From positions 1 through 64,000 of the forward strand of contig JAKRSH010000017.1 in assembly GCA_022402465.1 (NCBI GenBank): a stretch of DNA of 64,000 nt, in the 5' to 3' direction. The DNA is from Leptospiraceae bacterium (lineage in GTDB: Bacteria > Spirochaetota > Leptospiria > Leptospirales > Leptospiraceae). A model generated the notes under the pieces. It saw only the letters and a program-made list of their open reading frames with translations, ran no database searches and was not told the DNA's origin. This document shows, piece by piece, positions 1 through 64,000 of the stretch. A program made the translations under genes and the position numbers. Each line of letters starts with the position of its first letter. Position 1 is the first letter of the stretch.

Positions 1-291
1 CTTAGATTTTAATTTTTGAATTTCTTCCAGTTCTTGTAAAGCAGCAGACCAATCTCCCGATTGGTAGAGTGCTCTGGAAAGATAAAGCCTTGCTAAGGAA
101 AAATCTTCCTTTTCTGAGATAACTTTGAGAAATTTTTCTCGAGCTAAATTGTATTCTCTGGCGTTGTAGTGTAAGAGCCCATTCTGGAAATTTTTGTAAG
201 CTCTTTCTTCTCCTGTTTTGAATTTAGGAAAGTCCAAGCCAAGAAAGAGTAGGCATAGCGTTGCAATGATCCCTATTCTATAATGAGACAT
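1..291 (-). CDS. TPR-repeat protein, partial (N-terminal 97 residues)
   Basis: An open frame runs from an ATG at 291 to the window edge without a stop, so only the N-terminus is seen. Residues 5-20 form a hydrophobic segment (IGIIATLCLLFLGL) that could be a signal peptide or anchor. The rest has the helical pattern of tetratricopeptide repeats, such as YNLAREKFLKVISE and WSAALQELEEI with small residues at the packing positions. TPR proteins are protein-interaction scaffolds; no partner can be inferred. It is divergent from prfC. Family confidence is moderate because only about two repeats are visible. Confidence 0.7.
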   Translation of the reverse strand, partial: MSHYRIGIIATLCLLFLGLDFPKFKTGEERAYKNFQNGLLHYNAREYNLAREKFLKVISEKEDFSLARLYLSRALYQSGDWSAALQELEEIQKLKSK

Positions 292-416
292 AATTTCAAT
301 ACTCCTTGCAATCCTAACTTCGTCAATCTATTTAAATGATCGGACAATTTGCCGAAAACCCCAAGATCAGCTTATCTTGACAGGGCAGGTAAAATCAAAA
401 ATCTGGTTTTTAAACT

Positions 417-2006
417 ATGAGCATTGAAAATCTACCATCTGAAGTCAAGAGAAGACGAACTTTTGCAATTATTGCTCACCCAGATGCTGGTAAGACAACG
501 CTTACAGAAAAATTATTGCTCTACGGTGGTGCAATTCAGCTCGCAGGAATGGTTAAGGCAAAGAAAGACCGAAAAACAGCCACTTCAGATTGGATGGCTA
601 TGGAAAAAGAAAGAGGAATTTCAATTAGTTCTGCTGCCTTACAATTTGAATATAAAGATCATGTTTTGAATTTATTAGATACACCAGGTCATGAAGATTT
701 TTCAGAAGATACATATCGTACTTTGATGGCTGCCGATACTGGAGTAATGGTTTTGGATGCTGGTAAGGGTGTTGAACCACAGACTATTAAACTTTTTAAA
801 GTTTGTAGAGATAGGGAAATCCCGATTCTAACTTTTATCAATAAAATGGACAGACCTACCAAGGATCTCTTTGCTTTGTTAGACGAAATCGAAAAAGTTT
901 TGGGTATAGCAGCAATTCCATTGGTATGGCCACTAGGAACCGGACCAGATTTTAAGGGTGTGTATTCTCTTATTGATAAGAAATTGTATCTCTTTGATAA
1001 GTCTCCAGGCGGTTCTAAGAAAGCTTCTTTTCAGATGACAGGTGTTATGGATCAGACTCTGGATGACAATTATGACCCTGACTTAGTAAAGAAATTTCGT
1101 GATGATATAGAGCTTATAGAGGGAGGTCTAGGTAACTTTGACAAAACCGATTTTCTTAAGGGAAAATGCTCACCTGTATTTTTTGGATCAGCAGTTAATA
1201 ATTTTGGTATCGAAATTTTCTTAGAACATTTTCTCGGTCTTGCTCCAGCACCAGATCACATTCCGCTTTCTTCTGGTAAGTTTTTAGATCCAGTTGGATC
1301 TCCTTTTTCTGCTTTTGTTTTTAAAGTTCAAGCTAACATGAATAAAATGCATAGAGATAGGATCGCATTTATACGAATAACTTCTGGTGTCTTCGAAAGA
1401 GGAATACAAGCAATTCACAATCGTTTGGATAAACCAGTAAAATTAGCAAGTTCTTTCGCTTTCTTTGGTCAAGATCGTAACACAGTAGATATAGCTTATC
1501 CTGGTGACATTATAGGAGTTATCAATCCAGGAACTTTTCAAATAGGCGATATTTTATCAACTGGCAAAGCGCCCGATCTAAGACCACTACCAGTTTTTGC
1601 TCCTGAGATTTTTGCAACACTTTCCTGCACTGATACATTATCTCTAAAAGGATTTAAAAAGGGTTTGGAACAATTAGCTGAAGAAGGCATCCTGCATTTA
1701 TTTTCATCCAAGTCCATAGGATCAGGAAATCCTATTGTTGGAGCCATGGGTCGATTGCAATTCGAAGTATTTCAAAGAAGACTATTAGATGAATATAAAG
1801 TTGAAACAAATCTAAATGCGCTTCCTTATGGAATTTCACGTTGGATACGACAAGAAGATATTTCTAAATTGCCATCATCTGCAAATTTAGTGGTTGATAA
1901 GAACCAAAACTCAGCCTTGCTTTTTGAATCTGAATGGGATATGAATTATTTTTCAAAGAATTATCCTGAGATACTTCTCAAAGAGCATCCAAATCTGGTC
2001 GTATAA
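417..2006 (+). CDS. prfC: Peptide chain release factor 3
   Basis: This is the GTPase that removes RF1/RF2 from the ribosome after termination. The 529-residue length is normal for RF3. The GTPase motifs are clear: G1 AHPDAGKTT at about 20-28, G2 region ERGISISS, G3 DTPGHEDF near 88 and G4 NKMDR near 142. The Asp-Ala inside the P-loop (HPDAGKT) is typical of RF3, where EF-G and LepA have HVDHGK. A domain II beta-barrel and the RF3 C-terminal domain follow. The ATG at 417 has no obvious Shine-Dalgarno sequence. A terminator-like hairpin abuts the stop codon. Identification is secure. Confidence 0.97.
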   Translation: MSIENLPSEVKRRRTFAIIAHPDAGKTTLTEKLLLYGGAIQLAGMVKAKKDRKTATSDWMAMEKERGISISSAALQFEYKDHVLNLLDTPGHEDFSEDTYRTLMAADTGVMVLDAGKGVEPQTIKLFKVCRDREIPILTFINKMDRPTKDLFALLDEIEKVLGIAAIPLVWPLGTGPDFKGVYSLIDKKLYLFDKSPGGSKKASFQMTGVMDQTLDDNYDPDLVKKFRDDIELIEGGLGNFDKTDFLKGKCSPVFFGSAVNNFGIEIFLEHFLGLAPAPDHIPLSSGKFLDPVGSPFSAFVFKVQANMNKMHRDRIAFIRITSGVFERGIQAIHNRLDKPVKLASSFAFFGQDRNTVDIAYPGDIIGVINPGTFQIGDILSTGKAPDLRPLPVFAPEIFATLSCTDTLSLKGFKKGLEQLAEEGILHLFSSKSIGSGNPIVGAMGRLQFEVFQRRLLDEYKVETNLNALPYGISRWIRQEDISKLPSSANLVVDKNQNSALLFESEWDMNYFSKNYPEILLKEHPNLVV

Positions 2007-2035
2007 AAAAAGCGGCAGCTAAATGGCTACCGCTT
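2004..2035 (-). terminator. Hairpin with T-run on the minus strand
   Basis: A 10-bp stem with one mismatch (2010-2019 paired with 2026-2035, six-base loop) lies directly after the prfC stop. The plus strand has no T-run after it. The minus strand has seven T residues (2004-2010 complement), so it reads as an intrinsic terminator for leftward transcription from the IS side. It may also stabilise the 3' end of the prfC message. Confidence 0.6.
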
Positions 2036-2209
2036 AAGACTTTAGGTGTATTGGCAGAATCTCTCAACACTGCCATAATAATATACGAAAATTATAATAA
2101 AATTACACTTTAAATATTGAAAATTGTATTGTTCCTTAAATCACCAACTTCCCATAATCAATCTTATGTCTCATTAGCTAGATACTCCTTTTGTATAGAA
2201 AGGCACATC

Positions 2210-2267
2210 GGTAACACAATGGATCGCTCACATAGGTAACACATTGGATCGCTCACATAGGTGACAC
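2210..2267. repeat. 25-bp tandem repeat at the IS left end
   Basis: The motif GGTRACACAWTGGATCGCTCACATA starts at 2210 and 2235, and a third, partial copy starts at 2260 (GGTGACAC). The first two copies differ at one base. Each spans the IS end sequence, so the left side has several candidate transposase-binding units where the right side has one full copy plus a diverged outer motif. Confidence 0.85.
2252..2267 (+). repeat. IS inverted repeat, left copy
   Basis: CTCACATAGGTGACAC is the exact reverse complement of 3486-3501. It lies about 10 bp beyond the transposase stop codon. Confidence 0.85.
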
Positions 2268-2276
2268 ATTTTTAGT

Positions 2277-3458
2277 TTATTCTTCAATTGTAAATATAAG
2301 CTTCTGATATTTCAACACTTTACCTGTATACAAATCCAATAGTCCAAGAATAGCATTTGCAAAAAAAATCCGACAGTGCCTATCTGATATTTCTTCAAAT
2401 CCTATAATTTCACCGATCAATGGATTTCCAAAGAACACTCGATGAGAACCATATTGCGCAAAACCACTTTGATGAACTTTATCTGCAACTATATGAGTTG
2501 GATAAGCAACCTCTCTAACCATGGATGGATATTCTCGTGTTGATGGTTTATAAATTTTAGAAGGAGTTTCGAATGCTAAAGCTTCATGAGGTCGTATTGT
2601 ATTAAATTCTTTTATAAACTCATCAAATGCTATTTGCTGTTGCTTTAAAGAAGATCGTGGTGGAAGAGCTGTCTCTTCTTTAAGAGTTCTATGCATCCTT
2701 TCATGACGACCATTTTGTCCTGGCTTTCCTGGTTCAATTCTTTCAGGTCGAATTCCTAATTTTAACCACCAAACAGATAATTTCGTTAGACCACCAATAG
2801 CTTTACTTGCTAAGGGAGATCCATTATCAGACTTGATTGCTAATGGAAGTCCATATTCTTTAAAAACCCTTTCAAATACTGCCTTAGTTGCATCGACATT
2901 GGTTTTCTCAAGGATATCACAAGCTAGAAGATATCGGCTATGTGCATCTGTGATTGTCAATGGATCACATCGTTTTCCATTACCCACAGTGAAGTGTCCC
3001 TTGAAATCCACACACCAAACATCATTTGGTGCATATACATTTGAAAATGGAAATAAAGATTGTGGAACCTTTGCTCGTTTCTTTTTAGTTTTTATTAAAC
3101 CTTTCTTTAAAAGTATTTTACCAATTGTAGTTTCACTTGGTATTCTTTTTAAACGATGGAATTTAGCCTTGAGTAAAGGTCGAAGTTTTTTTGGTCCCCA
3201 GGATGGATGATCTTCTCTCAATGAGACGATTAAATCAATTATATTATCGGGGGTTGCGTTTGATTGAGTTTTACGTTTTCTTGATTTATCTTTTAGTCCA
3301 TCGACACCTTCAAGTTCGTAATTCTTTAAGTATTTATATCCAGTTTTTCTGGAAATGTCAAAGTCTCGACATAGGTCTGAAAAGTTCCAAGAGCCACTTT
3401 TAACTGCTGCAATAAATTTTATTCTTTCTTCGATCACTTTGGTTTCCTTCCATGGCAT
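2277..3458 (-). CDS. IS481-family transposase
   Basis: A DDE-type transposase of 393 residues, full length for this branch of IS481. The N-terminus has a helix-turn-helix (about 24-50, with ISRKTGYKYL), then a rve integrase core. Catalytic residues are present: D151 (CVDFKG), D211 (KSDNGSP) and E253 in the NGRHERMHRTLK block. The start MPWKE matches the usual start of this subfamily. A Shine-Dalgarno GGAGG (3467-3471 complement) lies 8 nt upstream, inside a hairpin that also covers the start codon. No frameshift or stop is seen, so the element could be active. Confidence 0.92.
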   Translation of the reverse strand: MPWKETKVIEERIKFIAAVKSGSWNFSDLCRDFDISRKTGYKYLKNYELEGVDGLKDKSRKRKTQSNATPDNIIDLIVSLREDHPSWGPKKLRPLLKAKFHRLKRIPSETTIGKILLKKGLIKTKKKRAKVPQSLFPFSNVYAPNDVWCVDFKGHFTVGNGKRCDPLTITDAHSRYLLACDILEKTNVDATKAVFERVFKEYGLPLAIKSDNGSPLASKAIGGLTKLSVWWLKLGIRPERIEPGKPGQNGRHERMHRTLKEETALPPRSSLKQQQIAFDEFIKEFNTIRPHEALAFETPSKIYKPSTREYPSMVREVAYPTHIVADKVHQSGFAQYGSHRVFFGNPLIGEIIGFEEISDRHCRIFFANAILGLLDLYTGKVLKYQKLIFTIEE

Positions 3459-3474
3459 CGGATTTTCCTCCGAT
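3457..3474 (-). promoter_or_regulatory. Hairpin masking the transposase RBS and start codon
   Basis: On the minus strand ATCGGA (3469-3474) pairs perfectly with TCCGAT (3457-3462) around a six-base loop. The stem and loop contain the GGAGG ribosome-binding site, and the 3' arm ends in the AT of the start codon. Such a structure in the mRNA would lower translation of the transposase. Confidence 0.6.
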
Positions 3475-3485
3475 ACACATTTTAA

Positions 3486-3501
3486 GTGTCACCTATGTGA
3501 G
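3486..3501 (-). repeat. IS inverted repeat, right copy
   Basis: GTGTCACCTATGTGAG is the exact partner of 2252-2267 and lies upstream of the transposase start. Confidence 0.85.
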
Positions 3502-3525
3502 TTGTCTGCTTTGTTACCTCTCTGA

Positions 3526-3747
3526 CCTTCTCAAAAACTTATGGATGCTACAAAGATCAATAGGACTGCCCATTCAATCAAAGGGGCATCTCTTACGATG
3601 CGATTTAATCTTTTAGCTAAAATAGCGGGAAGAATTGAATATGCTACTAGTAATAATTCTCTTGAGAATATAGAATCCCTACTTAAAGAACTCAGAGAAG
3701 AATGGGACATCGTAAAGACTATACTAATGCACAAAATAAAACAATAG
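3526..3747 (+). pseudogene. Remnant of a histidine-phosphotransfer (Hpt) protein
   Basis: The frame encodes the second half of an Hpt four-helix bundle: TAHSIKGAS with the phospho-accepting His (residue 11 counted from the ATG at 3541), then two helices rich in Leu and Glu. Whole Hpt domains are about 100-120 residues. Here the helices before the active-site helix are missing. In-frame codons go upstream only to 3526, where TGA (3523-3525) blocks them, 5 bp from the IS end. The missing half was not found left of the IS. A short in-frame ATG exists at 3541, but it would give an incomplete fold of 68 residues. Confidence 0.75.
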
Positions 3748-3862
3748 ATATTCGTTCAATATGATTCACTAAATAACAAGCATTACTTTAATACATATTC
3801 ACTACCAAGTAAATTTAGCTAGACTAATGACTTGCTATTGTCAATAAATTAATGATATCAGG

Positions 3863-3887
3863 AACCCCCTGAACAGGGGGTTTAATT
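3863..3887 (+). terminator. Intrinsic terminator downstream of the Hpt remnant
   Basis: An 8-bp perfect stem (AACCCCCT at 3863-3870 with AGGGGGTT at 3875-3882) closes a GAAC tetraloop and is followed by TAATTT. The stem is strongly G+C in an A+T-rich background. It probably ended the transcript of the original Hpt gene. Confidence 0.75.
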
Positions 3888-3968
3888 TCTAAATTCCGGA
3901 TTGATCCCAAGGGGAATCGTTTTAAATTATCCTAAGACCAAGACCTCGCAGTTTTCTAAACTTAGTAT

Positions 3969-6923
3969 ATGGAAAAGATTAAAATATTGAAATCATACAT
4001 TCAAATATCAGGATATATTCTATGTTTTATTGGAGTTTTATTTTTCCACCAATGCACACCCCCAGAAGCGACGAAAACAGCTCCCAAAGTTGAAAGAGGT
4101 GCAATCGATTTAAGTTCCTGGGATTTTGAAAAAGATGGTAAGGTGAGTCTGAACGGTGACTGGGAGTTTTACTGGTCTGAACTCTTTGAGTCCTGTGGTA
4201 AAAGTACTTGCGGGGAAGACTCTGTAGCCTACCAGACTGTTCCTTCGGAATGGCAAAATTTGGGATATGATCCCTTTGGATTCGCAACCTATCGACTTAA
4301 AATTAAAATGCCTGCTTGCTCACCTACTCTATCCTTTGATTTTATTGGAGCTGGATCTGCTTATAAATTATTTATTGACGGAAAAAAGATCCAAAGTTCT
4401 GGCGAAGTCGCGAGATCATCTGAAGAAGCCTCGCCTAATTGGACTCATGAAATGATTCCAGGAACAGCATTACAAGGGAATGCAAACTGCAATCTCTCTG
4501 AAACTAAACCGAAATCTATTAGCCCTAATGAGCATGAGATTGTTATACAAGTTTCTAATTTTTCTATCTTCCGTGCTGGATTCTGGAGTCCATTATCAAT
4601 TTTCCAAGATTCCGTTCTTAAGACAAATTTCAAGAACACATACACCCTGGATATTTTTGTTGTCGCAACCTTATTTATAATTGGACTCTACCATCTCGGA
4701 ATCTACTTCAATCGAACAAGCGATAAAACTGGATTGTACTACGGGCTATTTTCTTTGCTATTCGCTTTCCGTACTATCGTTGCTGGGGAAAGAATCATTA
4801 CAGAATACTTTCCTAATCTGCCATTTGAATTATTAAATCGATATGAAATATTCTCATTCTATGTTGGAGTTCTTGTTTTTTTTCAGTATGTACAGAATTT
4901 ATTTCCAGATGAATTCAATTCAAAAATAGTAAAAGTATTCAATATATTTTATATCATTGCTTCAATAATTCCATTAATTACCTCTATGAAATACTACTAT
5001 GCATCTCTTCAATACGTTCAGATAGCGACATTTCTAATCATTCTCTACATTATTTATATTTCTATTAAAGCGATGACTCATAGAAATCGGGGAGCAGGTT
5101 TATTTCTATTTGGATTTGTGATATTTGGCATGTCTGTTATTAATGACATGTTAGTTGGATCAAGCGTATACTATGCACCTACCTTTTCCAGTATTGGATT
5201 TGTTTTTCTTATACTAGTCCAAGCACAGATTCTATCAAGAAGATTCGCCCAAGCATTTGCGGAATCAGAAAAATTAACAGAAAACCTATCTCGTCTAACG
5301 GGGAACCTAGAAGAGATGGTCAAAGAAAAAACCAAAGAACTCTCCCATTCCAAGGAGGAGATGGAATTACTTTATAAAGATACCGAATCTCTCAATAAAT
5401 TGATTAAAAGTATCAATGAAGAGCTTGATATAAAATTGATTATGCAGAAAGTGTTTCGATATGTAAAAGAAAATTTCAACTTTCAATACTATACAATATT
5501 TAATGTCTCAGATGATAATAAATATTTACGAGTAGTTGATGCAAATTTTCCTGCTCACGTAAGTACTGAAGATAGATTAAAATACTTAAGTTCCGAAATA
5601 CCAATAAACGAAGATATAGGGGCTCATACTTTTGTAATAAAAAGTAAACGACCCTTCTATGTTCCTAATACATTTTCTCCAAGACTCCAAGATGGTTTAG
5701 TAAAAGAAGAAAAATTTGCTATTGAAACTGGAAATTTCAAATCTATGCTACTGATTCCATTGATTTTAAATAACAAGCCAGTTGGTACTATTGATTTTTC
5801 GAATGAAGGTAAGATGATTATTTCTAAAGAAAATATTACAAAACTTTCTATTCTTGGTGAAAACCTTGCTGGGATAATTTACGGGTCTAAGCTATTTAGA
5901 GAAGTTGTTAGTGCTCAAGAGGAAACAAAACAAGCTCTCAAAGATTTGCAATCCTCTCAAAATCAATTGGTTGAATCTGAAAAACTAGCAGCTTTGGGTC
6001 AATTAGTTGCAGGCATTGCTCATGAAATTAATACTCCAATCGGAGCAATTAAAGCTACTGCAAGTAATCTACAAAATTCTCTTTCTGATTTTTTTACCTA
6101 CACTCCTGATTTGATCAAATCTTTAGATTATGATAAAATTAAATTAATAGAAGAATTGATTTTAAATTCTCATCCTAATAGAAGTTTATCAACAAAAGAA
6201 GCAAGAAAGCTAAGATCCTCTTTGGAAATATCCCTTTCCAAAGAGAATATTGCTCAAGCATATGAAATTTCAGATTTACTCGTTGAACTTGGGGAAACTG
6301 AGCTCAGAGATAAATTTCTTGAACTATGGAAAGACTCAAAATCATCTTCTATTGTTCAATTTGTTCGTGATTTAAGTGGAATTAAAGCAAAATCAGATGC
6401 TATCGGAATTGCAGTTGACAAGACAAGTAAGATTATCTATGCACTGAAAGCTTACACTAAGAAAGATACTTCTGGAGTTAAAGAAAAGGTAGATATTCAT
6501 GATGGCATAGAATCTGTTCTTACAATTTATGAAAATTACCTCAAACAAAAAATTACTCTTGTTAAAGATTTCGGTGAAATCCCTTTGGTCTCATGTTTTC
6601 CATCGGACTTGAATCAAGTATGGACTAACCTAATCTTCAATTCTATCCAAGCAATGGATGGCAGAGGAACATTAACTATAAAAACATCCTTAGATAAAGA
6701 ATCAAATTCTGTAAACATCCAAATAGTTGATACGGGAAAAGGCATACCGAATGAGAATGTATCAAAAATATTTGATGCTTTTTACACAACAAAATCTGAG
6801 GGAGAAGGATCTGGAATGGGTCTGTTTATTGTAAAACAAATTATAGATAAACACCAAGCTCAAATACATGTATCATCTCGGCCTGGAAATACAAAGTTTT
6901 CTTTAAGCTTACCTGTTGTTTAG
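3969..6923 (+). CDS. 7TMR-DISM sensor histidine kinase with GAF domain
   Basis: A membrane sensor kinase of 984 residues. In order: an N-terminal signal-like segment ending in FFHQC (a possible but unusual lipobox), a periplasmic 7TMR-DISMED2-type jelly-roll domain (about 40-210), seven membrane segments (about 220-430), a coiled coil, a GAF domain (about 475-640), a HisKA dimerisation helix with GIAHEINTP (His near 685), an insert of about 130 residues, and an HATPase domain with N box (LIFNSIQAM, near 885), G1 (DTGKGIP, near 920) and G2 (GSGMGLFI, near 947). The kinase motifs are intact. The partner regulator is not adjacent. DISM extracellular domains are thought to bind carbohydrates; the ligand here is unknown. 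Confidence 0.92.
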   Translation: MEKIKILKSYIQISGYILCFIGVLFFHQCTPPEATKTAPKVERGAIDLSSWDFEKDGKVSLNGDWEFYWSELFESCGKSTCGEDSVAYQTVPSEWQNLGYDPFGFATYRLKIKMPACSPTLSFDFIGAGSAYKLFIDGKKIQSSGEVARSSEEASPNWTHEMIPGTALQGNANCNLSETKPKSISPNEHEIVIQVSNFSIFRAGFWSPLSIFQDSVLKTNFKNTYTLDIFVVATLFIIGLYHLGIYFNRTSDKTGLYYGLFSLLFAFRTIVAGERIITEYFPNLPFELLNRYEIFSFYVGVLVFFQYVQNLFPDEFNSKIVKVFNIFYIIASIIPLITSMKYYYASLQYVQIATFLIILYIIYISIKAMTHRNRGAGLFLFGFVIFGMSVINDMLVGSSVYYAPTFSSIGFVFLILVQAQILSRRFAQAFAESEKLTENLSRLTGNLEEMVKEKTKELSHSKEEMELLYKDTESLNKLIKSINEELDIKLIMQKVFRYVKENFNFQYYTIFNVSDDNKYLRVVDANFPAHVSTEDRLKYLSSEIPINEDIGAHTFVIKSKRPFYVPNTFSPRLQDGLVKEEKFAIETGNFKSMLLIPLILNNKPVGTIDFSNEGKMIISKENITKLSILGENLAGIIYGSKLFREVVSAQEETKQALKDLQSSQNQLVESEKLAALGQLVAGIAHEINTPIGAIKATASNLQNSLSDFFTYTPDLIKSLDYDKIKLIEELILNSHPNRSLSTKEARKLRSSLEISLSKENIAQAYEISDLLVELGETELRDKFLELWKDSKSSSIVQFVRDLSGIKAKSDAIGIAVDKTSKIIYALKAYTKKDTSGVKEKVDIHDGIESVLTIYENYLKQKITLVKDFGEIPLVSCFPSDLNQVWTNLIFNSIQAMDGRGTLTIKTSLDKESNSVNIQIVDTGKGIPNENVSKIFDAFYTTKSEGEGSGMGLFIVKQIIDKHQAQIHVSSRPGNTKFSLSLPVV

Positions 6924-6997
6924 ATTTAAGTTATTATTTTCATACATTCTTTTTTAAAATTTAAATTAGAAAGGAAAACAATTCTTTCTTTTAAGAA

Positions 6998-7897
6998 TTA
7001 TTTCGCACATCGAAATCCGAAATGGTGGTATTCTGGAAAATTTTCTGGAACATGGGGTCTTCTTCTTGAACTTCTTGCATAATCACTTGGCCACCACCAA
7101 GCACCGCCTTTGACAATCTTTTTGTTACCAAACTTCTCACAGGATTCTAGATTGGCGCAGGCTCCTCTAGGATTTTTACCCTGGCATTCTAATCCACATT
7201 CTTCATAAGAATTAGAATACCAATCTGCAACCCATTCCCAGGAATTCCCTGCCATATCATAAAGTCCATAACGGTATGCTGGTCTTGATCCCACCTTTTG
7301 AGTTGTCATATGATGTACAGGTGAAATTTTTTGTTTCACGCAACCTTTTCTTCCATCCTCTTCAATAATCGCATGCAAGCAAGTTGCACGTTCATTTCCC
7401 CAAGGAAAAATCTCTCCATCGCTTCCCCTTGCCGCCTTTTCCCATTCTGCTTCTGTTGGTAAACGCTTACCACGGAATTCACAATATTCTTTCGCTGAAT
7501 ACCAACTAAGGCCTACAACCGGTTGCCTTGCTTCGGAATATCTTGCTCCATAATTTGGAGTAATTTTTTTGCATTTTCCTGTCTTCAAGCATTGTCTACA
7601 TCCTCCTGAATCTAGGCATTTTTGAAAATCTTCATTGGTAACTTCATAGAGATCGATGTAATACGAGTCCAAGTATATTCTAGCCTCAGGTTTTTCATTG
7701 GACTCATATACATTGCTACCACGGATGAATTCACCAGAAGGTATGCAAGACATGCCAACAATTGTATCCCCGCATTCTGTATTATGACTAAAGATGCTTG
7801 CAAGGTGGGAACAGTTTGAAAGCAGAATTAGGTAGAAAATAAAATTCAAAATTTTGGTTCTTCGAAAAAGTTGTTTCATAATCTGATAGGAATCCAT
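6998..7897 (-). CDS. SUMF1/FGE-sulfatase-domain lipoprotein
   Basis: The N-terminus has basic residues, a hydrophobic stretch and the lipobox LLSNC, so the mature protein is probably lipidated. The rest is a SUMF1 (formylglycine-generating-enzyme) domain: YEVTNEDF, PVVGLSWYSAKEYC, RLPTEAEWEKAARG, WEWVADWY, KGGAWWW and terminal FGFRCAK. The active-site cysteine pair of true FGE is absent after KGGAWWW, so this is probably not a sulfatase activator. There are unusual Cys clusters (CLDSGGCRQCLKTGKC and CGLEC...CANLESC) that could form disulfides. The start may be the second Met (7879). It is divergent from the carboxypeptidase, 25 bp away. Confidence 0.88.
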   Translation of the reverse strand: MDSYQIMKQLFRRTKILNFIFYLILLSNCSHLASIFSHNTECGDTIVGMSCIPSGEFIRGSNVYESNEKPEARIYLDSYYIDLYEVTNEDFQKCLDSGGCRQCLKTGKCKKITPNYGARYSEARQPVVGLSWYSAKEYCEFRGKRLPTEAEWEKAARGSDGEIFPWGNERATCLHAIIEEDGRKGCVKQKISPVHHMTTQKVGSRPAYRYGLYDMAGNSWEWVADWYSNSYEECGLECQGKNPRGACANLESCEKFGNKKIVKGGAWWWPSDYARSSRRRPHVPENFPEYHHFGFRCAK

Positions 7898-7922
7898 TTT
7901 TATAATTAGAAATCAAATTCCT

Positions 7923-9479
7923 ATGATATCAAATGTTTTTTACAAGTGGATTTATACTTTATCGAAATCTTTTGATTACTTGTTCCTGAATTTCCAAAGA
8001 AGTAGTTTCTTTGTTTTTGTTGTATTTAAATTTTTTTCAATACCATTGTCTTCTATGCCCATACAAGATCTTGATAACTCAAGGTTTTATAAGTATATTC
8101 AAATCTCCAAAACTATCTACCAAACACAGGTTCCATTCGAGGAAATAATTCAAACAGTAAAAATTAAAGAATCTACCACAAGCTATAAATTGCTAGTTCC
8201 TAAGGCTCTCGAATCAAATTGGAAGCTGAGAAATTTAAAATACCAAATATTAAAATACCCTCATAAATTTTCTGAAATAGATCCTAACCATAATAAAAGA
8301 TTTCAAAAAGGATGTGTTCCTTTGAGAGAAATGATCAATGGTTACAAAAATAATAAGTTGAACGAATTGTATCTTACCTGCATTGCATCAGAATTTCCTG
8401 ATTTAGTTTCTAAGGTTTCCATCGGTCAATCTGTTCAAAAACGGAATATTCCTGCATTGGTGATCAAAATTCCAAAAGTAAAAACAAATGAAAACTCTAA
8501 TTTTGATTCAAATTTGTATAGGGATAAAATATTTATAAATTGTAGTATACATGCTAACGAAATTATCTCTACTGAACATTGCTATGATACTATTCAAACA
8601 TTAGTTTTGTTTGAAGATAAAAATCCAATAATGCAAAATTTAGAAATTTGGATAGTTCCTATCTTAAATCCAGATGGATCTGAATTCTATTGGAACCAAG
8701 ATACTAAGTTGGGAAGAAAGAATGGGAACAAAGTTGATCTAAATCGAAATTTTCCATTTAAATGGAAAAGTGGTTCAAGCAAAGCATCTTCAGGCAATCC
8801 AGAAAGTGCATATTATCGGGGAAAGCATCAAGCCTCAGAACCTGAAGTAGATGCAGTAATTAAATTGTTTCGAAAGCATAAATTTTTATTTTCGATCAGT
8901 TATCATTGTTATGCGAATGCAATTTTAATTCCCTACTCTATTGAAAAAACACAAAATCCTGAACCTAATTTAGTATCGAATCTAGCAAACCAAATGATTC
9001 AATCAGTCTACTCCTACCGCCAAGATAAACCATTTGTAGCTAAGAAAAATCTTTATGAAGTTGATGGAACGGATCAAGATACATTTTTTCATGATTTTGG
9101 AACATATGCATATTTAGTAGAATCATCCCATAGAGTGGAAAATTATAAAAATCTACCTCTGATCTTGGATGGTTTCCGACCTATAATTCAAAATTTACTA
9201 TTCATTGCCAAAGACTCGTGGAAAATTCGATTGAAAATTCAAAATTCAAAAGGAGTTCCCATCATCGCGAAAATATCGAATAATGCTTTTATTTATTTTG
9301 AAGATGAAAAGTTTGAATCTAACTTGGATGGTTTTTATCATCTCTTGGTTCCCAATTCAAATAAAGTAAAAATTCAAATTAGCGCAACAGGTTATGAAGA
9401 CAAAACGATTGAATTATCACCCAGCCAAGATTTTAAACAAGCCTTTATAGTCGAAATGAATCCACATACTATTCCTTAG
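7923..9479 (+). CDS. M14-family zinc carboxypeptidase, exported
   Basis: A secreted metallopeptidase of 518 residues. A hydrophobic signal-like segment (about 28-45) precedes the M14 domain. Zinc ligands are HxxE in IHANE (about 210-213) and the His of SYHCYAN (about 328). The DLNRNFP substrate-binding motif and the catalytic Glu in YLVESSHR (about 399) are present. The last 90 residues look like a carboxypeptidase regulatory beta-sandwich. It probably trims C-terminal residues from peptides in the periplasm or outside the cell. The ATG at 7923 lacks a clear RBS, so the start is uncertain. The 3' end overlaps the permease gene by 11 bp. Confidence 0.88.
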   Translation: MISNVFYKWIYTLSKSFDYLFLNFQRSSFFVFVVFKFFSIPLSSMPIQDLDNSRFYKYIQISKTIYQTQVPFEEIIQTVKIKESTTSYKLLVPKALESNWKLRNLKYQILKYPHKFSEIDPNHNKRFQKGCVPLREMINGYKNNKLNELYLTCIASEFPDLVSKVSIGQSVQKRNIPALVIKIPKVKTNENSNFDSNLYRDKIFINCSIHANEIISTEHCYDTIQTLVLFEDKNPIMQNLEIWIVPILNPDGSEFYWNQDTKLGRKNGNKVDLNRNFPFKWKSGSSKASSGNPESAYYRGKHQASEPEVDAVIKLFRKHKFLFSISYHCYANAILIPYSIEKTQNPEPNLVSNLANQMIQSVYSYRQDKPFVAKKNLYEVDGTDQDTFFHDFGTYAYLVESSHRVENYKNLPLILDGFRPIIQNLLFIAKDSWKIRLKIQNSKGVPIIAKISNNAFIYFEDEKFESNLDGFYHLLVPNSNKVKIQISATGYEDKTIELSPSQDFKQAFIVEMNPHTIP

Positions 9480-10875
9480 CTTGGCGTATGAAATTCTGAG
9501 TGCTCTCTTGGACGTGATGCTTATTCAAAAACTTTTTTCTAAAAATTAAATATACTGGTATAGAAGTCAATAGTATCGACATCCCAGAAAACGCTTCTAG
9601 AGGATTTTGTAAAGCCAAGTAAATGACTAAAAAGATGCAACCTAAAATGTATACAATGGGTGTTACGGGGTAAAATGGGATTTGGTATTTAGATCTATGA
9701 CCTCTTCTCTCAAATATAAATACACTGAAAGCAGTCAAAGCACTGAGAATTAGAATTGCACAAGTGATCATATAGAGCAAAAATTTAAGATCAAAAATAA
9801 TAAATATAGATGCGTACATTGCTTGGAAAACGAGGGAATTGTAAGGAGATTTATAATGACTATGAAGCTTGGATAAAAATGGGAAAAATAAGCCATCTCT
9901 TGCCATAGCAAAATATATTCTTGATCCTCCAATGATTGTGGCTGAAAGAGAGCCAAGGATTACCAAGCAAAAGAAAATAGAAAAATAAAACTTAGCAGGC
10001 TCTCCAAAAACTTGGATGGCTGAGAGAGTTGCAATACCTTCATTCTTTCTAAGTTGTTCTGGGCTTAAGGTTAAAAGAAAAGCTAGATTCACAACTAGAT
10101 AGAGAATTGCAACCAAGCCAGATCCATAAATGATAGTTCTTGAAATATTTTTTTCGGGATCTTTTACTTCTTCCGCAATATATGTAACCATATTCCATCC
10201 AAGGTAAGAGAAAATCACAGGTATGATTGCAATTAAAATAAAGGGAGATTTATCATAAATTTCTGTAAAGTTTGGACTTGGAATAAAAATTTGAAATTGA
10301 TTTAAGTGAGTAAAGATTGCAACAGCTGCAAATATTAAAAGCCCCAAAACTTTAATGAGTGAGAGTATATTCTGAAAAATAGAAGCTCTATGAATTCCAA
10401 AATAGTTGATAATTGTGAAAAGAAAAATTGCTCCAACACCTACAAGACCTGGGTATCCTAGTTTAATATCTAAACCATTTAAAGAATAATAAAAAAAAGT
10501 ATGCTTACTATCATAAGGAAAAATAAAACTTAAATATTCCCCCAGGGCTAAACCTAAGACAGAAATACTTGCAGAAAATGTAATGAGTAGTGAGGCCCAA
10601 CCACTCATGAATGCTACCAGAGGAGAATAGGCTTTCTTTAAATAAATATAATCTCCTCCGGCATAAGGAAAAAAGATAGCAAGCTTTGCAAAAGTAAAAG
10701 CTCCTGCCATAGAAAAAATTGCTCCTAGCATCCAAGTCAATAAAACGAGCCAAGGATTATCTAGGATTCCATAGATAATGCCAGTAGTAATAAAAACTCC
10801 TGAACCAACCATGGAACTAAATAAAATAGAGATAGAATCTTTAAGGTTTAATGAACGTTTAAGGTGGATTTCCAA
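9469..10875 (-). CDS. APC-family amino acid permease
   Basis: An inner-membrane transporter of 468 residues with about 12 hydrophobic segments. The opening SLNLKDSISILFSSMVGSGVFITTG carries the G-S-G-(V/I)-F motif of TM1 in the APC superfamily. Later features such as YLGWNMVTYIAEEVKDPEKN and RDGLFFP fit the family's TM6 and loop signatures. The substrate is probably an amino acid or amine; specificity cannot be read from the sequence. It is followed downstream in the same direction by no gene but a convergent overlap with the carboxypeptidase. Confidence 0.9.
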   Translation of the reverse strand: MEIHLKRSLNLKDSISILFSSMVGSGVFITTGIIYGILDNPWLVLLTWMLGAIFSMAGAFTFAKLAIFFPYAGGDYIYLKKAYSPLVAFMSGWASLLITFSASISVLGLALGEYLSFIFPYDSKHTFFYYSLNGLDIKLGYPGLVGVGAIFLFTIINYFGIHRASIFQNILSLIKVLGLLIFAAVAIFTHLNQFQIFIPSPNFTEIYDKSPFILIAIIPVIFSYLGWNMVTYIAEEVKDPEKNISRTIIYGSGLVAILYLVVNLAFLLTLSPEQLRKNEGIATLSAIQVFGEPAKFYFSIFFCLVILGSLSATIIGGSRIYFAMARDGLFFPFLSKLHSHYKSPYNSLVFQAMYASIFIIFDLKFLLYMITCAILILSALTAFSVFIFERRGHRSKYQIPFYPVTPIVYILGCIFLVIYLALQNPLEAFSGMSILLTSIPVYLIFRKKFLNKHHVQESTQNFIRQAKE

Positions 10876-10906
10876 GATTGCCTACTTTGAGGATTCATAA
10901 AAATGC

Positions 10907-11941
10907 TTATTTTTCTATACTACCAGTTTCTTTTAATTTTTGTTGAACCGGAGTAGATTCTTGGATTGAAAATCCTTTTGAGATTTCTCTTCTTCCTTTC
11001 ATAAGTGAGATAGGTGTGAGGAAGGTGCGGAACCTCATCCAGTCTTTTAAGTTTTCAATTTTTTGCAAATTGTAATGGAAGGGATATTGGTCTGGGTACT
11101 TTTCTCCATCTGGAAAACCCAGAGCAGATTTCGCTCCAATTGAGAAAGTTCGAACATGGTAACTCTTCTCATCTATGGGAAGTGCTAATATATTTTGTCT
11201 GTAGTCTTCTGGGAATCGAAAGTATTCCTCTGCATTAGAAGTGTAAACGAGTCGAATTGGAATATCCATTTCCTTGGCAATTTTCGAAATCAATCTCATT
11301 GTTCCATTGCGTTTAAGGTCGCCTTTTAAAGCACGTATTCTATTATTCAATACAAGTTGCCTCAGATGATTGTAATCATTTATATCAGTGTGAAAGGATT
11401 GAAAACCAAATTTTTTTGTCATAAAATCAAGCTCATTTAATCTAGAGGAAACTCCATAATTCTTATTCATAGCAAGCTGGAAGGCTTTTTTGTATTCTGG
11501 AAGGTCTTTTTCCTTTTTAAAGTCCCTTTCGAAAAGTTCCCATGTTTTAATTTGATTCGAAGGTAACCAAGAATTCTTAAAGCATTCATAATCTGCACAA
11601 TTTCTAATTATTGCAATATGCATTTTATTTATTTTGACAACAACCGGATCAAAATCCATAAGCCAGATAAATTCACTCCGAGTCCAAGCAGCTAAAGTTA
11701 AATTCTGATCCGTCCCAACACCAATATAACCGCCTCCCAAATTTTGAATGTAAGGTTTAAAGAGATCAATTCTTCGCTCATTTGAGATCAGATAGTGATC
11801 TGCTGTTAATTTCGCTTTGACTCCACTTTCTTCAGGGACTTCAGATTGGAAAAGTTTTTGTTGGGAACTTAGTCTATGGTCTATGCTTTGGCAATTTAGA
11901 AGAATACATTTGGTTAATAAAATAAGAAAAAAGAGTCTCAC
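10907..11941 (-). CDS. Predicted lipoprotein of unknown function
   Basis: A protein of 344 residues with an N-terminal hydrophobic segment and lipobox ILLNC. I do not recognise the family. A glycine-rich block (LGGGYIGVGTDQN, about 70-82) followed by hydrophobic strands and Asp (LMDFDPVVV), and later VYTSNAEEYF, recall a Rossmann-like methyltransferase fold, but this is only suggestive. It lies 31 bp upstream of the permease in the same direction and may be cotranscribed with it. Confidence 0.8.
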   Translation of the reverse strand: MRLFFLILLTKCILLNCQSIDHRLSSQQKLFQSEVPEESGVKAKLTADHYLISNERRIDLFKPYIQNLGGGYIGVGTDQNLTLAAWTRSEFIWLMDFDPVVVKINKMHIAIIRNCADYECFKNSWLPSNQIKTWELFERDFKKEKDLPEYKKAFQLAMNKNYGVSSRLNELDFMTKKFGFQSFHTDINDYNHLRQLVLNNRIRALKGDLKRNGTMRLISKIAKEMDIPIRLVYTSNAEEYFRFPEDYRQNILALPIDEKSYHVRTFSIGAKSALGFPDGEKYPDQYPFHYNLQKIENLKDWMRFRTFLTPISLMKGRREISKGFSIQESTPVQQKLKETGSIEK

Positions 11942-12025
11942 AGGCTAAATTGAATATCTGTCATTCCAAAGTTCAATTAAAATATACTATAAGTTTGGTA
12001 TTGAAAGGAAAAAAAAATCATAGTC

Positions 12026-12050
12026 AAATGAATCCTATCTTTATTCATTT
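12026..12050. repeat. 8-bp inverted repeat upstream of the glycosyltransferase
   Basis: AAATGAAT (12026-12033) and ATTCATTT (12043-12050) are perfect inverted copies with a 9-bp spacer, in the gap between two divergent genes and about 30 bp before the start at 12083. It could be an operator half-site pair or a weak RNA hairpin. In such A+T-rich DNA it may also be chance. Confidence 0.35.
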
Positions 12051-12082
12051 AATCCAATTACATTTTTAAGGAAATTGTTTTT

Positions 12083-13762
12083 ATGCAAAGAAACGAATTG
12101 TCTATTTGGGTATTTTTCTTACTTCTAGTTTCGATAATTCGACTATTGATGGCAAATTTTTTGCCTGTACTACCTGATGAGGCTTATTATTGGACCTGGT
12201 CACAGAATTTAGATTTTTCTTATTATGACCAAGGGCCAGGTGTAGCTCTTTGGATCTGGTTCTTTGTTTCCTTGTTCGGAAATTCAATCGTGTCATTAAA
12301 ACTTGCAAGTATAATTACTTCTAGTTTGTCTTTATTTTTCTGTATGCTATCAAGTATAGAACTTCAAACTAGTAAAGTTTCAAGATTTATTTTGTTGCTA
12401 CTTGGAATTTTTATACCAGGTTTCTTTTGGGGTTCACTAGTAATTATGCATGATTCTGTTCTCCTTTTATTTTGGTCTATAGGAATTTATTTCGTGCTTA
12501 GGTATTTGAGAACGAATTCTCTTTTTGATTTTATAATTATCTTTATTTGTTTAGGTTTGGGAACTTTAGCTAAGCATACTATGGTTCTTTTTGCTTTAGC
12601 ATTATTGTTGTTTGCAATTTTTTCTAAAGAACAAAGAAGAATTTTTATACAACCTCGATTTATCTTAGGTATACTAGTTGGTTTCATTGTAATCAGTCCT
12701 ATGATTTATTGGAACCAATTGCATGATTGGGACCAAGTAGAAGCCATCCTTAATTTGAGATCATCTGGAGGTCAACAAAGTGATAGAATTACCACTGCTT
12801 CCTATTTATCTGGCCTACTTTTGACAATTTCCCCCATATTGTGTTTAACTTTATATGGTATTTGTTTTTATTTGATTTTTGCTAAATCTAGCAATAATAA
12901 CCTTAAAGTCAATTTTTTGATATGGATTACTCTACTACCTCTTGTTTTCTTTCTAATACTTTCTTTGAAGAAAGAAATTCAAGCTAATTGGGTCTTTCCT
13001 TCTTTTTTATCGGGAATATTATTAATTTCCTATGGTTGGGATTATAGTGAGAAAAGTCTTTCAGCAAAAACATCAAAAATAATTCATTCAACCATAGGCA
13101 TTGGAATTGGTCTTGCCATTCTCATGAATTCTGCAGTGTTTTTTGGTAAAGAAATTTCAGTAGCATTTCGGGGAAAAATCGAACCTTATTTTACCCCTCA
13201 ATATCGTTTTGCTGGGTATAAAGAAGCAATTCTTGCAATTCAAAAATTCCAAAATGAAAATGCAAAAGACTACGAATTGATCAGCAATAAATACCAGGAC
13301 TCAAGTATCGCAAGTTGGTATCTAGAAGGAAATCCCTATGTTCCTTCAATGAATCTACTCCAAAAAAATCAATTTAGTTATTACCCATCTATTCAAAAAG
13401 GAGGAAATTATTTACTCTTCCATATCCAAGAGAATACATGTGAGAAATCTTTTGTGATATATAAGCCATCACTGGAGTATATGTTTGAAAAAGTGGAACA
13501 ATTTCCCGAACAGGATATTATCCTTGATGGGTATGTAGTGAAAAGATATCAAATTTGGAAGCTCACAAATTTTAAAAAACGATGGGAACCTGTTTTCTTG
13601 GATCTATTGCAAACAACTCTTTTAGATTTATTTCTTCCAACTCTTACTATTCCTAAGGATGGAAAGTTTACACCTGATTCCAAAGACACTATTAAAGGTT
13701 TAGAGATGTTTTATGATTTGTACTTATCTAAAGGAGGAAGCGAAGAATGTTCCGCATATTAA
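12083..13762 (+). CDS. PMT/ArnT-type membrane glycosyltransferase
   Basis: A polytopic membrane protein of 559 residues resembling the GT39/GT83 polyprenyl-phosphate-sugar transferases. The first periplasmic loop has LPDEAYYWTWSQNLDFSYYDQGP, where the Asp-Glu pair is the usual metal/catalytic motif. About ten membrane segments follow, then a soluble C-terminal region of about 170 residues. These enzymes move a sugar from a lipid carrier to lipid A, protein or another envelope acceptor; the acceptor here is unknown. An AAGGA ribosome-binding site precedes the ATG. The 3' end overlaps the next gene by 16 bp. Confidence 0.85.
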   Translation: MQRNELSIWVFFLLLVSIIRLLMANFLPVLPDEAYYWTWSQNLDFSYYDQGPGVALWIWFFVSLFGNSIVSLKLASIITSSLSLFFCMLSSIELQTSKVSRFILLLLGIFIPGFFWGSLVIMHDSVLLLFWSIGIYFVLRYLRTNSLFDFIIIFICLGLGTLAKHTMVLFALALLLFAIFSKEQRRIFIQPRFILGILVGFIVISPMIYWNQLHDWDQVEAILNLRSSGGQQSDRITTASYLSGLLLTISPILCLTLYGICFYLIFAKSSNNNLKVNFLIWITLLPLVFFLILSLKKEIQANWVFPSFLSGILLISYGWDYSEKSLSAKTSKIIHSTIGIGIGLAILMNSAVFFGKEISVAFRGKIEPYFTPQYRFAGYKEAILAIQKFQNENAKDYELISNKYQDSSIASWYLEGNPYVPSMNLLQKNQFSYYPSIQKGGNYLLFHIQENTCEKSFVIYKPSLEYMFEKVEQFPEQDIILDGYVVKRYQIWKLTNFKKRWEPVFLDLLQTTLLDLFLPTLTIPKDGKFTPDSKDTIKGLEMFYDLYLSKGGSEECSAY

Positions 13763-14154
13763 TCCAGTATATTAGTTTAATGTCTTGTCTTCTAATTCTC
13801 AATGCTTGCAATCAGGAGACTCTTCCTGATACTAAGGATCCAATATTATTCCACCAAGTTGCTCTAGAGAAAATTTGCAAAAAAATGGACCAATGCTTTG
13901 TTGGTACCTACCGGAGCCTACCAAAAGAATACACAAATCAAATTTCCCAAAGAAATTGTAGCATTGTATTGGAAGATGAGAGTATTCGAAAGCATATATC
14001 CAATCTACCACAGGAAATCCTTATTAATTCTAAAATCTGCTATGAAAAACTCATTCAATCGGATTGCAAGAAAATCGCAAGTAATGCATTCGGGCTTACA
14101 AGTTGTAACCTTTTAAGAATGAGTTTAGAATCACATTGGAAAAAAATAAAATAG
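13747..14154 (+). CDS. Small predicted lipoprotein
   Basis: A protein of 135 residues with a signal peptide ending in the lipobox ILNAC. A strong Shine-Dalgarno AAGGAGG (13731-13737) lies within the preceding coding sequence and supports the ATG at 13747. The mature part has seven cysteines (for example IC, QCF, NCS, KICYE, DCKK, TSCN), so disulfides are likely in the periplasm. It is probably translated with the glycosyltransferase. The family is not recognised. Confidence 0.85.
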   Translation: MFRILIQYISLMSCLLILNACNQETLPDTKDPILFHQVALEKICKKMDQCFVGTYRSLPKEYTNQISQRNCSIVLEDESIRKHISNLPQEILINSKICYEKLIQSDCKKIASNAFGLTSCNLLRMSLESHWKKIK

Positions 14155-14210
14155 AACGAATTTCCAGGAAAATAAATTTTTGCATGATGATACCAACACT
14201 TAAATTCAAA

Positions 14211-14225
14211 TGAGAATTAGTATCA
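14211..14225 (+). promoter_or_regulatory. Candidate Fur-family operator upstream of sdhC
   Basis: TGAGAATTAGTATCA fits the 7-1-7 Fur/PerR-type palindrome (TGATAAT-N-ATTATCA) at 12 of the 14 arm positions. It lies 166 bp before the sdhC start in a 236-bp gap. Longer matching arms, GATGATAC (14187-14194) and GTATCATC (14220-14227), flank the same region. No convincing -10/-35 pair was placed nearby. Confidence 0.4.
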
Positions 14226-14390
14226 TCTAGTATTCTAAGAATTTTGTTTTTTGAATGATTTCAAAATAATCGATTGATTTATAGAAAAAGTCTAAAAGTC
14301 TAGAGTAGAAAAGGAATCTGATTCTATTTTCTTTGCTATTTCTAAAGCTAACTTTAGTAATAACTCTAAACTATACCAGGAGCTCAATCT

Positions 14391-15077
14391 ATGCATTTCA
14401 CCGGTGGTTATTTAACAACCTCGATCGGAAAGAAATTACTCGTTGCCATTTCAGGTTTACTCATTCTAGGGTTTGTGATTCTACATATGGTTGGAAATCT
14501 TCAAATTTTTTCTGGACCAGAGAAGCTGAATGCTTACGCAAAATTTTTAAAAGACCTAGGCCCTTTACTTTGGCTTGCCCGAATTGGCTTGATAGTCTTT
14601 GCAATTGTTCATATTGTTTTAACAATTCAACTAACTAGAGAAAATAGAAAAGCCCGACCTAATTCTTATGTCTATATGAAAACGGTTCAAGCAAGCTCTG
14701 CTTCTAGATTTATGATTTTGAGTGGTTTAACTATACTTTCTTTTATTATCTATCATTTGCTTCATTTTACTCTAGGTGTAACGAATCCTGAATATGCTCA
14801 ATTGAGTTTTGAATTAAATGGAGAAAGGGTTCATGATGTTTACGCAATGGTAGTAAATGGATTTACCAATCCTATCGTGTCTGGATTTTACATACTTTCT
14901 ATGGGATTGTTATGTTGGCATATTTCTCATGGTGTATCGAGTCTTTTCCAGACCCTAGGAATAACAAATGCTAAAAATAATAAAACAATACAACAAATAG
15001 CAACATCAACGGCAGGCTTAATATTTATAGGAAATATTTCCATTCCCATTACAATACTTGCTGGCATAATAAAATAA
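14391..15077 (+). CDS. sdhC: Succinate dehydrogenase cytochrome b subunit
   Basis: The membrane anchor of a B-type succinate:quinone oxidoreductase, 228 residues with five hydrophobic segments. Histidines suited to bind two haems lie in the helices (for example [23 protein letters not shown] and LCWHISHG). The single large subunit, in place of separate SdhC and SdhD, is the rule in the b558 family. It should pass electrons to menaquinone in the inner membrane. An AGGAG ribosome-binding site precedes the ATG. sdhA follows after 19 bp. Confidence 0.93.
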
Positions 15078-15096
15078 AACTAAGGAGAAACAAAAA

Positions 15097-17022
15097 ATGA
15101 AATTAGATTCAAAAATTCCCTCAGGTCCTATTGAAAAAAAATGGGATAAACACAAATCCGAAATTAAACTCGTCAATCCAGCGAATAAAAGAAAATACAA
15201 AGTCATAGTAGTTGGTTCTGGATTAGCTGGTTCTTCTTCAGCTGCTACCTTAGCAGAACTAGGTTATAATGTTTCCTGTTTTTGCTTTCAGGACAGTCCT
15301 AGAAGAGCTCATAGTATTGCTGCTCAAGGTGGGATCAATGCTGCAAAGAACTACCAAAATGATGGTGATAGTGTATATCGATTATTCTATGATACTGTAA
15401 AGGGCGGCGATTTTCGATCTAGAGAAGCCAATGTATATCGTCTTGCACAAGTTTCTACGAACATCATTGACCAATGTGTTGCTCAAGGTGTTCCATTTGC
15501 GAGAGAATATGGTGGTAATCTTACCAATAGATCCTTTGGTGGAGCTCAGGTTTCCCGAACATTTTACGCAAAGGGTCAAACAGGGCAACAGCTACTCCTA
15601 GGTGCCTATTCTGCCCTTTCTAGGCAAATCGGTCTTGGAAATGTTAAAATGTATTCCAAAACAGAAATGCTAGAACTTGTAATTGTAGATGGTCATGCAA
15701 AGGGGATAGTTGTTAGAGATTTAGTTACAGGGAAAGTAAGTTCTCATTCGGCAGATGCTGTAATTCTTGCGAGCGGTGGATATGGGAATGTATTCTTTCT
15801 ATCTACGAATGCTATGAATTGCAATGTAACCGCAACCTTTAAGGCTTACAAAAAAGGCGCATTATTTGCTAATCCATGTTATACGCAAATTCATCCTACC
15901 TGCATTCCAGTTTCTGGAGACTATCAATCTAAATTAACTTTGATGTCAGAATCTCTTAGAAATGATGGGAGGGTTTGGGTTCCTAAAAAACAAGGCGATA
16001 CAAGAAATCCAGCTGATATCCCGGAAGAAGAAAGAGACTACTACCTAGAGAGAAAATACCCATCATTTGGTAATCTTGCTCCTAGAGATATATCCTCACG
16101 AGCAGCCAAAGAAGCTTGTGATGCAGGTCACGGTGTCGGTCCAGAAGTCGGAGGACAAAGACTTGGTGTTTATTTAGATTTTAATGATTCTATAAACCGT
16201 TTGGGAGAAGCTACCATTAAAGATAGATATGATAATCTTTTCCAGATGTATGAAAGAATAACTGGTGAGAACCCTTACAAAGAGCCTATGAGAATTTATC
16301 CAGCAGTTCATTATACTATGGGCGGTCTCTGGGTTGATTATAATCTCATGTCAAACATTCCAGGTCTTTTTGTACTTGGGGAAGCGAATTTCTCGGATCA
16401 TGGAGCAAATCGTCTTGGTGCCTCTGCTCTCATGCAGGGTCTAGCGGATGGATATTTTGTGATTCCTTACACTATTGCGGACTATTTTGCTAAAGAGGGT
16501 TATAAGAACATTTCTCCAGAAGCCCAAGAATTCAAAGAAGCTGAGAAGGATGCAAACGACCGTATTCATAAATTCCTAAATATAAATGGAAACAAGACTG
16601 TGGACGAATTCCACAGAGAACTTGGTAAAATTATGTGGGATAAATGTGGTATGGCACGCGACAAAGCTGGATTGAAAGAGGCTCTAAGCAAGATCCCTGA
16701 ATTGAAAGAAGAATTCTGGAAGAATGTTAAGGTTCCTGGTTCTGGTGCTGAGCTGAACCAATCTCTTGAAAAAGCAGGTAGAGTTGCGGACTTTTTAGAA
16801 TTTGGAGAACTAATGTGTTTGGATGCTTATACTAGAGATGAGTCCTGTGGAGGTCATTTTCGAACAGAATACCAAACTCCAGACGGTGAAGCTCTTAGAA
16901 ATGATGATAATTTCTGTCATGTCTCTGCTTGGGAGTACAAAGGTGACGGTAAGGCTCCAGAAGAGCATAGAGAAAAATTAGAATACGAAAATGTGAAGCT
17001 TGCGGTAAGGAGCTATAAATAA
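15097..17022 (+). CDS. sdhA: Succinate dehydrogenase flavoprotein subunit
   Basis: The catalytic subunit that oxidises succinate to fumarate, 641 residues. The FAD-binding dinucleotide motif [12 protein letters not shown] lies at about 37-48. The His of [14 protein letters not shown] is the site of covalent FAD attachment in the family. HPTCIPVSG, the [11 protein letters not shown] block and [17 protein letters not shown] are conserved active-site and FAD elements. The length and sequence match the B-type enzymes of spirochaetes and Bacteroidetes. AAGGAG lies 9 nt upstream. It ends 1 bp into sdhB. Confidence 0.97.
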
Positions 17023-17765
17023 TGTCAGGAAATATGAATTTAACTCTTAAAGTTTGGCGTCAAAAATCTAAAGATGCCAAAGGAGAAATCAAAGAATACA
17101 AGGCAAATAATGTTAATGAGCATATGTCTTTCTTGGAAATGTTAGATGTTGTTAATGATGACCTAACAAGGAAAGGAGAGGATCCAATTGCTTTTGATCA
17201 TGATTGCCGAGAAGGAATCTGTGGCTCATGCAATCTAATGATTAATGGTGTTGCTCATGGTGGACAGAAAGGAACAACTGCTTGCCAGCTTCATATGAGA
17301 AAATTTAAAGATGGAGATACCATCTTTATTGAGCCTTGGAGAGCTAAAGCGTTTCCTGTGATCAAAGATTTGGTAGTTGATAGATCCTCATTTGATCGCA
17401 TCATTCAATCTGGCGGTTTCGTATCTGTCAATACGGGAGGTGCTCCTGATGCAAATGCAATGCCTATTTCTAAAGTTGATGCTGATCTGGCTATGGATGC
17501 GGCAACATGTATTGGTTGCGGAGCCTGCGTTGCTTCCTGCAAAAACGCAAGTGCCATGCTTTTTGTCTCAGCTAAAGTCTCTCACCTTGCCTATCTACCT
17601 CAGGGACAAGTTGAACGCAAGACTCGCGTAAAGAAAATGATTCAAGCTATGGATGCAGAAGGATTTGGAAATTGCACTAACCAATATGAGTGCCAGGCAG
17701 TTTGTCCAAAGGAAATTTCTGTAGAAAACATTACTCGAATGAATAGGGATTATTTATTAGCTTAG
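17022..17765 (+). CDS. sdhB: Succinate dehydrogenase iron-sulfur subunit
   Basis: The electron-transfer subunit between FAD and the quinone site, 247 residues. Cysteine motifs for all three clusters are present: 2Fe-2S (CREGICGSC with a later Cys in GTTAC), 4Fe-4S ([11 protein letters not shown]) and the 3Fe-4S site ([12 protein letters not shown]). The N-terminal ferredoxin-like beta-grasp and C-terminal helical domain have normal lengths. The ATG overlaps the sdhA stop (TAATG), so translation is coupled. A terminator follows. Confidence 0.97.
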
Positions 17766-17816
17766 GATTATCATGGAATAATCGATTTTAACTTGCTAAT
17801 CAACGATTCTAATAGC

Positions 17817-17841
17817 AGCCAGGTGAAAGCCTGGCTTTTTT
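17817..17841 (+). terminator. Intrinsic terminator after sdhCAB
   Basis: A 7-bp perfect stem (AGCCAGG at 17817-17823 with CCTGGCT at 17830-17836) is followed by six T residues. It ends the sdhCAB operon 50 bp after the sdhB stop and touches the 3' end of the convergent gene. Confidence 0.85.
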
Positions 17842-19912
17842 ATTTTCTTTCTATGGCTACAAAGGTTATATCATCTTGCGCCTTATTGCCAACTAAAAAA
17901 CGGCTCAATTGATTTTCTGTTTCTGCCATTATTGAACTTAAGCTTAAATTGCTTTGATTTAGAACAATATTTTGGATTCTCTCTTCTCCAAAGATTTCTC
18001 TTTCCTCATTGAATTGTTCAAACAAGCCGTCTGTAAATAGAAACATTCTGGATCCTGGTGGAAACGGTAGCTCTCTTTCTTTAACCTGGATATCTTTTCC
18101 AAAGCCAGTAATTCGGGCGGTCTGGGTGATTTCTTCTAATTTTCCATCTATACATAGTATTTGATTTGGGTGACCTGCTGAAGCATAAATCAATTTCTGC
18201 TCTGAGAATATAATATCAATAACAACAGCAGAATAGTATGTATTAAGGGAATGAAATTTTGTATGGAATTGGTCGCTAAAATTTTTTAAACAATCAGCAG
18301 GAGAATGAAGAAATTTAAAATTTTCATATTCTGATCGAATAACAAGAGTAAGTAAGGCTGCTTGAATCCCATGTCCCAAGGCATCTGCAAGAAAAATTCG
18401 TATTCTATCTTTATTAATTTCTGAAATATCGAAAATATCACCTCCAACCTCATCTTGAGGTTTATAAAGATATTGAACCTCCAAATCGGATCGGCTTATC
18501 ATTTCTCCTGGGATAATTTTTCCTTGGATTTTCTTGGCAATTGCTAAATCTTTATGGATGAGTTTAAGTGAGGCATTTAATTCGGAAGTTCTATGCTTTA
18601 CTTTTTCCTCTAATTTATCCTTGAGTTCCATCAGCTCTTCATTCGTTATGTGAAGAGATTCACTCAATGCTTTTGATTTTGCAAAATGATAGGCAAGTCT
18701 GGATGAGAGAACTAAGGCTTGTGAAAATACAAAGGCTAAGAAGCCAAAGGGTAAAATAGTGAACCCTCTTAAGTTAAGAAAATCTCTTCCTACATCCCAA
18801 GCAACACAAAATAAAAAAAGTATGATCCCTAGGAGCAATAAACCAGTATCAGGTCTTTTTCTAATATAAGCTTTTAGAATAATATATAAACTAATCAATA
18901 AAACTGATATCAATACCAAAAGGAAAGGTGGAGCAAATTTTGTAAAAATGGCTATAGGAAAAAAAGTTAAAACAGCAAAAAATAAATGAATGAGCACTAA
19001 GATGAATGTTAATTTATAATTCGATTCCTTAGGAAATAATTCCTGGATCAGAATTAAAAATGATATTGGAAGAAGGAAGAAACTTAAGAATTCTAATCTA
19101 AAAAAATACTCCCACTCTACTCCAGGAAATAAATCCATTAGAAATCTTTCCCCAGTTAATGATGTTCTTATTGCAATCAAGAATGAAAAGAGAGCAAAAT
19201 ACAAAATACTTTTCTCAGATCTGTGGAAAAAATAAATTCCTAAATGGTAGAATCCCATAATAAATAAGATACCAAAGAAAAAAAGATCCATACCTAAACT
19301 AGTTTGGTATTTCATGAAAATTGTTGAATAGATTCCTAGTTTGGGAATTTGCCAGAAGCCCGGTGATTCATTTTGGTAATTCGATATCTCGAAAACTAGA
19401 GTTAGATCTTTTTGGAGTGGCGATAATTTTATTTCTACAAGTTGAGGTTTAATATATCCTTTGGAATTAGTTGATGAAATTGAGGCAATACCAGATTTGT
19501 GTAAAAGTTTTTCATTAGCATAGAATCTGTAACTAGAGGCAATACTTGGGATTTGTATCCAGATACTTTCTAAAGTGAGTGATGCTGGTAACAGAACTTT
19601 TAATTTATAACTTGCAAAACCCTCTCTTGGTATTGAGACATCTTGGATAATTTTTCCTTCCCAACTTTCTTGTGTTTTGATAAACACTTTTTCTGATTCT
19701 TTTTTCTTTTCTTGCTTATTAGAAACAATGAATTCTTCCCAATGAAATTCCCATTCCCCAGTTAAATCAACTGAAGTAATCGAGAACTCGTCAAATTTTC
19801 TTAGATCTAGTAATCCATTAATAGCAGAAAATTTATTTGAATCGCTTGCTGAGCAAGAGAGAAAAAATACAAGAAATAGATGTTTTATGATATATAAAAT
19901 TGATACTTTCAT
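17840..19912 (-). CDS. 7TMR-DISM receptor with SpoIIE-type PP2C phosphatase
   Basis: The N-terminus has a signal-like segment ending in FFLSC, a likely spirochaetal lipobox. It is followed by a 7TMR-DISMED2-type periplasmic domain (about 35-190), seven membrane segments (about 205-400), a coiled coil, and a SpoIIE/RsbU phosphatase domain (from about 460) with GGDIFDI, ADALGHG, SAGHPNQ and LFTDGLFEQ. The acid residues for metal binding are present. Such phosphatases dephosphorylate STAS proteins in partner-switching. The ATG at 19912 overlaps the upstream stop as ATGA, so I prefer it to the ATG at 19930. Confidence 0.9.
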   Translation of the reverse strand: MKVSILYIIKHLFLVFFLSCSASDSNKFSAINGLLDLRKFDEFSITSVDLTGEWEFHWEEFIVSNKQEKKKESEKVFIKTQESWEGKIIQDVSIPREGFASYKLKVLLPASLTLESIWIQIPSIASSYRFYANEKLLHKSGIASISSTNSKGYIKPQLVEIKLSPLQKDLTLVFEISNYQNESPGFWQIPKLGIYSTIFMKYQTSLGMDLFFFGILFIMGFYHLGIYFFHRSEKSILYFALFSFLIAIRTSLTGERFLMDLFPGVEWEYFFRLEFLSFFLLPISFLILIQELFPKESNYKLTFILVLIHLFFAVLTFFPIAIFTKFAPPFLLVLISVLLISLYIILKAYIRKRPDTGLLLLGIILFLFCVAWDVGRDFLNLRGFTILPFGFLAFVFSQALVLSSRLAYHFAKSKALSESLHITNEELMELKDKLEEKVKHRTSELNASLKLIHKDLAIAKKIQGKIIPGEMISRSDLEVQYLYKPQDEVGGDIFDISEINKDRIRIFLADALGHGIQAALLTLVIRSEYENFKFLHSPADCLKNFSDQFHTKFHSLNTYYSAVVIDIIFSEQKLIYASAGHPNQILCIDGKLEEITQTARITGFGKDIQVKERELPFPPGSRMFLFTDGLFEQFNEEREIFGEERIQNIVLNQSNLSLSSIMAETENQLSRFLVGNKAQDDITFVAIERK

Positions 19913-20823
19913 ATTGAATCGTAGGTCCATAATTGCTTATCTAACAAGTATTCTAAATATGCATTATCTAACAAGTTAACTTGCTTTTGGATAAGAATAT
20001 TTTTAGCCCATGTTAGTAAAAAGTGAATTATTTCTGTAGATTTATTTCTTTTCTCTAAGCCAGTTTTTAGAATATTTAATTTTTTTGATAATACTTCTTG
20101 GGCCAAATACTTTTGATAATGATTGAAATAATTCCAATTTTTAATAATGGAGTAGATCCTAAATCTATCCATAACAGGATATATAGATGAGAGTTGATCT
20201 TTAGCTCCACCATAGCGAATCAAAAGATTTTCTGGCAATAATCCAATTTCCTCTTTGCAAGTAATTCTAAGCCAAAGATCATAATCTTCACAGGATGCAA
20301 GTTTTGTGTCGAAACCATGATTTTCGAGCCAAAGATCCCTACGTATTGCTACCGAAGATGTTGTAATCATGCATTGCAATAAGGATTCTTGGAATATATT
20401 ACCTGAAATTTTCTTATGCTTTTTATGAGCATTGACTCGTATGCCATTGCGAAACCATATTTCTTCAGTTTGGAAAATTCTAATATTTGGATTTAGTAAA
20501 ATATATTGAAATTGTTTTTCCAATTTCTTGGCTAACCACTCATCATCACTATCAAGAAAACAAATCCAATTCGCATTCGATTGAGAAACTCCTAAGTTAC
20601 GGGCTTGGGAGACTCCTTGATGAGTTTGAATCAGGTATTTAATTTCGAGCTTATTTTTCTCTATCCATTGATTTACTATTGCTACTGTATTGTCTGTTGA
20701 ACCATCATCTACAAGGATTACTTCTATTTCCTTATTCAGATTTTGAATTTTAATAGAATCTAGAGCTCTGATTATTGTATGCGCTCTATTGAAAGTGGGA
20801 ATGATGATCGAAAATGTTTTCAT
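19909..20823 (-). CDS. GT2-family glycosyltransferase
   Basis: A cytoplasmic GT-A glycosyltransferase of 304 residues. The N-terminal nucleotide-sugar-binding pattern is IIIPTFNRAHTI, VDDGSTDNT (about 38-46) and the DxD-type FLDSDDEW (D91, D93). RYGGAKDQLS near the end of the domain fits a GT2 acceptor loop. It probably adds a sugar in polysaccharide or lipopolysaccharide synthesis; donor and acceptor are unknown. It lies between the PLP-fold gene and the receptor phosphatase, overlapping the latter by 4 bp. Confidence 0.88.
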   Translation of the reverse strand: MKTFSIIIPTFNRAHTIIRALDSIKIQNLNKEIEVILVDDGSTDNTVAIVNQWIEKNKLEIKYLIQTHQGVSQARNLGVSQSNANWICFLDSDDEWLAKKLEKQFQYILLNPNIRIFQTEEIWFRNGIRVNAHKKHKKISGNIFQESLLQCMITTSSVAIRRDLWLENHGFDTKLASCEDYDLWLRITCKEEIGLLPENLLIRYGGAKDQLSSIYPVMDRFRIYSIIKNWNYFNHYQKYLAQEVLSKKLNILKTGLEKRNKSTEIIHFLLTWAKNILIQKQVNLLDNAYLEYLLDKQLWTYDSI

Positions 20824-20842
20824 AAATGGAATTTATCGACTT

Positions 20843-21934
20843 TTAAATATTACTTTGAAAATTATTACCAATCTCTTCATTGTCTAAGGCAAAGAGTTTG
20901 GACCAAGATAATAATCCACCTTGGTGGATATAAAGAATTTTTTTTTGAGAAGATAGATGTAATTTTTCCCTAAATTTCAAATCATCTTTACGAATTTTTT
21001 TATGAATTTTATATTTTAGTAAACTCTTATCATTTAAATAATACAATAAAGTGAATAGAGTTTTAGCAGAATAGACAGGATCCAATCTTAGCCTATGATA
21101 TGAATCTCTGTAAACATCTTGAATAAAATCTAAAAGTATTTCGTTAGTCTCTGCAAATTTAGGAAGAATCACTGGATTTACTAAGTGATCTTCTGATATT
21201 TTAGCAGTATTTTTTAATTTATCATCCCATTCTAATTCATTCATTCTCGTAGGTAAATTTCTTAGCCAAGAAGTTTTTGATTCACCAAGGCAGACTCCTA
21301 GTATTTTTGTATTGAGGTTGTGAAAGTATTTACAAGCAGAAAAGTAACTTAAACCAGATCCAATATCTAGTATGATAGTATCAAAAAAAGTAGATTCAGA
21401 TTCAAAGTTTAAGGATGCAGTGTCTTTTTCATCTATCAAATTTTCATTTTGATAGACCATTTTATAAGAGGCTATCTGCTTCCATAAACTTTCATAACCA
21501 AATTCCCCTTCTGTACTGAATCCGTATTTTGGAATAATTTGAATGTTGGGATATTTTTCGATTATTTGATCTTTCCTATGTGATAGATCTTTATTGGAAC
21601 CAAAGTATAATTCTTTAGAATATTTCTTTAAGAGATAAAAGTTTAAGCTTTGGGGAGACTGATCGTATGTTTTCGCAAGAACAAATACAGAGAATCCATT
21701 CAGTGATAAGATTATAGCAAAGCTTGTTAAAAAATTTGAACCCAAGGCTGCTTGGATCAGAATGGGGAACCTAGGATCTAAATTGAGAAATCCTTGTATT
21801 CTTCTCATTTTAGAGCCAAGGCTCAAGAAAGAAAAATCTTCTCTTTGGATGTAAATTTCAAAACCATTGCATTTCCTCCAAAACTCTATCTTTAAATTGG
21901 GAGGCTGTAGAAAAGAATGAAATGGTTTAGTCAC
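20843..21934 (-). CDS. PLP-dependent ACC deaminase/D-cysteine desulfhydrase-like protein
   Basis: A fold-type II PLP protein of 363 residues. LGSKMRRI (K42) aligns with the GGNKxRKLE Schiff-base motif, and [13 protein letters not shown] with the Q-SNHxRQ substrate block. [12 protein letters not shown] resembles the phosphate-binding GSGGT loop, and IHQGGLLSW the terminal HTGG. The lysine is kept, but several flanking residues are changed, so activity and substrate are uncertain. A stretch of about 80 residues in the middle is poorly conserved. It overlaps lepA by 8 bp, so it is probably cotranscribed. Confidence 0.75.
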
Positions 21935-23732
21935 CTGTCTTTAGAACTGCAAGAAAGGCTTCTTGGGGAATTTCCACAGAGCCAATCTGTTTCATTCTCT
22001 TTTTTCCTTCCTTTTGTTTTTCTAAGAGTTTTTTCTTACGACTGATATCTCCACCATAGCACTTTGCTGTAACATTTTTACGAAGAGCCGAGATACTTTC
22101 ACGAGCGATCACTTTTGCACCAATTGCAGCTTGGATTGCTATCATAAACTGTTGTTTAGGAATGATTTCTTTTAACTTTTCAATAATGGATCTTCCTCTA
22201 TCATCAGCCTTTGATTTGTGTACTATGGTAGAAAGAGCATCCACATTTTCTCCATTTACAAGAATTTCCATCTTCACTAGTTTAGATTCTCTATATCCGA
22301 CTTCTTCATAATCAAGAGATGCATAACCTTTGGTATAAGATTTTAATTTATCATAAAATTCAAATATTAGTTCTGATAGAGGGAGCTCATATGTAAGTTG
22401 AACCTTATCTGTAGACAAATAGATTGTATCCATATGCAATCCTCTCTTATCCATCACAAGCGCCATAATATTTCCTACATATTCATCAGGTGAAATGATT
22501 GTCGCTTTAACATAGGGCTCTTCACTTTTAATGATAAATTGTTGTTCAGGAAATTTGGAAGGATTATCAATTTCATGAGTAACTCCCTTAGGATCAGTTA
22601 GACGATACTTTACAGATGGTGCCGTGGTAATTAAATCTAAATTAAATTCTCTTTCTAATCGTTCTTGAACTATTTCCATGTGGAGAAGCCCAAGGTAACC
22701 AACTCGAAATCCAAATCCAAGAGCATTTGAATTTTCCCTTTCAAAAATAATTGCAGAATCGTTTAGTTTTAATTTTTCTATTGCATCAACAAGCGTATCA
22801 AAATCTTCTCCATTGATTGGAAACAAACCTGCAAAAACCATGGGTTTTGCATCCTTAAAACCTTGAACAGCTTGGTCTGCCTGGTTATTTTTTAAGGTTA
22901 CTGTATCACCTGTCTTGGCATCTGAGACCTTCTTTATTCCGGCAACAACATAGCCTACGTCTCCAGCTTCTAAATGGTCAGTTTCTAATAATTTCAATCG
23001 ATTGATTCCCACTTCTGTCACATGAAAATCTTTACCGGCATTCATGAATAAAATAGTATCACCCTTCTTTACTTGACCATCAAAGAGTCTTAGTTTGGCA
23101 ACAACTCCCATATAATTATCAAAAAAGGAATCATAAACGAGGGCCTTCAAAGGTTTCGTCTTTGAACCCTTAGGTGGAGGTATGAGTTTTGTGATGGCCT
23201 CTAGTACTTCTTGTACATTTAGTCCTGTTTTCGCAGATATGGCTATTGCTTCCTCTGCATCAAGACCAAGTGCTTCTTCAATTAAAATTTTAGTCTTTTC
23301 AATATCTGCAGATGGTAGGTCAATTTTATTCATTATAGGAATAATTCTTAAATTAAGTTCCATCGCCAAATAGAGATTAGCAAGTGTCTGTGCTTCCACC
23401 CCTTGACTAGCATCAACAATCAAGAGAACACCTTCACAAGCTAGTAAGGATCTTGATACTTCATAATTGAAATCAACGTGACCAGGTGTATCAATAAGAT
23501 TTAAGTGATAGGTTTTGCCATTTTTCGCTAAATAATCAAAGGATGCATTGTTCGCCTTAATTGTAATTCCACGTTCTCTTTCTATATCCATGGAATCTAA
23601 AATTTGATCTTTCTTTGTTCTATTGTTTGTAACTAAGCCGATCTCTAAAAGTCGATCTGCCAAGGTTGATTTCCCATGGTCAACGTGAGCAATGATGGAA
23701 AAATTCCTTATATATTCTTGTCTATCTTCCAA
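21927..23732 (-). CDS. lepA: Elongation factor 4 (back-translocating GTPase)
   Basis: A ribosome-associated GTPase. From the chosen TTG at 23732 it has 601 residues, the normal LepA length, starting at the typical [12 protein letters not shown]1 is [10 protein letters not shown]3 DTPGHVDF and G4 NKIDLP, and the LepA-specific C-terminal domain ends in [22 protein letters not shown]. The TTG is preceded by AGAGGG (23739-23744) at 6 nt. An upstream in-frame ATG at 23798 would add 22 Cys- and Phe-rich residues with no homology, so I reject it. It is divergent from eno. Confidence 0.96.
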
Positions 23733-23854
23733 TTTAAGCCCTCTAAATACAGATTTGTATAAAACATTGGAAAAGAAACTGCAAAAACAAAAATCCACCT
23801 AAAAAAAACGTAGATAGAAATCTTTCTAAGCACACACTGTCCTTTGACAAATAG

Positions 23855-25159
<1,305 letters not shown>

Positions 25160-25184
25160 AAGTAAATTCTCCGAAGTTAAAAGA

Positions 25185-25643
25185 GTGAGTGATAAGTTTC
25201 AATGGATGGCTACTTTTGCAATAATTCTTATCTCCTATTTGAGTTACCAAATTCTTTTAGGAGAGAAAGGATATTTTGAACGGAGGCAGCTTGGTTTAGA
25301 GCTCGAAAAGATTCAATTTGAAGTAGATAGATTAGAAGAGGAAAAGAATAATCTTCTTGAAAGACAAAAGATGAGTTCTGTAGACTCAATTCTACTAGAA
25401 AAGGAAGCAAGGCGCTATTATTTTCTACGCAAGGATTCCCAGATTTTGAAATTTAAAGAAGAAGATGGGTCTAATCTTCCAGTAGAAAAAGAAACACAAG
25501 AGTTATGGAATCAAATAAAGGAATCTCGATTTCAAAATGGGAAGATACCTCCCTTAGATGTTCTTCGAGTTTTCCATATTAGTTTTTCCTTATTTTTGTG
25601 TATTGGGGTTTTCTGGAAACTAAGACCCAAAAGAATGGAATAA
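25185..25643 (+). CDS. FtsB/DivIC-family septum formation protein
   Basis: A small bitopic membrane protein of 152 residues: one transmembrane segment (about 9-26), then a coiled coil with heptads (ELEKIQFEVDRLEEEKNNLLERQ) and the family's EKEARRYYFLRKDSQIL region. A second hydrophobic segment near the C-terminus (LRVFHISFSLFLCIGVFW) is unusual for FtsB. FtsB links the early and late divisome at midcell. The GTG start lies 26 bp after the eno stop; eno-ftsB linkage is common in bacteria. Confidence 0.82.
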   Translation: MSDKFQWMATFAIILISYLSYQILLGEKGYFERRQLGLELEKIQFEVDRLEEEKNNLLERQKMSSVDSILLEKEARRYYFLRKDSQILKFKEEDGSNLPVEKETQELWNQIKESRFQNGKIPPLDVLRVFHISFSLFLCIGVFWKLRPKRME

Positions 25644-25661
25644 TAAGGATAGGAAAATTTT

Positions 25662-26258
25662 ATGCCAGAGACAGAAGAAATAACTGAGGCCATAGGCCAT
25701 ATGATGTCTGATAAGAAAATTCAAAAGAAATTTCTCGAGAAAAGAAAGATCTTTCTCTGGGGAGCGGTTATGGATGAATCAGCCAAGGACATTGTAAATA
25801 AATTATTGTATCTTGAGATGGAAAATCCTGGTGAACCAATTACATTTTTCATAAACTCTCCTGGTGGTGTTATAACTTCTGGGATGTGCATCTACGATAC
25901 TATGAAAATGATTAAATCACCTGTTATTACAGTTTGCATGGGTATGGCTGCTTCTATGGGTTCTCTTCTACTAGCAGCTGGTGAAAAAGGCAAGCGATCA
26001 ATTTGGCCTAGTGCTAAGGTAATGATTCACCAGCCCTCTATAGGTGGACAAATTGTAGCACCTGCAACAGATATTCAAATTCATGCTGAAGAAATTCTAA
26101 AAACCAAAGAAAAGTTAAATCATATCCTTGCTGAAGCTTGTGGAAAGACTTACGAGCAAATGGTAGAAGATACTGATCGTGACTACTACATGGATGCCCA
26201 AGAGGCTATAGCCTATGGCATTGTAGATGTTCTAGCAGATAAGATTGATCTATCTTAA
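25662..26258 (+). CDS. clpP: ATP-dependent Clp protease proteolytic subunit
   Basis: The serine peptidase ring subunit that works with ClpA/ClpX-type unfoldases. The 198 residues contain INSPGG, the nucleophile Ser in [11 protein letters not shown], the His in MIHQPSIGG and the Asp in [11 protein letters not shown], so the triad is complete. The segment RKIFLWGAV differs from the usual RIIFLG, suggesting a paralogue of the main ClpP. A RBS (AAGGATAGGA) precedes the ATG. No Clp ATPase gene is nearby. Confidence 0.94.
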
Positions 26259-26273
26259 TATCTTTCTATAGAA

Positions 26274-27281
26274 ATGGAAGTATTTCGACCTAAAAGATTT
26301 TTAGGTGGCAAACATGTTCAGACTATTTACAATGCACTGTTTCCACCTAGCAATACTTTACGAAGTCACTTTCCTTATGAAGAAATCTATCTCCCTACAA
26401 ATGACCACAGTGGGGATTTTCTAGTTTTAGAGCACAATCCTCCTTTAGAGCATACTTCAGTCCATAGCTTAAGACCTTATAACGGCTATTATATTCTTCT
26501 TATCCATGGGATGGAGGGAAGTTCAGATAGTCATTATATGATATCCACTTCTAAAAATGCTTTAGAAAGAGGATACGGTGTTGTTCGTATGAATATGAGA
26601 AATTGTGGAAGAGGTTGGGGTTTTGCCTCTAAGCCGTACAACGCTGGCATGTCCAAAGATGTTGAAGCAGTCTTGCAATTTATGGAGAAGAAATTCTCAA
26701 AGAAATTAATTGTATCTGGTTTTTCACTCTCTGCTAATTTAATCTTAAAATACTTTGGGGAGAATAGAAGACATATCGCCAAATATTTTTCTGCGGTATC
26801 CCCTCCTCTTGATTTGAAAAAATCCTGCGAGTTTATAGACTCACCTAAGGCACGCTTTTATAGAAAACATTTTCTCGATACCTTACATAAGAAAGTAAGA
26901 TCAGGGATTTACTCTATGCCTCCCGAAATGGAATTACGTGCAGCTAAGGCTAAAACATTCTTTGACTTTGATGATTTTGTAACTGCACCACTGAGTGGGT
27001 ATAAGGATGTATTGGATTATTATAATAAATGTTCTTCTATTCATTTCATTTCCAAAATTCGAAATGAAGGAATAGTCATCCATGCGGAAGATGATCCAGT
27101 AGTTCCAGTTAAGATTTGGCATAAGGTTCAATGGCATAAATTTCCCAATATCAAATCAGTATTAACCAAAAAAGGTGGGCATGTAGGATTTTTAACAGAT
27201 TCTAGCCCCCAAATTCCTGAAGGAAGATGGTTAAGTAGAATTTTATTAGATTATTTCGATTCCAAAATCAAGGAGATTTAA
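26274..27281 (+). CDS. YheT-like alpha/beta hydrolase
   Basis: An alpha/beta hydrolase of 335 residues in the YheT/EMB8 (UPF0017) group. PKRFLGGKHVQTIY at the start and LLIHGMEGSSDSHYM (oxyanion region) are typical. The nucleophile elbow is GFSLSAN, the acid HAEDDPVVP and the His in GGHVGFL. Family members act on ester substrates in the cytoplasm; the true substrate is unknown. It is 15 bp after clpP and 1 bp before tldD. Confidence 0.88.
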   Translation: MEVFRPKRFLGGKHVQTIYNALFPPSNTLRSHFPYEEIYLPTNDHSGDFLVLEHNPPLEHTSVHSLRPYNGYYILLIHGMEGSSDSHYMISTSKNALERGYGVVRMNMRNCGRGWGFASKPYNAGMSKDVEAVLQFMEKKFSKKLIVSGFSLSANLILKYFGENRRHIAKYFSAVSPPLDLKKSCEFIDSPKARFYRKHFLDTLHKKVRSGIYSMPPEMELRAAKAKTFFDFDDFVTAPLSGYKDVLDYYNKCSSIHFISKIRNEGIVIHAEDDPVVPVKIWHKVQWHKFPNIKSVLTKKGGHVGFLTDSSPQIPEGRWLSRILLDYFDSKIKEI

Positions 27282-27282
27282 A

Positions 27283-28674
27283 ATGAGAGATTTACTCAAA
27301 GAATGCATCAAGGACGAAGATGGTTTTGTTGAACTTCGTTACCACAAGAAAGAATCTAGAAGTTTTTATGCTGAAAAAGAACGCGTCGAAAATTCATCAA
27401 TTAAAAAAAGATCAGGCGTAGGTGTTCGAGTACTGGTTGATGGATCCTGGGGTTTTGCTTTTACAAGCGAATTAGATAAGATGAGTATCCAAAATGCCCT
27501 TACCAATGCCAAAAATTCTGCTAAGAGTTCTGCTCCTTTTCGCAAAGATAAAATTTTAAATTTGGCTAAGGGAAAATTAGCAGTAGGTAATTTTCCAGGT
27601 AAAGGAGTGGAGGACATTTCTTCAAGAAGCATAGAAGAAAAAATAGCTCTTGTGTACGAGACCCAAAAAAAAGCAAATCATGCCTCTTCCAAAATCCAAT
27701 CTGTAGGTGTTGGTTATTCCGAAATATTTGAAGATAAAACAATTGTTACTACTGATGGAGTAGATGTAAGTTTTAGTTTGGTTCGGCCCGAATTTCGGGT
27801 GAGTGCTACAGCCTCACAGGATGGAAGCATCCAAATGGGTGGTGAAAGCTCAGGGGTTACAGGTGGTTGGGATTGTCTTTTCCGGGATAGAGCACCTGAA
27901 CAGTTCACTCAGGATGCTATCAAAACCGCTATAGATCTTCTAGATTCAAAATTTCCGGAAGGAGGAATGTCTACAGTGATTCTTTCCCCATCTATTGTTG
28001 GACTTCTTGTGCATGAAGCCATTGGACACACAGTTGAAGCTGATTTTGTACTATCGGGATCGGTCGCAAAAGGAAAGATCAACACAAGAGTTGCATCTGA
28101 TTTAGTTAGTCTTTCGGATAGTGGAATTTCCGAATACTACGAGGGAGCAGGAGGGACTCTTCCTGTGGATGATGAAGGCATTTTTACGGAAAAAACCACT
28201 ATCATCGAAGATGGGATTTTGAAATCCTATTTACACAATCGTGAAACAGCCAGTTTATTTGGCGTACAGCCAACTGGTTCCGCAAGAGCTTGGGAATACT
28301 CCGATCAACCTTTGATACGTATGAGAAATACTTATCTTCACCCAGGAGATTCTTCTTTGGACGAAATGATTCAATCAACCAAAGATGGATATTTCTTAGA
28401 GGGCGCGCAAAATGGGCAGGCTGATTCTACGGGAGAATTTATGTTTGCTGTGCAGAAAGCATATCGTATAGAAAATGGAAAGATCACCAAACTTCTAAAA
28501 GGTGTAACTGTATCTGGTCTTGCTTTTGATGTCTTACAAAATGTAGATATGGTTTCTAAGGAATTCAAATGGGATTTGGGATCAGGGTATTGTGGCAAGG
28601 GACAACCTGCCAAAGTTGATGCTGGTGGACCGTACGTGCGTACTAGAGTTCTGCTTGGGGGATCAAAATCTTGA
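27283..28674 (+). CDS. tldD: TldD-family metalloprotease subunit
   Basis: The catalytic half of the TldD/TldE peptidase. The 463 residues contain the zinc motif HEAIGHTVE (HExxxH type) near 246-252, the EYYEGAGGTLPVDDEG block and the C-terminal KVDAGGPYVRTRVLLGG. In other bacteria TldD/E cleaves unfolded peptides and trims modified peptide precursors. No peptide-biosynthesis genes are seen nearby, so the role here is probably general. The gene overlaps tldE by 4 bp. Confidence 0.94.
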   Translation: MRDLLKECIKDEDGFVELRYHKKESRSFYAEKERVENSSIKKRSGVGVRVLVDGSWGFAFTSELDKMSIQNALTNAKNSAKSSAPFRKDKILNLAKGKLAVGNFPGKGVEDISSRSIEEKIALVYETQKKANHASSKIQSVGVGYSEIFEDKTIVTTDGVDVSFSLVRPEFRVSATASQDGSIQMGGESSGVTGGWDCLFRDRAPEQFTQDAIKTAIDLLDSKFPEGGMSTVILSPSIVGLLVHEAIGHTVEADFVLSGSVAKGKINTRVASDLVSLSDSGISEYYEGAGGTLPVDDEGIFTEKTTIIEDGILKSYLHNRETASLFGVQPTGSARAWEYSDQPLIRMRNTYLHPGDSSLDEMIQSTKDGYFLEGAQNGQADSTGEFMFAVQKAYRIENGKITKLLKGVTVSGLAFDVLQNVDMVSKEFKWDLGSGYCGKGQPAKVDAGGPYVRTRVLLGGSKS

Positions 28675-30050
28675 CTTCGGAGCAATTAGAAGCAAAAAGA
28701 AAAACAATACTAGATTCCATAGAGTCTTCTATTGAATCAGCCAAACGTGCAAAGATTCATTCTGTAGAAATTTTTGCCGCCTATGGACAAGGAGGTTCGG
28801 TAGGTATTGAGAAAAATGATATCCAATCTTTTGAAACCTATGAAGAAACAGTTTATGGAATCAGAGTTATAGAATCTGGTTGCGAAGGCTTTATCACTAC
28901 TAATGATGGTTCCTCATTACTTTCCTCCATCCAAGAAGCCCATGCTTTAGCAAAAGCGCAATCAACACCAGACAAAGATTTAGTACTAGCACCCAAGCCA
29001 AGTTTACTAAGTACTGCCTTAGAAGAATTGGATCCAAGTTTATATGAATTAAATCCAAATTGTATTTTAGAAACTGCCAAGAAAATTTTAGATTACCGAG
29101 AGAGTCGATTTCCTAAGGTTAGTCTAGATTCTGCAGGAGCTTCCCTCTCCTATTCTCTTAAGGCAATTGGAACATCTCAGGGAATTTTTCGATCAGAAGC
29201 ATCTTCTAGTCTTTCAGCCTCTTTTATGGGGATGGCAATTGATGGAGATGATATTTCTAGCTTCGATTCTGAATCTGCTTATGGGAGAACCCCAGAGGAA
29301 TTTGAAAAAGATTTTGAAGAGCGGTATGATATTTTTCTAAAGAATTGCATGAATGGCTTGGGGGCTAAGAGCATCTCTAGCTTTAAGGGATATCTTTATC
29401 TACCACCAGATGCTATTTTTTCTTTTTTAATTGGTGGTTTCCTCTCTTCGCTTTCTGCGACTAGTATTCGAAAGAAGAAAAGTAAAATGGAAGGGAAATT
29501 AAATCAGCAAGTTCTTTCTGATAAACTCACTATTTTCTCGGATCCAACTGATATAAGTCTAGCCTCTTGCACCTCTTTTGATAGAGAGGGAATGAACACT
29601 GAAAAGATAAGCATTGTTGAGCAAGGGATTTTAAAGAATTATTTTTACAATCATTTTGAAGCAAAGAAAGCTGGTCTTGCTAAATCCAATGGTTGCGCAA
29701 CTGGTGGTTCTGCCTCTACTCCAGGTTGTGGGCCTAAGGCTTTGCAAGTTGCAGCTGGTGGAACCGATTTAAATTCTATGATCCATCCCGATGGAAAAGC
29801 AATTTGGGTGAATCGATTTTCCGGTAATTCTAGCGGAACCTCAGGTGATTTTTCTGGTGTCATTAAAGGTGGATTTCTTTTAGATAAGGGTGAGAAAATT
29901 CCTGTTAAAGAAATTCAGATTGCTGGAAACATGTATGATGTGCTAAAAAATCAAATTGCTGCAGTTTCCAAAGAAAGAGAACTTCTTGGAAAATCTACTT
30001 GGGCACCTTCTTTATTGATTGAAGGAATTGATATCACAGGTACACTTTAG
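28671..30050 (+). CDS. pmbA: TldE/PmbA-family metalloprotease partner subunit
   Basis: The non-catalytic partner of TldD, 459 residues. It has the same two-domain fold but lacks HExxxH. GCATGGSASTPGCGPKALQVAAG and NRFSGNSSGTSGDFSGVIKGG are typical of the family. The start is TTG in a TTGA overlap with the tldD stop, which suggests translational coupling. TldD and TldE form a heterodimer that encloses the active site. Confidence 0.93.
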   Translation: MTSEQLEAKRKTILDSIESSIESAKRAKIHSVEIFAAYGQGGSVGIEKNDIQSFETYEETVYGIRVIESGCEGFITTNDGSSLLSSIQEAHALAKAQSTPDKDLVLAPKPSLLSTALEELDPSLYELNPNCILETAKKILDYRESRFPKVSLDSAGASLSYSLKAIGTSQGIFRSEASSSLSASFMGMAIDGDDISSFDSESAYGRTPEEFEKDFEERYDIFLKNCMNGLGAKSISSFKGYLYLPPDAIFSFLIGGFLSSLSATSIRKKKSKMEGKLNQQVLSDKLTIFSDPTDISLASCTSFDREGMNTEKISIVEQGILKNYFYNHFEAKKAGLAKSNGCATGGSASTPGCGPKALQVAAGGTDLNSMIHPDGKAIWVNRFSGNSSGTSGDFSGVIKGGFLLDKGEKIPVKEIQIAGNMYDVLKNQIAAVSKERELLGKSTWAPSLLIEGIDITGTL

Positions 30051-30073
30051 TTATTCTAAATATACAGTTCCAT

Positions 30074-30622
30074 ATGAGCAAAATTCAAGTTCCATTAGAA
30101 AATCTTTCCAAGCCTACTCCTGCCTCCTTTTTCTTAATTGTATCTTATGAGTCTGAGGAAGTCTTTTTTCAAGTAAAGGAATTTGCTGAAAATAGTTTTT
30201 CAAAATCCATGTATGAATCCGTGGCTCTTCCAAAATGGATTCTTCCAGATTCCGATAAAATGCTTTACACCTCGGGTAATTTAACACGTATTTTATCTTT
30301 TACTAGACGAATCCATCGTGAGGAATTGCCATCTTTATTTAAAGAATGCCTTGCTATTACCAAAAAGCTCAGAAAAAAGGATCCAACAATACGTCTTATT
30401 CCTGGATATATGACAAGCCATAATGTTGTGATAGCATCTGCTATTGATGATTTTCATAGAATGTATCTTTTTCATGGAGTTTATGGAGAGCTTGTTTATA
30501 AATATTTAAAATCGCAACTGGTTCCTCAAGAAGTAAGCCCTCCTTTTTTTCATACAAAAGAAGCCTTATATTTTTTTGCAAATTTGCGAGATGCTCATGA
30601 GTTTCATCTTAAGAAAAAATAA
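30074..30622 (+). CDS. DUF4416-family protein
   Basis: A protein of 182 residues matching my recollection of DUF4416: an early LIVSYES strand, LTRILSFTRRIHREELPSLF, RLIPGYMTSHNVVIASA and HRMYLFHGVYGELVYKY. The function is not known. No signal peptide is visible, so it is probably cytoplasmic. It follows tldE by 23 bp in the same operon-like run. Confidence 0.75.
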   Translation: MSKIQVPLENLSKPTPASFFLIVSYESEEVFFQVKEFAENSFSKSMYESVALPKWILPDSDKMLYTSGNLTRILSFTRRIHREELPSLFKECLAITKKLRKKDPTIRLIPGYMTSHNVVIASAIDDFHRMYLFHGVYGELVYKYLKSQLVPQEVSPPFFHTKEALYFFANLRDAHEFHLKKK

Positions 30623-30653
30623 AAAATAAATCAACCTTACTCATTGCAAATTC

Positions 30654-31205
30654 ATGTATAAAATCATTTTACTTTTTATTGTCATCCTAAATGTTATTTC
30701 TTGCAGTCGAGATTTAGAAGTCGCTAATATTCAAATATGTGATCTTTTTACTAGCCAAGGAGAATGTAAAGAACCTTGGCAGAAAGAGAAAGATTACATT
30801 ATCCAACTTCCCAGCAACAAAAAAATTAAGACTTGGGAGAAACTTTCTCACTATTTATACTTTAACGCCAAAGAAACGCCAGGTCTTGTAATTCATTGGA
30901 ATAGAAATTTTACAGCAGAAGAAAAAGCTTCTTTCTATTCAAAATCTTCCTGTTATGGAATGTATAAATTCTATGGTCACATTGGGAGCATGGAAGGAAG
31001 AGAAATTGGGACTAATTGGATGGGCTTCTTTCAGTATTTGGGATCAATTCTAGAAGAGGAAAGAAAGGCTTCTGGCAAATGGAAAGATGACTTCCACTTG
31101 CTTGAGCTTTTTCCAGCAAAAATAGAACTTGGATTTCATTGCAAGCAGATAGAAACCTTTGTTCCTCTTCAAATCAATCTTATTGTTTCTGAAGCAAATC
31201 CATAA
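30654..31205 (+). CDS. Predicted lipoprotein
   Basis: A protein of 183 residues with a signal peptide ending in lipobox NVISC. No family is recognised. The mature part is rich in Lys, Trp and aromatic residues. The 3' end overlaps the convergent kinase gene by 26 bp. It is the last gene in the eno run. Confidence 0.8.
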   Translation: MYKIILLFIVILNVISCSRDLEVANIQICDLFTSQGECKEPWQKEKDYIIQLPSNKKIKTWEKLSHYLYFNAKETPGLVIHWNRNFTAEEKASFYSKSSCYGMYKFYGHIGSMEGREIGTNWMGFFQYLGSILEEERKASGKWKDDFHLLELFPAKIELGFHCKQIETFVPLQINLIVSEANP

Positions 31206-31941
31206 ATGGAAAAATTAATTCGTTCCAAGTTTTTCCAAAAAATAAATTAGAAACAAGAGCCATTGTAACACTTGAAACCACTGGAATCAAAAGATTATCA
31301 TCCAGAAATCCTTTCCATGTGGTTGATGAAAAAAATTCCGTAATTCCTGCAATGCTTGCACCAATAAGCAAAACGACCAAGGAAGAAATTTGGAAAGATC
31401 CCAATTCATCAAACATGGAATAGGTAGAATTTGCATTGTAGAGAGAAAATCCCCAAGTAAGAAATAGTCCAAATACAGTCGCAGAAACTATAAAAGCAAT
31501 GATTCCTTCCAAAGATTTACCATTATAAAATCGGTTCTTTCCATAATTTGCACCAATATAAGCGGCAAAAGGATCCCCGATTACCAAGAAAGCAAGTGAT
31601 AATACAGCTAGTTCTGCAGGGAAAAGATAGATCACAAAAAGATTCGCCGTAAAATAAGGTAAAGTTGCATTCATGTATTGCTTTTCACTGTCCTTCATTA
31701 AGGGGCCAAGTATTTTCCAAAAAAAATTAGAAAAAACCTCTGATTTGAATCGCAGAACTTCAGTTATCACAAGTAAGACTAAGCAAACAACTAAAACAAT
31801 TACAATGATTGCACGAGTAGCATATGCAAGTTCCAAAGAGTTCTTATACCAATCAAGATATAAAGCCAAAGGAATAAAAAGTCCTAGTAAATGCCAAGCC
31901 TTGCGAATAAAGTTGAATGAATGTTTCTTTTCTGATTTCAT
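31180..31941 (-). CDS. Dolichol kinase/CTP-dependent lipid kinase-like protein
   Basis: A polytopic membrane protein of 253 residues with about seven hydrophobic segments. RKAWHLLGLFIPLAL at the start, GDPFAAYIGANYGKNRF and GKSLEGIIAF in the middle, and FFSSTTWKGFLDDNLLIPVV are the signatures of the SEC59/DGK1/VTE5 group, which use CTP to phosphorylate dolichol, diacylglycerol or phytol. The lipid substrate here is unknown. It is 29 bp after the STAS gene in the same direction. Confidence 0.85.
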   Translation of the reverse strand: MKSEKKHSFNFIRKAWHLLGLFIPLALYLDWYKNSLELAYATRAIIVIVLVVCLVLLVITEVLRFKSEVFSNFFWKILGPLMKDSEKQYMNATLPYFTANLFVIYLFPAELAVLSLAFLVIGDPFAAYIGANYGKNRFYNGKSLEGIIAFIVSATVFGLFLTWGFSLYNANSTYSMFDELGSFQISSLVVLLIGASIAGITEFFSSTTWKGFLDDNLLIPVVSSVTMALVSNLFFGKTWNELIFPFMDLLQKQ

Positions 31942-31970
31942 AATTCCTACTATTACATCTTTTCTGAAAT

Positions 31971-32327
31971 TTATCTGTATGGTCTAGATGCTATTTTCAT
32001 AGCTATTTCTTCATTTTCAGGAACTAGAAATAGGTTTTTAATTCCTGCCATTTCGAATACCTGTTTCACGGAACTGGATAGATTCAACAATAATACTCTA
32101 GATTTGTTCATAAAGCTTAATTCTGCTAATTCCTTCAAGGCAAGAATGCCTTGAGAGGTAATTAAATTAACATCTTCCAGATCTAAAATGATAGCTCCTT
32201 GCCTGAGTGGTTTTCGAAGGGCATCTAAAAATCTTTGACTTGTAAATGAGTTTATGTTTCCTTGGAACTTGAAAATCATTACAGATTCAATTTTCTCGTA
32301 TCCAATTTGCAATTCGTCCATGCCCAT
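31971..32327 (-). CDS. STAS-domain protein (anti-anti-sigma-like)
   Basis: A single STAS domain of 118 residues. The usual DSSG phosphorylation motif is TSQG (57-60): the first Ser is kept, but the Asp and second residue are changed. In partner-switching, the unphosphorylated form releases a target from a Ser kinase, and a SpoIIE phosphatase restores it. No kinase is adjacent. AGAGGA lies about 8 nt before the ATG. It is divergent from the membrane protein, 21 bp away. Confidence 0.85.
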   Translation of the reverse strand: MGMDELQIGYEKIESVMIFKFQGNINSFTSQRFLDALRKPLRQGAIILDLEDVNLITSQGILALKELAELSFMNKSRVLLLNLSSSVKQVFEMAGIKNLFLVPENEEIAMKIASRPYR

Positions 32328-32348
32328 ACTTTGTTCCTCTACTAAATT

Positions 32349-33101
32349 ATGATTTGCTACATTTCTGCATGCATTTTTTTTCTGTTAGAGACATTTCTTC
32401 CAGATTTTTCTGGCCTAGTCGTCCTTGGTTTTTTAGTTCCCCTCTCCTTGATTTCTGAGTCAAAAGCTTATTTTCCCTCAGATAAGATAGATCTACCTTT
32501 GGATTGCCTATTTCTATTTGCAGCTATAGGTTTTACCTTCTTTCTTCCTGGACTTATGCCTTCTGAATTTTTGAATACCATTTCCTTGGGTTTGATTGCC
32601 TATCTTTCATTTTTGATTTCTCAGAAGTATAGGTTCAATAGTTCATTCATCTTTGCTGTGTATTTCTTTTCTCTTATTATTTTATGGCTTTCTTCTGGAA
32701 AATCCATTAGCTTAAGTCTTCTTGCATTATTCTTTATTCTACAAATGAGAGTGATGTTGGTCTTGAAAATAGTTATGTTCGTATTTCTCGCTTTCTTTAG
32801 TTATCTTATTTTTTCTTTTCTCCCCTTTTCATCTAAACAAGATTCAATACTTTTGAATTTGAATTTAGTGAATTTTCAAATATTATTCATGAATTACCAA
32901 TTTGTTTTATTTTTTATTCTGACCATTTATTTTCTCTTTCGATGGATCATTTTTTTAAAGATAGATAGACAAGCCCCTAATGCTTTGCAATTCGGAATCC
33001 ATTTTGCTTTTTATTTGTTTTGCTTCTTGAGCCAATCTTGGATTTTTTCGGTGTTTCTCTTTTTTTCATCCTTGCCGAAGCAAAGCCAAGGGAAAAAATG
33101 A
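32349..33101 (+). CDS. Polytopic membrane protein of unknown function
   Basis: A protein of 250 residues with about seven or eight hydrophobic segments, rich in Phe, Leu and Ser. No family is recognised. The ATG at 32349 has no visible RBS, so the start is uncertain. It is followed after 19 bp by a coiled-coil protein gene. Confidence 0.7.
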   Translation: MICYISACIFFLLETFLPDFSGLVVLGFLVPLSLISESKAYFPSDKIDLPLDCLFLFAAIGFTFFLPGLMPSEFLNTISLGLIAYLSFLISQKYRFNSSFIFAVYFFSLIILWLSSGKSISLSLLALFFILQMRVMLVLKIVMFVFLAFFSYLIFSFLPFSSKQDSILLNLNLVNFQILFMNYQFVLFFILTIYFLFRWIIFLKIDRQAPNALQFGIHFAFYLFCFLSQSWIFSVFLFFSSLPKQSQGKK

Positions 33102-33120
33102 TTTAGAACGGAGGGTTGTT

Positions 33121-33480
33121 TTGCAATTAAAAGTAATTCATGCATTCAAGAAATTAGAAGAAATCAATAGGGATCTTATTGAACTTTCTAAACTAAGTGA
33201 ACGCATTTCAGAAGAAAGAGATTATTCAAATTTCCTCAAAGAATCCTTCCAAACTGAAATCCAAAAACTGAAAACAAACCGTGAAGAAATTTTCCATATA
33301 AAAGTGGACCAGCCCCAATTTTCCAAGATAGTTCCATCCTCAAGTCCCAAAGAAGAAGGGCAAAAGCTTTACCAAGAAAATGAAACTAGTTTTCGAGATG
33401 AGCAGACTGGAACTCAGAACGAAACAAATTCTAAAAAAGAAACTAAGAAAAAACCGGAGAGACCTGTTTACAAATACTAA
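33121..33480 (+). CDS. Coiled-coil hypothetical protein
   Basis: A protein of 119 residues with no signal peptide. Residues 1-60 are a heptad-rich coiled coil (FKKLEEINRDLIELSKLSERI). The remainder is polar and probably disordered, with a Lys-rich end (KKETKKKPERP). The TTG start follows GGAGGG at a good distance. The TAA stop is one base before the next ATG, which indicates cotranslation. The function is unknown. Confidence 0.75.
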   Translation: MQLKVIHAFKKLEEINRDLIELSKLSERISEERDYSNFLKESFQTEIQKLKTNREEIFHIKVDQPQFSKIVPSSSPKEEGQKLYQENETSFRDEQTGTQNETNSKKETKKKPERPVYKY

Positions 33481-33481
33481 T

Positions 33482-34996
33482 ATGAACCTACTGAAATCCT
33501 CACAAAAACTAACATTCATATTCATCCTTTCATCCTTACTGATTCTCTTGAATTGTAATTTTGATTCAGATGCTTTTGCTTCCTTTGAAGGCGGAATCGT
33601 CACAAGAAAAGAAGTTCGTGATTTCTACGAAATTCGTGGTTTAAAGATTACTGAAGAAAACGCTTCTATTTCCAAGCAGGCTAATCTAGTCGAGCAAATC
33701 GCCTTACAAAAAATCGTTTACAATGATTTTTCAAAATCAGGAAAGTATTCCAAAGAATTTCTAGATAGTTTAGTAAGATTAACAAAAGGTCAAATTCTTC
33801 TTTCCTTATATAAGAAATCTTTTGAAGAAAAAAAGTTGAAAGAAACTCCTATGGAACTCATCGATATGCAGATGTTAGTTCTTAGAGACCAAGATAATAG
33901 TCTAGATGAAAGAGGCCAAGAACTCTTAACAAAATTGAACGCAACATCATCGCAGAGTGAAATAAATAAGATCATAGTAGAGAATACCCAGGATGATTCC
34001 CGAAAAGCGATCAATGGTATGATAGAACCTTTCTGTTTAAATTGTGGACCTAATCCATTCGAAGATGTTCTTTCTGAAGCTATAAAATCCGATGATAAGA
34101 AGTTCTATCTCAAGAAAGCTGGTGGAGTTATCTATATAGTTAGAAATTTAGGAATCAGAAAAATCCATGAAGCAGCAATAGGTCGTTATTTAACTAAGGC
34201 TTTTAAAAATTTTGAAACTCTGGCGAAAGAATATGAGGCAAGTGTAAGTGATGAGAATGCTAAACAATCTGCAAAATACTATTCTGAATCTGAGCCAGAA
34301 GAACGTGGGATTCCAATGGGCGAACAGTTTTCTCGCCAATTTAAAACATCTCTTTGGCAGGATGAGTTGGAAAGAATTAAAAACGAAAGCAAAATAGTCG
34401 TACCAAGTCCTCCTGAATTGCAATCACCTGATCAAATTGCGATAGCGGATTTTCCTGATAATCGTGTACTCGCAAATCTTGCTGATTCTTCTACTATTAC
34501 GATAGGAAGTTTTAAGAAAGAATTCAAAGAACTAAGTTCTGTTCTTGGAAAAGGTGCCGAAGAAGGAGAGAAACAGGAACTCTGGGACATGTTAAATTTC
34601 TTTTATAATATCTATCTATCTTCCCTTTATTTGCAAGAAGATAGTAAATCTAAGGACATAGTAGAAACACAGCTCTATGAAGACTCTTTAGAGTATTTGC
34701 GATATTCTTTGACATGGGCGCTTTTTATGAAAGAAATTTCTAACGAGAAAGTAGAAGTTTCCGAAGTTGAAATGAGAGAAAATTATGAAACTGGAAAAAT
34801 GTTCTCCTACTCTAGCCCAGATCCAAGTAACCCTCAGAAAAAAATAACTAAGCCCTATGCTTCTGTTAGATCAGATATTCTGAGAGATATGGAAAATGCT
34901 AAGCGGAAATCTATATTTGACAAGAAATTGGATGCAATGCGAGAGAAGTATAAACTAGTTTTAAATAATGAAATATTTAGAAATGGAAAAATTTGA
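33482..34996 (+). CDS. SurA/PrsA-like periplasmic chaperone lipoprotein
   Basis: From the ATG at 33482 the protein has 505 residues: signal peptide with lipobox LILLNC, then EGGIVTRKEVRDFYEIRG and a helical region (LVEQIALQKIVYNDF) resembling SurA_N. A second such unit seems to start near TITIGSFKKEF, and the end (PYASVRSDILRDMENAKRKSIFDKKLDAMREKY) fits the closing helices of SurA/PpiD proteins. No clear parvulin catalytic domain is seen. It may help outer-membrane or lipoprotein folding. An upstream frame to 33380 overlaps the previous gene and would hide the signal peptide, so I reject it. Confidence 0.7.
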   Translation: MNLLKSSQKLTFIFILSSLLILLNCNFDSDAFASFEGGIVTRKEVRDFYEIRGLKITEENASISKQANLVEQIALQKIVYNDFSKSGKYSKEFLDSLVRLTKGQILLSLYKKSFEEKKLKETPMELIDMQMLVLRDQDNSLDERGQELLTKLNATSSQSEINKIIVENTQDDSRKAINGMIEPFCLNCGPNPFEDVLSEAIKSDDKKFYLKKAGGVIYIVRNLGIRKIHEAAIGRYLTKAFKNFETLAKEYEASVSDENAKQSAKYYSESEPEERGIPMGEQFSRQFKTSLWQDELERIKNESKIVVPSPPELQSPDQIAIADFPDNRVLANLADSSTITIGSFKKEFKELSSVLGKGAEEGEKQELWDMLNFFYNIYLSSLYLQEDSKSKDIVETQLYEDSLEYLRYSLTWALFMKEISNEKVEVSEVEMRENYETGKMFSYSSPDPSNPQKKITKPYASVRSDILRDMENAKRKSIFDKKLDAMREKYKLVLNNEIFRNGKI

Positions 34997-35020
34997 CACA
35001 ATTTTGAATTTTTTTATTGA
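34993..35020 (+). promoter_or_regulatory. Possible promoter of the double-HTH gene
   Basis: A perfect TTGACA (34993-34998) overlaps the previous stop codon, with TATTGA 16 bp later as a weak -10. The transcript would start about 35 bp before the start codon at 35065. The -10 is poor, so this is tentative. Confidence 0.3.
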
Positions 35021-35064
35021 AGAGATTCATACAATTGTTATTCTAACTAATGAGGGTAGTCCGA

Positions 35065-35487
35065 ATGAATAATCATATATACATGTTGAGAAAGAAGAGA
35101 GCAATTAAACAATACGATATGGCTCGTGCTTTGGGGGTATCTCCAAGTTATTTATCAAAAATTGAAACTGGGAGCCAAGAGCCAACTGAAAAGTTTAAGA
35201 TTGCATGCTCCAAATACTTAAAAACGAGTATTGAAAAATTATTCAATGATGGAGCCGTGGAAGAAATCTATCCAGAGTTCACTACTGGCTTGAACAATCG
35301 ATTGTGGGCTAAAAGACGAGAGATGGGAATCAAGCAATATGATATGGCTAAGAAATTAAAAGTTTCTACTCCCTTCCTATCAAAAGTTGAGTTAGGATTA
35401 TTAGAACCACCAGACGCTTTCAAGAAACTTGCCTCTAAGGTCTTTAAAATGTCCCAAAATGAATTATTTCTAAGTAACGTTGAATAG
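35065..35487 (+). CDS. Regulator with two tandem XRE helix-turn-helix domains
   Basis: From the ATG at 35065 the protein has 140 residues and contains two copies of an XRE/Cro-like HTH. Copy 1 has KQYDMARALGVSPSYLSKIETG; copy 2 has KQYDMAKKLKVSTPFLSKVELG, each followed by a similar helix and acidic end (SIEKLFND, SQNELFLS). It is an internal duplication, probably binding DNA as a tandem or pseudo-dimer. GAGGG (35052-35056) lies 8 nt before the ATG, favouring it over the ATG at 35050. A terminator follows. Confidence 0.9.
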   Translation: MNNHIYMLRKKRAIKQYDMARALGVSPSYLSKIETGSQEPTEKFKIACSKYLKTSIEKLFNDGAVEEIYPEFTTGLNNRLWAKRREMGIKQYDMAKKLKVSTPFLSKVELGLLEPPDAFKKLASKVFKMSQNELFLSNVE

Positions 35488-35511
35488 TTTTTCTTAAACA
35501 AACTTCCAAGA

Positions 35512-35549
35512 AGCAGTCAAAAAGACTTTCTTTATTGACTGCTTTTTTT
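35512..35549 (+). terminator. Intrinsic terminator after the double-HTH gene
   Basis: A 9-bp perfect stem (AGCAGTCAA at 35512-35520 with TTGACTGCT at 35535-35543) around a 14-base loop is followed by seven T residues. It separates the regulator from the symporter gene. Confidence 0.8.
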
Positions 35550-35571
35550 ATTTCCAAACACATAAATTATA

Positions 35572-37167
35572 ATGAATTCTAATAAAAAAGATAGCTGGTC
35601 GAGTCGTACAGGTTTGATACTGGCTGTGGCAAGCGGTGCAATAGGATTAGGTAATTTCCTAAGATTTCCTGGTCAAGCGGCTCAAAATGGTGGCGGTGCT
35701 TTTATGGTACCATATATCATCTCCTTTTTAATTCTAGGTATTCCTGTTTGTGTCACGGAATGGATTATGGGAAGACGTGCTGGACATAGAGGACATTCAG
35801 CACCTGCAATTTTCTCTGAGTTTCTCAATGGAAAATCATTAAAAATATCTGGTACAATTGGAGTAATGATTCCAATTTTAATTTATGTTTATTATATATT
35901 TATAGAGGCTTGGTGTTTATCTTATGTGTTTTATTTTTTTTCTGGAGGAATCAATCTTTCTCAAGGATTGGATCCAAATTCTCTTCTCTTCACTTCATCA
36001 GTTGTAAATAATGCGAAATTATTTTTTTCAAATTTAACTGGTTCTACGAACAATGGGGATGCTTTTTTAAGTGATATTATTTATTTCACACTACTTTGTT
36101 TTATTATGAATTTTTATCTCGTATACAGAGGATTATCAAGAGGTTTGGAAGCTTTTTCTAAATTGGCTATCCCCTTAATGCTCATTGCTTCCAGTATCGT
36201 TTTAGTTAGGGTATTAACCTTAGATAAGATAGACTTAGGCTTAGGAGCTATGTGGAATCCAAATTGGGATAGTTTATACAATCCAAAAGTTTGGGTTGCA
36301 GCAGCTGGACAGATTTTCTTTTCTCTTTCAACTGGATTTGGAATAGCACTTGTATTTTCATCTTTTCTTACTAAGAAAAATGATGTTGTTCTTTCATCTC
36401 TTTCTTCTGCAACATTAAATGAGTTTTGTGAGGTTGCTTTGGGAGGAATGATCACTATTCCTGTTGCATTTTTATTTTTAGGAGCTTCCGTTGCGAGCTA
36501 TGGAACTTTTGGAATGGGTTTTATTGCCCTACCCTCTGTGTTTACTATGATGCCTGCTGGAAATATTTTCGGTGGTATATGGTTTTTAGTTTTATTTCTA
36601 GCAGCATTAACATCTTCCATTACTATGCTTCAACCCGGTATTTTATTTTTAGAAGAAGGATTTGGTTTATCTAAAAGAAAGTCATCAACTATACTGTTTC
36701 TATTTACCTTTGTTTGTTGTATGCCGATCTTATACTTTAATAAAGATTTCGCCGCACTAGATCTAACTGATTTTTATGTTGGAACTATTTTAATTTATAT
36801 ACTAGCAACGATCCAGATTTCTATTTTTGTTTGGAAGGTTGGTGTTGATGATGGTGTAAAGGATGGTAATGAAGGATCACATATTAAGATCCCATCTGTA
36901 TACAAATATATTATGAAGTATATAACTCCTTATTTTCTGATCATAATTTTTATAGCTTTTTTATTTCAAAATCTTCCAGAATATCTTGATAAAATGAATA
37001 TCAATCGCATGACTATGCTCGCCCTTGAAAACGGTGAATCAGTTGAAGATGCAATCACCAAAGTTTGGGTATCGAGATTTGTGATTATAAGTATAGTTGC
37101 AGTTTTTGGTTTAACATATTTTTTGGTTGGTAAAGCGCTTGAGAGAATCCAGAAAAGGGAAGATTGA
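35572..37167 (+). CDS. Neurotransmitter:sodium symporter (SNF/NSS) family transporter
   Basis: An inner-membrane sodium symporter of 531 residues with 11-12 membrane segments and the LeuT fold. The signature [25 protein letters not shown] contains the TM1 sodium and substrate site, and [11 protein letters not shown] the following motif. Bacterial members move amino acids (Leu, Trp, Ala or Met). The gene 2 bp downstream encodes a MetS-like small subunit, which suggests a MetP-like methionine/alanine importer, though residues for specificity were not compared. Confidence 0.93.
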
Positions 37168-37169
37168 AA

Positions 37170-37265
37170 ATGAATCTAGAAGGAATGATAATTATGTGTT
37201 TTTCATTGAGTATGGTTATAGGACTGAGTGTATTTTGTCTTTATCATTTAATTCGAACTAAATAA
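37170..37265 (+). CDS. MetS-like small subunit of the NSS transporter (31 residues)
   Basis: A 31-codon gene, MNLEGMIIMCFSLSMVIGL followed by SVFCLYHLIRTK, with one membrane segment and a basic tail. It starts two bases after the symporter stop, with AGGGA (37156-37160) 9 nt upstream. Size, topology and position match MetS, the small subunit needed for MetP function in Corynebacterium. The match is by pattern and place; direct similarity is limited, as expected for such a short protein. Confidence 0.75.
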   Translation: MNLEGMIIMCFSLSMVIGLSVFCLYHLIRTK

Positions 37266-37276
37266 AGTCAATTATC

Positions 37277-39259
<1,983 letters not shown>

Positions 39260-39263
39260 TACA

Positions 39264-40136
39264 ATGAATATTAGGAATCAAATTAAGAATTTTCAACTAA
39301 TACTTTTCTCTAGTTTCTTGCTAGACAGCGCTCTAAATGCTCAAGTGCTACGAAAAGACTTCTTTGGATCTGTTGTCAATTGGTCCGAATACACAATATT
39401 TGTTGAATCTAAAGAAGAAATTCCTAAGATATTGGTAGAATCAAATCTCAATCAGTCTGAGTTCGGATTTTATAATCTTTCAGATGCAAGAAACTATTCT
39501 TATAAACGTGCCAAATCATCCAATAGGACCAAATTAAATCGTAGCCTCGAAAATCTTTATTTTGATGAAAATTTCACAGTGGGCGAATGGATGGATCAAA
39601 ATGAAAATTTAAAATCAAAAATAATTAATTATTATAATGGAGATATTGAAATCGAAAATAAGAAGATCCATAAAAATTTCTTATCCTTAAAATCATCCTT
39701 AGTACTAAGAGGAAACAATAACCTAATTTCTATGTTCTATTCAGATTTGGGTGGAGAGGATTTTCCTGATTTTACCGATAGTTTACCAGAAGTAGAGTTT
39801 ACAGGATTAATCATAGACCTAAGAGATCAGAATTTTAACCCTTCAATTTTTCCCAAGATTCAAAATGAGTATGGAGCAGATTTATTTAACAAATACATCG
39901 CTCACCCAGCTAGCATCCAAGAAATGGGAATGGTAGCTTATTATTCTAATCCCAAGGATCCAAATCTGCTAAGACGTGTAGGTAAGAATCCTTATAAGCT
40001 ATACCCTATTCAAATCACTGGCAAAAATAAAACTAATATAATAATTCCATATGAAGAAGGAAAGAAATTACTTTCCTCTTCAATTACGAAAAAGAATTTA
40101 AAACTTTGTAAAGTGGCTATTTTAGTAAATCAGTAA
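39264..40136 (+). CDS. Exported protein of unknown function
   Basis: From the ATG at 39264 the protein has 290 residues, with a signal peptide ending near LNAQV. The block EVEFTGLIIDLRDQNFNPSIFPKI (without its first three residues) recalls the TGLIIDAR motif of some flagellar or LPP20-like exported proteins, but this is weak. The upstream extension to 39123 lies in the helicase gene and is rejected. Its end overlaps the convergent TPR gene by 20 bp. Confidence 0.7.
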   Translation: MNIRNQIKNFQLILFSSFLLDSALNAQVLRKDFFGSVVNWSEYTIFVESKEEIPKILVESNLNQSEFGFYNLSDARNYSYKRAKSSNRTKLNRSLENLYFDENFTVGEWMDQNENLKSKIINYYNGDIEIENKKIHKNFLSLKSSLVLRGNNNLISMFYSDLGGEDFPDFTDSLPEVEFTGLIIDLRDQNFNPSIFPKIQNEYGADLFNKYIAHPASIQEMGMVAYYSNPKDPNLLRRVGKNPYKLYPIQITGKNKTNIIIPYEEGKKLLSSSITKKNLKLCKVAILVNQ

Positions 40137-40905
40137 GACGAACAAAAGTTTTTTCAGCTTCTGCATAATTTCCATTAAAAAGATAAGCGAATCCTAAATC
40201 TTCTAATTCCTTCTTGGATAAAGATTGAGACTTCATTTCATATTTATGTATATCTTTTATTATCGATTCATATTCTTTTCTTTTTTCTTCGAAACTCGGA
40301 AGATTCAAACGTCCAGGAATATTACCTAATATTTTTTCTGCTTCTTTGTGCTTACCTAAAAATAAAAGCGACATTCCCAAAATTTTTAAAAGAAGTGGAG
40401 AATTTAGATCGCTTGAATTCTTTTGAAATTCAGAAATTACTTCTTGGTATTCTTTTAGTTCATACAGTGCTTGAATTTCTTCACTTAGGAATGCTTTATC
40501 TTTGTGTTTCTTCTTATATAATGAAATAGAATGCAATGCTTCTTTATATTTTTCAACTTTGAAATACGTTGATACACTCAGCTTTATAAATTGAAAACAA
40601 ACTAAGGCATTCGAATTTTTAAAATACAAATCTAAGTGATTGGAGGCGTCTTTGAATTTCTTTTTCTGAACATTGAGATAAGCTTCTACTATGGGCGAAA
40701 GATGCGTTATGCCTTTGGGAGAAATTTCTCCTATCTTGATGTCTTCTTCAATTTTAGCGAGTAAGGCAAGCTGGCTCAGAAAAGGAGAATTTGAATTTTC
40801 CGAAGCTAGACGTATAACTTCTTCATGGGAACCCACTTCAAATAATTCCCATCCTATAGTTTCTGGATTTTCTTTTGATTTTATGTAGGATGCCGATTGA
40901 GCCAT
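40117..40905 (-). CDS. TPR-repeat protein
   Basis: A soluble protein of 262 residues with no signal peptide and alternating helices of TPR type: YKEALHSISLYKKKHKD, YQEVISEFQKNS, HKEAEKILGNIPG and YAEAEKTFVRLTD. It is a likely scaffold; no partner is inferred. It lies 54 bp downstream of asnS in the same direction and may be cotranscribed. Confidence 0.8.
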   Translation of the reverse strand: MAQSASYIKSKENPETIGWELFEVGSHEEVIRLASENSNSPFLSQLALLAKIEEDIKIGEISPKGITHLSPIVEAYLNVQKKKFKDASNHLDLYFKNSNALVCFQFIKLSVSTYFKVEKYKEALHSISLYKKKHKDKAFLSEEIQALYELKEYQEVISEFQKNSSDLNSPLLLKILGMSLLFLGKHKEAEKILGNIPGRLNLPSFEEKRKEYESIIKDIHKYEMKSQSLSKKELEDLGFAYLFNGNYAEAEKTFVRLTDLLK

Positions 40906-40959
40906 AACGAACCTCTTTCCTTTTTAATCGGCAATTCTTTGGAACATGAAAAGATTTTT

Positions 40960-42243
40960 TTATGGGAAAATGCGGTACATCATCCTTGGAAATGGGATAC
41001 ATTCTCTTACATGAGGCAAACCGCAAACCCAGGCTACCAGTCTTTCCAGTCCTAGACCCCATCCGGAATGTGGTACAGAGCCGTATTTCCTTAGGTCAAG
41101 ATACCAGCTATAGCTTTCCACAGGTAGACCTTCTTCATAGATTCTTTCAACGAGCTTATCGTAATCTACCTCCCTCTCAGATCCCCCTATGATTTCGCCC
41201 ACACCATCAGGAGCAATTAGATCTGCACAAAGAACAGTTCTAGGATCATCTGGGTTTTGCTTCATGTAAAATGCTTTGATTGCGCGTGGGTAATTTTTAA
41301 CAAATAAGGCTCCCCCAATTTTTTCAGTTAAAATATTTTCACCCTCTGCATTGATATCGTCGCCCCATTCAATAGAAAATTGAGCTGCTTGCAAAATTTC
41401 AATCGCTTGCTTGTAATCTATAACCTGGAAAGATTTCTCAACTTGATTTAGTAAGTGATTTGTATCTCTTTCTAAAATATCTAAATCTAATTTACAAGCT
41501 TCCACTGTTCGCCTTACAACTGTTCGAACAAATTCATCTTGGAAGAGTATATTTTGTTCATTTTCCATAAATGCTGTTTCAGCCTCAAGCATCCAAAATT
41601 CAGTTAGATGCCTACGAGTCTTACTTTTTTCTGCACGAAAGGTCGGGCCAAAGCAATATACTTTTTCATGAGCAAAGATAGCTGTTTCTAAATAGAGTTG
41701 ACCAGTTTGTGCTAGATAGGCTTTTCCCAAATCAAAGTATTCTGTCGAAAAAAGGGTCCCTGCTGACTCACCGACTGATCCAGTTAAAATAGGTGTATCT
41801 ATATTGGTATATCGTTTCTCATGAAAAAAATTTCGAATCTGAAAACTCAATTCAGACCGGATTCTAAGGATAGCTAATTGTTTTTTGGACCTGAGCCAAA
41901 GGTGTCTATGACTAAATAAAAAATCAGTTCCATGTTCTTTTGGCGTAATAGGATAATCTGTAGAAGGAGATACAATTTTAATTTCTTTGAGATGCATTTC
42001 CCAACCAAAGTTTGCCTTTTCATTTGCAACAATCAAACCTTTGATTGAAAGTGAGGTTTCCTGTGTAAGAGATTTCACCATTTTGAAAACTTCATCCCCT
42101 AGGATTTCTTTGTCCGCTATCACTTGAATCAATTGCCCAGAGGATCTAAATGTCAGAAATTGAAATTTGTTTGAACCTCGAATTCCATGAAGCCATCCAT
42201 TCAATTCTAGCTCTTTTCCTAGGTTTTCTAGCATTTTTTCCAA
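40960..42243 (-). CDS. asnS: Asparaginyl-tRNA synthetase
   Basis: A class IIb aminoacyl-tRNA synthetase of 427 residues that charges tRNA-Asn. The N-terminal OB fold starts at ELNGWLHGIRG. Motif 2 is in FRAEKSKTRRHLTEFWMLEAE (trim of a longer match) and motif 3 in GWGLGLERLVAWVCGLPHVRE; the ending IPFPRMMYRIFP is typical of AsnRS. Because AsnRS is present, the GatCA proteins encoded in this window more likely serve Gln-tRNA-Gln. It is divergent from folD. The second Met (residue 4) is an alternative start. Confidence 0.95.
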   Translation of the reverse strand: MEKMLENLGKELELNGWLHGIRGSNKFQFLTFRSSGQLIQVIADKEILGDEVFKMVKSLTQETSLSIKGLIVANEKANFGWEMHLKEIKIVSPSTDYPITPKEHGTDFLFSHRHLWLRSKKQLAILRIRSELSFQIRNFFHEKRYTNIDTPILTGSVGESAGTLFSTEYFDLGKAYLAQTGQLYLETAIFAHEKVYCFGPTFRAEKSKTRRHLTEFWMLEAETAFMENEQNILFQDEFVRTVVRRTVEACKLDLDILERDTNHLLNQVEKSFQVIDYKQAIEILQAAQFSIEWGDDINAEGENILTEKIGGALFVKNYPRAIKAFYMKQNPDDPRTVLCADLIAPDGVGEIIGGSEREVDYDKLVERIYEEGLPVESYSWYLDLRKYGSVPHSGWGLGLERLVAWVCGLPHVRECIPFPRMMYRIFP

Positions 42244-42353
42244 ATCAAATCACCTCTTCTTGGATCATTGATAGAATTGTAGTTTTATTGGAAAAGGCAA
42301 AATTGTTTTTTTATTTGATTTTAAGGATAGAAACAAAAAGCTGATAATGACAA

Positions 42354-43220
42354 ATGAAATCAATAATTTTAGACGGAAAGCAAACAGCCGAAAAAATCAA
42401 ATCCCATATCAAGGAATCTATCCTTACTCGAACGGCTCGCGGTTACCTTCCACCTACTCTAGCAACAATCTTGGTAGGGGATGATCCAGCATCTCACACT
42501 TATGTGAATATGAAAAATAAAGCATGTGAAGCTGTAGGTATGAGATCCAAAAGAATTGAGTTGCCTGCATCAACCACAACGGATGAATTGCTAGAAGAAA
42601 TACGAAGTCTCAATGAAAATAATTCCATACAAGGAATTTTACTCCAGCATCCTTCCCCTCCCCAGATTGATGAAAGATTAGCCTTTGATACTATCCTTCC
42701 CGCAAAAGATGTGGATGGGGTAACTACCTACTGCTTCGGTAGGCTTGCAATGGATCAGGAAACATATTTTCCATGCACCCCTTATGGTATGGTACTACTT
42801 CTTAAGGAATATGGAATTGATGTAGCAGGTAAAAGAGCGGTTGTGGTAGGACGATCTCCCATACTTGGAAAACCAATGGCTTCTATGCTTACCAATTTAG
42901 ATGCTACCGTTACTCTTTGTCATTCCAAAACTCAAAATCTGCCTGAAATAGTTAAACAAGCAGATATCATAATTGGTGCTGTTGGAAAGGCTGAATTCAT
43001 TAAAGGAGCTTGGATCAAAGAGGACGCAGTAGTTCTAGATGCAGGGTATAATGCGGGTAATGTGGGTGATATTGAGCTCAGTGTGGCTGCTAACAAGGCT
43101 AGTTTCCATACACCAGTTCCCGGTGGAGTTGGACCTATGACCATTGCTGTTCTCTTATTGCAAACCTTATATTCTTGGGAAGGAAAGTTTAGTCCTTCTT
43201 TGAAAGCTGGAAGTAAATAA
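42354..43220 (+). CDS. folD: Bifunctional methylene-THF dehydrogenase/methenyl-THF cyclohydrolase
   Basis: A cytoplasmic one-carbon enzyme of 288 residues. ILVGDDPASHTYVNMKNKAC carries the Tyr and Lys of the active site (VGDxxxSxxYVxxK). QGILLQHPSP, KDVDGVT, and the NADP-binding VVVGRSPILGKPMA are all present, as is PVPGGVGPMT. It starts the run folD, AXE1-like, cysS, trmH. No strong RBS is seen before the ATG. Confidence 0.97.
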   Translation: MKSIILDGKQTAEKIKSHIKESILTRTARGYLPPTLATILVGDDPASHTYVNMKNKACEAVGMRSKRIELPASTTTDELLEEIRSLNENNSIQGILLQHPSPPQIDERLAFDTILPAKDVDGVTTYCFGRLAMDQETYFPCTPYGMVLLLKEYGIDVAGKRAVVVGRSPILGKPMASMLTNLDATVTLCHSKTQNLPEIVKQADIIIGAVGKAEFIKGAWIKEDAVVLDAGYNAGNVGDIELSVAANKASFHTPVPGGVGPMTIAVLLLQTLYSWEGKFSPSLKAGSK

Positions 43221-43221
43221 A

Positions 43222-44181
43222 ATGGCTATTAGCTTTGATGAATGTTTTCAAACAGTCCCTGAATGGGCTCCACCGAGTGATTTTGAAGACTTTTGGAAGG
43301 CTAATCTGCAAGAGCTTAAAGCATTTCCAATTCAATCACAGTCAAAGACTCAATTTCGTGGCTCAATTATTCGTGAATCACAAGCAGACATAAGTTTTAA
43401 TTCATTTGGCAATCAAACTATTTTTGGTAATATTACTGTTCCAAGAAAAAGAGGAGATAGGCCCATTGTTATTTATCTTCATGATTATGTAGGAACACGC
43501 TCCGCCTCATTAAAATCATTAACTGATCAAGGAATCGCTCAATGCCATTTGGACTTAAGATGGCATGCTGATCAATTAATCTATCCAAAAGAAAATCCCA
43601 ATGATCCAATTCCAGAAGGCTGGACACCTGGTTATTTTGAGAAAAATTTGGATAACCCTAAAGCTTTTTACATGAAAGCCCTTTACTTAGATGTTATTCG
43701 TGCTATAGAATTCGTTAGGTTGTATTCTGGTGTAGATGGTGAGAAGATAATACTAAATGGAAAAGGACTTGGCGGTTCACTAGCGATTTTCGGTACTGCT
43801 CATTCGGATAGAGTTGTTGGATTGATAGCTGAATTGCCTAATTTCTGTCATCTAACTAAGGATCAACTATCTTTGCCCCATTCCTGGATGAAAGAGGTTT
43901 ATCCTTTGTATTCTAAAGCAAAATCTAAAAAGGTAGATTATAAGAAAAATCTTTCGTATTTTGATAGTCTCTATTTTGCTAAGAAAATTAAGGTCCCTAC
44001 TTTGTTTTCTTGTGGAATGGAAGATGAAATTTCACATCCTAAATCCGTTTTTGGAATATTTAATCACTTAAGATGTGATAAACGAATGCAAATTTACCCA
44101 ACTGACGGACATGATGCGGGCAAAGAAAGGCAAGAGGAAGTAAATCTCGAATTTTATAAAGAGGTTTTTGGTATTGAGTAA
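43222..44181 (+). CDS. AXE1-fold alpha/beta hydrolase lacking the nucleophile serine
   Basis: A protein of 319 residues like acetylxylan esterase/cephalosporin C deacetylase: FWKANLQELK, the strand IVIYLHDYVGTR, WTPGYFEKN..., and a C-terminal SCGMEDEISHP acid (D268) and TDGHDAG histidine (H297). The nucleophile elbow, usually GGSQGG, is GKGLGG (180-185), so Ser is replaced by Gly182. It may be inactive or have changed function. It is 1 bp after folD and overlaps cysS, so it is part of the operon and not obviously decaying. Confidence 0.8.
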   Translation: MAISFDECFQTVPEWAPPSDFEDFWKANLQELKAFPIQSQSKTQFRGSIIRESQADISFNSFGNQTIFGNITVPRKRGDRPIVIYLHDYVGTRSASLKSLTDQGIAQCHLDLRWHADQLIYPKENPNDPIPEGWTPGYFEKNLDNPKAFYMKALYLDVIRAIEFVRLYSGVDGEKIILNGKGLGGSLAIFGTAHSDRVVGLIAELPNFCHLTKDQLSLPHSWMKEVYPLYSKAKSKKVDYKKNLSYFDSLYFAKKIKVPTLFSCGMEDEISHPKSVFGIFNHLRCDKRMQIYPTDGHDAGKERQEEVNLEFYKEVFGIE

Positions 44182-45643
44182 ACTACCATTCTTTCTATTT
44201 GATTCAGCCGAAAATAAAAAAATAGAATTCAAACCTGATAATCCCGATAAAGTGAAAATCTATTCTTGTGGGCCTACTGTTTATAATTACAGCCACATAG
44301 GAAATCTTCGTTCGTATGTATTCGTAGACATTCTTAGACGCTCCTTAAAGATTTTGGGCTACCAGCTGGATCAAACCATGAATATCACTGACATAGATGA
44401 TAAAATTATTCGTGAGTCTATTCATCATTCTGTCTCTATAGAGGAATTTACTAAACCTTGGACTGAGGCTTTTTTTCGTGATTTAGAAAAATTGAATATT
44501 GAGAAATTGGAACATTATCCATTTGCTACTAAGTCTGTAGAAGAGATGGTCGAACTAATTGAGAAGTTACAAGAAAATGGATATACTTATGAGAAGGAAG
44601 GAAGCATTTATTTCTCTATTGATAAATTAAAATCCTACGGTTCTTTAAGTAAAGTAGAAGCAACAGGAATAATTTCTGGTGCTAGGTACGATGCGGATGA
44701 GTATGAGAAGGACAATGTCAGAGATTTCGTACTTTGGAAGGCACCCAAGGAAGAAAAAGAGAAGTCTTGGAATACAAAAATTGGAAATGGACGACCAGGT
44801 TGGCATTTAGAATGTTCAGCCATGATTCGTCAAATTTATTCATCAGGTGTTGATATTCATACGGGTGGTATTGATTTACTTTTTCCACACCATGAAAATG
44901 AAAAAGCACAATCAGAAGCTGCCTATCCAAATGAGAAATTCGTTAAATATTGGATGCACTGCGAGCATCTGTTAGTTGATGGTCAGAAAATGTCAAAGAG
45001 TAAGGGTAATTTTTTCGTTTTAAATGACATTCTTGACAAAGGTTATGATTGGAAAGTGGTTCGCTATGTGCTCTTATCTTTTCATTATAGAACTAAATTG
45101 AATTTTTCTTTTGAAAGATTAAATGAAGCAAAAGTTAGTATTCAAAAAATACAAAATGCCTTCAATCGTATTTCAAGCGAAATGAAATCAAAGAACATTG
45201 AATCAATTCGAAAACCAATAAATCATTCAGAAATTATTTCTTGCAGACCACAAGAGTTTGCCTTAGATTATTTTCAAAATTTTGTAAATGCAATATCTGA
45301 TGATTTGAACCTTCCAAAAGCTCTTGCATCTATTTTTGATAGCATCAAGTCAATCAACACTAAGCTAGATAGTTCTAGTCTATCGAATGAAGAAATGATT
45401 GATGTCGTAAAATATTTTTACCAAATTGATTGTCTACTTGGTATTTTGGATTTTACCAATGAAAAGATAGATAATTTAAGTTTAAGTGAAAATGAAATAC
45501 TTGCTCTTATTGAAAATAGAAGCAATGCAAAGAAAAACAAAGATTTTAAATTAGCAGATTCCATACGAGACGAACTCAAAGCTAAAGGTATAATTCTAGA
45601 AGATTCCAAGGATGGATCTGTAAAATGGAAAAAGTCTGAATGA
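44174..45643 (+). CDS. cysS: Cysteinyl-tRNA synthetase
   Basis: A class Ia synthetase of about 489 residues that charges tRNA-Cys. SCGPTVYNYSHIGNLR holds the zinc Cys and the HIGH motif (HIGN), WHLECSAM another zinc ligand, HTGGIDLLFPHHENE the His ligands, and KMSKSKGN the KMSKS loop. The TTG at 44174 has GAGG (44161-44164) 9 nt upstream and overlaps the preceding stop. The in-frame TTG at 44168 has a poor spacing of 3 nt. Confidence 0.96.
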   Translation: MSKLPFFLFDSAENKKIEFKPDNPDKVKIYSCGPTVYNYSHIGNLRSYVFVDILRRSLKILGYQLDQTMNITDIDDKIIRESIHHSVSIEEFTKPWTEAFFRDLEKLNIEKLEHYPFATKSVEEMVELIEKLQENGYTYEKEGSIYFSIDKLKSYGSLSKVEATGIISGARYDADEYEKDNVRDFVLWKAPKEEKEKSWNTKIGNGRPGWHLECSAMIRQIYSSGVDIHTGGIDLLFPHHENEKAQSEAAYPNEKFVKYWMHCEHLLVDGQKMSKSKGNFFVLNDILDKGYDWKVVRYVLLSFHYRTKLNFSFERLNEAKVSIQKIQNAFNRISSEMKSKNIESIRKPINHSEIISCRPQEFALDYFQNFVNAISDDLNLPKALASIFDSIKSINTKLDSSSLSNEEMIDVVKYFYQIDCLLGILDFTNEKIDNLSLSENEILALIENRSNAKKNKDFKLADSIRDELKAKGIILEDSKDGSVKWKKSE

Positions 45644-46377
45644 AAAAAAAAGCAATCTATGGACGTCACAGTGTTGAAGAATACATTCTAAAAAATGGAA
45701 GCAACGATATTACGGAAGTATGGGTCAAAGATAGCTTTCATGGTGAAGCAACTTCTACCTTCCTTAGCAATATTCCAAATAAAAGTATAATCAAAAAAAA
45801 AGACATAAAGGATATAGATAGAATTCTAAAAGGTGTAAATCACCAAGGTATAGTTATCTGGTCTCAATCCAATTCAGGGAAATCTCAAATTAAAGATTTC
45901 AATGAATGGAAGACAGCCTTAGAAGAAGCTGAGGGACCTTTTCTTCTCTTAGATCGCATTCAAGATCCTGGAAACTTAGGAAATATTTTACGAACTGCTG
46001 AATGTATGGGCATCCAATCTGTGATCCTAACTGATAGGAACTCATGTGGGATTACGGATGTGGTTATCAAGGTATCAAGTGGGGCCTTGAATTATTTAAA
46101 TCTTTTTCAAGTCGCTAATCTTTCTCGAGTTATCGAAGAATTAAAAAAGAAAAATTATTGGATAGTCGCAACCTCTGACAGAGGAGAAGATGAATGGGAA
46201 GATCTGCCTGAGCCAGAGAGAATAGCAATAATTATGGGTAATGAAGGTGAAGGTGCAAAGAGGTTACTTTTGGAAGAAAGTGATTTTGTTGTTCAAATCC
46301 CTATGCACGGTGAGATAAGTTCTTTGAACGTAGCTGTTGCCACTGGTATAGTTCTCGATAGAATTGTTAATCGTTAA
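45640..46377 (+). CDS. TrmH/RlmB-type SPOUT RNA 2'-O-methyltransferase
   Basis: A SPOUT methyltransferase of 245 residues. An N-terminal substrate-binding domain starts YGRHSVEEYI. The knotted domain has DPGNLGNILRTAECMG (motif 1), IIMGNEGEGAKRLL (motif 2) and IPMHGEISSLNVAVATGIV (motif 3). It most resembles RlmB, which methylates G2251 of 23S rRNA, but tRNA or other rRNA targets are possible. ATGA overlap with cysS indicates coupling; cysS-rlmB linkage is common. Confidence 0.9.
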   Translation: MKKKAIYGRHSVEEYILKNGSNDITEVWVKDSFHGEATSTFLSNIPNKSIIKKKDIKDIDRILKGVNHQGIVIWSQSNSGKSQIKDFNEWKTALEEAEGPFLLLDRIQDPGNLGNILRTAECMGIQSVILTDRNSCGITDVVIKVSSGALNYLNLFQVANLSRVIEELKKKNYWIVATSDRGEDEWEDLPEPERIAIIMGNEGEGAKRLLLEESDFVVQIPMHGEISSLNVAVATGIVLDRIVNR

Positions 46378-46383
46378 TTTTTG

Positions 46384-48096
46384 TTAGACAATGGAATTTA
46401 TCTTTTTCAGTTGATGAAACATAAATCCAATTGAGACAATAAAGATAACTATGAAAATTGTAAATTGATAGCTGGTTCCAAAGAATAAACTGCCAACACT
46501 AAATAAGCCAGTAAACACAGCTATTAATGATGAAATACAGCCTATCAAAACCGATTGGATGTTACTTTTATGAATAGAAAGTTTCCTTTGCAAAGCCCAG
46601 TATTTCCAACCAAAACCAGCAGGTTTGATTCGATTATAAAATTTCAATAAGACATTCTCCGATGTTCCTGGAGATAAGTAAGTTACCAAAATAACAAAGG
46701 CAATAGTCAGTAAACCGGTTGCAAGAGCTGAATATGGGAATACCAAATCAGTAAATAGTTTAATTAAAGCAAAAAAGATAGGAGAGACTAAAAATCCAGA
46801 AAGTTCTGACCATGCAGATATTCTCCACCAAAACCAACGAAAAATCAGTGCAAAACCAATTCCTGAAGAAGCCTCTATCATAAAAAACCATACGGAACTT
46901 ACTTTCTTTATCCAAAAAATACAAATATAGATTGATAAGATAGCAGATACAATTTGAACCAAGTAAGAACTTTTTAAATAAAAACGATCATCTTTGTTTT
47001 TTATTAAAAATGGCTTAGTCAAGTCGTTCACTAAATAAGAGGCACCCCAATTTAAATGTGTTGCAATAGTCGATAGATAAGCAGCAATAAATGTGCTTAT
47101 TAGTAAACCCTTACCACCAGCTGTAAGAGCAGGTTCTATCATCAAAATAAATCCACTCCCTTTTTTATCTTCAGCTAGATTTGGATACATAACTAGGCTG
47201 CAAAGTGCAACGATAATCCAAGGCCAGGGTCTAACAAAATAATGAGCAAATAAAAACCATAAAGTAGATTTAGTTGCTGAAATTTCATCTTTTGCGGAAA
47301 CTATTCTCTGAGCTATGTATCCACCCCCGCCTGGTTCCGAACCTGGATACCAACTCATCCACCAAAGAAAGAAGATTAATACTAAAAATGAAGGAATTCT
47401 TTCGCTACTAGGATAAAAGGAAAATACATTGGCTGGAAGCTTTTCCTTGAGACCAGCAAGTCCACCGATTTCTGGCATTTGCAAGCTTGTATAAGCTAGA
47501 AGTATGCAACCGCCCATGGCGAAGAAAAATTGAAATACATCAATATAAGATATTCCACCTACACCAAGGAAACTAGTATAAACTAAACAAAAGAGTAAAA
47601 GGAAAATTAATATATAAACTGCTGTTTGATGATCAAATATGGATTCAAGTATGGAGAGCATCGCAAGATTCACCCAAGAAAGAATCATAAGATTCATCAG
47701 AGCACCCAAATATACTGCTTTAATACCTCGCAGTAGCCTTGCACCAAAGCCAGAATACCTTAATTCCAAAAATTCAAGATCAGTTAATACTTCTGCTCTT
47801 CTCCACAGTGGAGCAAAAATAAAAACAGTACTTACTGCACCTATAGACATATACCACCAAGCCCAGTTTCCTGCAATTCCATCTTTTGCTATAATTTCAG
47901 TTATCGCTAGAGGTGTATCTGCACCAAAAGTTGTAGCAACCATAGCAGTTCCAGCTATAAACCATGGTAACCTTCCATCAGCTTTAAAGTAGGAGGCTAG
48001 ACTTTGTTTTTTTTGGGAAAAATAAAAGGTTAAGATGATGGTTCCGATGAGAAATAATGCTAAACTTAGCCAATCATAGAAACCTAGATGAATCAT
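46384..48096 (-). CDS. Sodium:solute symporter (SSS) family protein
   Basis: An inner-membrane transporter of 570 residues with about 14 hydrophobic segments and the SSS fold. The region [26 protein letters not shown] (start of the match) covers the conserved substrate/sodium site in TM1-2. [20 protein letters not shown] is another family block. The substrate is unknown. Its ATG overlaps the hisF stop (ATGA), and it ends the lptD-to-symporter run. Confidence 0.88.
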
Positions 48097-48860
48097 AGAC
48101 GAACTTTGATGCCCATTTCTTGCATGGCTAACTTCGTTTCATGAATTGAATACGTTCCAAAATGAAAAATGGATGCAGCAAGAACCGCATCAGCTCCCCC
48201 ACGAAGTATTGCTTCAGACATATGCTCTGGATTGCCAGCTCCTCCGGATGCGATGATAGGAATATTTGTATTCTCACAAATCATTTTTAGAATGGGAATA
48301 TCAAACCCATCTTTGGTTCCATCTTTATCCATGGAGGTAAGTAGAATTTCGCCTGCCCCGCGTTCTTCGGCTTCTTTGGCCCAATCAAGTGCCTCTCTGC
48401 CAGTTGGAGTTCTTCCGCCATGAAGATAAATCTCGTATCTATTTCTTTCTGGATTAAATTTGGAATCAATAGCACAAACTATACATTGCGATCCAAAAAT
48501 TTCTGAAGCTTGGGTTAGGATTTCTGGTCTTTGGAAGGCTGCTGTGTTCAATGAAACCTTATCAGCACCTTGTTGCAATACTGCTCGAATATCTTCTAAG
48601 GTTCTGATTCCGCCTCCAACAGTGAAGGGAATAAAAATTTTGGATGCAATCTCTTCTACCAAGTGAATGAGAATATCTCTATTATCCGAAGATGCTGTAA
48701 TATCTAAAAAGCATAATTCATCAGCTAGATTTTCTTCATAGGTTATGGCTGATTGAACTGGATCACCAGCGTCTACCAGATTAACAAAATTGATTCCCTT
48801 AACTACCCTGCCATTCTTTATATCTAGACAGGGTATTACTCGTTTGGTTAATTCATCCAA
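48093..48860 (-). CDS. hisF: Imidazole glycerol phosphate synthase cyclase subunit
   Basis: A TIM-barrel enzyme of 255 residues in histidine synthesis that makes IGP and AICAR with ammonia from His[15 protein letters not shown] contains the catalytic Asp near 11, and CAIDSKFN the second Asp near 130. [32 protein letters not shown] and [11 protein letters not shown] are all typical. No other his gene is in the window. It starts two bases after the gatA stop. Confidence 0.96.
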
Positions 48861-48862
48861 TT

Positions 48863-50329
48863 CTAAGAAATTCCTTCTGGCAATTGAATGGATAGTTTTT
48901 CAAAATCAATAAAAGCATTTGCAAAAGAAAAAATCTTCTCTTCTGAAAAATTGGGACCAGTTATTTGTAATCCAATGGGCAAAGAATTTTTATCTAGACC
49001 AGCAGGAATAGATAAAGCAGGCAGACCTGCTAAATTGACTGAAGTTGTAAGAATATCAGCTTTGTACATTTGAATAGGATCTTGTGTCTTTTCTCCTACT
49101 TTAAAGGCTGTTGTTGGTGAAGTTGGTTGGAGAATAAAATCAACTTCTTTAAAATACTCATTGTATTTCTTTTGAATGAGAATTCTTGCCTTCTGAGCTT
49201 TTGAGTAATAGGCATCATAGTAGCCAGATGAAAGACTAAAAGTTCCGAGTAGGATTCTTCTTTTGACTTCCTTTCCAAAACCTTTGGACCTAGAATCTAT
49301 ATATAAATCTTCCAATTTAGATTTCGGATGCGATTCTCGTAGGCCAAACTTGATTCCATCAAACCTAGATAGATTCGAAGAACATTCAGCAGTTGCAATG
49401 ATATAATAGATGGGAATAGATGAAGACAGAAGTTCAAAATCTAATTCCTTAATGACTGCACCTTGTGATTTAAGAAAAAGGATTGTTTCGTCGAAACGAG
49501 CTTTTACTTCAACATCCCAAGTCGCTCCTTCATCTTTCATGATACCAATTTTTAAATCTTTCAAAGATATTTTTTTGATTTCTGGTTTGCATACTTCTTC
49601 CTTAGAAGATGTACTATCTCTTAGATCTTTCCCTGCTAGTACAGATAGAACATCTGAGCAACCTTGTAAATCATTTGAGATAGGACCAATTTGATCTAAG
49701 GATGAGGCATAGGCAACTAAACCATAGCGTGAGACTCTACCATAAGTTGGCTTCAAGCCGTATATACCACATAAGGATGCGGGCTGGCGAATCGATCCAC
49801 CAGTATCGGAGCCCAGTGATATGGGTAAAAAGCTTGCAGCAACAGCAGCTGCTGAACCTCCACTAGAACCACCAGGGATTCGAGATGTATCGAATGGATT
49901 TTTCGTGATTTGGTATGCAGAATTTTCAGTAGAGGAACCCATCGCAAATTCATCCATATTCAATCTAGGAAAGAGAACGAATCCTTTTGCATATAATTTC
50001 TCTATTGCAGTTGCGTTGTATGGTGAAATGAAATTTTCTAGAATTTTTGATGCACAAGTTGTTTTAATTCCTTGGATACAAATGTTATCTTTTATGCCAA
50101 TTGGTATTCCATCAAATTCGGAAAGTTTTGAATTTGATTTTCTTCGTTTATCTGATTCTTTTGCTTGGTTTAGGATAAATTCTTTTTCAAAAGATAGAAA
50201 TGCTAAAACCTTAGAATCATTTTCTTCTATTCTTTTGATATATGCCTGGCATATTTCTTCAGATGTAAATTCACCAGAATTTAATCTAGTTTTGATTTCA
50301 TTGTATTTTAAATGTATGATTGATTTCAT
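48863..50329 (-). CDS. gatA: Glutamyl-tRNA(Gln)/aspartyl-tRNA(Asn) amidotransferase subunit A
   Basis: The amidase subunit that releases ammonia from glutamine, 488 residues. The amidase-signature triad is complete: Lys in GIPIGIKDN, cis-Ser in [12 protein letters not shown], and nucleophile Ser in [14 protein letters not shown]. The start overlaps the gatC stop (ATGA). gatB is not in the window. As AsnRS is encoded nearby, amidation of Glu-tRNA-Gln is the likely role. Confidence 0.95.
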
Positions 50330-50610
50330 GTTTCAATAACCTTAGGTACAACTATAAATCCATTTTCATATTCAGGAGTGATTTTTGAAAGAGCGTCTCT
50401 GTTTAGATTATTTTCAACAACATCAGGTCTTGTGAAATTCTGGTGGTTGTAATAAATTTCATCATCCTGTATGGTATCGGTATTTAAGGATTTAATTACA
50501 TCAACGTATTCTATCATTTTATTAAAATCAGAAACAAACTTCTCTGCTTCTGTATCATCTACTTTTAATTTAGCTAAGGATGCAATGTTGCGTAAAGTGT
50601 TAATATCCAT
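50326..50610 (-). CDS. gatC: Aspartyl/glutamyl-tRNA amidotransferase subunit C
   Basis: A small subunit of 94 residues that stabilises the GatA-GatB interface. [14 protein letters not shown]-type start (here [16 protein letters not shown]), [17 protein letters not shown], and the ending [19 protein letters not shown] are typical. AGGAGA lies before the ATG. It overlaps gatA by 4 bp and follows the glycosylphosphotransferase by 11 bp. Confidence 0.94.
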
Positions 50611-50621
50611 ATTGTTCTCCT

Positions 50622-52034
50622 TTAATATGCATTTTTACTATAAACACCTTTAAATGGTGTTAGTAAAATAATTTTAAGATCAAAAAGAAGACTCCAATTC
50701 TCGATATAATAAATATCGGCTTCAATTCTCTTCTCTATTGATGTATCTCCTCTAAGTCCTTGGATCTGAGCAAGTCCTGTAATACCTGCTTTCACTGCAT
50801 GTCGTCTCATATAATGCCTGTGCTTAATTTGAAATTGTTCTACAAAATAAGGTCTTTCCGGGCGAGGTCCGACCACAGACATAGAGCCCATAAGTACATT
50901 AAAAAATTGGGGCGTCTCATCTAAAGACAATTTTCTCAAAATCCCCCCTATTCTAGTTACCCTAGGATCATTAGGTGTGGTCCATTTTGTATCAGAATCA
51001 CGCTTTTCTTGCACTTGCATGGTTCTAAATTTAAGCATCATAAAGCTTTTATTATCTAAACCAACTCTTTCCTGGCGGTAGAAAATTGGACCAGGGGAAG
51101 TCCATTTAATCAGAACTGTGATTATTAAAAAAAATGGTGAGAACAAAATTAAGAATAAGGAAGAAAAGATTAAATCAAAAATTCTTTTCAAAGCTTGGTT
51201 ATAACCTAACCTAACAGGAATATTTCGAATTGAAATAATTGGAATTCCTTCCATTACTTCAACCCTACCTCTAGCTGTTATAAATTCTTCATAGCTTGGA
51301 ATAACTTTTGCATCTATGCCATGGTAGTCACAGATATCTATTGTTTCCTTAAGATAAGTTCCTTCTTTACTTGAAAGAGCATAAACGATTAAATCCGGTT
51401 TAAATTTTACAATAATTGACTCTAAATTTTTCCATTTCCCAATGATTAGAGAATGAAGTTCATGGTTCTTCTTAATCAAGGATGTATCTGCTGAAATAAA
51501 ACCCTCAATCTTGTAACCGTAAATAGAATGTTTTTTAATGGATTCTTGGAAAGCTATAGCATTCTTACCTGTTCCAATAATCAATACAGATCTTAGATTA
51601 TATCCTTTGGTTCTTAGAAGATTTAAAATGTATCTTAAAATTAAATGAGAAAGAGAAATGAGAATTGGAGATATGATTGCATAATTAAAAATTATTAATC
51701 TAGAAAAACTTTCTGCTCTAACAAAAAATAAGATAGATAACAAAAATAATAAATTAACAAAAACTCCTGAAAGAATTCCAAAAAATTCTTCTGCAAAACT
51801 TAGTCCTCTTCTTGGATGGTAGAGATCAACAGAGAGAAATGAAATTACTTGTGTAAATCCGAGGATTATTCCAAGAATTATATAATTAGAAAGATCTAAT
51901 GATTTTAAGAAAAAATCCGGATCTTTTTCAATAATATATCTCACAATAAAGGCCAAAAAGAAACTTATAATAGAGAGAAATAAATCGAAAATCACAAAAA
52001 GCAACTTGAAAGTCTGACTTCTTTCTTTTAACAT
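50622..52034 (-). CDS. Polyprenyl-phosphate glycosylphosphotransferase (WcaJ/WbaP-like)
   Basis: A membrane initiating transferase of 470 residues that loads the first sugar-phosphate onto undecaprenyl phosphate for surface-polysaccharide synthesis. Four membrane segments lie in the first 130 residues, then a CoA-binding-like domain (VLIIGTGKNAIAF), one more hydrophobic segment (about 280-305), and the catalytic domain with PGPIFYRQERVGLDNKSFMMLKFRTM (start), LRKLSLDETPQFFNVL and GPRPERPYFVEQF. GGGAGG precedes the ATG, which overlaps the lptD stop by one base. The sugar is not known. Confidence 0.92.
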   Translation of the reverse strand: MLKERSQTFKLLFVIFDLFLSIISFFLAFIVRYIIEKDPDFFLKSLDLSNYIILGIILGFTQVISFLSVDLYHPRRGLSFAEEFFGILSGVFVNLLFLLSILFFVRAESFSRLIIFNYAIISPILISLSHLILRYILNLLRTKGYNLRSVLIIGTGKNAIAFQESIKKHSIYGYKIEGFISADTSLIKKNHELHSLIIGKWKNLESIIVKFKPDLIVYALSSKEGTYLKETIDICDYHGIDAKVIPSYEEFITARGRVEVMEGIPIISIRNIPVRLGYNQALKRIFDLIFSSLFLILFSPFFLIITVLIKWTSPGPIFYRQERVGLDNKSFMMLKFRTMQVQEKRDSDTKWTTPNDPRVTRIGGILRKLSLDETPQFFNVLMGSMSVVGPRPERPYFVEQFQIKHRHYMRRHAVKAGITGLAQIQGLRGDTSIEKRIEADIYYIENWSLLFDLKIILLTPFKGVYSKNAY

Positions 52035-55003
52035 TATCTAACCTCCCCACGAGTTTCCTTAGAAATAACATCGAGTGGTCGTTTACGAAATCTATAAACT
52101 CTGGCTCTAGTCGCCTGAGTTCCATCGGCTTGGCCTAATTCAAAGTTAGTAATATTCACTGAAAAGAATACAGATTGATCGTAGAAGGTCAATTGGCTAT
52201 CTCCAGCAATACCACCTGGAAAAGCTCGAAGATTCATACTGTATCCTAAGCGATATTCCCAATTGTGAAGGTTCATTTTAATTGTAGTAATAAAACGATT
52301 AATATTGAAAATTGTCTTCTGCCTTTCTTGAGAACCAGCCGCACCAGTACCTTGGACTATATCTCGAAATAGATCTGTCTGTCTATAGTTAACTCCCGTT
52401 TGGTATTGGTAGATGTCTGGAGTCGTTCCAAGATTAAAATAATCGGCTTGGCTAAGATTGGTAAGTCTCCATGGTTCAGTAACTCTTGAATCAATTTCAA
52501 AATCAGTAGAAATGGTTCTCGTGATCTTTACATCAGTCCTCATAAAAAAGCGATAGCTATCAAGAAAATTATCCCTATAAACATGATACCAAGTAGCGCC
52601 TGTTTCAAAGCTACGAAAGTTACGAATAAATGGTAATGAAAATCCACCCATTTTATAGGATAAGGTTAGATTATTGGTTAATGGTTTACTGAGCGGAGTG
52701 TGATATACAAAGTCATTATTAATAAAAATACCAGAATAGAAACTTCTCTGTCTATCCAATAAAGTTGGCCTTCTTGTCTTAAAACCATCTAAAAAATCAA
52801 CAAAACCTGAGAAGCGAAATATTGTAAAATACCATCTTTCATTTTCCGTTGGTCCAGGGTTAGAATCCGATGAATATTTACGAAAATCACGTATTGTACG
52901 TATGGAAACTTCCCAATCCTCTAAGGCATACGATTCAAGTGCAAATTCTGCTTCATTGATTCTACTCTTTCCAAATATCGGATCTTTTCGTTCTGGTTTT
53001 TCAATATCTAATTTACGGTAGTATGTTGTGAAAAAGAGCGCGGGAGTTCCAATTCTTACTTCATGGTTTTGTCTATAGTATTGGTAGGTATCCTGAGCTA
53101 GAAAGTTTCTTTGCGCAAGATTCGCTGAAAAGCTTGGACTATTGACTGCATTACCAGAGCCTGGGAAATCAACAGTATGTTGCCTAGCTCCACCGTAAAA
53201 TGCAGGTGTCACAGATACATAAGCACCCATAGGTAGTGTAGACCGAAACCCCATATCTCCTATTGTTAGGTTCTGAGTTCTTAAAACAAAATCCTGGAAT
53301 TTACCAAAGGGGTCAGTGGTTGATCCATTTTCTAATGGAAATGGCAGAGGTTTTTGGGTGGGAGGACCGTAGAATTTTGTGGTAGTGTTCTGAAAATTTA
53401 TATCCCAATACACAGGTGATTCAAAGTAAGGAGTAGTACCTATCTGACTTGAATTTCTAATATTCACAACTGGAGCAACATCAACTGTTGGGAAAAATTT
53501 ATCTGCTTGGATTTGGTAGACAAGAGTTCGCCTAGCACCTAAAGACACAGCTAAATCTCCCCTAGTTTCTGAATAGTCAAAACTCCAATTTAAAAGATTT
53601 CGAATTAATCCAAATCTCTGATTTCTTTGCGTGTATAGACCTTGGATAGAATTAGCGGGTTCAAATCTGTTTCCGTATTCAAAGTCATAATTAATTCTAT
53701 TGAGATTTTCATATCGCAGTTGAACGTTTCTAGTTCCATCTTTTGCGGTATCATTTTGTTTTGCATTAAGATTGAGGTTTGCCTTCCACCATGGTTCATA
53801 CTGTACACCGACATCTCTAATTCCAAGTCCAAGATTTGGAAATTTCTCACCTCTATCTACTTGATTGGTAGTTGCAACATTTCCTATTCCTAGATTCTCA
53901 AATCTATCTTCAAATGCAGGAGAGATGCTAGTTCTTTTATGATTTGCATAAGCTACATCAATATTGTAATTCAACCAAGGAGTAATCTTCCACATTTCAA
54001 GTTCAGTTGCCTGTCCAGTCTTTTCATATACATCAAATCGAAATTTGTATCCATGAGGCATGATAGCTGAGTTTGGAAAAGGATCAGACCATTGGTAGCT
54101 GTTTTGAATAAACCATCCTTGGGAATTATTTTTTCCAATCTGACTTGTGAATCCATTTCCACTAGTAGAATTATATAAGAAGGGAAACCAAAACAAAGTT
54201 GTTCCACCGACTTGATAACTGGGCGAAATTGCTACTACTGTTTTGTCTTCATAGACAATAATTTTACCAGCTTTAAAAGAGTAGTGAGGGATTTCCGCAT
54301 TACAAGCAGTAAAGTAACCCATTTCTAAAAGGTAGCGATTTTCATCTAACTTTTTCATTTTCTCGCCAACAAAATAAGCAGGATACATACTTGCTTTACT
54401 GTCGTAGATTACACCTCTAGAGAGTTTAAAATCATAAAGAAATTTTTCCCCTTTTATTCTTGCAGGTCCATCATTGTATTCGATTCCACCTTCTGCATAA
54501 ATTTCTTGTCGATTGGAATCTATACTAACAGTCTCAGCAGTAAGCACACCCTTCCCTATCTTTAAGCTTACCTTACCTCTCAATACCATTACTCCGCCTT
54601 TAGTTTGGTCAATGGATAGTAATTCACCCTCAGCAGCATTCTGAATCTGGATTCGATCCCCCGCTTTGGATGACTTTGGTAGGTTATCTAAAGAAAAAGC
54701 AGGAGGTGAATCATCAATATTTAGAATGGATTTAATTCTCTGTCTTTTTGCGTAGATTGAACCTGTATTGGGCACACCAAGTTGGCGTAAGTAGGAGTCA
54801 ACTTCCCTTTCGGTGAGTGCGTCTATTGATCTATCTGCGAGAATTGTTTTTAAGGACTGAACAGTGAGTTTTCTTTTCTCTTCCTCAGGGTTCACCGAGT
54901 CCTGGCCTCCCCAGGAAAAAGGAAACTGCAGACCACTATTATCTTGGGATAGAAGTAGAGTGGGTAAAAAAAGGATTATTATAAATAAAAACTTGAGTCG
55001 CAC
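52034..55003 (-). CDS. lptD: LPS-assembly outer-membrane protein LptD
   Basis: The outer-membrane barrel that inserts lipopolysaccharide, 989 residues. A signal peptide ends near LLLSQ. An OstA/LptA-like domain (about 120-215; VSLKIGKGVLTAETVSIDSN, AEGGIEYNDG) is followed by the LptD barrel with YFTACNAEIPHYSFKAGKI and WFPFLYN. Only one cysteine (in TACNAE) is present, so the disulfides that activate E. coli LptD cannot form. It heads a tight minus-strand operon and fits with the glycosylphosphotransferase as envelope biogenesis. Confidence 0.93.
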   Translation of the reverse strand: MRLKFLFIIILFLPTLLLSQDNSGLQFPFSWGGQDSVNPEEEKRKLTVQSLKTILADRSIDALTEREVDSYLRQLGVPNTGSIYAKRQRIKSILNIDDSPPAFSLDNLPKSSKAGDRIQIQNAAEGELLSIDQTKGGVMVLRGKVSLKIGKGVLTAETVSIDSNRQEIYAEGGIEYNDGPARIKGEKFLYDFKLSRGVIYDSKASMYPAYFVGEKMKKLDENRYLLEMGYFTACNAEIPHYSFKAGKIIVYEDKTVVAISPSYQVGGTTLFWFPFLYNSTSGNGFTSQIGKNNSQGWFIQNSYQWSDPFPNSAIMPHGYKFRFDVYEKTGQATELEMWKITPWLNYNIDVAYANHKRTSISPAFEDRFENLGIGNVATTNQVDRGEKFPNLGLGIRDVGVQYEPWWKANLNLNAKQNDTAKDGTRNVQLRYENLNRINYDFEYGNRFEPANSIQGLYTQRNQRFGLIRNLLNWSFDYSETRGDLAVSLGARRTLVYQIQADKFFPTVDVAPVVNIRNSSQIGTTPYFESPVYWDINFQNTTTKFYGPPTQKPLPFPLENGSTTDPFGKFQDFVLRTQNLTIGDMGFRSTLPMGAYVSVTPAFYGGARQHTVDFPGSGNAVNSPSFSANLAQRNFLAQDTYQYYRQNHEVRIGTPALFFTTYYRKLDIEKPERKDPIFGKSRINEAEFALESYALEDWEVSIRTIRDFRKYSSDSNPGPTENERWYFTIFRFSGFVDFLDGFKTRRPTLLDRQRSFYSGIFINNDFVYHTPLSKPLTNNLTLSYKMGGFSLPFIRNFRSFETGATWYHVYRDNFLDSYRFFMRTDVKITRTISTDFEIDSRVTEPWRLTNLSQADYFNLGTTPDIYQYQTGVNYRQTDLFRDIVQGTGAAGSQERQKTIFNINRFITTIKMNLHNWEYRLGYSMNLRAFPGGIAGDSQLTFYDQSVFFSVNITNFELGQADGTQATRARVYRFRKRPLDVISKETRGEVR

Positions 55004-55103
55004 ATTTAAGATGAATGAAATCTTCCAATCATAAACGAATATTTTGCATTATCCCAAAAAAGCAAACCAGAATTCAGATTTTTCTAAGTGCATACCAAAT
55101 TTC

Positions 55104-56282
55104 TCAAATGGCGATATTGTTTGAAGAATGGCTGATTGTAGAGTTTATAGGAAGTTCGATAATGATATTTGTCTGATTGTTTTCTACTTGAGTCATTATT
55201 GTTCCCTTGTGTTCAGCGATTATTCCCATACTTAAATAATACCCTAATTCAGTAGTAGAAAAGTTCTGAAGATTATGATTGAATAATTTATTTATATCTA
55301 GACCATCGTTATCTGGTAGATAGATTCCAGAGTTTTCAAAAATTATTTGAACAAAATCATTATTATTTTTATTTATTTTCTTACATTTTATATGAATGAA
55401 CTTATTGGAAGTGTCCTTATTTTCTAAGATAGCGCTTCTACTACTGCTTATAAGATTTAGTATGACTTGTTTAATTTTCTGAGAATTACAGAAAATTTTA
55501 GGAAGTGGTTCCTCCACTTTAAACTCTACACTGATATTATCTCGAATTAAGAGCTGTTTGAATAATGCTAAGGAGTCCTGCATTAATTCTTCAATGAATA
55601 TCCAATTTGAAAAATCTTTATCTTCTCTTGAGTAATTCATTAAATTTTTAACCACTGTTGAAATTCTTTCTGATTCAATTCTGATCACTTCAAAATATTT
55701 TTTCATTTTAGGATTATCTATCTTTACAGCATCCTCTTCTCCTAAAATAGAAAAATTAATAATACTCATCAGGGGGTTATTGATCTCATGGGCGATGCCA
55801 GAGGACAGCAAACCTATTGATTCTAGTTTTTGACTTTCAAACAATCTTTGTTGGATATCCTTAAAGCCTTGGATAGATTTGTTTTTATATATTGCCATCT
55901 CAATCGCTATAAAAAGCTCCCTTCCATGGAAAGGCTTAATTAAATAACCAAAGGGATCCGTAATTTTTGCACGGCTCAGAGTTGCTTGATCAGAATATGC
56001 AGTGAGATAAATAATAGGAACATTTGAAGTTTTATGAATTTTTTCGGCAGTTTCCACTCCATCCATACCACTTCCGAGCATGATATCCATAAGAATAATA
56101 TCTGGATTCCAAGTAGAAAAAGTTACTATCGCATCCTCACCTGAATTAGAATATTCTGTTAAATAGCCTATTTTCTGTAAAGAATTACAGATATTAATAG
56201 CAATGATAATTTCATCCTCAACCACTAATACTTTGAGCGGTTTGGTGGAGCTATTTTGCTCATTGTTTTGCATATGCTTCAT
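55104..56282 (-). CDS. Response regulator fused to a degenerate histidine kinase
   Basis: A cytoplasmic protein of 392 residues. The REC domain (about 17-132) is complete: VVEDE, phospho-acceptor D66 (LMDIM), T94 (LTAY) and K116 (IKPF). It is followed by a HisKA helix with GIAHEINNP (H165). The ATPase domain is degenerate: the N box reads LNLISSSRSA (Asn280 to Ser, Asp283 to Ser), G1 is FENSGIYLP in place of DxGxG, and G2 is absent. It may pass phosphate or act as a scaffold, not autophosphorylate. It is divergent from the MORN gene. Confidence 0.88.
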   Translation of the reverse strand: MKHMQNNEQNSSTKPLKVLVVEDEIIIAINICNSLQKIGYLTEYSNSGEDAIVTFSTWNPDIILMDIMLGSGMDGVETAEKIHKTSNVPIIYLTAYSDQATLSRAKITDPFGYLIKPFHGRELFIAIEMAIYKNKSIQGFKDIQQRLFESQKLESIGLLSSGIAHEINNPLMSIINFSILGEEDAVKIDNPKMKKYFEVIRIESERISTVVKNLMNYSREDKDFSNWIFIEELMQDSLALFKQLLIRDNISVEFKVEEPLPKIFCNSQKIKQVILNLISSSRSAILENKDTSNKFIHIKCKKINKNNNDFVQIIFENSGIYLPDNDGLDINKLFNHNLQNFSTTELGYYLSMGIIAEHKGTIMTQVENNQTNIIIELPINSTISHSSNNIAI

Positions 56283-56460
56283 TTTTTGTAGATTTGTATT
56301 CTACGTCATTCAAAATCTTTTTTCTATTTTTGATTTATCTAAAATTTGAACATAAAATCTTCTAAAATACACTTTTAAACAGCTTGCGAAAAAATATAAA
56401 AACAAAATCATTTGACGAATACTAAGATTTCATTATAATTTCCTAAAAGGAGTTCTTTTC

Positions 56461-57048
56461 ATGCTTTTGAAACAATTTAATATATTTCTCACTATTTTTA
56501 TTTTACTCGGTGCAATCAATTGCAAGAGCAAAGATACTCAAACTCAGAATCCTAGCGTTGAAGATAAAGAGGCAGCTGATACCAGTTCCGAAAATAGAAG
56601 CTATTCAGATATGAGTTCTGCTGATCCTGATGAAAAATCCAAGGGACCAAATTTAAAATCCAGTATGAAAGGATGCATTAAAGGTGATTGCGTAAATGGA
56701 TTTGGAGTTTATGTCTATGAGAACGGCGATACTTACACAGGAAATTTTAAAGATGATATGAGAAATGGTGAAGGTGGTTTTGTTTATAGTGACGGAGAAA
56801 CTTTCAAAGGAAACTATCTTAAAGATTTCCGTGATGGCAATGGTATTTATACTTTTTCCAACGGGGATAAATTTGCAGGAGATTTCAAGAATGGAGAAAT
56901 TACTGGTCCTGGAGTCTATACATTTAAAAATGGGAAAGTCTTAACTGGGAATTTCACAGGTAACGGCTCTACTGGCTCAGGAACTTTAGTTGATAGTGGT
57001 AAAACTAGAAATTGTAAAATTGAAAATAGAAAACTTAGCTGCGAATAG
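56461..57048 (+). CDS. MORN-repeat lipoprotein
   Basis: A lipoprotein of 195 residues with lipobox GAINC. A polar linker (about 25-75) is followed by four to five MORN repeats (consensus NGDxYxGxFKxGxxxGxGxY), such as YENGDTYTGNFKDDMRNGEG and FSNGDKFAGDFKNGEITGPG, ending in a Cys pair. MORN sheets bind lipids or proteins. AAAAGGAG precedes the ATG. A strong terminator follows. Confidence 0.9.
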   Translation: MLLKQFNIFLTIFILLGAINCKSKDTQTQNPSVEDKEAADTSSENRSYSDMSSADPDEKSKGPNLKSSMKGCIKGDCVNGFGVYVYENGDTYTGNFKDDMRNGEGGFVYSDGETFKGNYLKDFRDGNGIYTFSNGDKFAGDFKNGEITGPGVYTFKNGKVLTGNFTGNGSTGSGTLVDSGKTRNCKIENRKLSCE

Positions 57049-57062
57049 GATTTTAAGGATAG

Positions 57063-57106
57063 TACAGTTTGTTCCAAAATAAATAAGAACAAACTGTAAC
57101 ATTTTT
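57063..57106 (+). terminator. Intrinsic terminator between convergent genes
   Basis: A perfect 12-bp stem (TACAGTTTGTTC at 57063-57074 with GAACAAACTGTA at 57087-57098) with a 12-base loop is followed by ACATTTTT. It ends the MORN gene and may also serve the opposite M48 gene. Confidence 0.78.
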
Positions 57107-57109
57107 ACC

Positions 57110-57886
57110 TTACAATTTACACGAAGGAAGAGCCCCTTTGTCTTTCACCATAGAATAATTCAAAAGTGCCTTAGGCAGATTGTCCTTTAAATCCTTTATC
57201 CTTGTATCATCGGATGGATGAGTTGACATTAATTCATGTGGTTTTTCACCACCTAAGGCTTTCATTCCTTCCCATAATGCAACTGATGCTTGTGGATCAA
57301 AACCTGCTTTTGACATAATTTCTAATCCGAGTAAATCAGCTTCAGATTCATGTTTTCTAGAAAATGGCAAAATCACTCCGTAGGTTGCACCTGCTCCTAA
57401 GGCACCCGCAGCAGACTCATAGCCCATGCCTTGAATCACTGAGAGCCCACCTTGTGCTATGGTCGATTGAGATACTCTTTCATTTCCGTGGCGAGAAGTT
57501 ACATGCGCTATTTCATGCCCAATAACTGCTGCCAGTTTATCAGCTGTGTTAGCTACACTTAATATTCCTGTGTATACTCCAATTTTACCTCCTGGCAAAG
57601 CGAATGCATTGATAGCCGGATCTCTGAATACAACAACCTCCCACTGGTCAACACCTGTTGTATCATTAGCAAATTTTAAACTTGCATACGAAATGCATTT
57701 TACATAATTATTTATACTAGCTGATTTTTCTATGGGAACTTTTGTTTTCATATCATTGAAAGCATCTGCACCCATTTGATTCATTTCTGCATCATCATTT
57801 AGAAGCAATTGCTTTCGTCCAAGTGGGGATGTTGCACAGTCTACCATTAAAAAAAGAAAAAATAATATTGTAATTTTAATTCTCAT
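57110..57886 (-). CDS. M48-family metalloprotease lipoprotein
   Basis: An envelope zinc protease of 258 residues like LoiP/BepA-group proteins. The signal peptide ends in the unusual lipobox MVDC (Asp at -1). The zinc motif is VIGHEIAHVTSRHGNE (HExxH), and the third ligand ESEADLLGLEIM. AFALPGGKIGVYTG is also conserved. Family members degrade misfolded outer-membrane proteins. No TPR partner is fused. Confidence 0.9.
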   Translation of the reverse strand: MRIKITILFFLFLMVDCATSPLGRKQLLLNDDAEMNQMGADAFNDMKTKVPIEKSASINNYVKCISYASLKFANDTTGVDQWEVVVFRDPAINAFALPGGKIGVYTGILSVANTADKLAAVIGHEIAHVTSRHGNERVSQSTIAQGGLSVIQGMGYESAAGALGAGATYGVILPFSRKHESEADLLGLEIMSKAGFDPQASVALWEGMKALGGEKPHELMSTHPSDDTRIKDLKDNLPKALLNYSMVKDKGALPSCKL

Positions 57887-58012
57887 GAAATCTCCTATCT
57901 TACTATTTATAAAAATAGAAAAAGAAGTTTGGAATCAAGTAATTTACTTTTGATTTTTTGCTTCTAGCTCAAAATTTCTTGACATTATTCGAATCAATTC
58001 TAAAGATAATGT

Positions 58013-58210
58013 ATGCATCCCAAAACCTTTGAAAAGTCGTATATACGCAAAGATTACTTTGAACAGGAACTTTCAAAGATGCTCTTAGAGATGGGTGAAT
58101 TAGAATATAAAAATTTAAACGAATACGACAAAGGTGGATTTGATGGCTACAACCAAGCTGTCACTGAAATGCTTAGAAAGTTACAGATGAAATTTTCTAA
58201 AGATTTTTAA
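58013..58210 (+). CDS. Small hypothetical protein (65 residues)
   Basis: A short acidic and helical protein (YIRKDYFEQELSKMLLEMGELEYKNLNE, trimmed) with no signal peptide. Codon use and lack of an overlapping gene support coding. A clear RBS is not visible. It lies 61 bp before a STAS gene in the same direction. The family is not recognised. Confidence 0.6.
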   Translation: MHPKTFEKSYIRKDYFEQELSKMLLEMGELEYKNLNEYDKGGFDGYNQAVTEMLRKLQMKFSKDF

Positions 58211-58271
58211 TGTCTTTTTTCCTTTACGAATAATTCCCCAAAGAAATACTTGCAAAGAGTAAATAAATTGT

Positions 58272-58595
58272 ATGAGTAGTCAGATAACAAAGCTAAGAAA
58301 CCACACTGTAGTCCAACTCAATGGTGCATTAGATATCTACACCGCTCCTGCCTTGAAGAAAGAATTACATAGCTTGATTGATGATGGTGTTAATTCTTTA
58401 GTGATCGACATGATTCATATAAAATTATTAGATTCTTCTGGTATTGCCTTACTTGCAAATGTTCAAAAGAGATTGAAAGCAGAGGAAGGTCGATTCTTTT
58501 TACTCAATGTAAACCAAGACGTTTTAATCATATTAAAGTTATCTTCACTTGATAAATTTTTTACAATTATCAATTCTCAAGATGATCTTCCCTAA
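58272..58595 (+). CDS. STAS-domain anti-anti-sigma factor
   Basis: A single STAS domain of 107 residues with the canonical LLDSSGIALL motif (54-57), so a Ser phosphorylation site is intact. It is probably an RsbV/SpoIIAA-like switch protein. A SpoIIE phosphatase gene lies 1.6 kb away on the other strand, which is a candidate partner; no RsbW-like kinase is in the window. Confidence 0.9.
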   Translation: MSSQITKLRNHTVVQLNGALDIYTAPALKKELHSLIDDGVNSLVIDMIHIKLLDSSGIALLANVQKRLKAEEGRFFLLNVNQDVLIILKLSSLDKFFTIINSQDDLP

Positions 58596-58660
58596 TTCAT
58601 ATTCTACCAGTAATATTTTAATTTAGTTAAAGAATTTATTACCTAAGTTTAGATCTTAAA

Positions 58661-60217
58661 TTACAATTTTAGATTGTTGATTTCTCTTATAGGAATTAAT
58701 TCTGATTTAATTTCTTCAGATTTATTAGAATATTCTAATTTTACTTTAGGTATTTTAAATGTTACCTGTCTGCCTGATAAAGTTTTACCATTTTTTAAAA
58801 TTAACTTAATGGGATTATTGAGTGTTTTTCCTTTAGGAATTGCAATTCTTATGGTATCAAGATTGTCTATAGGTGTCTTAATAGGAAAATTAGCTGTTAA
58901 GATTTTAGCATTGCTTAATTCTGAGTCAAATTCTATTTCATTAGCAGTAATGATTCTACCATCGGAAAGTATTGCTTCAAATGATTTTGGAATAAAAATT
59001 TCATGATTTTTATCTTCTATTTTATCAATAGGTAGAATTTCAGATTGTTTGCTCTTTATTTCATTTTCATCAACTGAAACTATCTCTTGAGATACTATTT
59101 TTTCCAAAGATTTCGAATAGATTTCTAATTCTTTTTTTACTTCTGTTTTTAATTTTGCCAGATCAGGTTCATTAAAATCATTAGATTGTATTATTTGAAT
59201 TACTTTTGTTTCTTGTTTATAATCTTTACTTTCAACAATGGTTTTAACGGCTTCTTTATCTCCAAGATTGATCGCATTTTTCTCTGAAATTTTAGCAAGC
59301 TCCTTATTCTCAGAATAATAATTACTTAGTAATAACAATCTTCTGTTCGCTTTGATTGCGATTTCTTGATTTTCATTTTGCTTTGCTAGGGGAATATATT
59401 CTTCAATAGCAACCTGAGTTTTCCCTAATTCTTCTAATGATCTTGCTTTAATAAAAGATAAATCTTTTGTAAGTTTAGGCATTTTTTCTAATTCTTTAAG
59501 GACGTCCTCATAAGATCCATTTAGGTATAAATTTTTTGAATAAAGAACAGGATTGGATTTCAATGATACAAGAGATTCTTTCTTGAGTTCAGTTTCTTTT
59601 AAGAAATCCATAAGTAATTTGGCATTTTCTGAATAATGTGTTCCTGGAAAAAGATTATAAACTCTATCTAGCTGGAAGTTAGCGTCTGTATTTAGACCAA
59701 GCATAGATAAACAAAACCCATCGTGCAAAAGTACGAAAGCATATTCATCAGTATCATTTGGAAGTAATTTTTCTAATTCTTTGTATTTATCTGAGGCATC
59801 TTTATATCGCCTAGTTCTCTCTTGGTAAAACGCATATTGTAAAAGAATTGTATTTCGTTTATTAGACGAAAGGTCAATAACAGGTTTAAAGCTTATGAAT
59901 CGAACTCCATTCACTAAAAACAATCCAACTTTTTCAAAACTTGTTAATTCAAAATTATTATCTTGGATATTTGAATTAAGAATAGAAGATTCTAAAATAT
60001 TAATTTTGATTTCGTTATTAAAATTATCCTTATCTAAAAATATCTGTCTTAATTTGCTCTTGAGTGCTTTTGAAGATAGTTCGTAATTCATGATTTGGTC
60101 TTTCTGAATATTAAGACGAAGCTCAACTAATTTTGCACTAGTTATGGAACTAGCAGAAACAAAAAATAAATTAAGTATGATTAAAAATGCAGATATATAG
60201 CTTATAATTTTGATCAT
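58661..60217 (-). CDS. TPR-like exported or membrane-anchored protein
   Basis: A protein of 518 residues. A hydrophobic N-terminal segment (IISYISAFLIILNLFFVSAS) is a signal peptide or anchor. The middle has TPR-like helices (RRYKDASDKYKELEKLLPND, TDANFQLDRVYNLFPGTHYSEN, trimmed). The last third is beta-rich, with repeated K-N/D-G-(K/R) turns (LSDGRIITANEIE and LKNGKTLSGRQVTF). It starts at the stop of the phosphatase gene (1-bp overlap), so the two are likely coupled. Confidence 0.75.
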   Translation of the reverse strand: MIKIISYISAFLIILNLFFVSASSITSAKLVELRLNIQKDQIMNYELSSKALKSKLRQIFLDKDNFNNEIKINILESSILNSNIQDNNFELTSFEKVGLFLVNGVRFISFKPVIDLSSNKRNTILLQYAFYQERTRRYKDASDKYKELEKLLPNDTDEYAFVLLHDGFCLSMLGLNTDANFQLDRVYNLFPGTHYSENAKLLMDFLKETELKKESLVSLKSNPVLYSKNLYLNGSYEDVLKELEKMPKLTKDLSFIKARSLEELGKTQVAIEEYIPLAKQNENQEIAIKANRRLLLLSNYYSENKELAKISEKNAINLGDKEAVKTIVESKDYKQETKVIQIIQSNDFNEPDLAKLKTEVKKELEIYSKSLEKIVSQEIVSVDENEIKSKQSEILPIDKIEDKNHEIFIPKSFEAILSDGRIITANEIEFDSELSNAKILTANFPIKTPIDNLDTIRIAIPKGKTLNNPIKLILKNGKTLSGRQVTFKIPKVKLEYSNKSEEIKSELIPIREINNLKL

Positions 60218-61743
60218 TAAGGAATATCCAATAAAAGAATTGTTACATCATCCTTATATTCGAATATAAAATTATCCAATTCTTGAGAGAGTTCTTCAAC
60301 AATATTAAGATTTAAAATATTTTCTTTGATTAATTTTGCTTTTACTCTTTCCAAGCCAAATAATTCTTTATTTTCATTAGAAGCTTCAACTAGTCCATCA
60401 GTATAAAGAAAAATTTTGTCACCAGATTCAGTTTTGAATCTTTCAGTTTTATATTCATGCTGCTCTATCATACCCAGAGGTGGGCCTGAAGATTCAATTT
60501 CAATAATTTTGGATTTAGACTTTTGTAATAAAAGAGGGGCATTGTGCCCACCATTGCAAATTTCAATAGTTGAATTTGTGTGAATCTTGCAGAATACTGC
60601 AGTTGCAAAGAAAGAGGATTGCATTCGATTCCCTACAAGATCACTTAATTTTTGAATCACTAAATGGGGTTCATCTGTTTCTTTTAAAATGGATTCTAGT
60701 AGCATTGCTATAACAACAGTTACTAGGGCTGCACTTACGCCATGCCCAGATGCATCTGCTATAAAAATAGCTAAACACTCTTCATCTGCTTTTTGTATTT
60801 TAAAGAATTGATAGATATCACCACTAACTTCTCTCATTGGACGATACAATTTAGCTAAATTAAAATCTTTTACAACTTTAGTTTTTGGCAAGAAAAGTTC
60901 TTGTACTTCTTTTCCTATTGTTAATTCTAAATTGATTTCATTATTTAGTCGGGTTACTGTTTTTACTGTATCTTCTATTTTGATTGCCATAGAATTGAAA
61001 GTTTCACCCAAAGAATCTAATTCATCTCTGCGATTCATTTTCCAATGTGCTCTTGCACTCAAATTGCCTGCTGCCATTTGTTCGGAAGTTTTTTTCAAGA
61101 TACCTAGTCTATGAAAAATGATTTTGTAAACATAAACTGCAAATAAAATGTGAAAAAGTATCCCCCATGTAGTGGCTATAGCCATGAAAACATAGATTTG
61201 ATTGAGTCTTTCCTGGATACTGCTCAAAGTTATTTGAGTCTCAAGGTAGAATTCTTTTTTAGATTCTTCAGTAAAAGGAATAAGTGCTAATACTGAAAAA
61301 TTTGCTTCATTTAGTTCTAGTTTGTATCTAGATTTAAAGATAGATCCTGAATCTAAAATACCAACCTCTTTGATTTTTTCTAATACCTTAGATCGATCTA
61401 GATTTTCTAAATTAGCTTTTGTTTGTGGATATTCTGCTAAAATGGATCCATTTGAATCGTAGATTTTAAAATTTTGGATTTCATAAAGTTTTAGTTTTTT
61501 ACGAAAGAGGTCGAATTCTTCTTGGTTTTTTATTGTAAAAGTTGTGACATTCAAGTCATTTTGAATTAAATTTACCAAATTTTCAGATTGAAATTTAAAA
61601 GATCGAATCAAAAGATCAGATTGGTTTTCAAAAATCATCACAGAAAAAAAAACGATATTCACAAATGCAAGAATAGTATAAAGTAGACCAATCTGTAGTC
61701 TAAGCGAAGTGTTTTTAAATATGTTTTTTATTTTTGATTCCAA
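60217..61743 (-). CDS. Membrane SpoIIE-type PP2C phosphatase with HAMP domain
   Basis: A sensor phosphatase of 508 residues: TM1 (about 18-38), a periplasmic domain of about 140 residues, TM2 (about 185-205), HAMP (about 207-260; KKTSEQMAAGNLSAR), and SpoIIE phosphatase (about 290-508) with VSGDIYQF, ADASGHGVSAALV, NGGHNAPLL, LYTDGLVEASNE and the final YKDDVTILLL. The metal-binding acids are intact. It probably dephosphorylates a STAS protein in response to an envelope signal. The start is TTG with no strong RBS and lies 12 bp from the divergent gene. Confidence 0.88.
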   Translation of the reverse strand: MESKIKNIFKNTSLRLQIGLLYTILAFVNIVFFSVMIFENQSDLLIRSFKFQSENLVNLIQNDLNVTTFTIKNQEEFDLFRKKLKLYEIQNFKIYDSNGSILAEYPQTKANLENLDRSKVLEKIKEVGILDSGSIFKSRYKLELNEANFSVLALIPFTEESKKEFYLETQITLSSIQERLNQIYVFMAIATTWGILFHILFAVYVYKIIFHRLGILKKTSEQMAAGNLSARAHWKMNRRDELDSLGETFNSMAIKIEDTVKTVTRLNNEINLELTIGKEVQELFLPKTKVVKDFNLAKLYRPMREVSGDIYQFFKIQKADEECLAIFIADASGHGVSAALVTVVIAMLLESILKETDEPHLVIQKLSDLVGNRMQSSFFATAVFCKIHTNSTIEICNGGHNAPLLLQKSKSKIIEIESSGPPLGMIEQHEYKTERFKTESGDKIFLYTDGLVEASNENKELFGLERVKAKLIKENILNLNIVEELSQELDNFIFEYKDDVTILLLDIP

Positions 61744-61755
61744 TTTTTAAATTCC

Positions 61756-62784
61756 ATGAAGTATTTTCAGCTTAGTATATCTTTTCTGATTCTATGCTTT
61801 TACTCAAGAACAATTTGGTCGGATATTGTTCTTCTTAAGTCTGGTAAGACGATAGAAGGAAAGTTTATTGAGACAAATTCAAATTATACTGTCATAGATA
61901 ACTTTGATAGAAAAATAAAAATTTCCAATAATGAAATAGAATCCATAGAAGTCGGTTATTCTGGAATCTCAATTTGTTATCAGCTTAAAGAAGAGGCAGA
62001 AAATTGCAAATCTAAGTTGCATTTATTATCTCAATCCAAAGTTGTTCTAGTTTCTGGTAAGGGGTTTTTGGATGCGAAAGAGTATAATTCCAGCGATTTT
62101 TTGAGCATTAAAGGTAGTATAAGCTCTAAAGAATATAGTTTAATAAAATACATTCGGATTGGTATCGGTTTAGAAATTGTTGATACGAATTCTAAATCTT
62201 TTAAGGGCAAACTAATTTCTATTTCAAATGATGGTGTATTAACTCTTGAGGCACCTTCTGATGAAGTATTCAATATTTCTAGTAAAAGCATAAAAACATT
62301 TTCCTATTATTCTCCTTCTTGGTTCAAGTTGCCTAAAACTCTTCCATTGGTTCAAATTGTACCAGGACTTCCTCAAATTAATAAAGGTGAATTTTGGAAA
62401 GGATCAGCTTTGATGGGTCTTGGTGTGGCTACATTATTTGGAGCAGCTTATGAATATAATAATGCAAGAAATGCTTCAAGTCAAGAAATTAGCTATATTC
62501 CAGTAGGAACTCAATTGGTTGCGACCTCTGCATTCAATAGTAATAAACGTTTTGAAATGCATAAACAAAATTTTCAAATATTAACAGCTGGATTTATAAT
62601 AATTTATATTGTTCATTTTTATGATATTTATTCAGACCAAACAAACTCTGAAAATAGCTTTCAAAGCTTTCCTAATAACCAAAATTTGTATTCATATCAA
62701 TTATCTTATCCTGAAAAACAAGGTCCTTATTCCATTTGGAATTTTGGAAATTCTCATTATTTTGAATATAGCTTACAATTTTAA
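61756..62784 (+). CDS. Exported/membrane protein with DUF5683-like C-terminal region
   Basis: A protein of 342 residues. A signal peptide (MKYFQLSISFLILCFYSRT) is followed by short beta-rich repeats (LLKSGKTIEGKFIETNSNY, and SKSFKGKLISISNDGVLTLE), then VPGLPQINKGEFWKGSALMG and two hydrophobic segments. PGLxQ...G.xWKG resembles DUF5683. The repeats recall the beta-rich part of the TPR protein nearby. The ATG has no RBS. The function is unknown. Confidence 0.7.
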   Translation: MKYFQLSISFLILCFYSRTIWSDIVLLKSGKTIEGKFIETNSNYTVIDNFDRKIKISNNEIESIEVGYSGISICYQLKEEAENCKSKLHLLSQSKVVLVSGKGFLDAKEYNSSDFLSIKGSISSKEYSLIKYIRIGIGLEIVDTNSKSFKGKLISISNDGVLTLEAPSDEVFNISSKSIKTFSYYSPSWFKLPKTLPLVQIVPGLPQINKGEFWKGSALMGLGVATLFGAAYEYNNARNASSQEISYIPVGTQLVATSAFNSNKRFEMHKQNFQILTAGFIIIYIVHFYDIYSDQTNSENSFQSFPNNQNLYSYQLSYPEKQGPYSIWNFGNSHYFEYSLQF

Positions 62785-62786
62785 AA

Positions 62787-63983
62787 TCAATCCATTAAGT
62801 CTTTTATTGCTTTTTGTAAACCATCAATACTCAAAAAATACATAGGAACTATATCACCTATTGCTGATATAGTTGTCTCCCACCAAAGCTTTTCGGGTTC
62901 AGGATTAAGCCAGACGGAATGTGGGAATCTATTCTTCATCTCTTGCAAGCTATCAATACCAATTAATCTATTCTCTTCTTTTTGTTGATTTCTTGAAGTA
63001 TGAAAAGCATAAGGATTTATTGAAGCAGAGAACAATTCGTACGGTGCCATCCAAGCATCGCCAACATAAATAATTCTTGTATCTGGGCGAAATTTTTTTA
63101 TAAACTTTGAAAGAGGATAAGATTTCCTCAAGTATGGATCTTCAAATATTTCATAACTGAATATATTATGAAAATAAAAACTATAGAATTCTTTAAAATG
63201 TTGGATTTTATTTGCTGCTGAAAACAATTGAGATACTTTGTTCGCATGAGGAGTCATGGAACCTCCGATATCCATCAATAAAACAACTTTTAGATTATTT
63301 TTTCTAGATCTTTCTTCTATTAATTCTAAATCACCACCATTGTCAGATGTTTTTTGGATAGTTTTGGGAAGATGAAGTTCTGGTCGTCCCTCTTTTTTCA
63401 TCACTCTTAGATACTTTAAGGCAATTTGTATTTTTCTTGTATCCAAAATTTCATCACTTCTATACGGCCTAAATTTTCTATCCTGCCAGACTGCAATACC
63501 AGTTCTATTGCCAGCTTCTCCCCCTATGCGTATACCATGTTCATTATATCCACTGTTTCCAAAAGCAGAAGTCCCACCAGTTCCTATCCAAGTATTGCCA
63601 CCATCATGTCTTTCTTTTTGTCTTTTTAACCTATCTTTTAGTTCTTCTAATAAGCGATCTGTATCATACTTAGGTGCATTTTTGAGTCTTTCTTCATCAA
63701 GAATGAATTTTCGTGCTTTCTCTAGCCAGGATTCTAAGTTTATTAAAGCTTTTTCGGATGAAAATGAGAGGGATCCAAAAATTTCTGAAAATACTATATC
63801 ATAAGAATCATAGTGTTTAATATCTTTAACAAGACAAAGGCGACCTATTCTGTATAATCTGTCCAAACTTAAAAAGGTATCCCTGCTACAAAGTGTTCGA
63901 ACAGAATCTAAAAAATTAAGGAATTCACCTGTTCCTGCTGGAATACCCTTGGATCTTAGCGCATAAAAAAAAGGAATAAACAT
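62787..63983 (-). CDS. CoxE-like von Willebrand factor A domain protein
   Basis: A cytoplasmic VWA protein of 398 residues. The N-terminal helical region is followed by a Gly-rich segment (GGNTWIGTGGTSAFGNSGYN), then a VWA domain with MIDAS motif MDIGGSMTPH (about 242-251), IIYVGDAWMAP and WLNPEP. In this family the MIDAS often reads DxGGS. Such proteins are usually coded next to a MoxR-type AAA ATPase, which would lie upstream beyond the window end. The stop is 2 bp past the convergent gene. Confidence 0.85.
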   Translation of the reverse strand: MFIPFFYALRSKGIPAGTGEFLNFLDSVRTLCSRDTFLSLDRLYRIGRLCLVKDIKHYDSYDIVFSEIFGSLSFSSEKALINLESWLEKARKFILDEERLKNAPKYDTDRLLEELKDRLKRQKERHDGGNTWIGTGGTSAFGNSGYNEHGIRIGGEAGNRTGIAVWQDRKFRPYRSDEILDTRKIQIALKYLRVMKKEGRPELHLPKTIQKTSDNGGDLELIEERSRKNNLKVVLLMDIGGSMTPHANKVSQLFSAANKIQHFKEFYSFYFHNIFSYEIFEDPYLRKSYPLSKFIKKFRPDTRIIYVGDAWMAPYELFSASINPYAFHTSRNQQKEENRLIGIDSLQEMKNRFPHSVWLNPEPEKLWWETTISAIGDIVPMYFLSIDGLQKAIKDLMD

Positions 63984-64000
63984 TAATTGAAGATTCGATA

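Follow-up and report, generated by a model that had tools for sequence, protein, structure and literature searches.

The window analysed here, a 64,000-nucleotide stretch of contig JAKRSH010000017.1 from a Leptospiraceae bacterium, carries a sodium symporter gene that is directly followed by a short ORF (Table 1). The ORF starts with an ATG at 37170, two bases past the TGA (37165-37167) of the symporter gene, and ends with a TAA at 37263-37265; its product is MNLEGMIIMCFSLSMVIGLSVFCLYHLIRTK. A purine-rich GGGAAG lies about 8 bases 5' of the ATG. The product has a single hydrophobic stretch (Kyte-Doolittle 2.42 across 17 residues) and a basic C-terminus, the last residues being HLIRTK. The original prediction, a real microprotein 3' of a sodium symporter with a ribosome binding site, one membrane helix and a basic tail, was borne out in all these respects. 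Only one of the 47 major ORFs of the window, the symporter, has a hydrophobic ATG frame of 25-60 residues between -10 and +60 of its stop. Many relatives have an ATGA in which the start of the small gene overlaps the stop of the symporter gene, and the small gene is probably translated directly after the symporter by coupling.

The neighbouring gene on the 3' side, which encodes a DinG/YoaA-type helicase, starts at least about 12 bases past the small gene, and no terminator-like site was found between the two. The protein upstream of the symporter has two tandem Cro/C1-type helix-turn-helix domains and is a possible regulator of it.

Table 1. Features at the symporter locus and fused forms of the small subunit in other genomes.
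Feature	Location	Strand	Remarks
Protein with two tandem helix-turn-helix domains	35050-35487	+	Cro/C1 type
LeuT-type NSS (SLC6) symporter, 531 aa	35572-37167	+	PF00209 170 bits; TM12 segment, basic C-terminal tail
Start region of small gene	37152-37169	+	Purine-rich GGGAAG and symporter stop, read directly
Putative small subunit gene, 31 aa	37170-37265	+	One TM helix; predicted N-outside, C-inside; profile match and synonymous-site bias
DinG/YoaA-type helicase gene	37277-39259	+	
Putative fused small subunits L154, L155, L156	Genomes G106, G125, G129		With LeuT-type symporters L134, L137, L138

The symporter was searched for in the family (8 of 8 genomes carry it, own genome included), the order (24 of 30) and the class. 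A small one-helix frame lies 3' of the orthologous symporter in all 32 class genomes with a LeuT-type symporter, and the 16 class genomes without one gave no convincing small-protein match (a single match at E=0.003 spans 19 positions); with kinship among genomes ignored, this linkage has a Fisher p of 4e-13. A profile made from 28 small proteins was then used in a six-frame search of 393 spirochaete genomes. It matched once in each of the 32 symporter-bearing class genomes, counting a fragment that lies at the end of a contig (G007); many of these genomes fed the profile, and members from other class families were found before their inclusion. The spirochaete genomes outside the class gave matches at chance level only.

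In almost every relative the frame after the symporter stop shows the same pattern, and its distance from the stop varies while the residues are kept. The pattern is MNxEGxIIM..S in the own family and MTTGGWIVM in family f6; family f2 has MTIGGWIIM..SV..VT.FF, followed by a tail, for example EHLHSTLDETPD. Among the individual loci, the small frame of L018 (G009) ends at 25 residues, which is either a truncated gene or an assembly error. At L028 and L029 (G020:C1:135283-136735) the frame of the LeuT-type symporter is disrupted and the downstream small gene is intact. Among the loci read, L017 is the only natural case of in-frame read-through between symporter and small protein.

Pooled over the relatives, pS was 0.62 and pN 0.15 in the small gene, and the sister pair G004/G006 differs there by three synonymous and no nonsynonymous changes. 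Because distant pairs are near saturation and the pair L005/L001, a comparison that involves the window, has a pN/pS of about 1.2 in the small gene, the argument for selection rests on the close pairs. A lack of protein-level conservation in relatives had been named beforehand as the result that would count against the original prediction; the frame is conserved across family, order and class, and its changes in close pairs are mostly synonymous. The small gene is under purifying selection as a protein, and the ORF at 37170-37265 is a genuine conserved protein-coding gene strictly linked to the LeuT-type symporter subtype.

The partner was originally called a MetP-type transporter, a label that PDB scores and the tree replace with LeuT-type. 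In a phmmer search of the PDB, LeuT was the nearest solved structure (360 bits, E about 1e-106), and MhsT scored 130 bits. The window symporter shares TM12 with LeuT of Aquifex aeolicus (PDB 2a65), and in the alignment it keeps most of the LeuT Na+-site residues and, as E287, the Glu that stands in for chloride. A tree of 72 NSS proteins, to which MhsT itself does not belong, placed Aquifex LeuT inside a clade with a support of 100, and the same was obtained with the TM12 columns removed. The clade's other members are symporters of the own class, further LeuT-type symporters from spirochaetes and a single one out of a Bacillota record, and wherever their 3' side could be read it carries the small frame, free or fused. 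Without the TM12 columns, a branch with 98 SH-aLRT has the small-gene-bearing symporters to one side; with them kept, this branch is weakly supported (78-84). LeuT-type and MetP-type symporters share one side of the tree. The distribution of small-gene-bearing symporters on the tree fits one origin.

A LeuT-type symporter from outside the spirochaetes (L119, Acetoanaerobium noterae record) is followed 17 bases later by MTGAALGFLVITWGIVFSVVGISLKAILDSEKKKK, which has an AGGAGG site and is matched by no family model. A scan of GTDB contigs found only three distant symporters, and viral contigs gave no matches.

Presence of the small gene goes with the C-terminal end of the symporter. In the loci compared for TM12, a non-random sample in which presence or absence of the small frame was partly judged by eye, symporters ending after TM11 (24 proteins with 0-9 further residues) lack the small frame. 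Symporters next to a small gene run on for 34-245 residues at the C-terminus, and this extension contains a hydrophobic helix, TM12. Exceptions are L010 (Thermodesulfovibrio) and L161 (G042), which have TM12 and no recognisable small frame, and L123 is uncertain. L161, on contig C329, is a second LeuT-type paralogue that lies outside the tree, and it may have its subunit in common with the copy on contig C406.

Two families bear on topology. In family f37 (L139 in G117, L141 in G112) a signal peptide and a short linker, read by eye, precede the helix. In family f36 the small helix is the C-terminal helix of a secreted protein of about 175 residues, with a signal peptide and a periplasmic domain of about 105 residues, and the partner symporter has an insert of about 180 residues in the outside TM11-TM12 loop. 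Since a signal peptide, with or without a periplasmic domain, precedes the helix in these families, the small protein is predicted to lie with its N-terminus outside and its C-terminus inside. A Pfam scan of the f36 fusion proteins gave no ACE2/collectrin match and only weak matches to bacterial Ig-like domains, so the periplasmic domain may possibly be Ig-like. The comparisons point to a contact of the small protein with the symporter near TM12, the helix that lies at the LeuT dimer interface (PMC5941172).

Whether the small protein is MetS-like, as had been proposed, has a divided answer. Against Pfam and NCBIfam the window protein gave no relevant match (none to NF033493 or PF16951 at E<=1), its relatives gave none to the MetS models at E<=10, and PF16951 had no match in the own genome. 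MetS sequences were taken from plasmid records (three annotated as MetS) and from spirochaete genomes; those run as positive controls matched NF033493 at 24-56 bits (cut-off 25), passing or nearly passing. The W-G-G (or F/Y-G-G) of MetS at positions 17-19 is absent from the window family in the alignment. A comparison of profiles with hhalign, however, aligned the window family to MetS without gaps and in register (columns 1-39 on 1-39; 96%, E 2.8e-9), with a score of 36.5 against 24.8 for the best of 150 nulls in which the TM columns of the MetS profile were permuted. This match covers about 30-34 alignable positions of one TM helix, and shared constraint from the same partner fold and topology could partly explain it. 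Intermediates, such as one beginning MNAAALIFMLGAWGVILV, adjoin other LeuT-type symporters (L135, L136, L142, L143). Because the profile aligns ungapped, in register and above the column-permuted nulls, the small protein is probably a diverged, unmodelled distant relative of MetS; likeness to MetS stands as probable distant homology and fails at the level of the curated models and of the W-G-G motif.

Like MetS (MaAIMP_sms; NF033493, PF16951), the window gene encodes a single-helix protein of about 30 residues directly 3' of a 12-TM NSS gene, and the two families share the core of about 30 residues, a small residue at position 5, a Met at 8/9 and a mostly basic C-terminus. The MetS-MetP transporter has been described as a two-subunit system (PMC3219685). 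Unlike MetS, the window family lies under the curated cut-offs, has a LeuT-type and not a MetP-type partner, and includes relatives with a signal peptide or a periplasmic domain. Canonical MetS is itself present in spirochaetes, above the NF033493 cut-off in 37 of 393 genomes, mostly of family f14, and the copies whose sequence was read directly sit 3' of NSS genes. The interest first claimed for the gene, that it extends the two-part design to spirochaetes, is lost because they already have MetS; what is new is the LeuT-type partner.

In our judgement the ORF likely encodes a distant homologue of MetS that serves as the single-helix subunit of a LeuT-type Na+/amino-acid symporter, and its most likely role, judged from sequence comparison, is that of a docking or stabilising subunit. 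The small protein would be made right after the symporter, probably by coupled translation, and its helix would enter the membrane so that the N-terminus faces out and the basic C-terminus faces in. Near TM12 it would then pack against the symporter's scaffold side as a stoichiometric subunit that the symporter requires to be stable or active, in a role comparable to that of MetS for MetP. For MetPS, such a role of the small subunit in stability or activity is said to have been reported by Trotschel et al. in 2008. ACE2 and collectrin, with SLC6A19 (B0AT1) and SLC6A20 (SIT1), are likewise one-helix, N-outside ancillary proteins of SLC6 transporters, and the f36 form, an ectodomain plus a helix, follows their plan; this is an analogy only, as Pfam shows no homology.

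Other readings of the small gene were weighed against the subunit. It is very short and belongs to no database family, as would be expected of a frame open by chance or of a conserved 3' element without coding function; its synonymous-site bias, the residues kept at varying distance from the symporter stop, its occurrence at just one of the 47 genes and its fusion to signal peptides in other genomes speak against this, which we regard as virtually excluded. The chance frame was rejected on codon pattern and conservation. We think it quite unlikely that the gene is a conserved single-helix partner of LeuT-type symporters which arose independently and converged on the MetS design. The silence of the MetS models, the missing W-G-G and the small number of alignable columns would suit such convergence, but the same-register match far exceeds the permuted nulls, the intermediates exist, and the tree puts LeuT-type and MetP-type symporters on the same side.

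Somewhat unlikely is a regulatory or assembly peptide (a chaperone, protease adaptor or kinetic modulator) that is not a stoichiometric subunit. Many bacterial one-helix microproteins act in this way. LeuT has been purified and crystallised without a partner, and it carries out transport in liposomes; as it is active alone, the small protein is not strictly needed for the catalytic cycle in LeuT, and this counts against the subunit and agrees with a regulatory or assembly peptide. The latter also agrees with the need of mammalian SLC6A19 and SLC6A20 for a one-helix protein, ACE2 or collectrin, in their trafficking to the membrane (PMC10491607). Against it stand the strict gene-to-gene linkage at a near one-to-one ratio and the fusion of the small helix to a large periplasmic domain in f36, which suggests a lasting complex.

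LeuT is the structural model for neurotransmitter sodium symporters and has been studied as a lone chain; it is known only as a single-subunit transporter, and no description of a small subunit of LeuT was found in open-access papers, most subscription journals lying outside this scope. The linkage suggests that LeuT may have been studied without a partner. More tentatively, and with rather more doubt than confidence, we propose that all LeuT-type transporters, Aquifex aeolicus LeuT included, were ancestrally two-subunit, with an N-outside one-helix subunit docked at TM12. LeuT structures and mechanism studies would then describe a complex that lacks a part, and in crystals the dimer contact at TM12 may occupy the subunit site. 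If the LeuT subfamily is ancestrally two-part, a defined missing component would make it possible to test its oligomeric state, what TM12 does and how its behaviour differs between detergent and membrane. As current Pfam and NCBIfam models do not see the small family, many genomes probably carry it without annotation or name, and its signal-peptide and ectodomain forms inform the topology of the whole superfamily.
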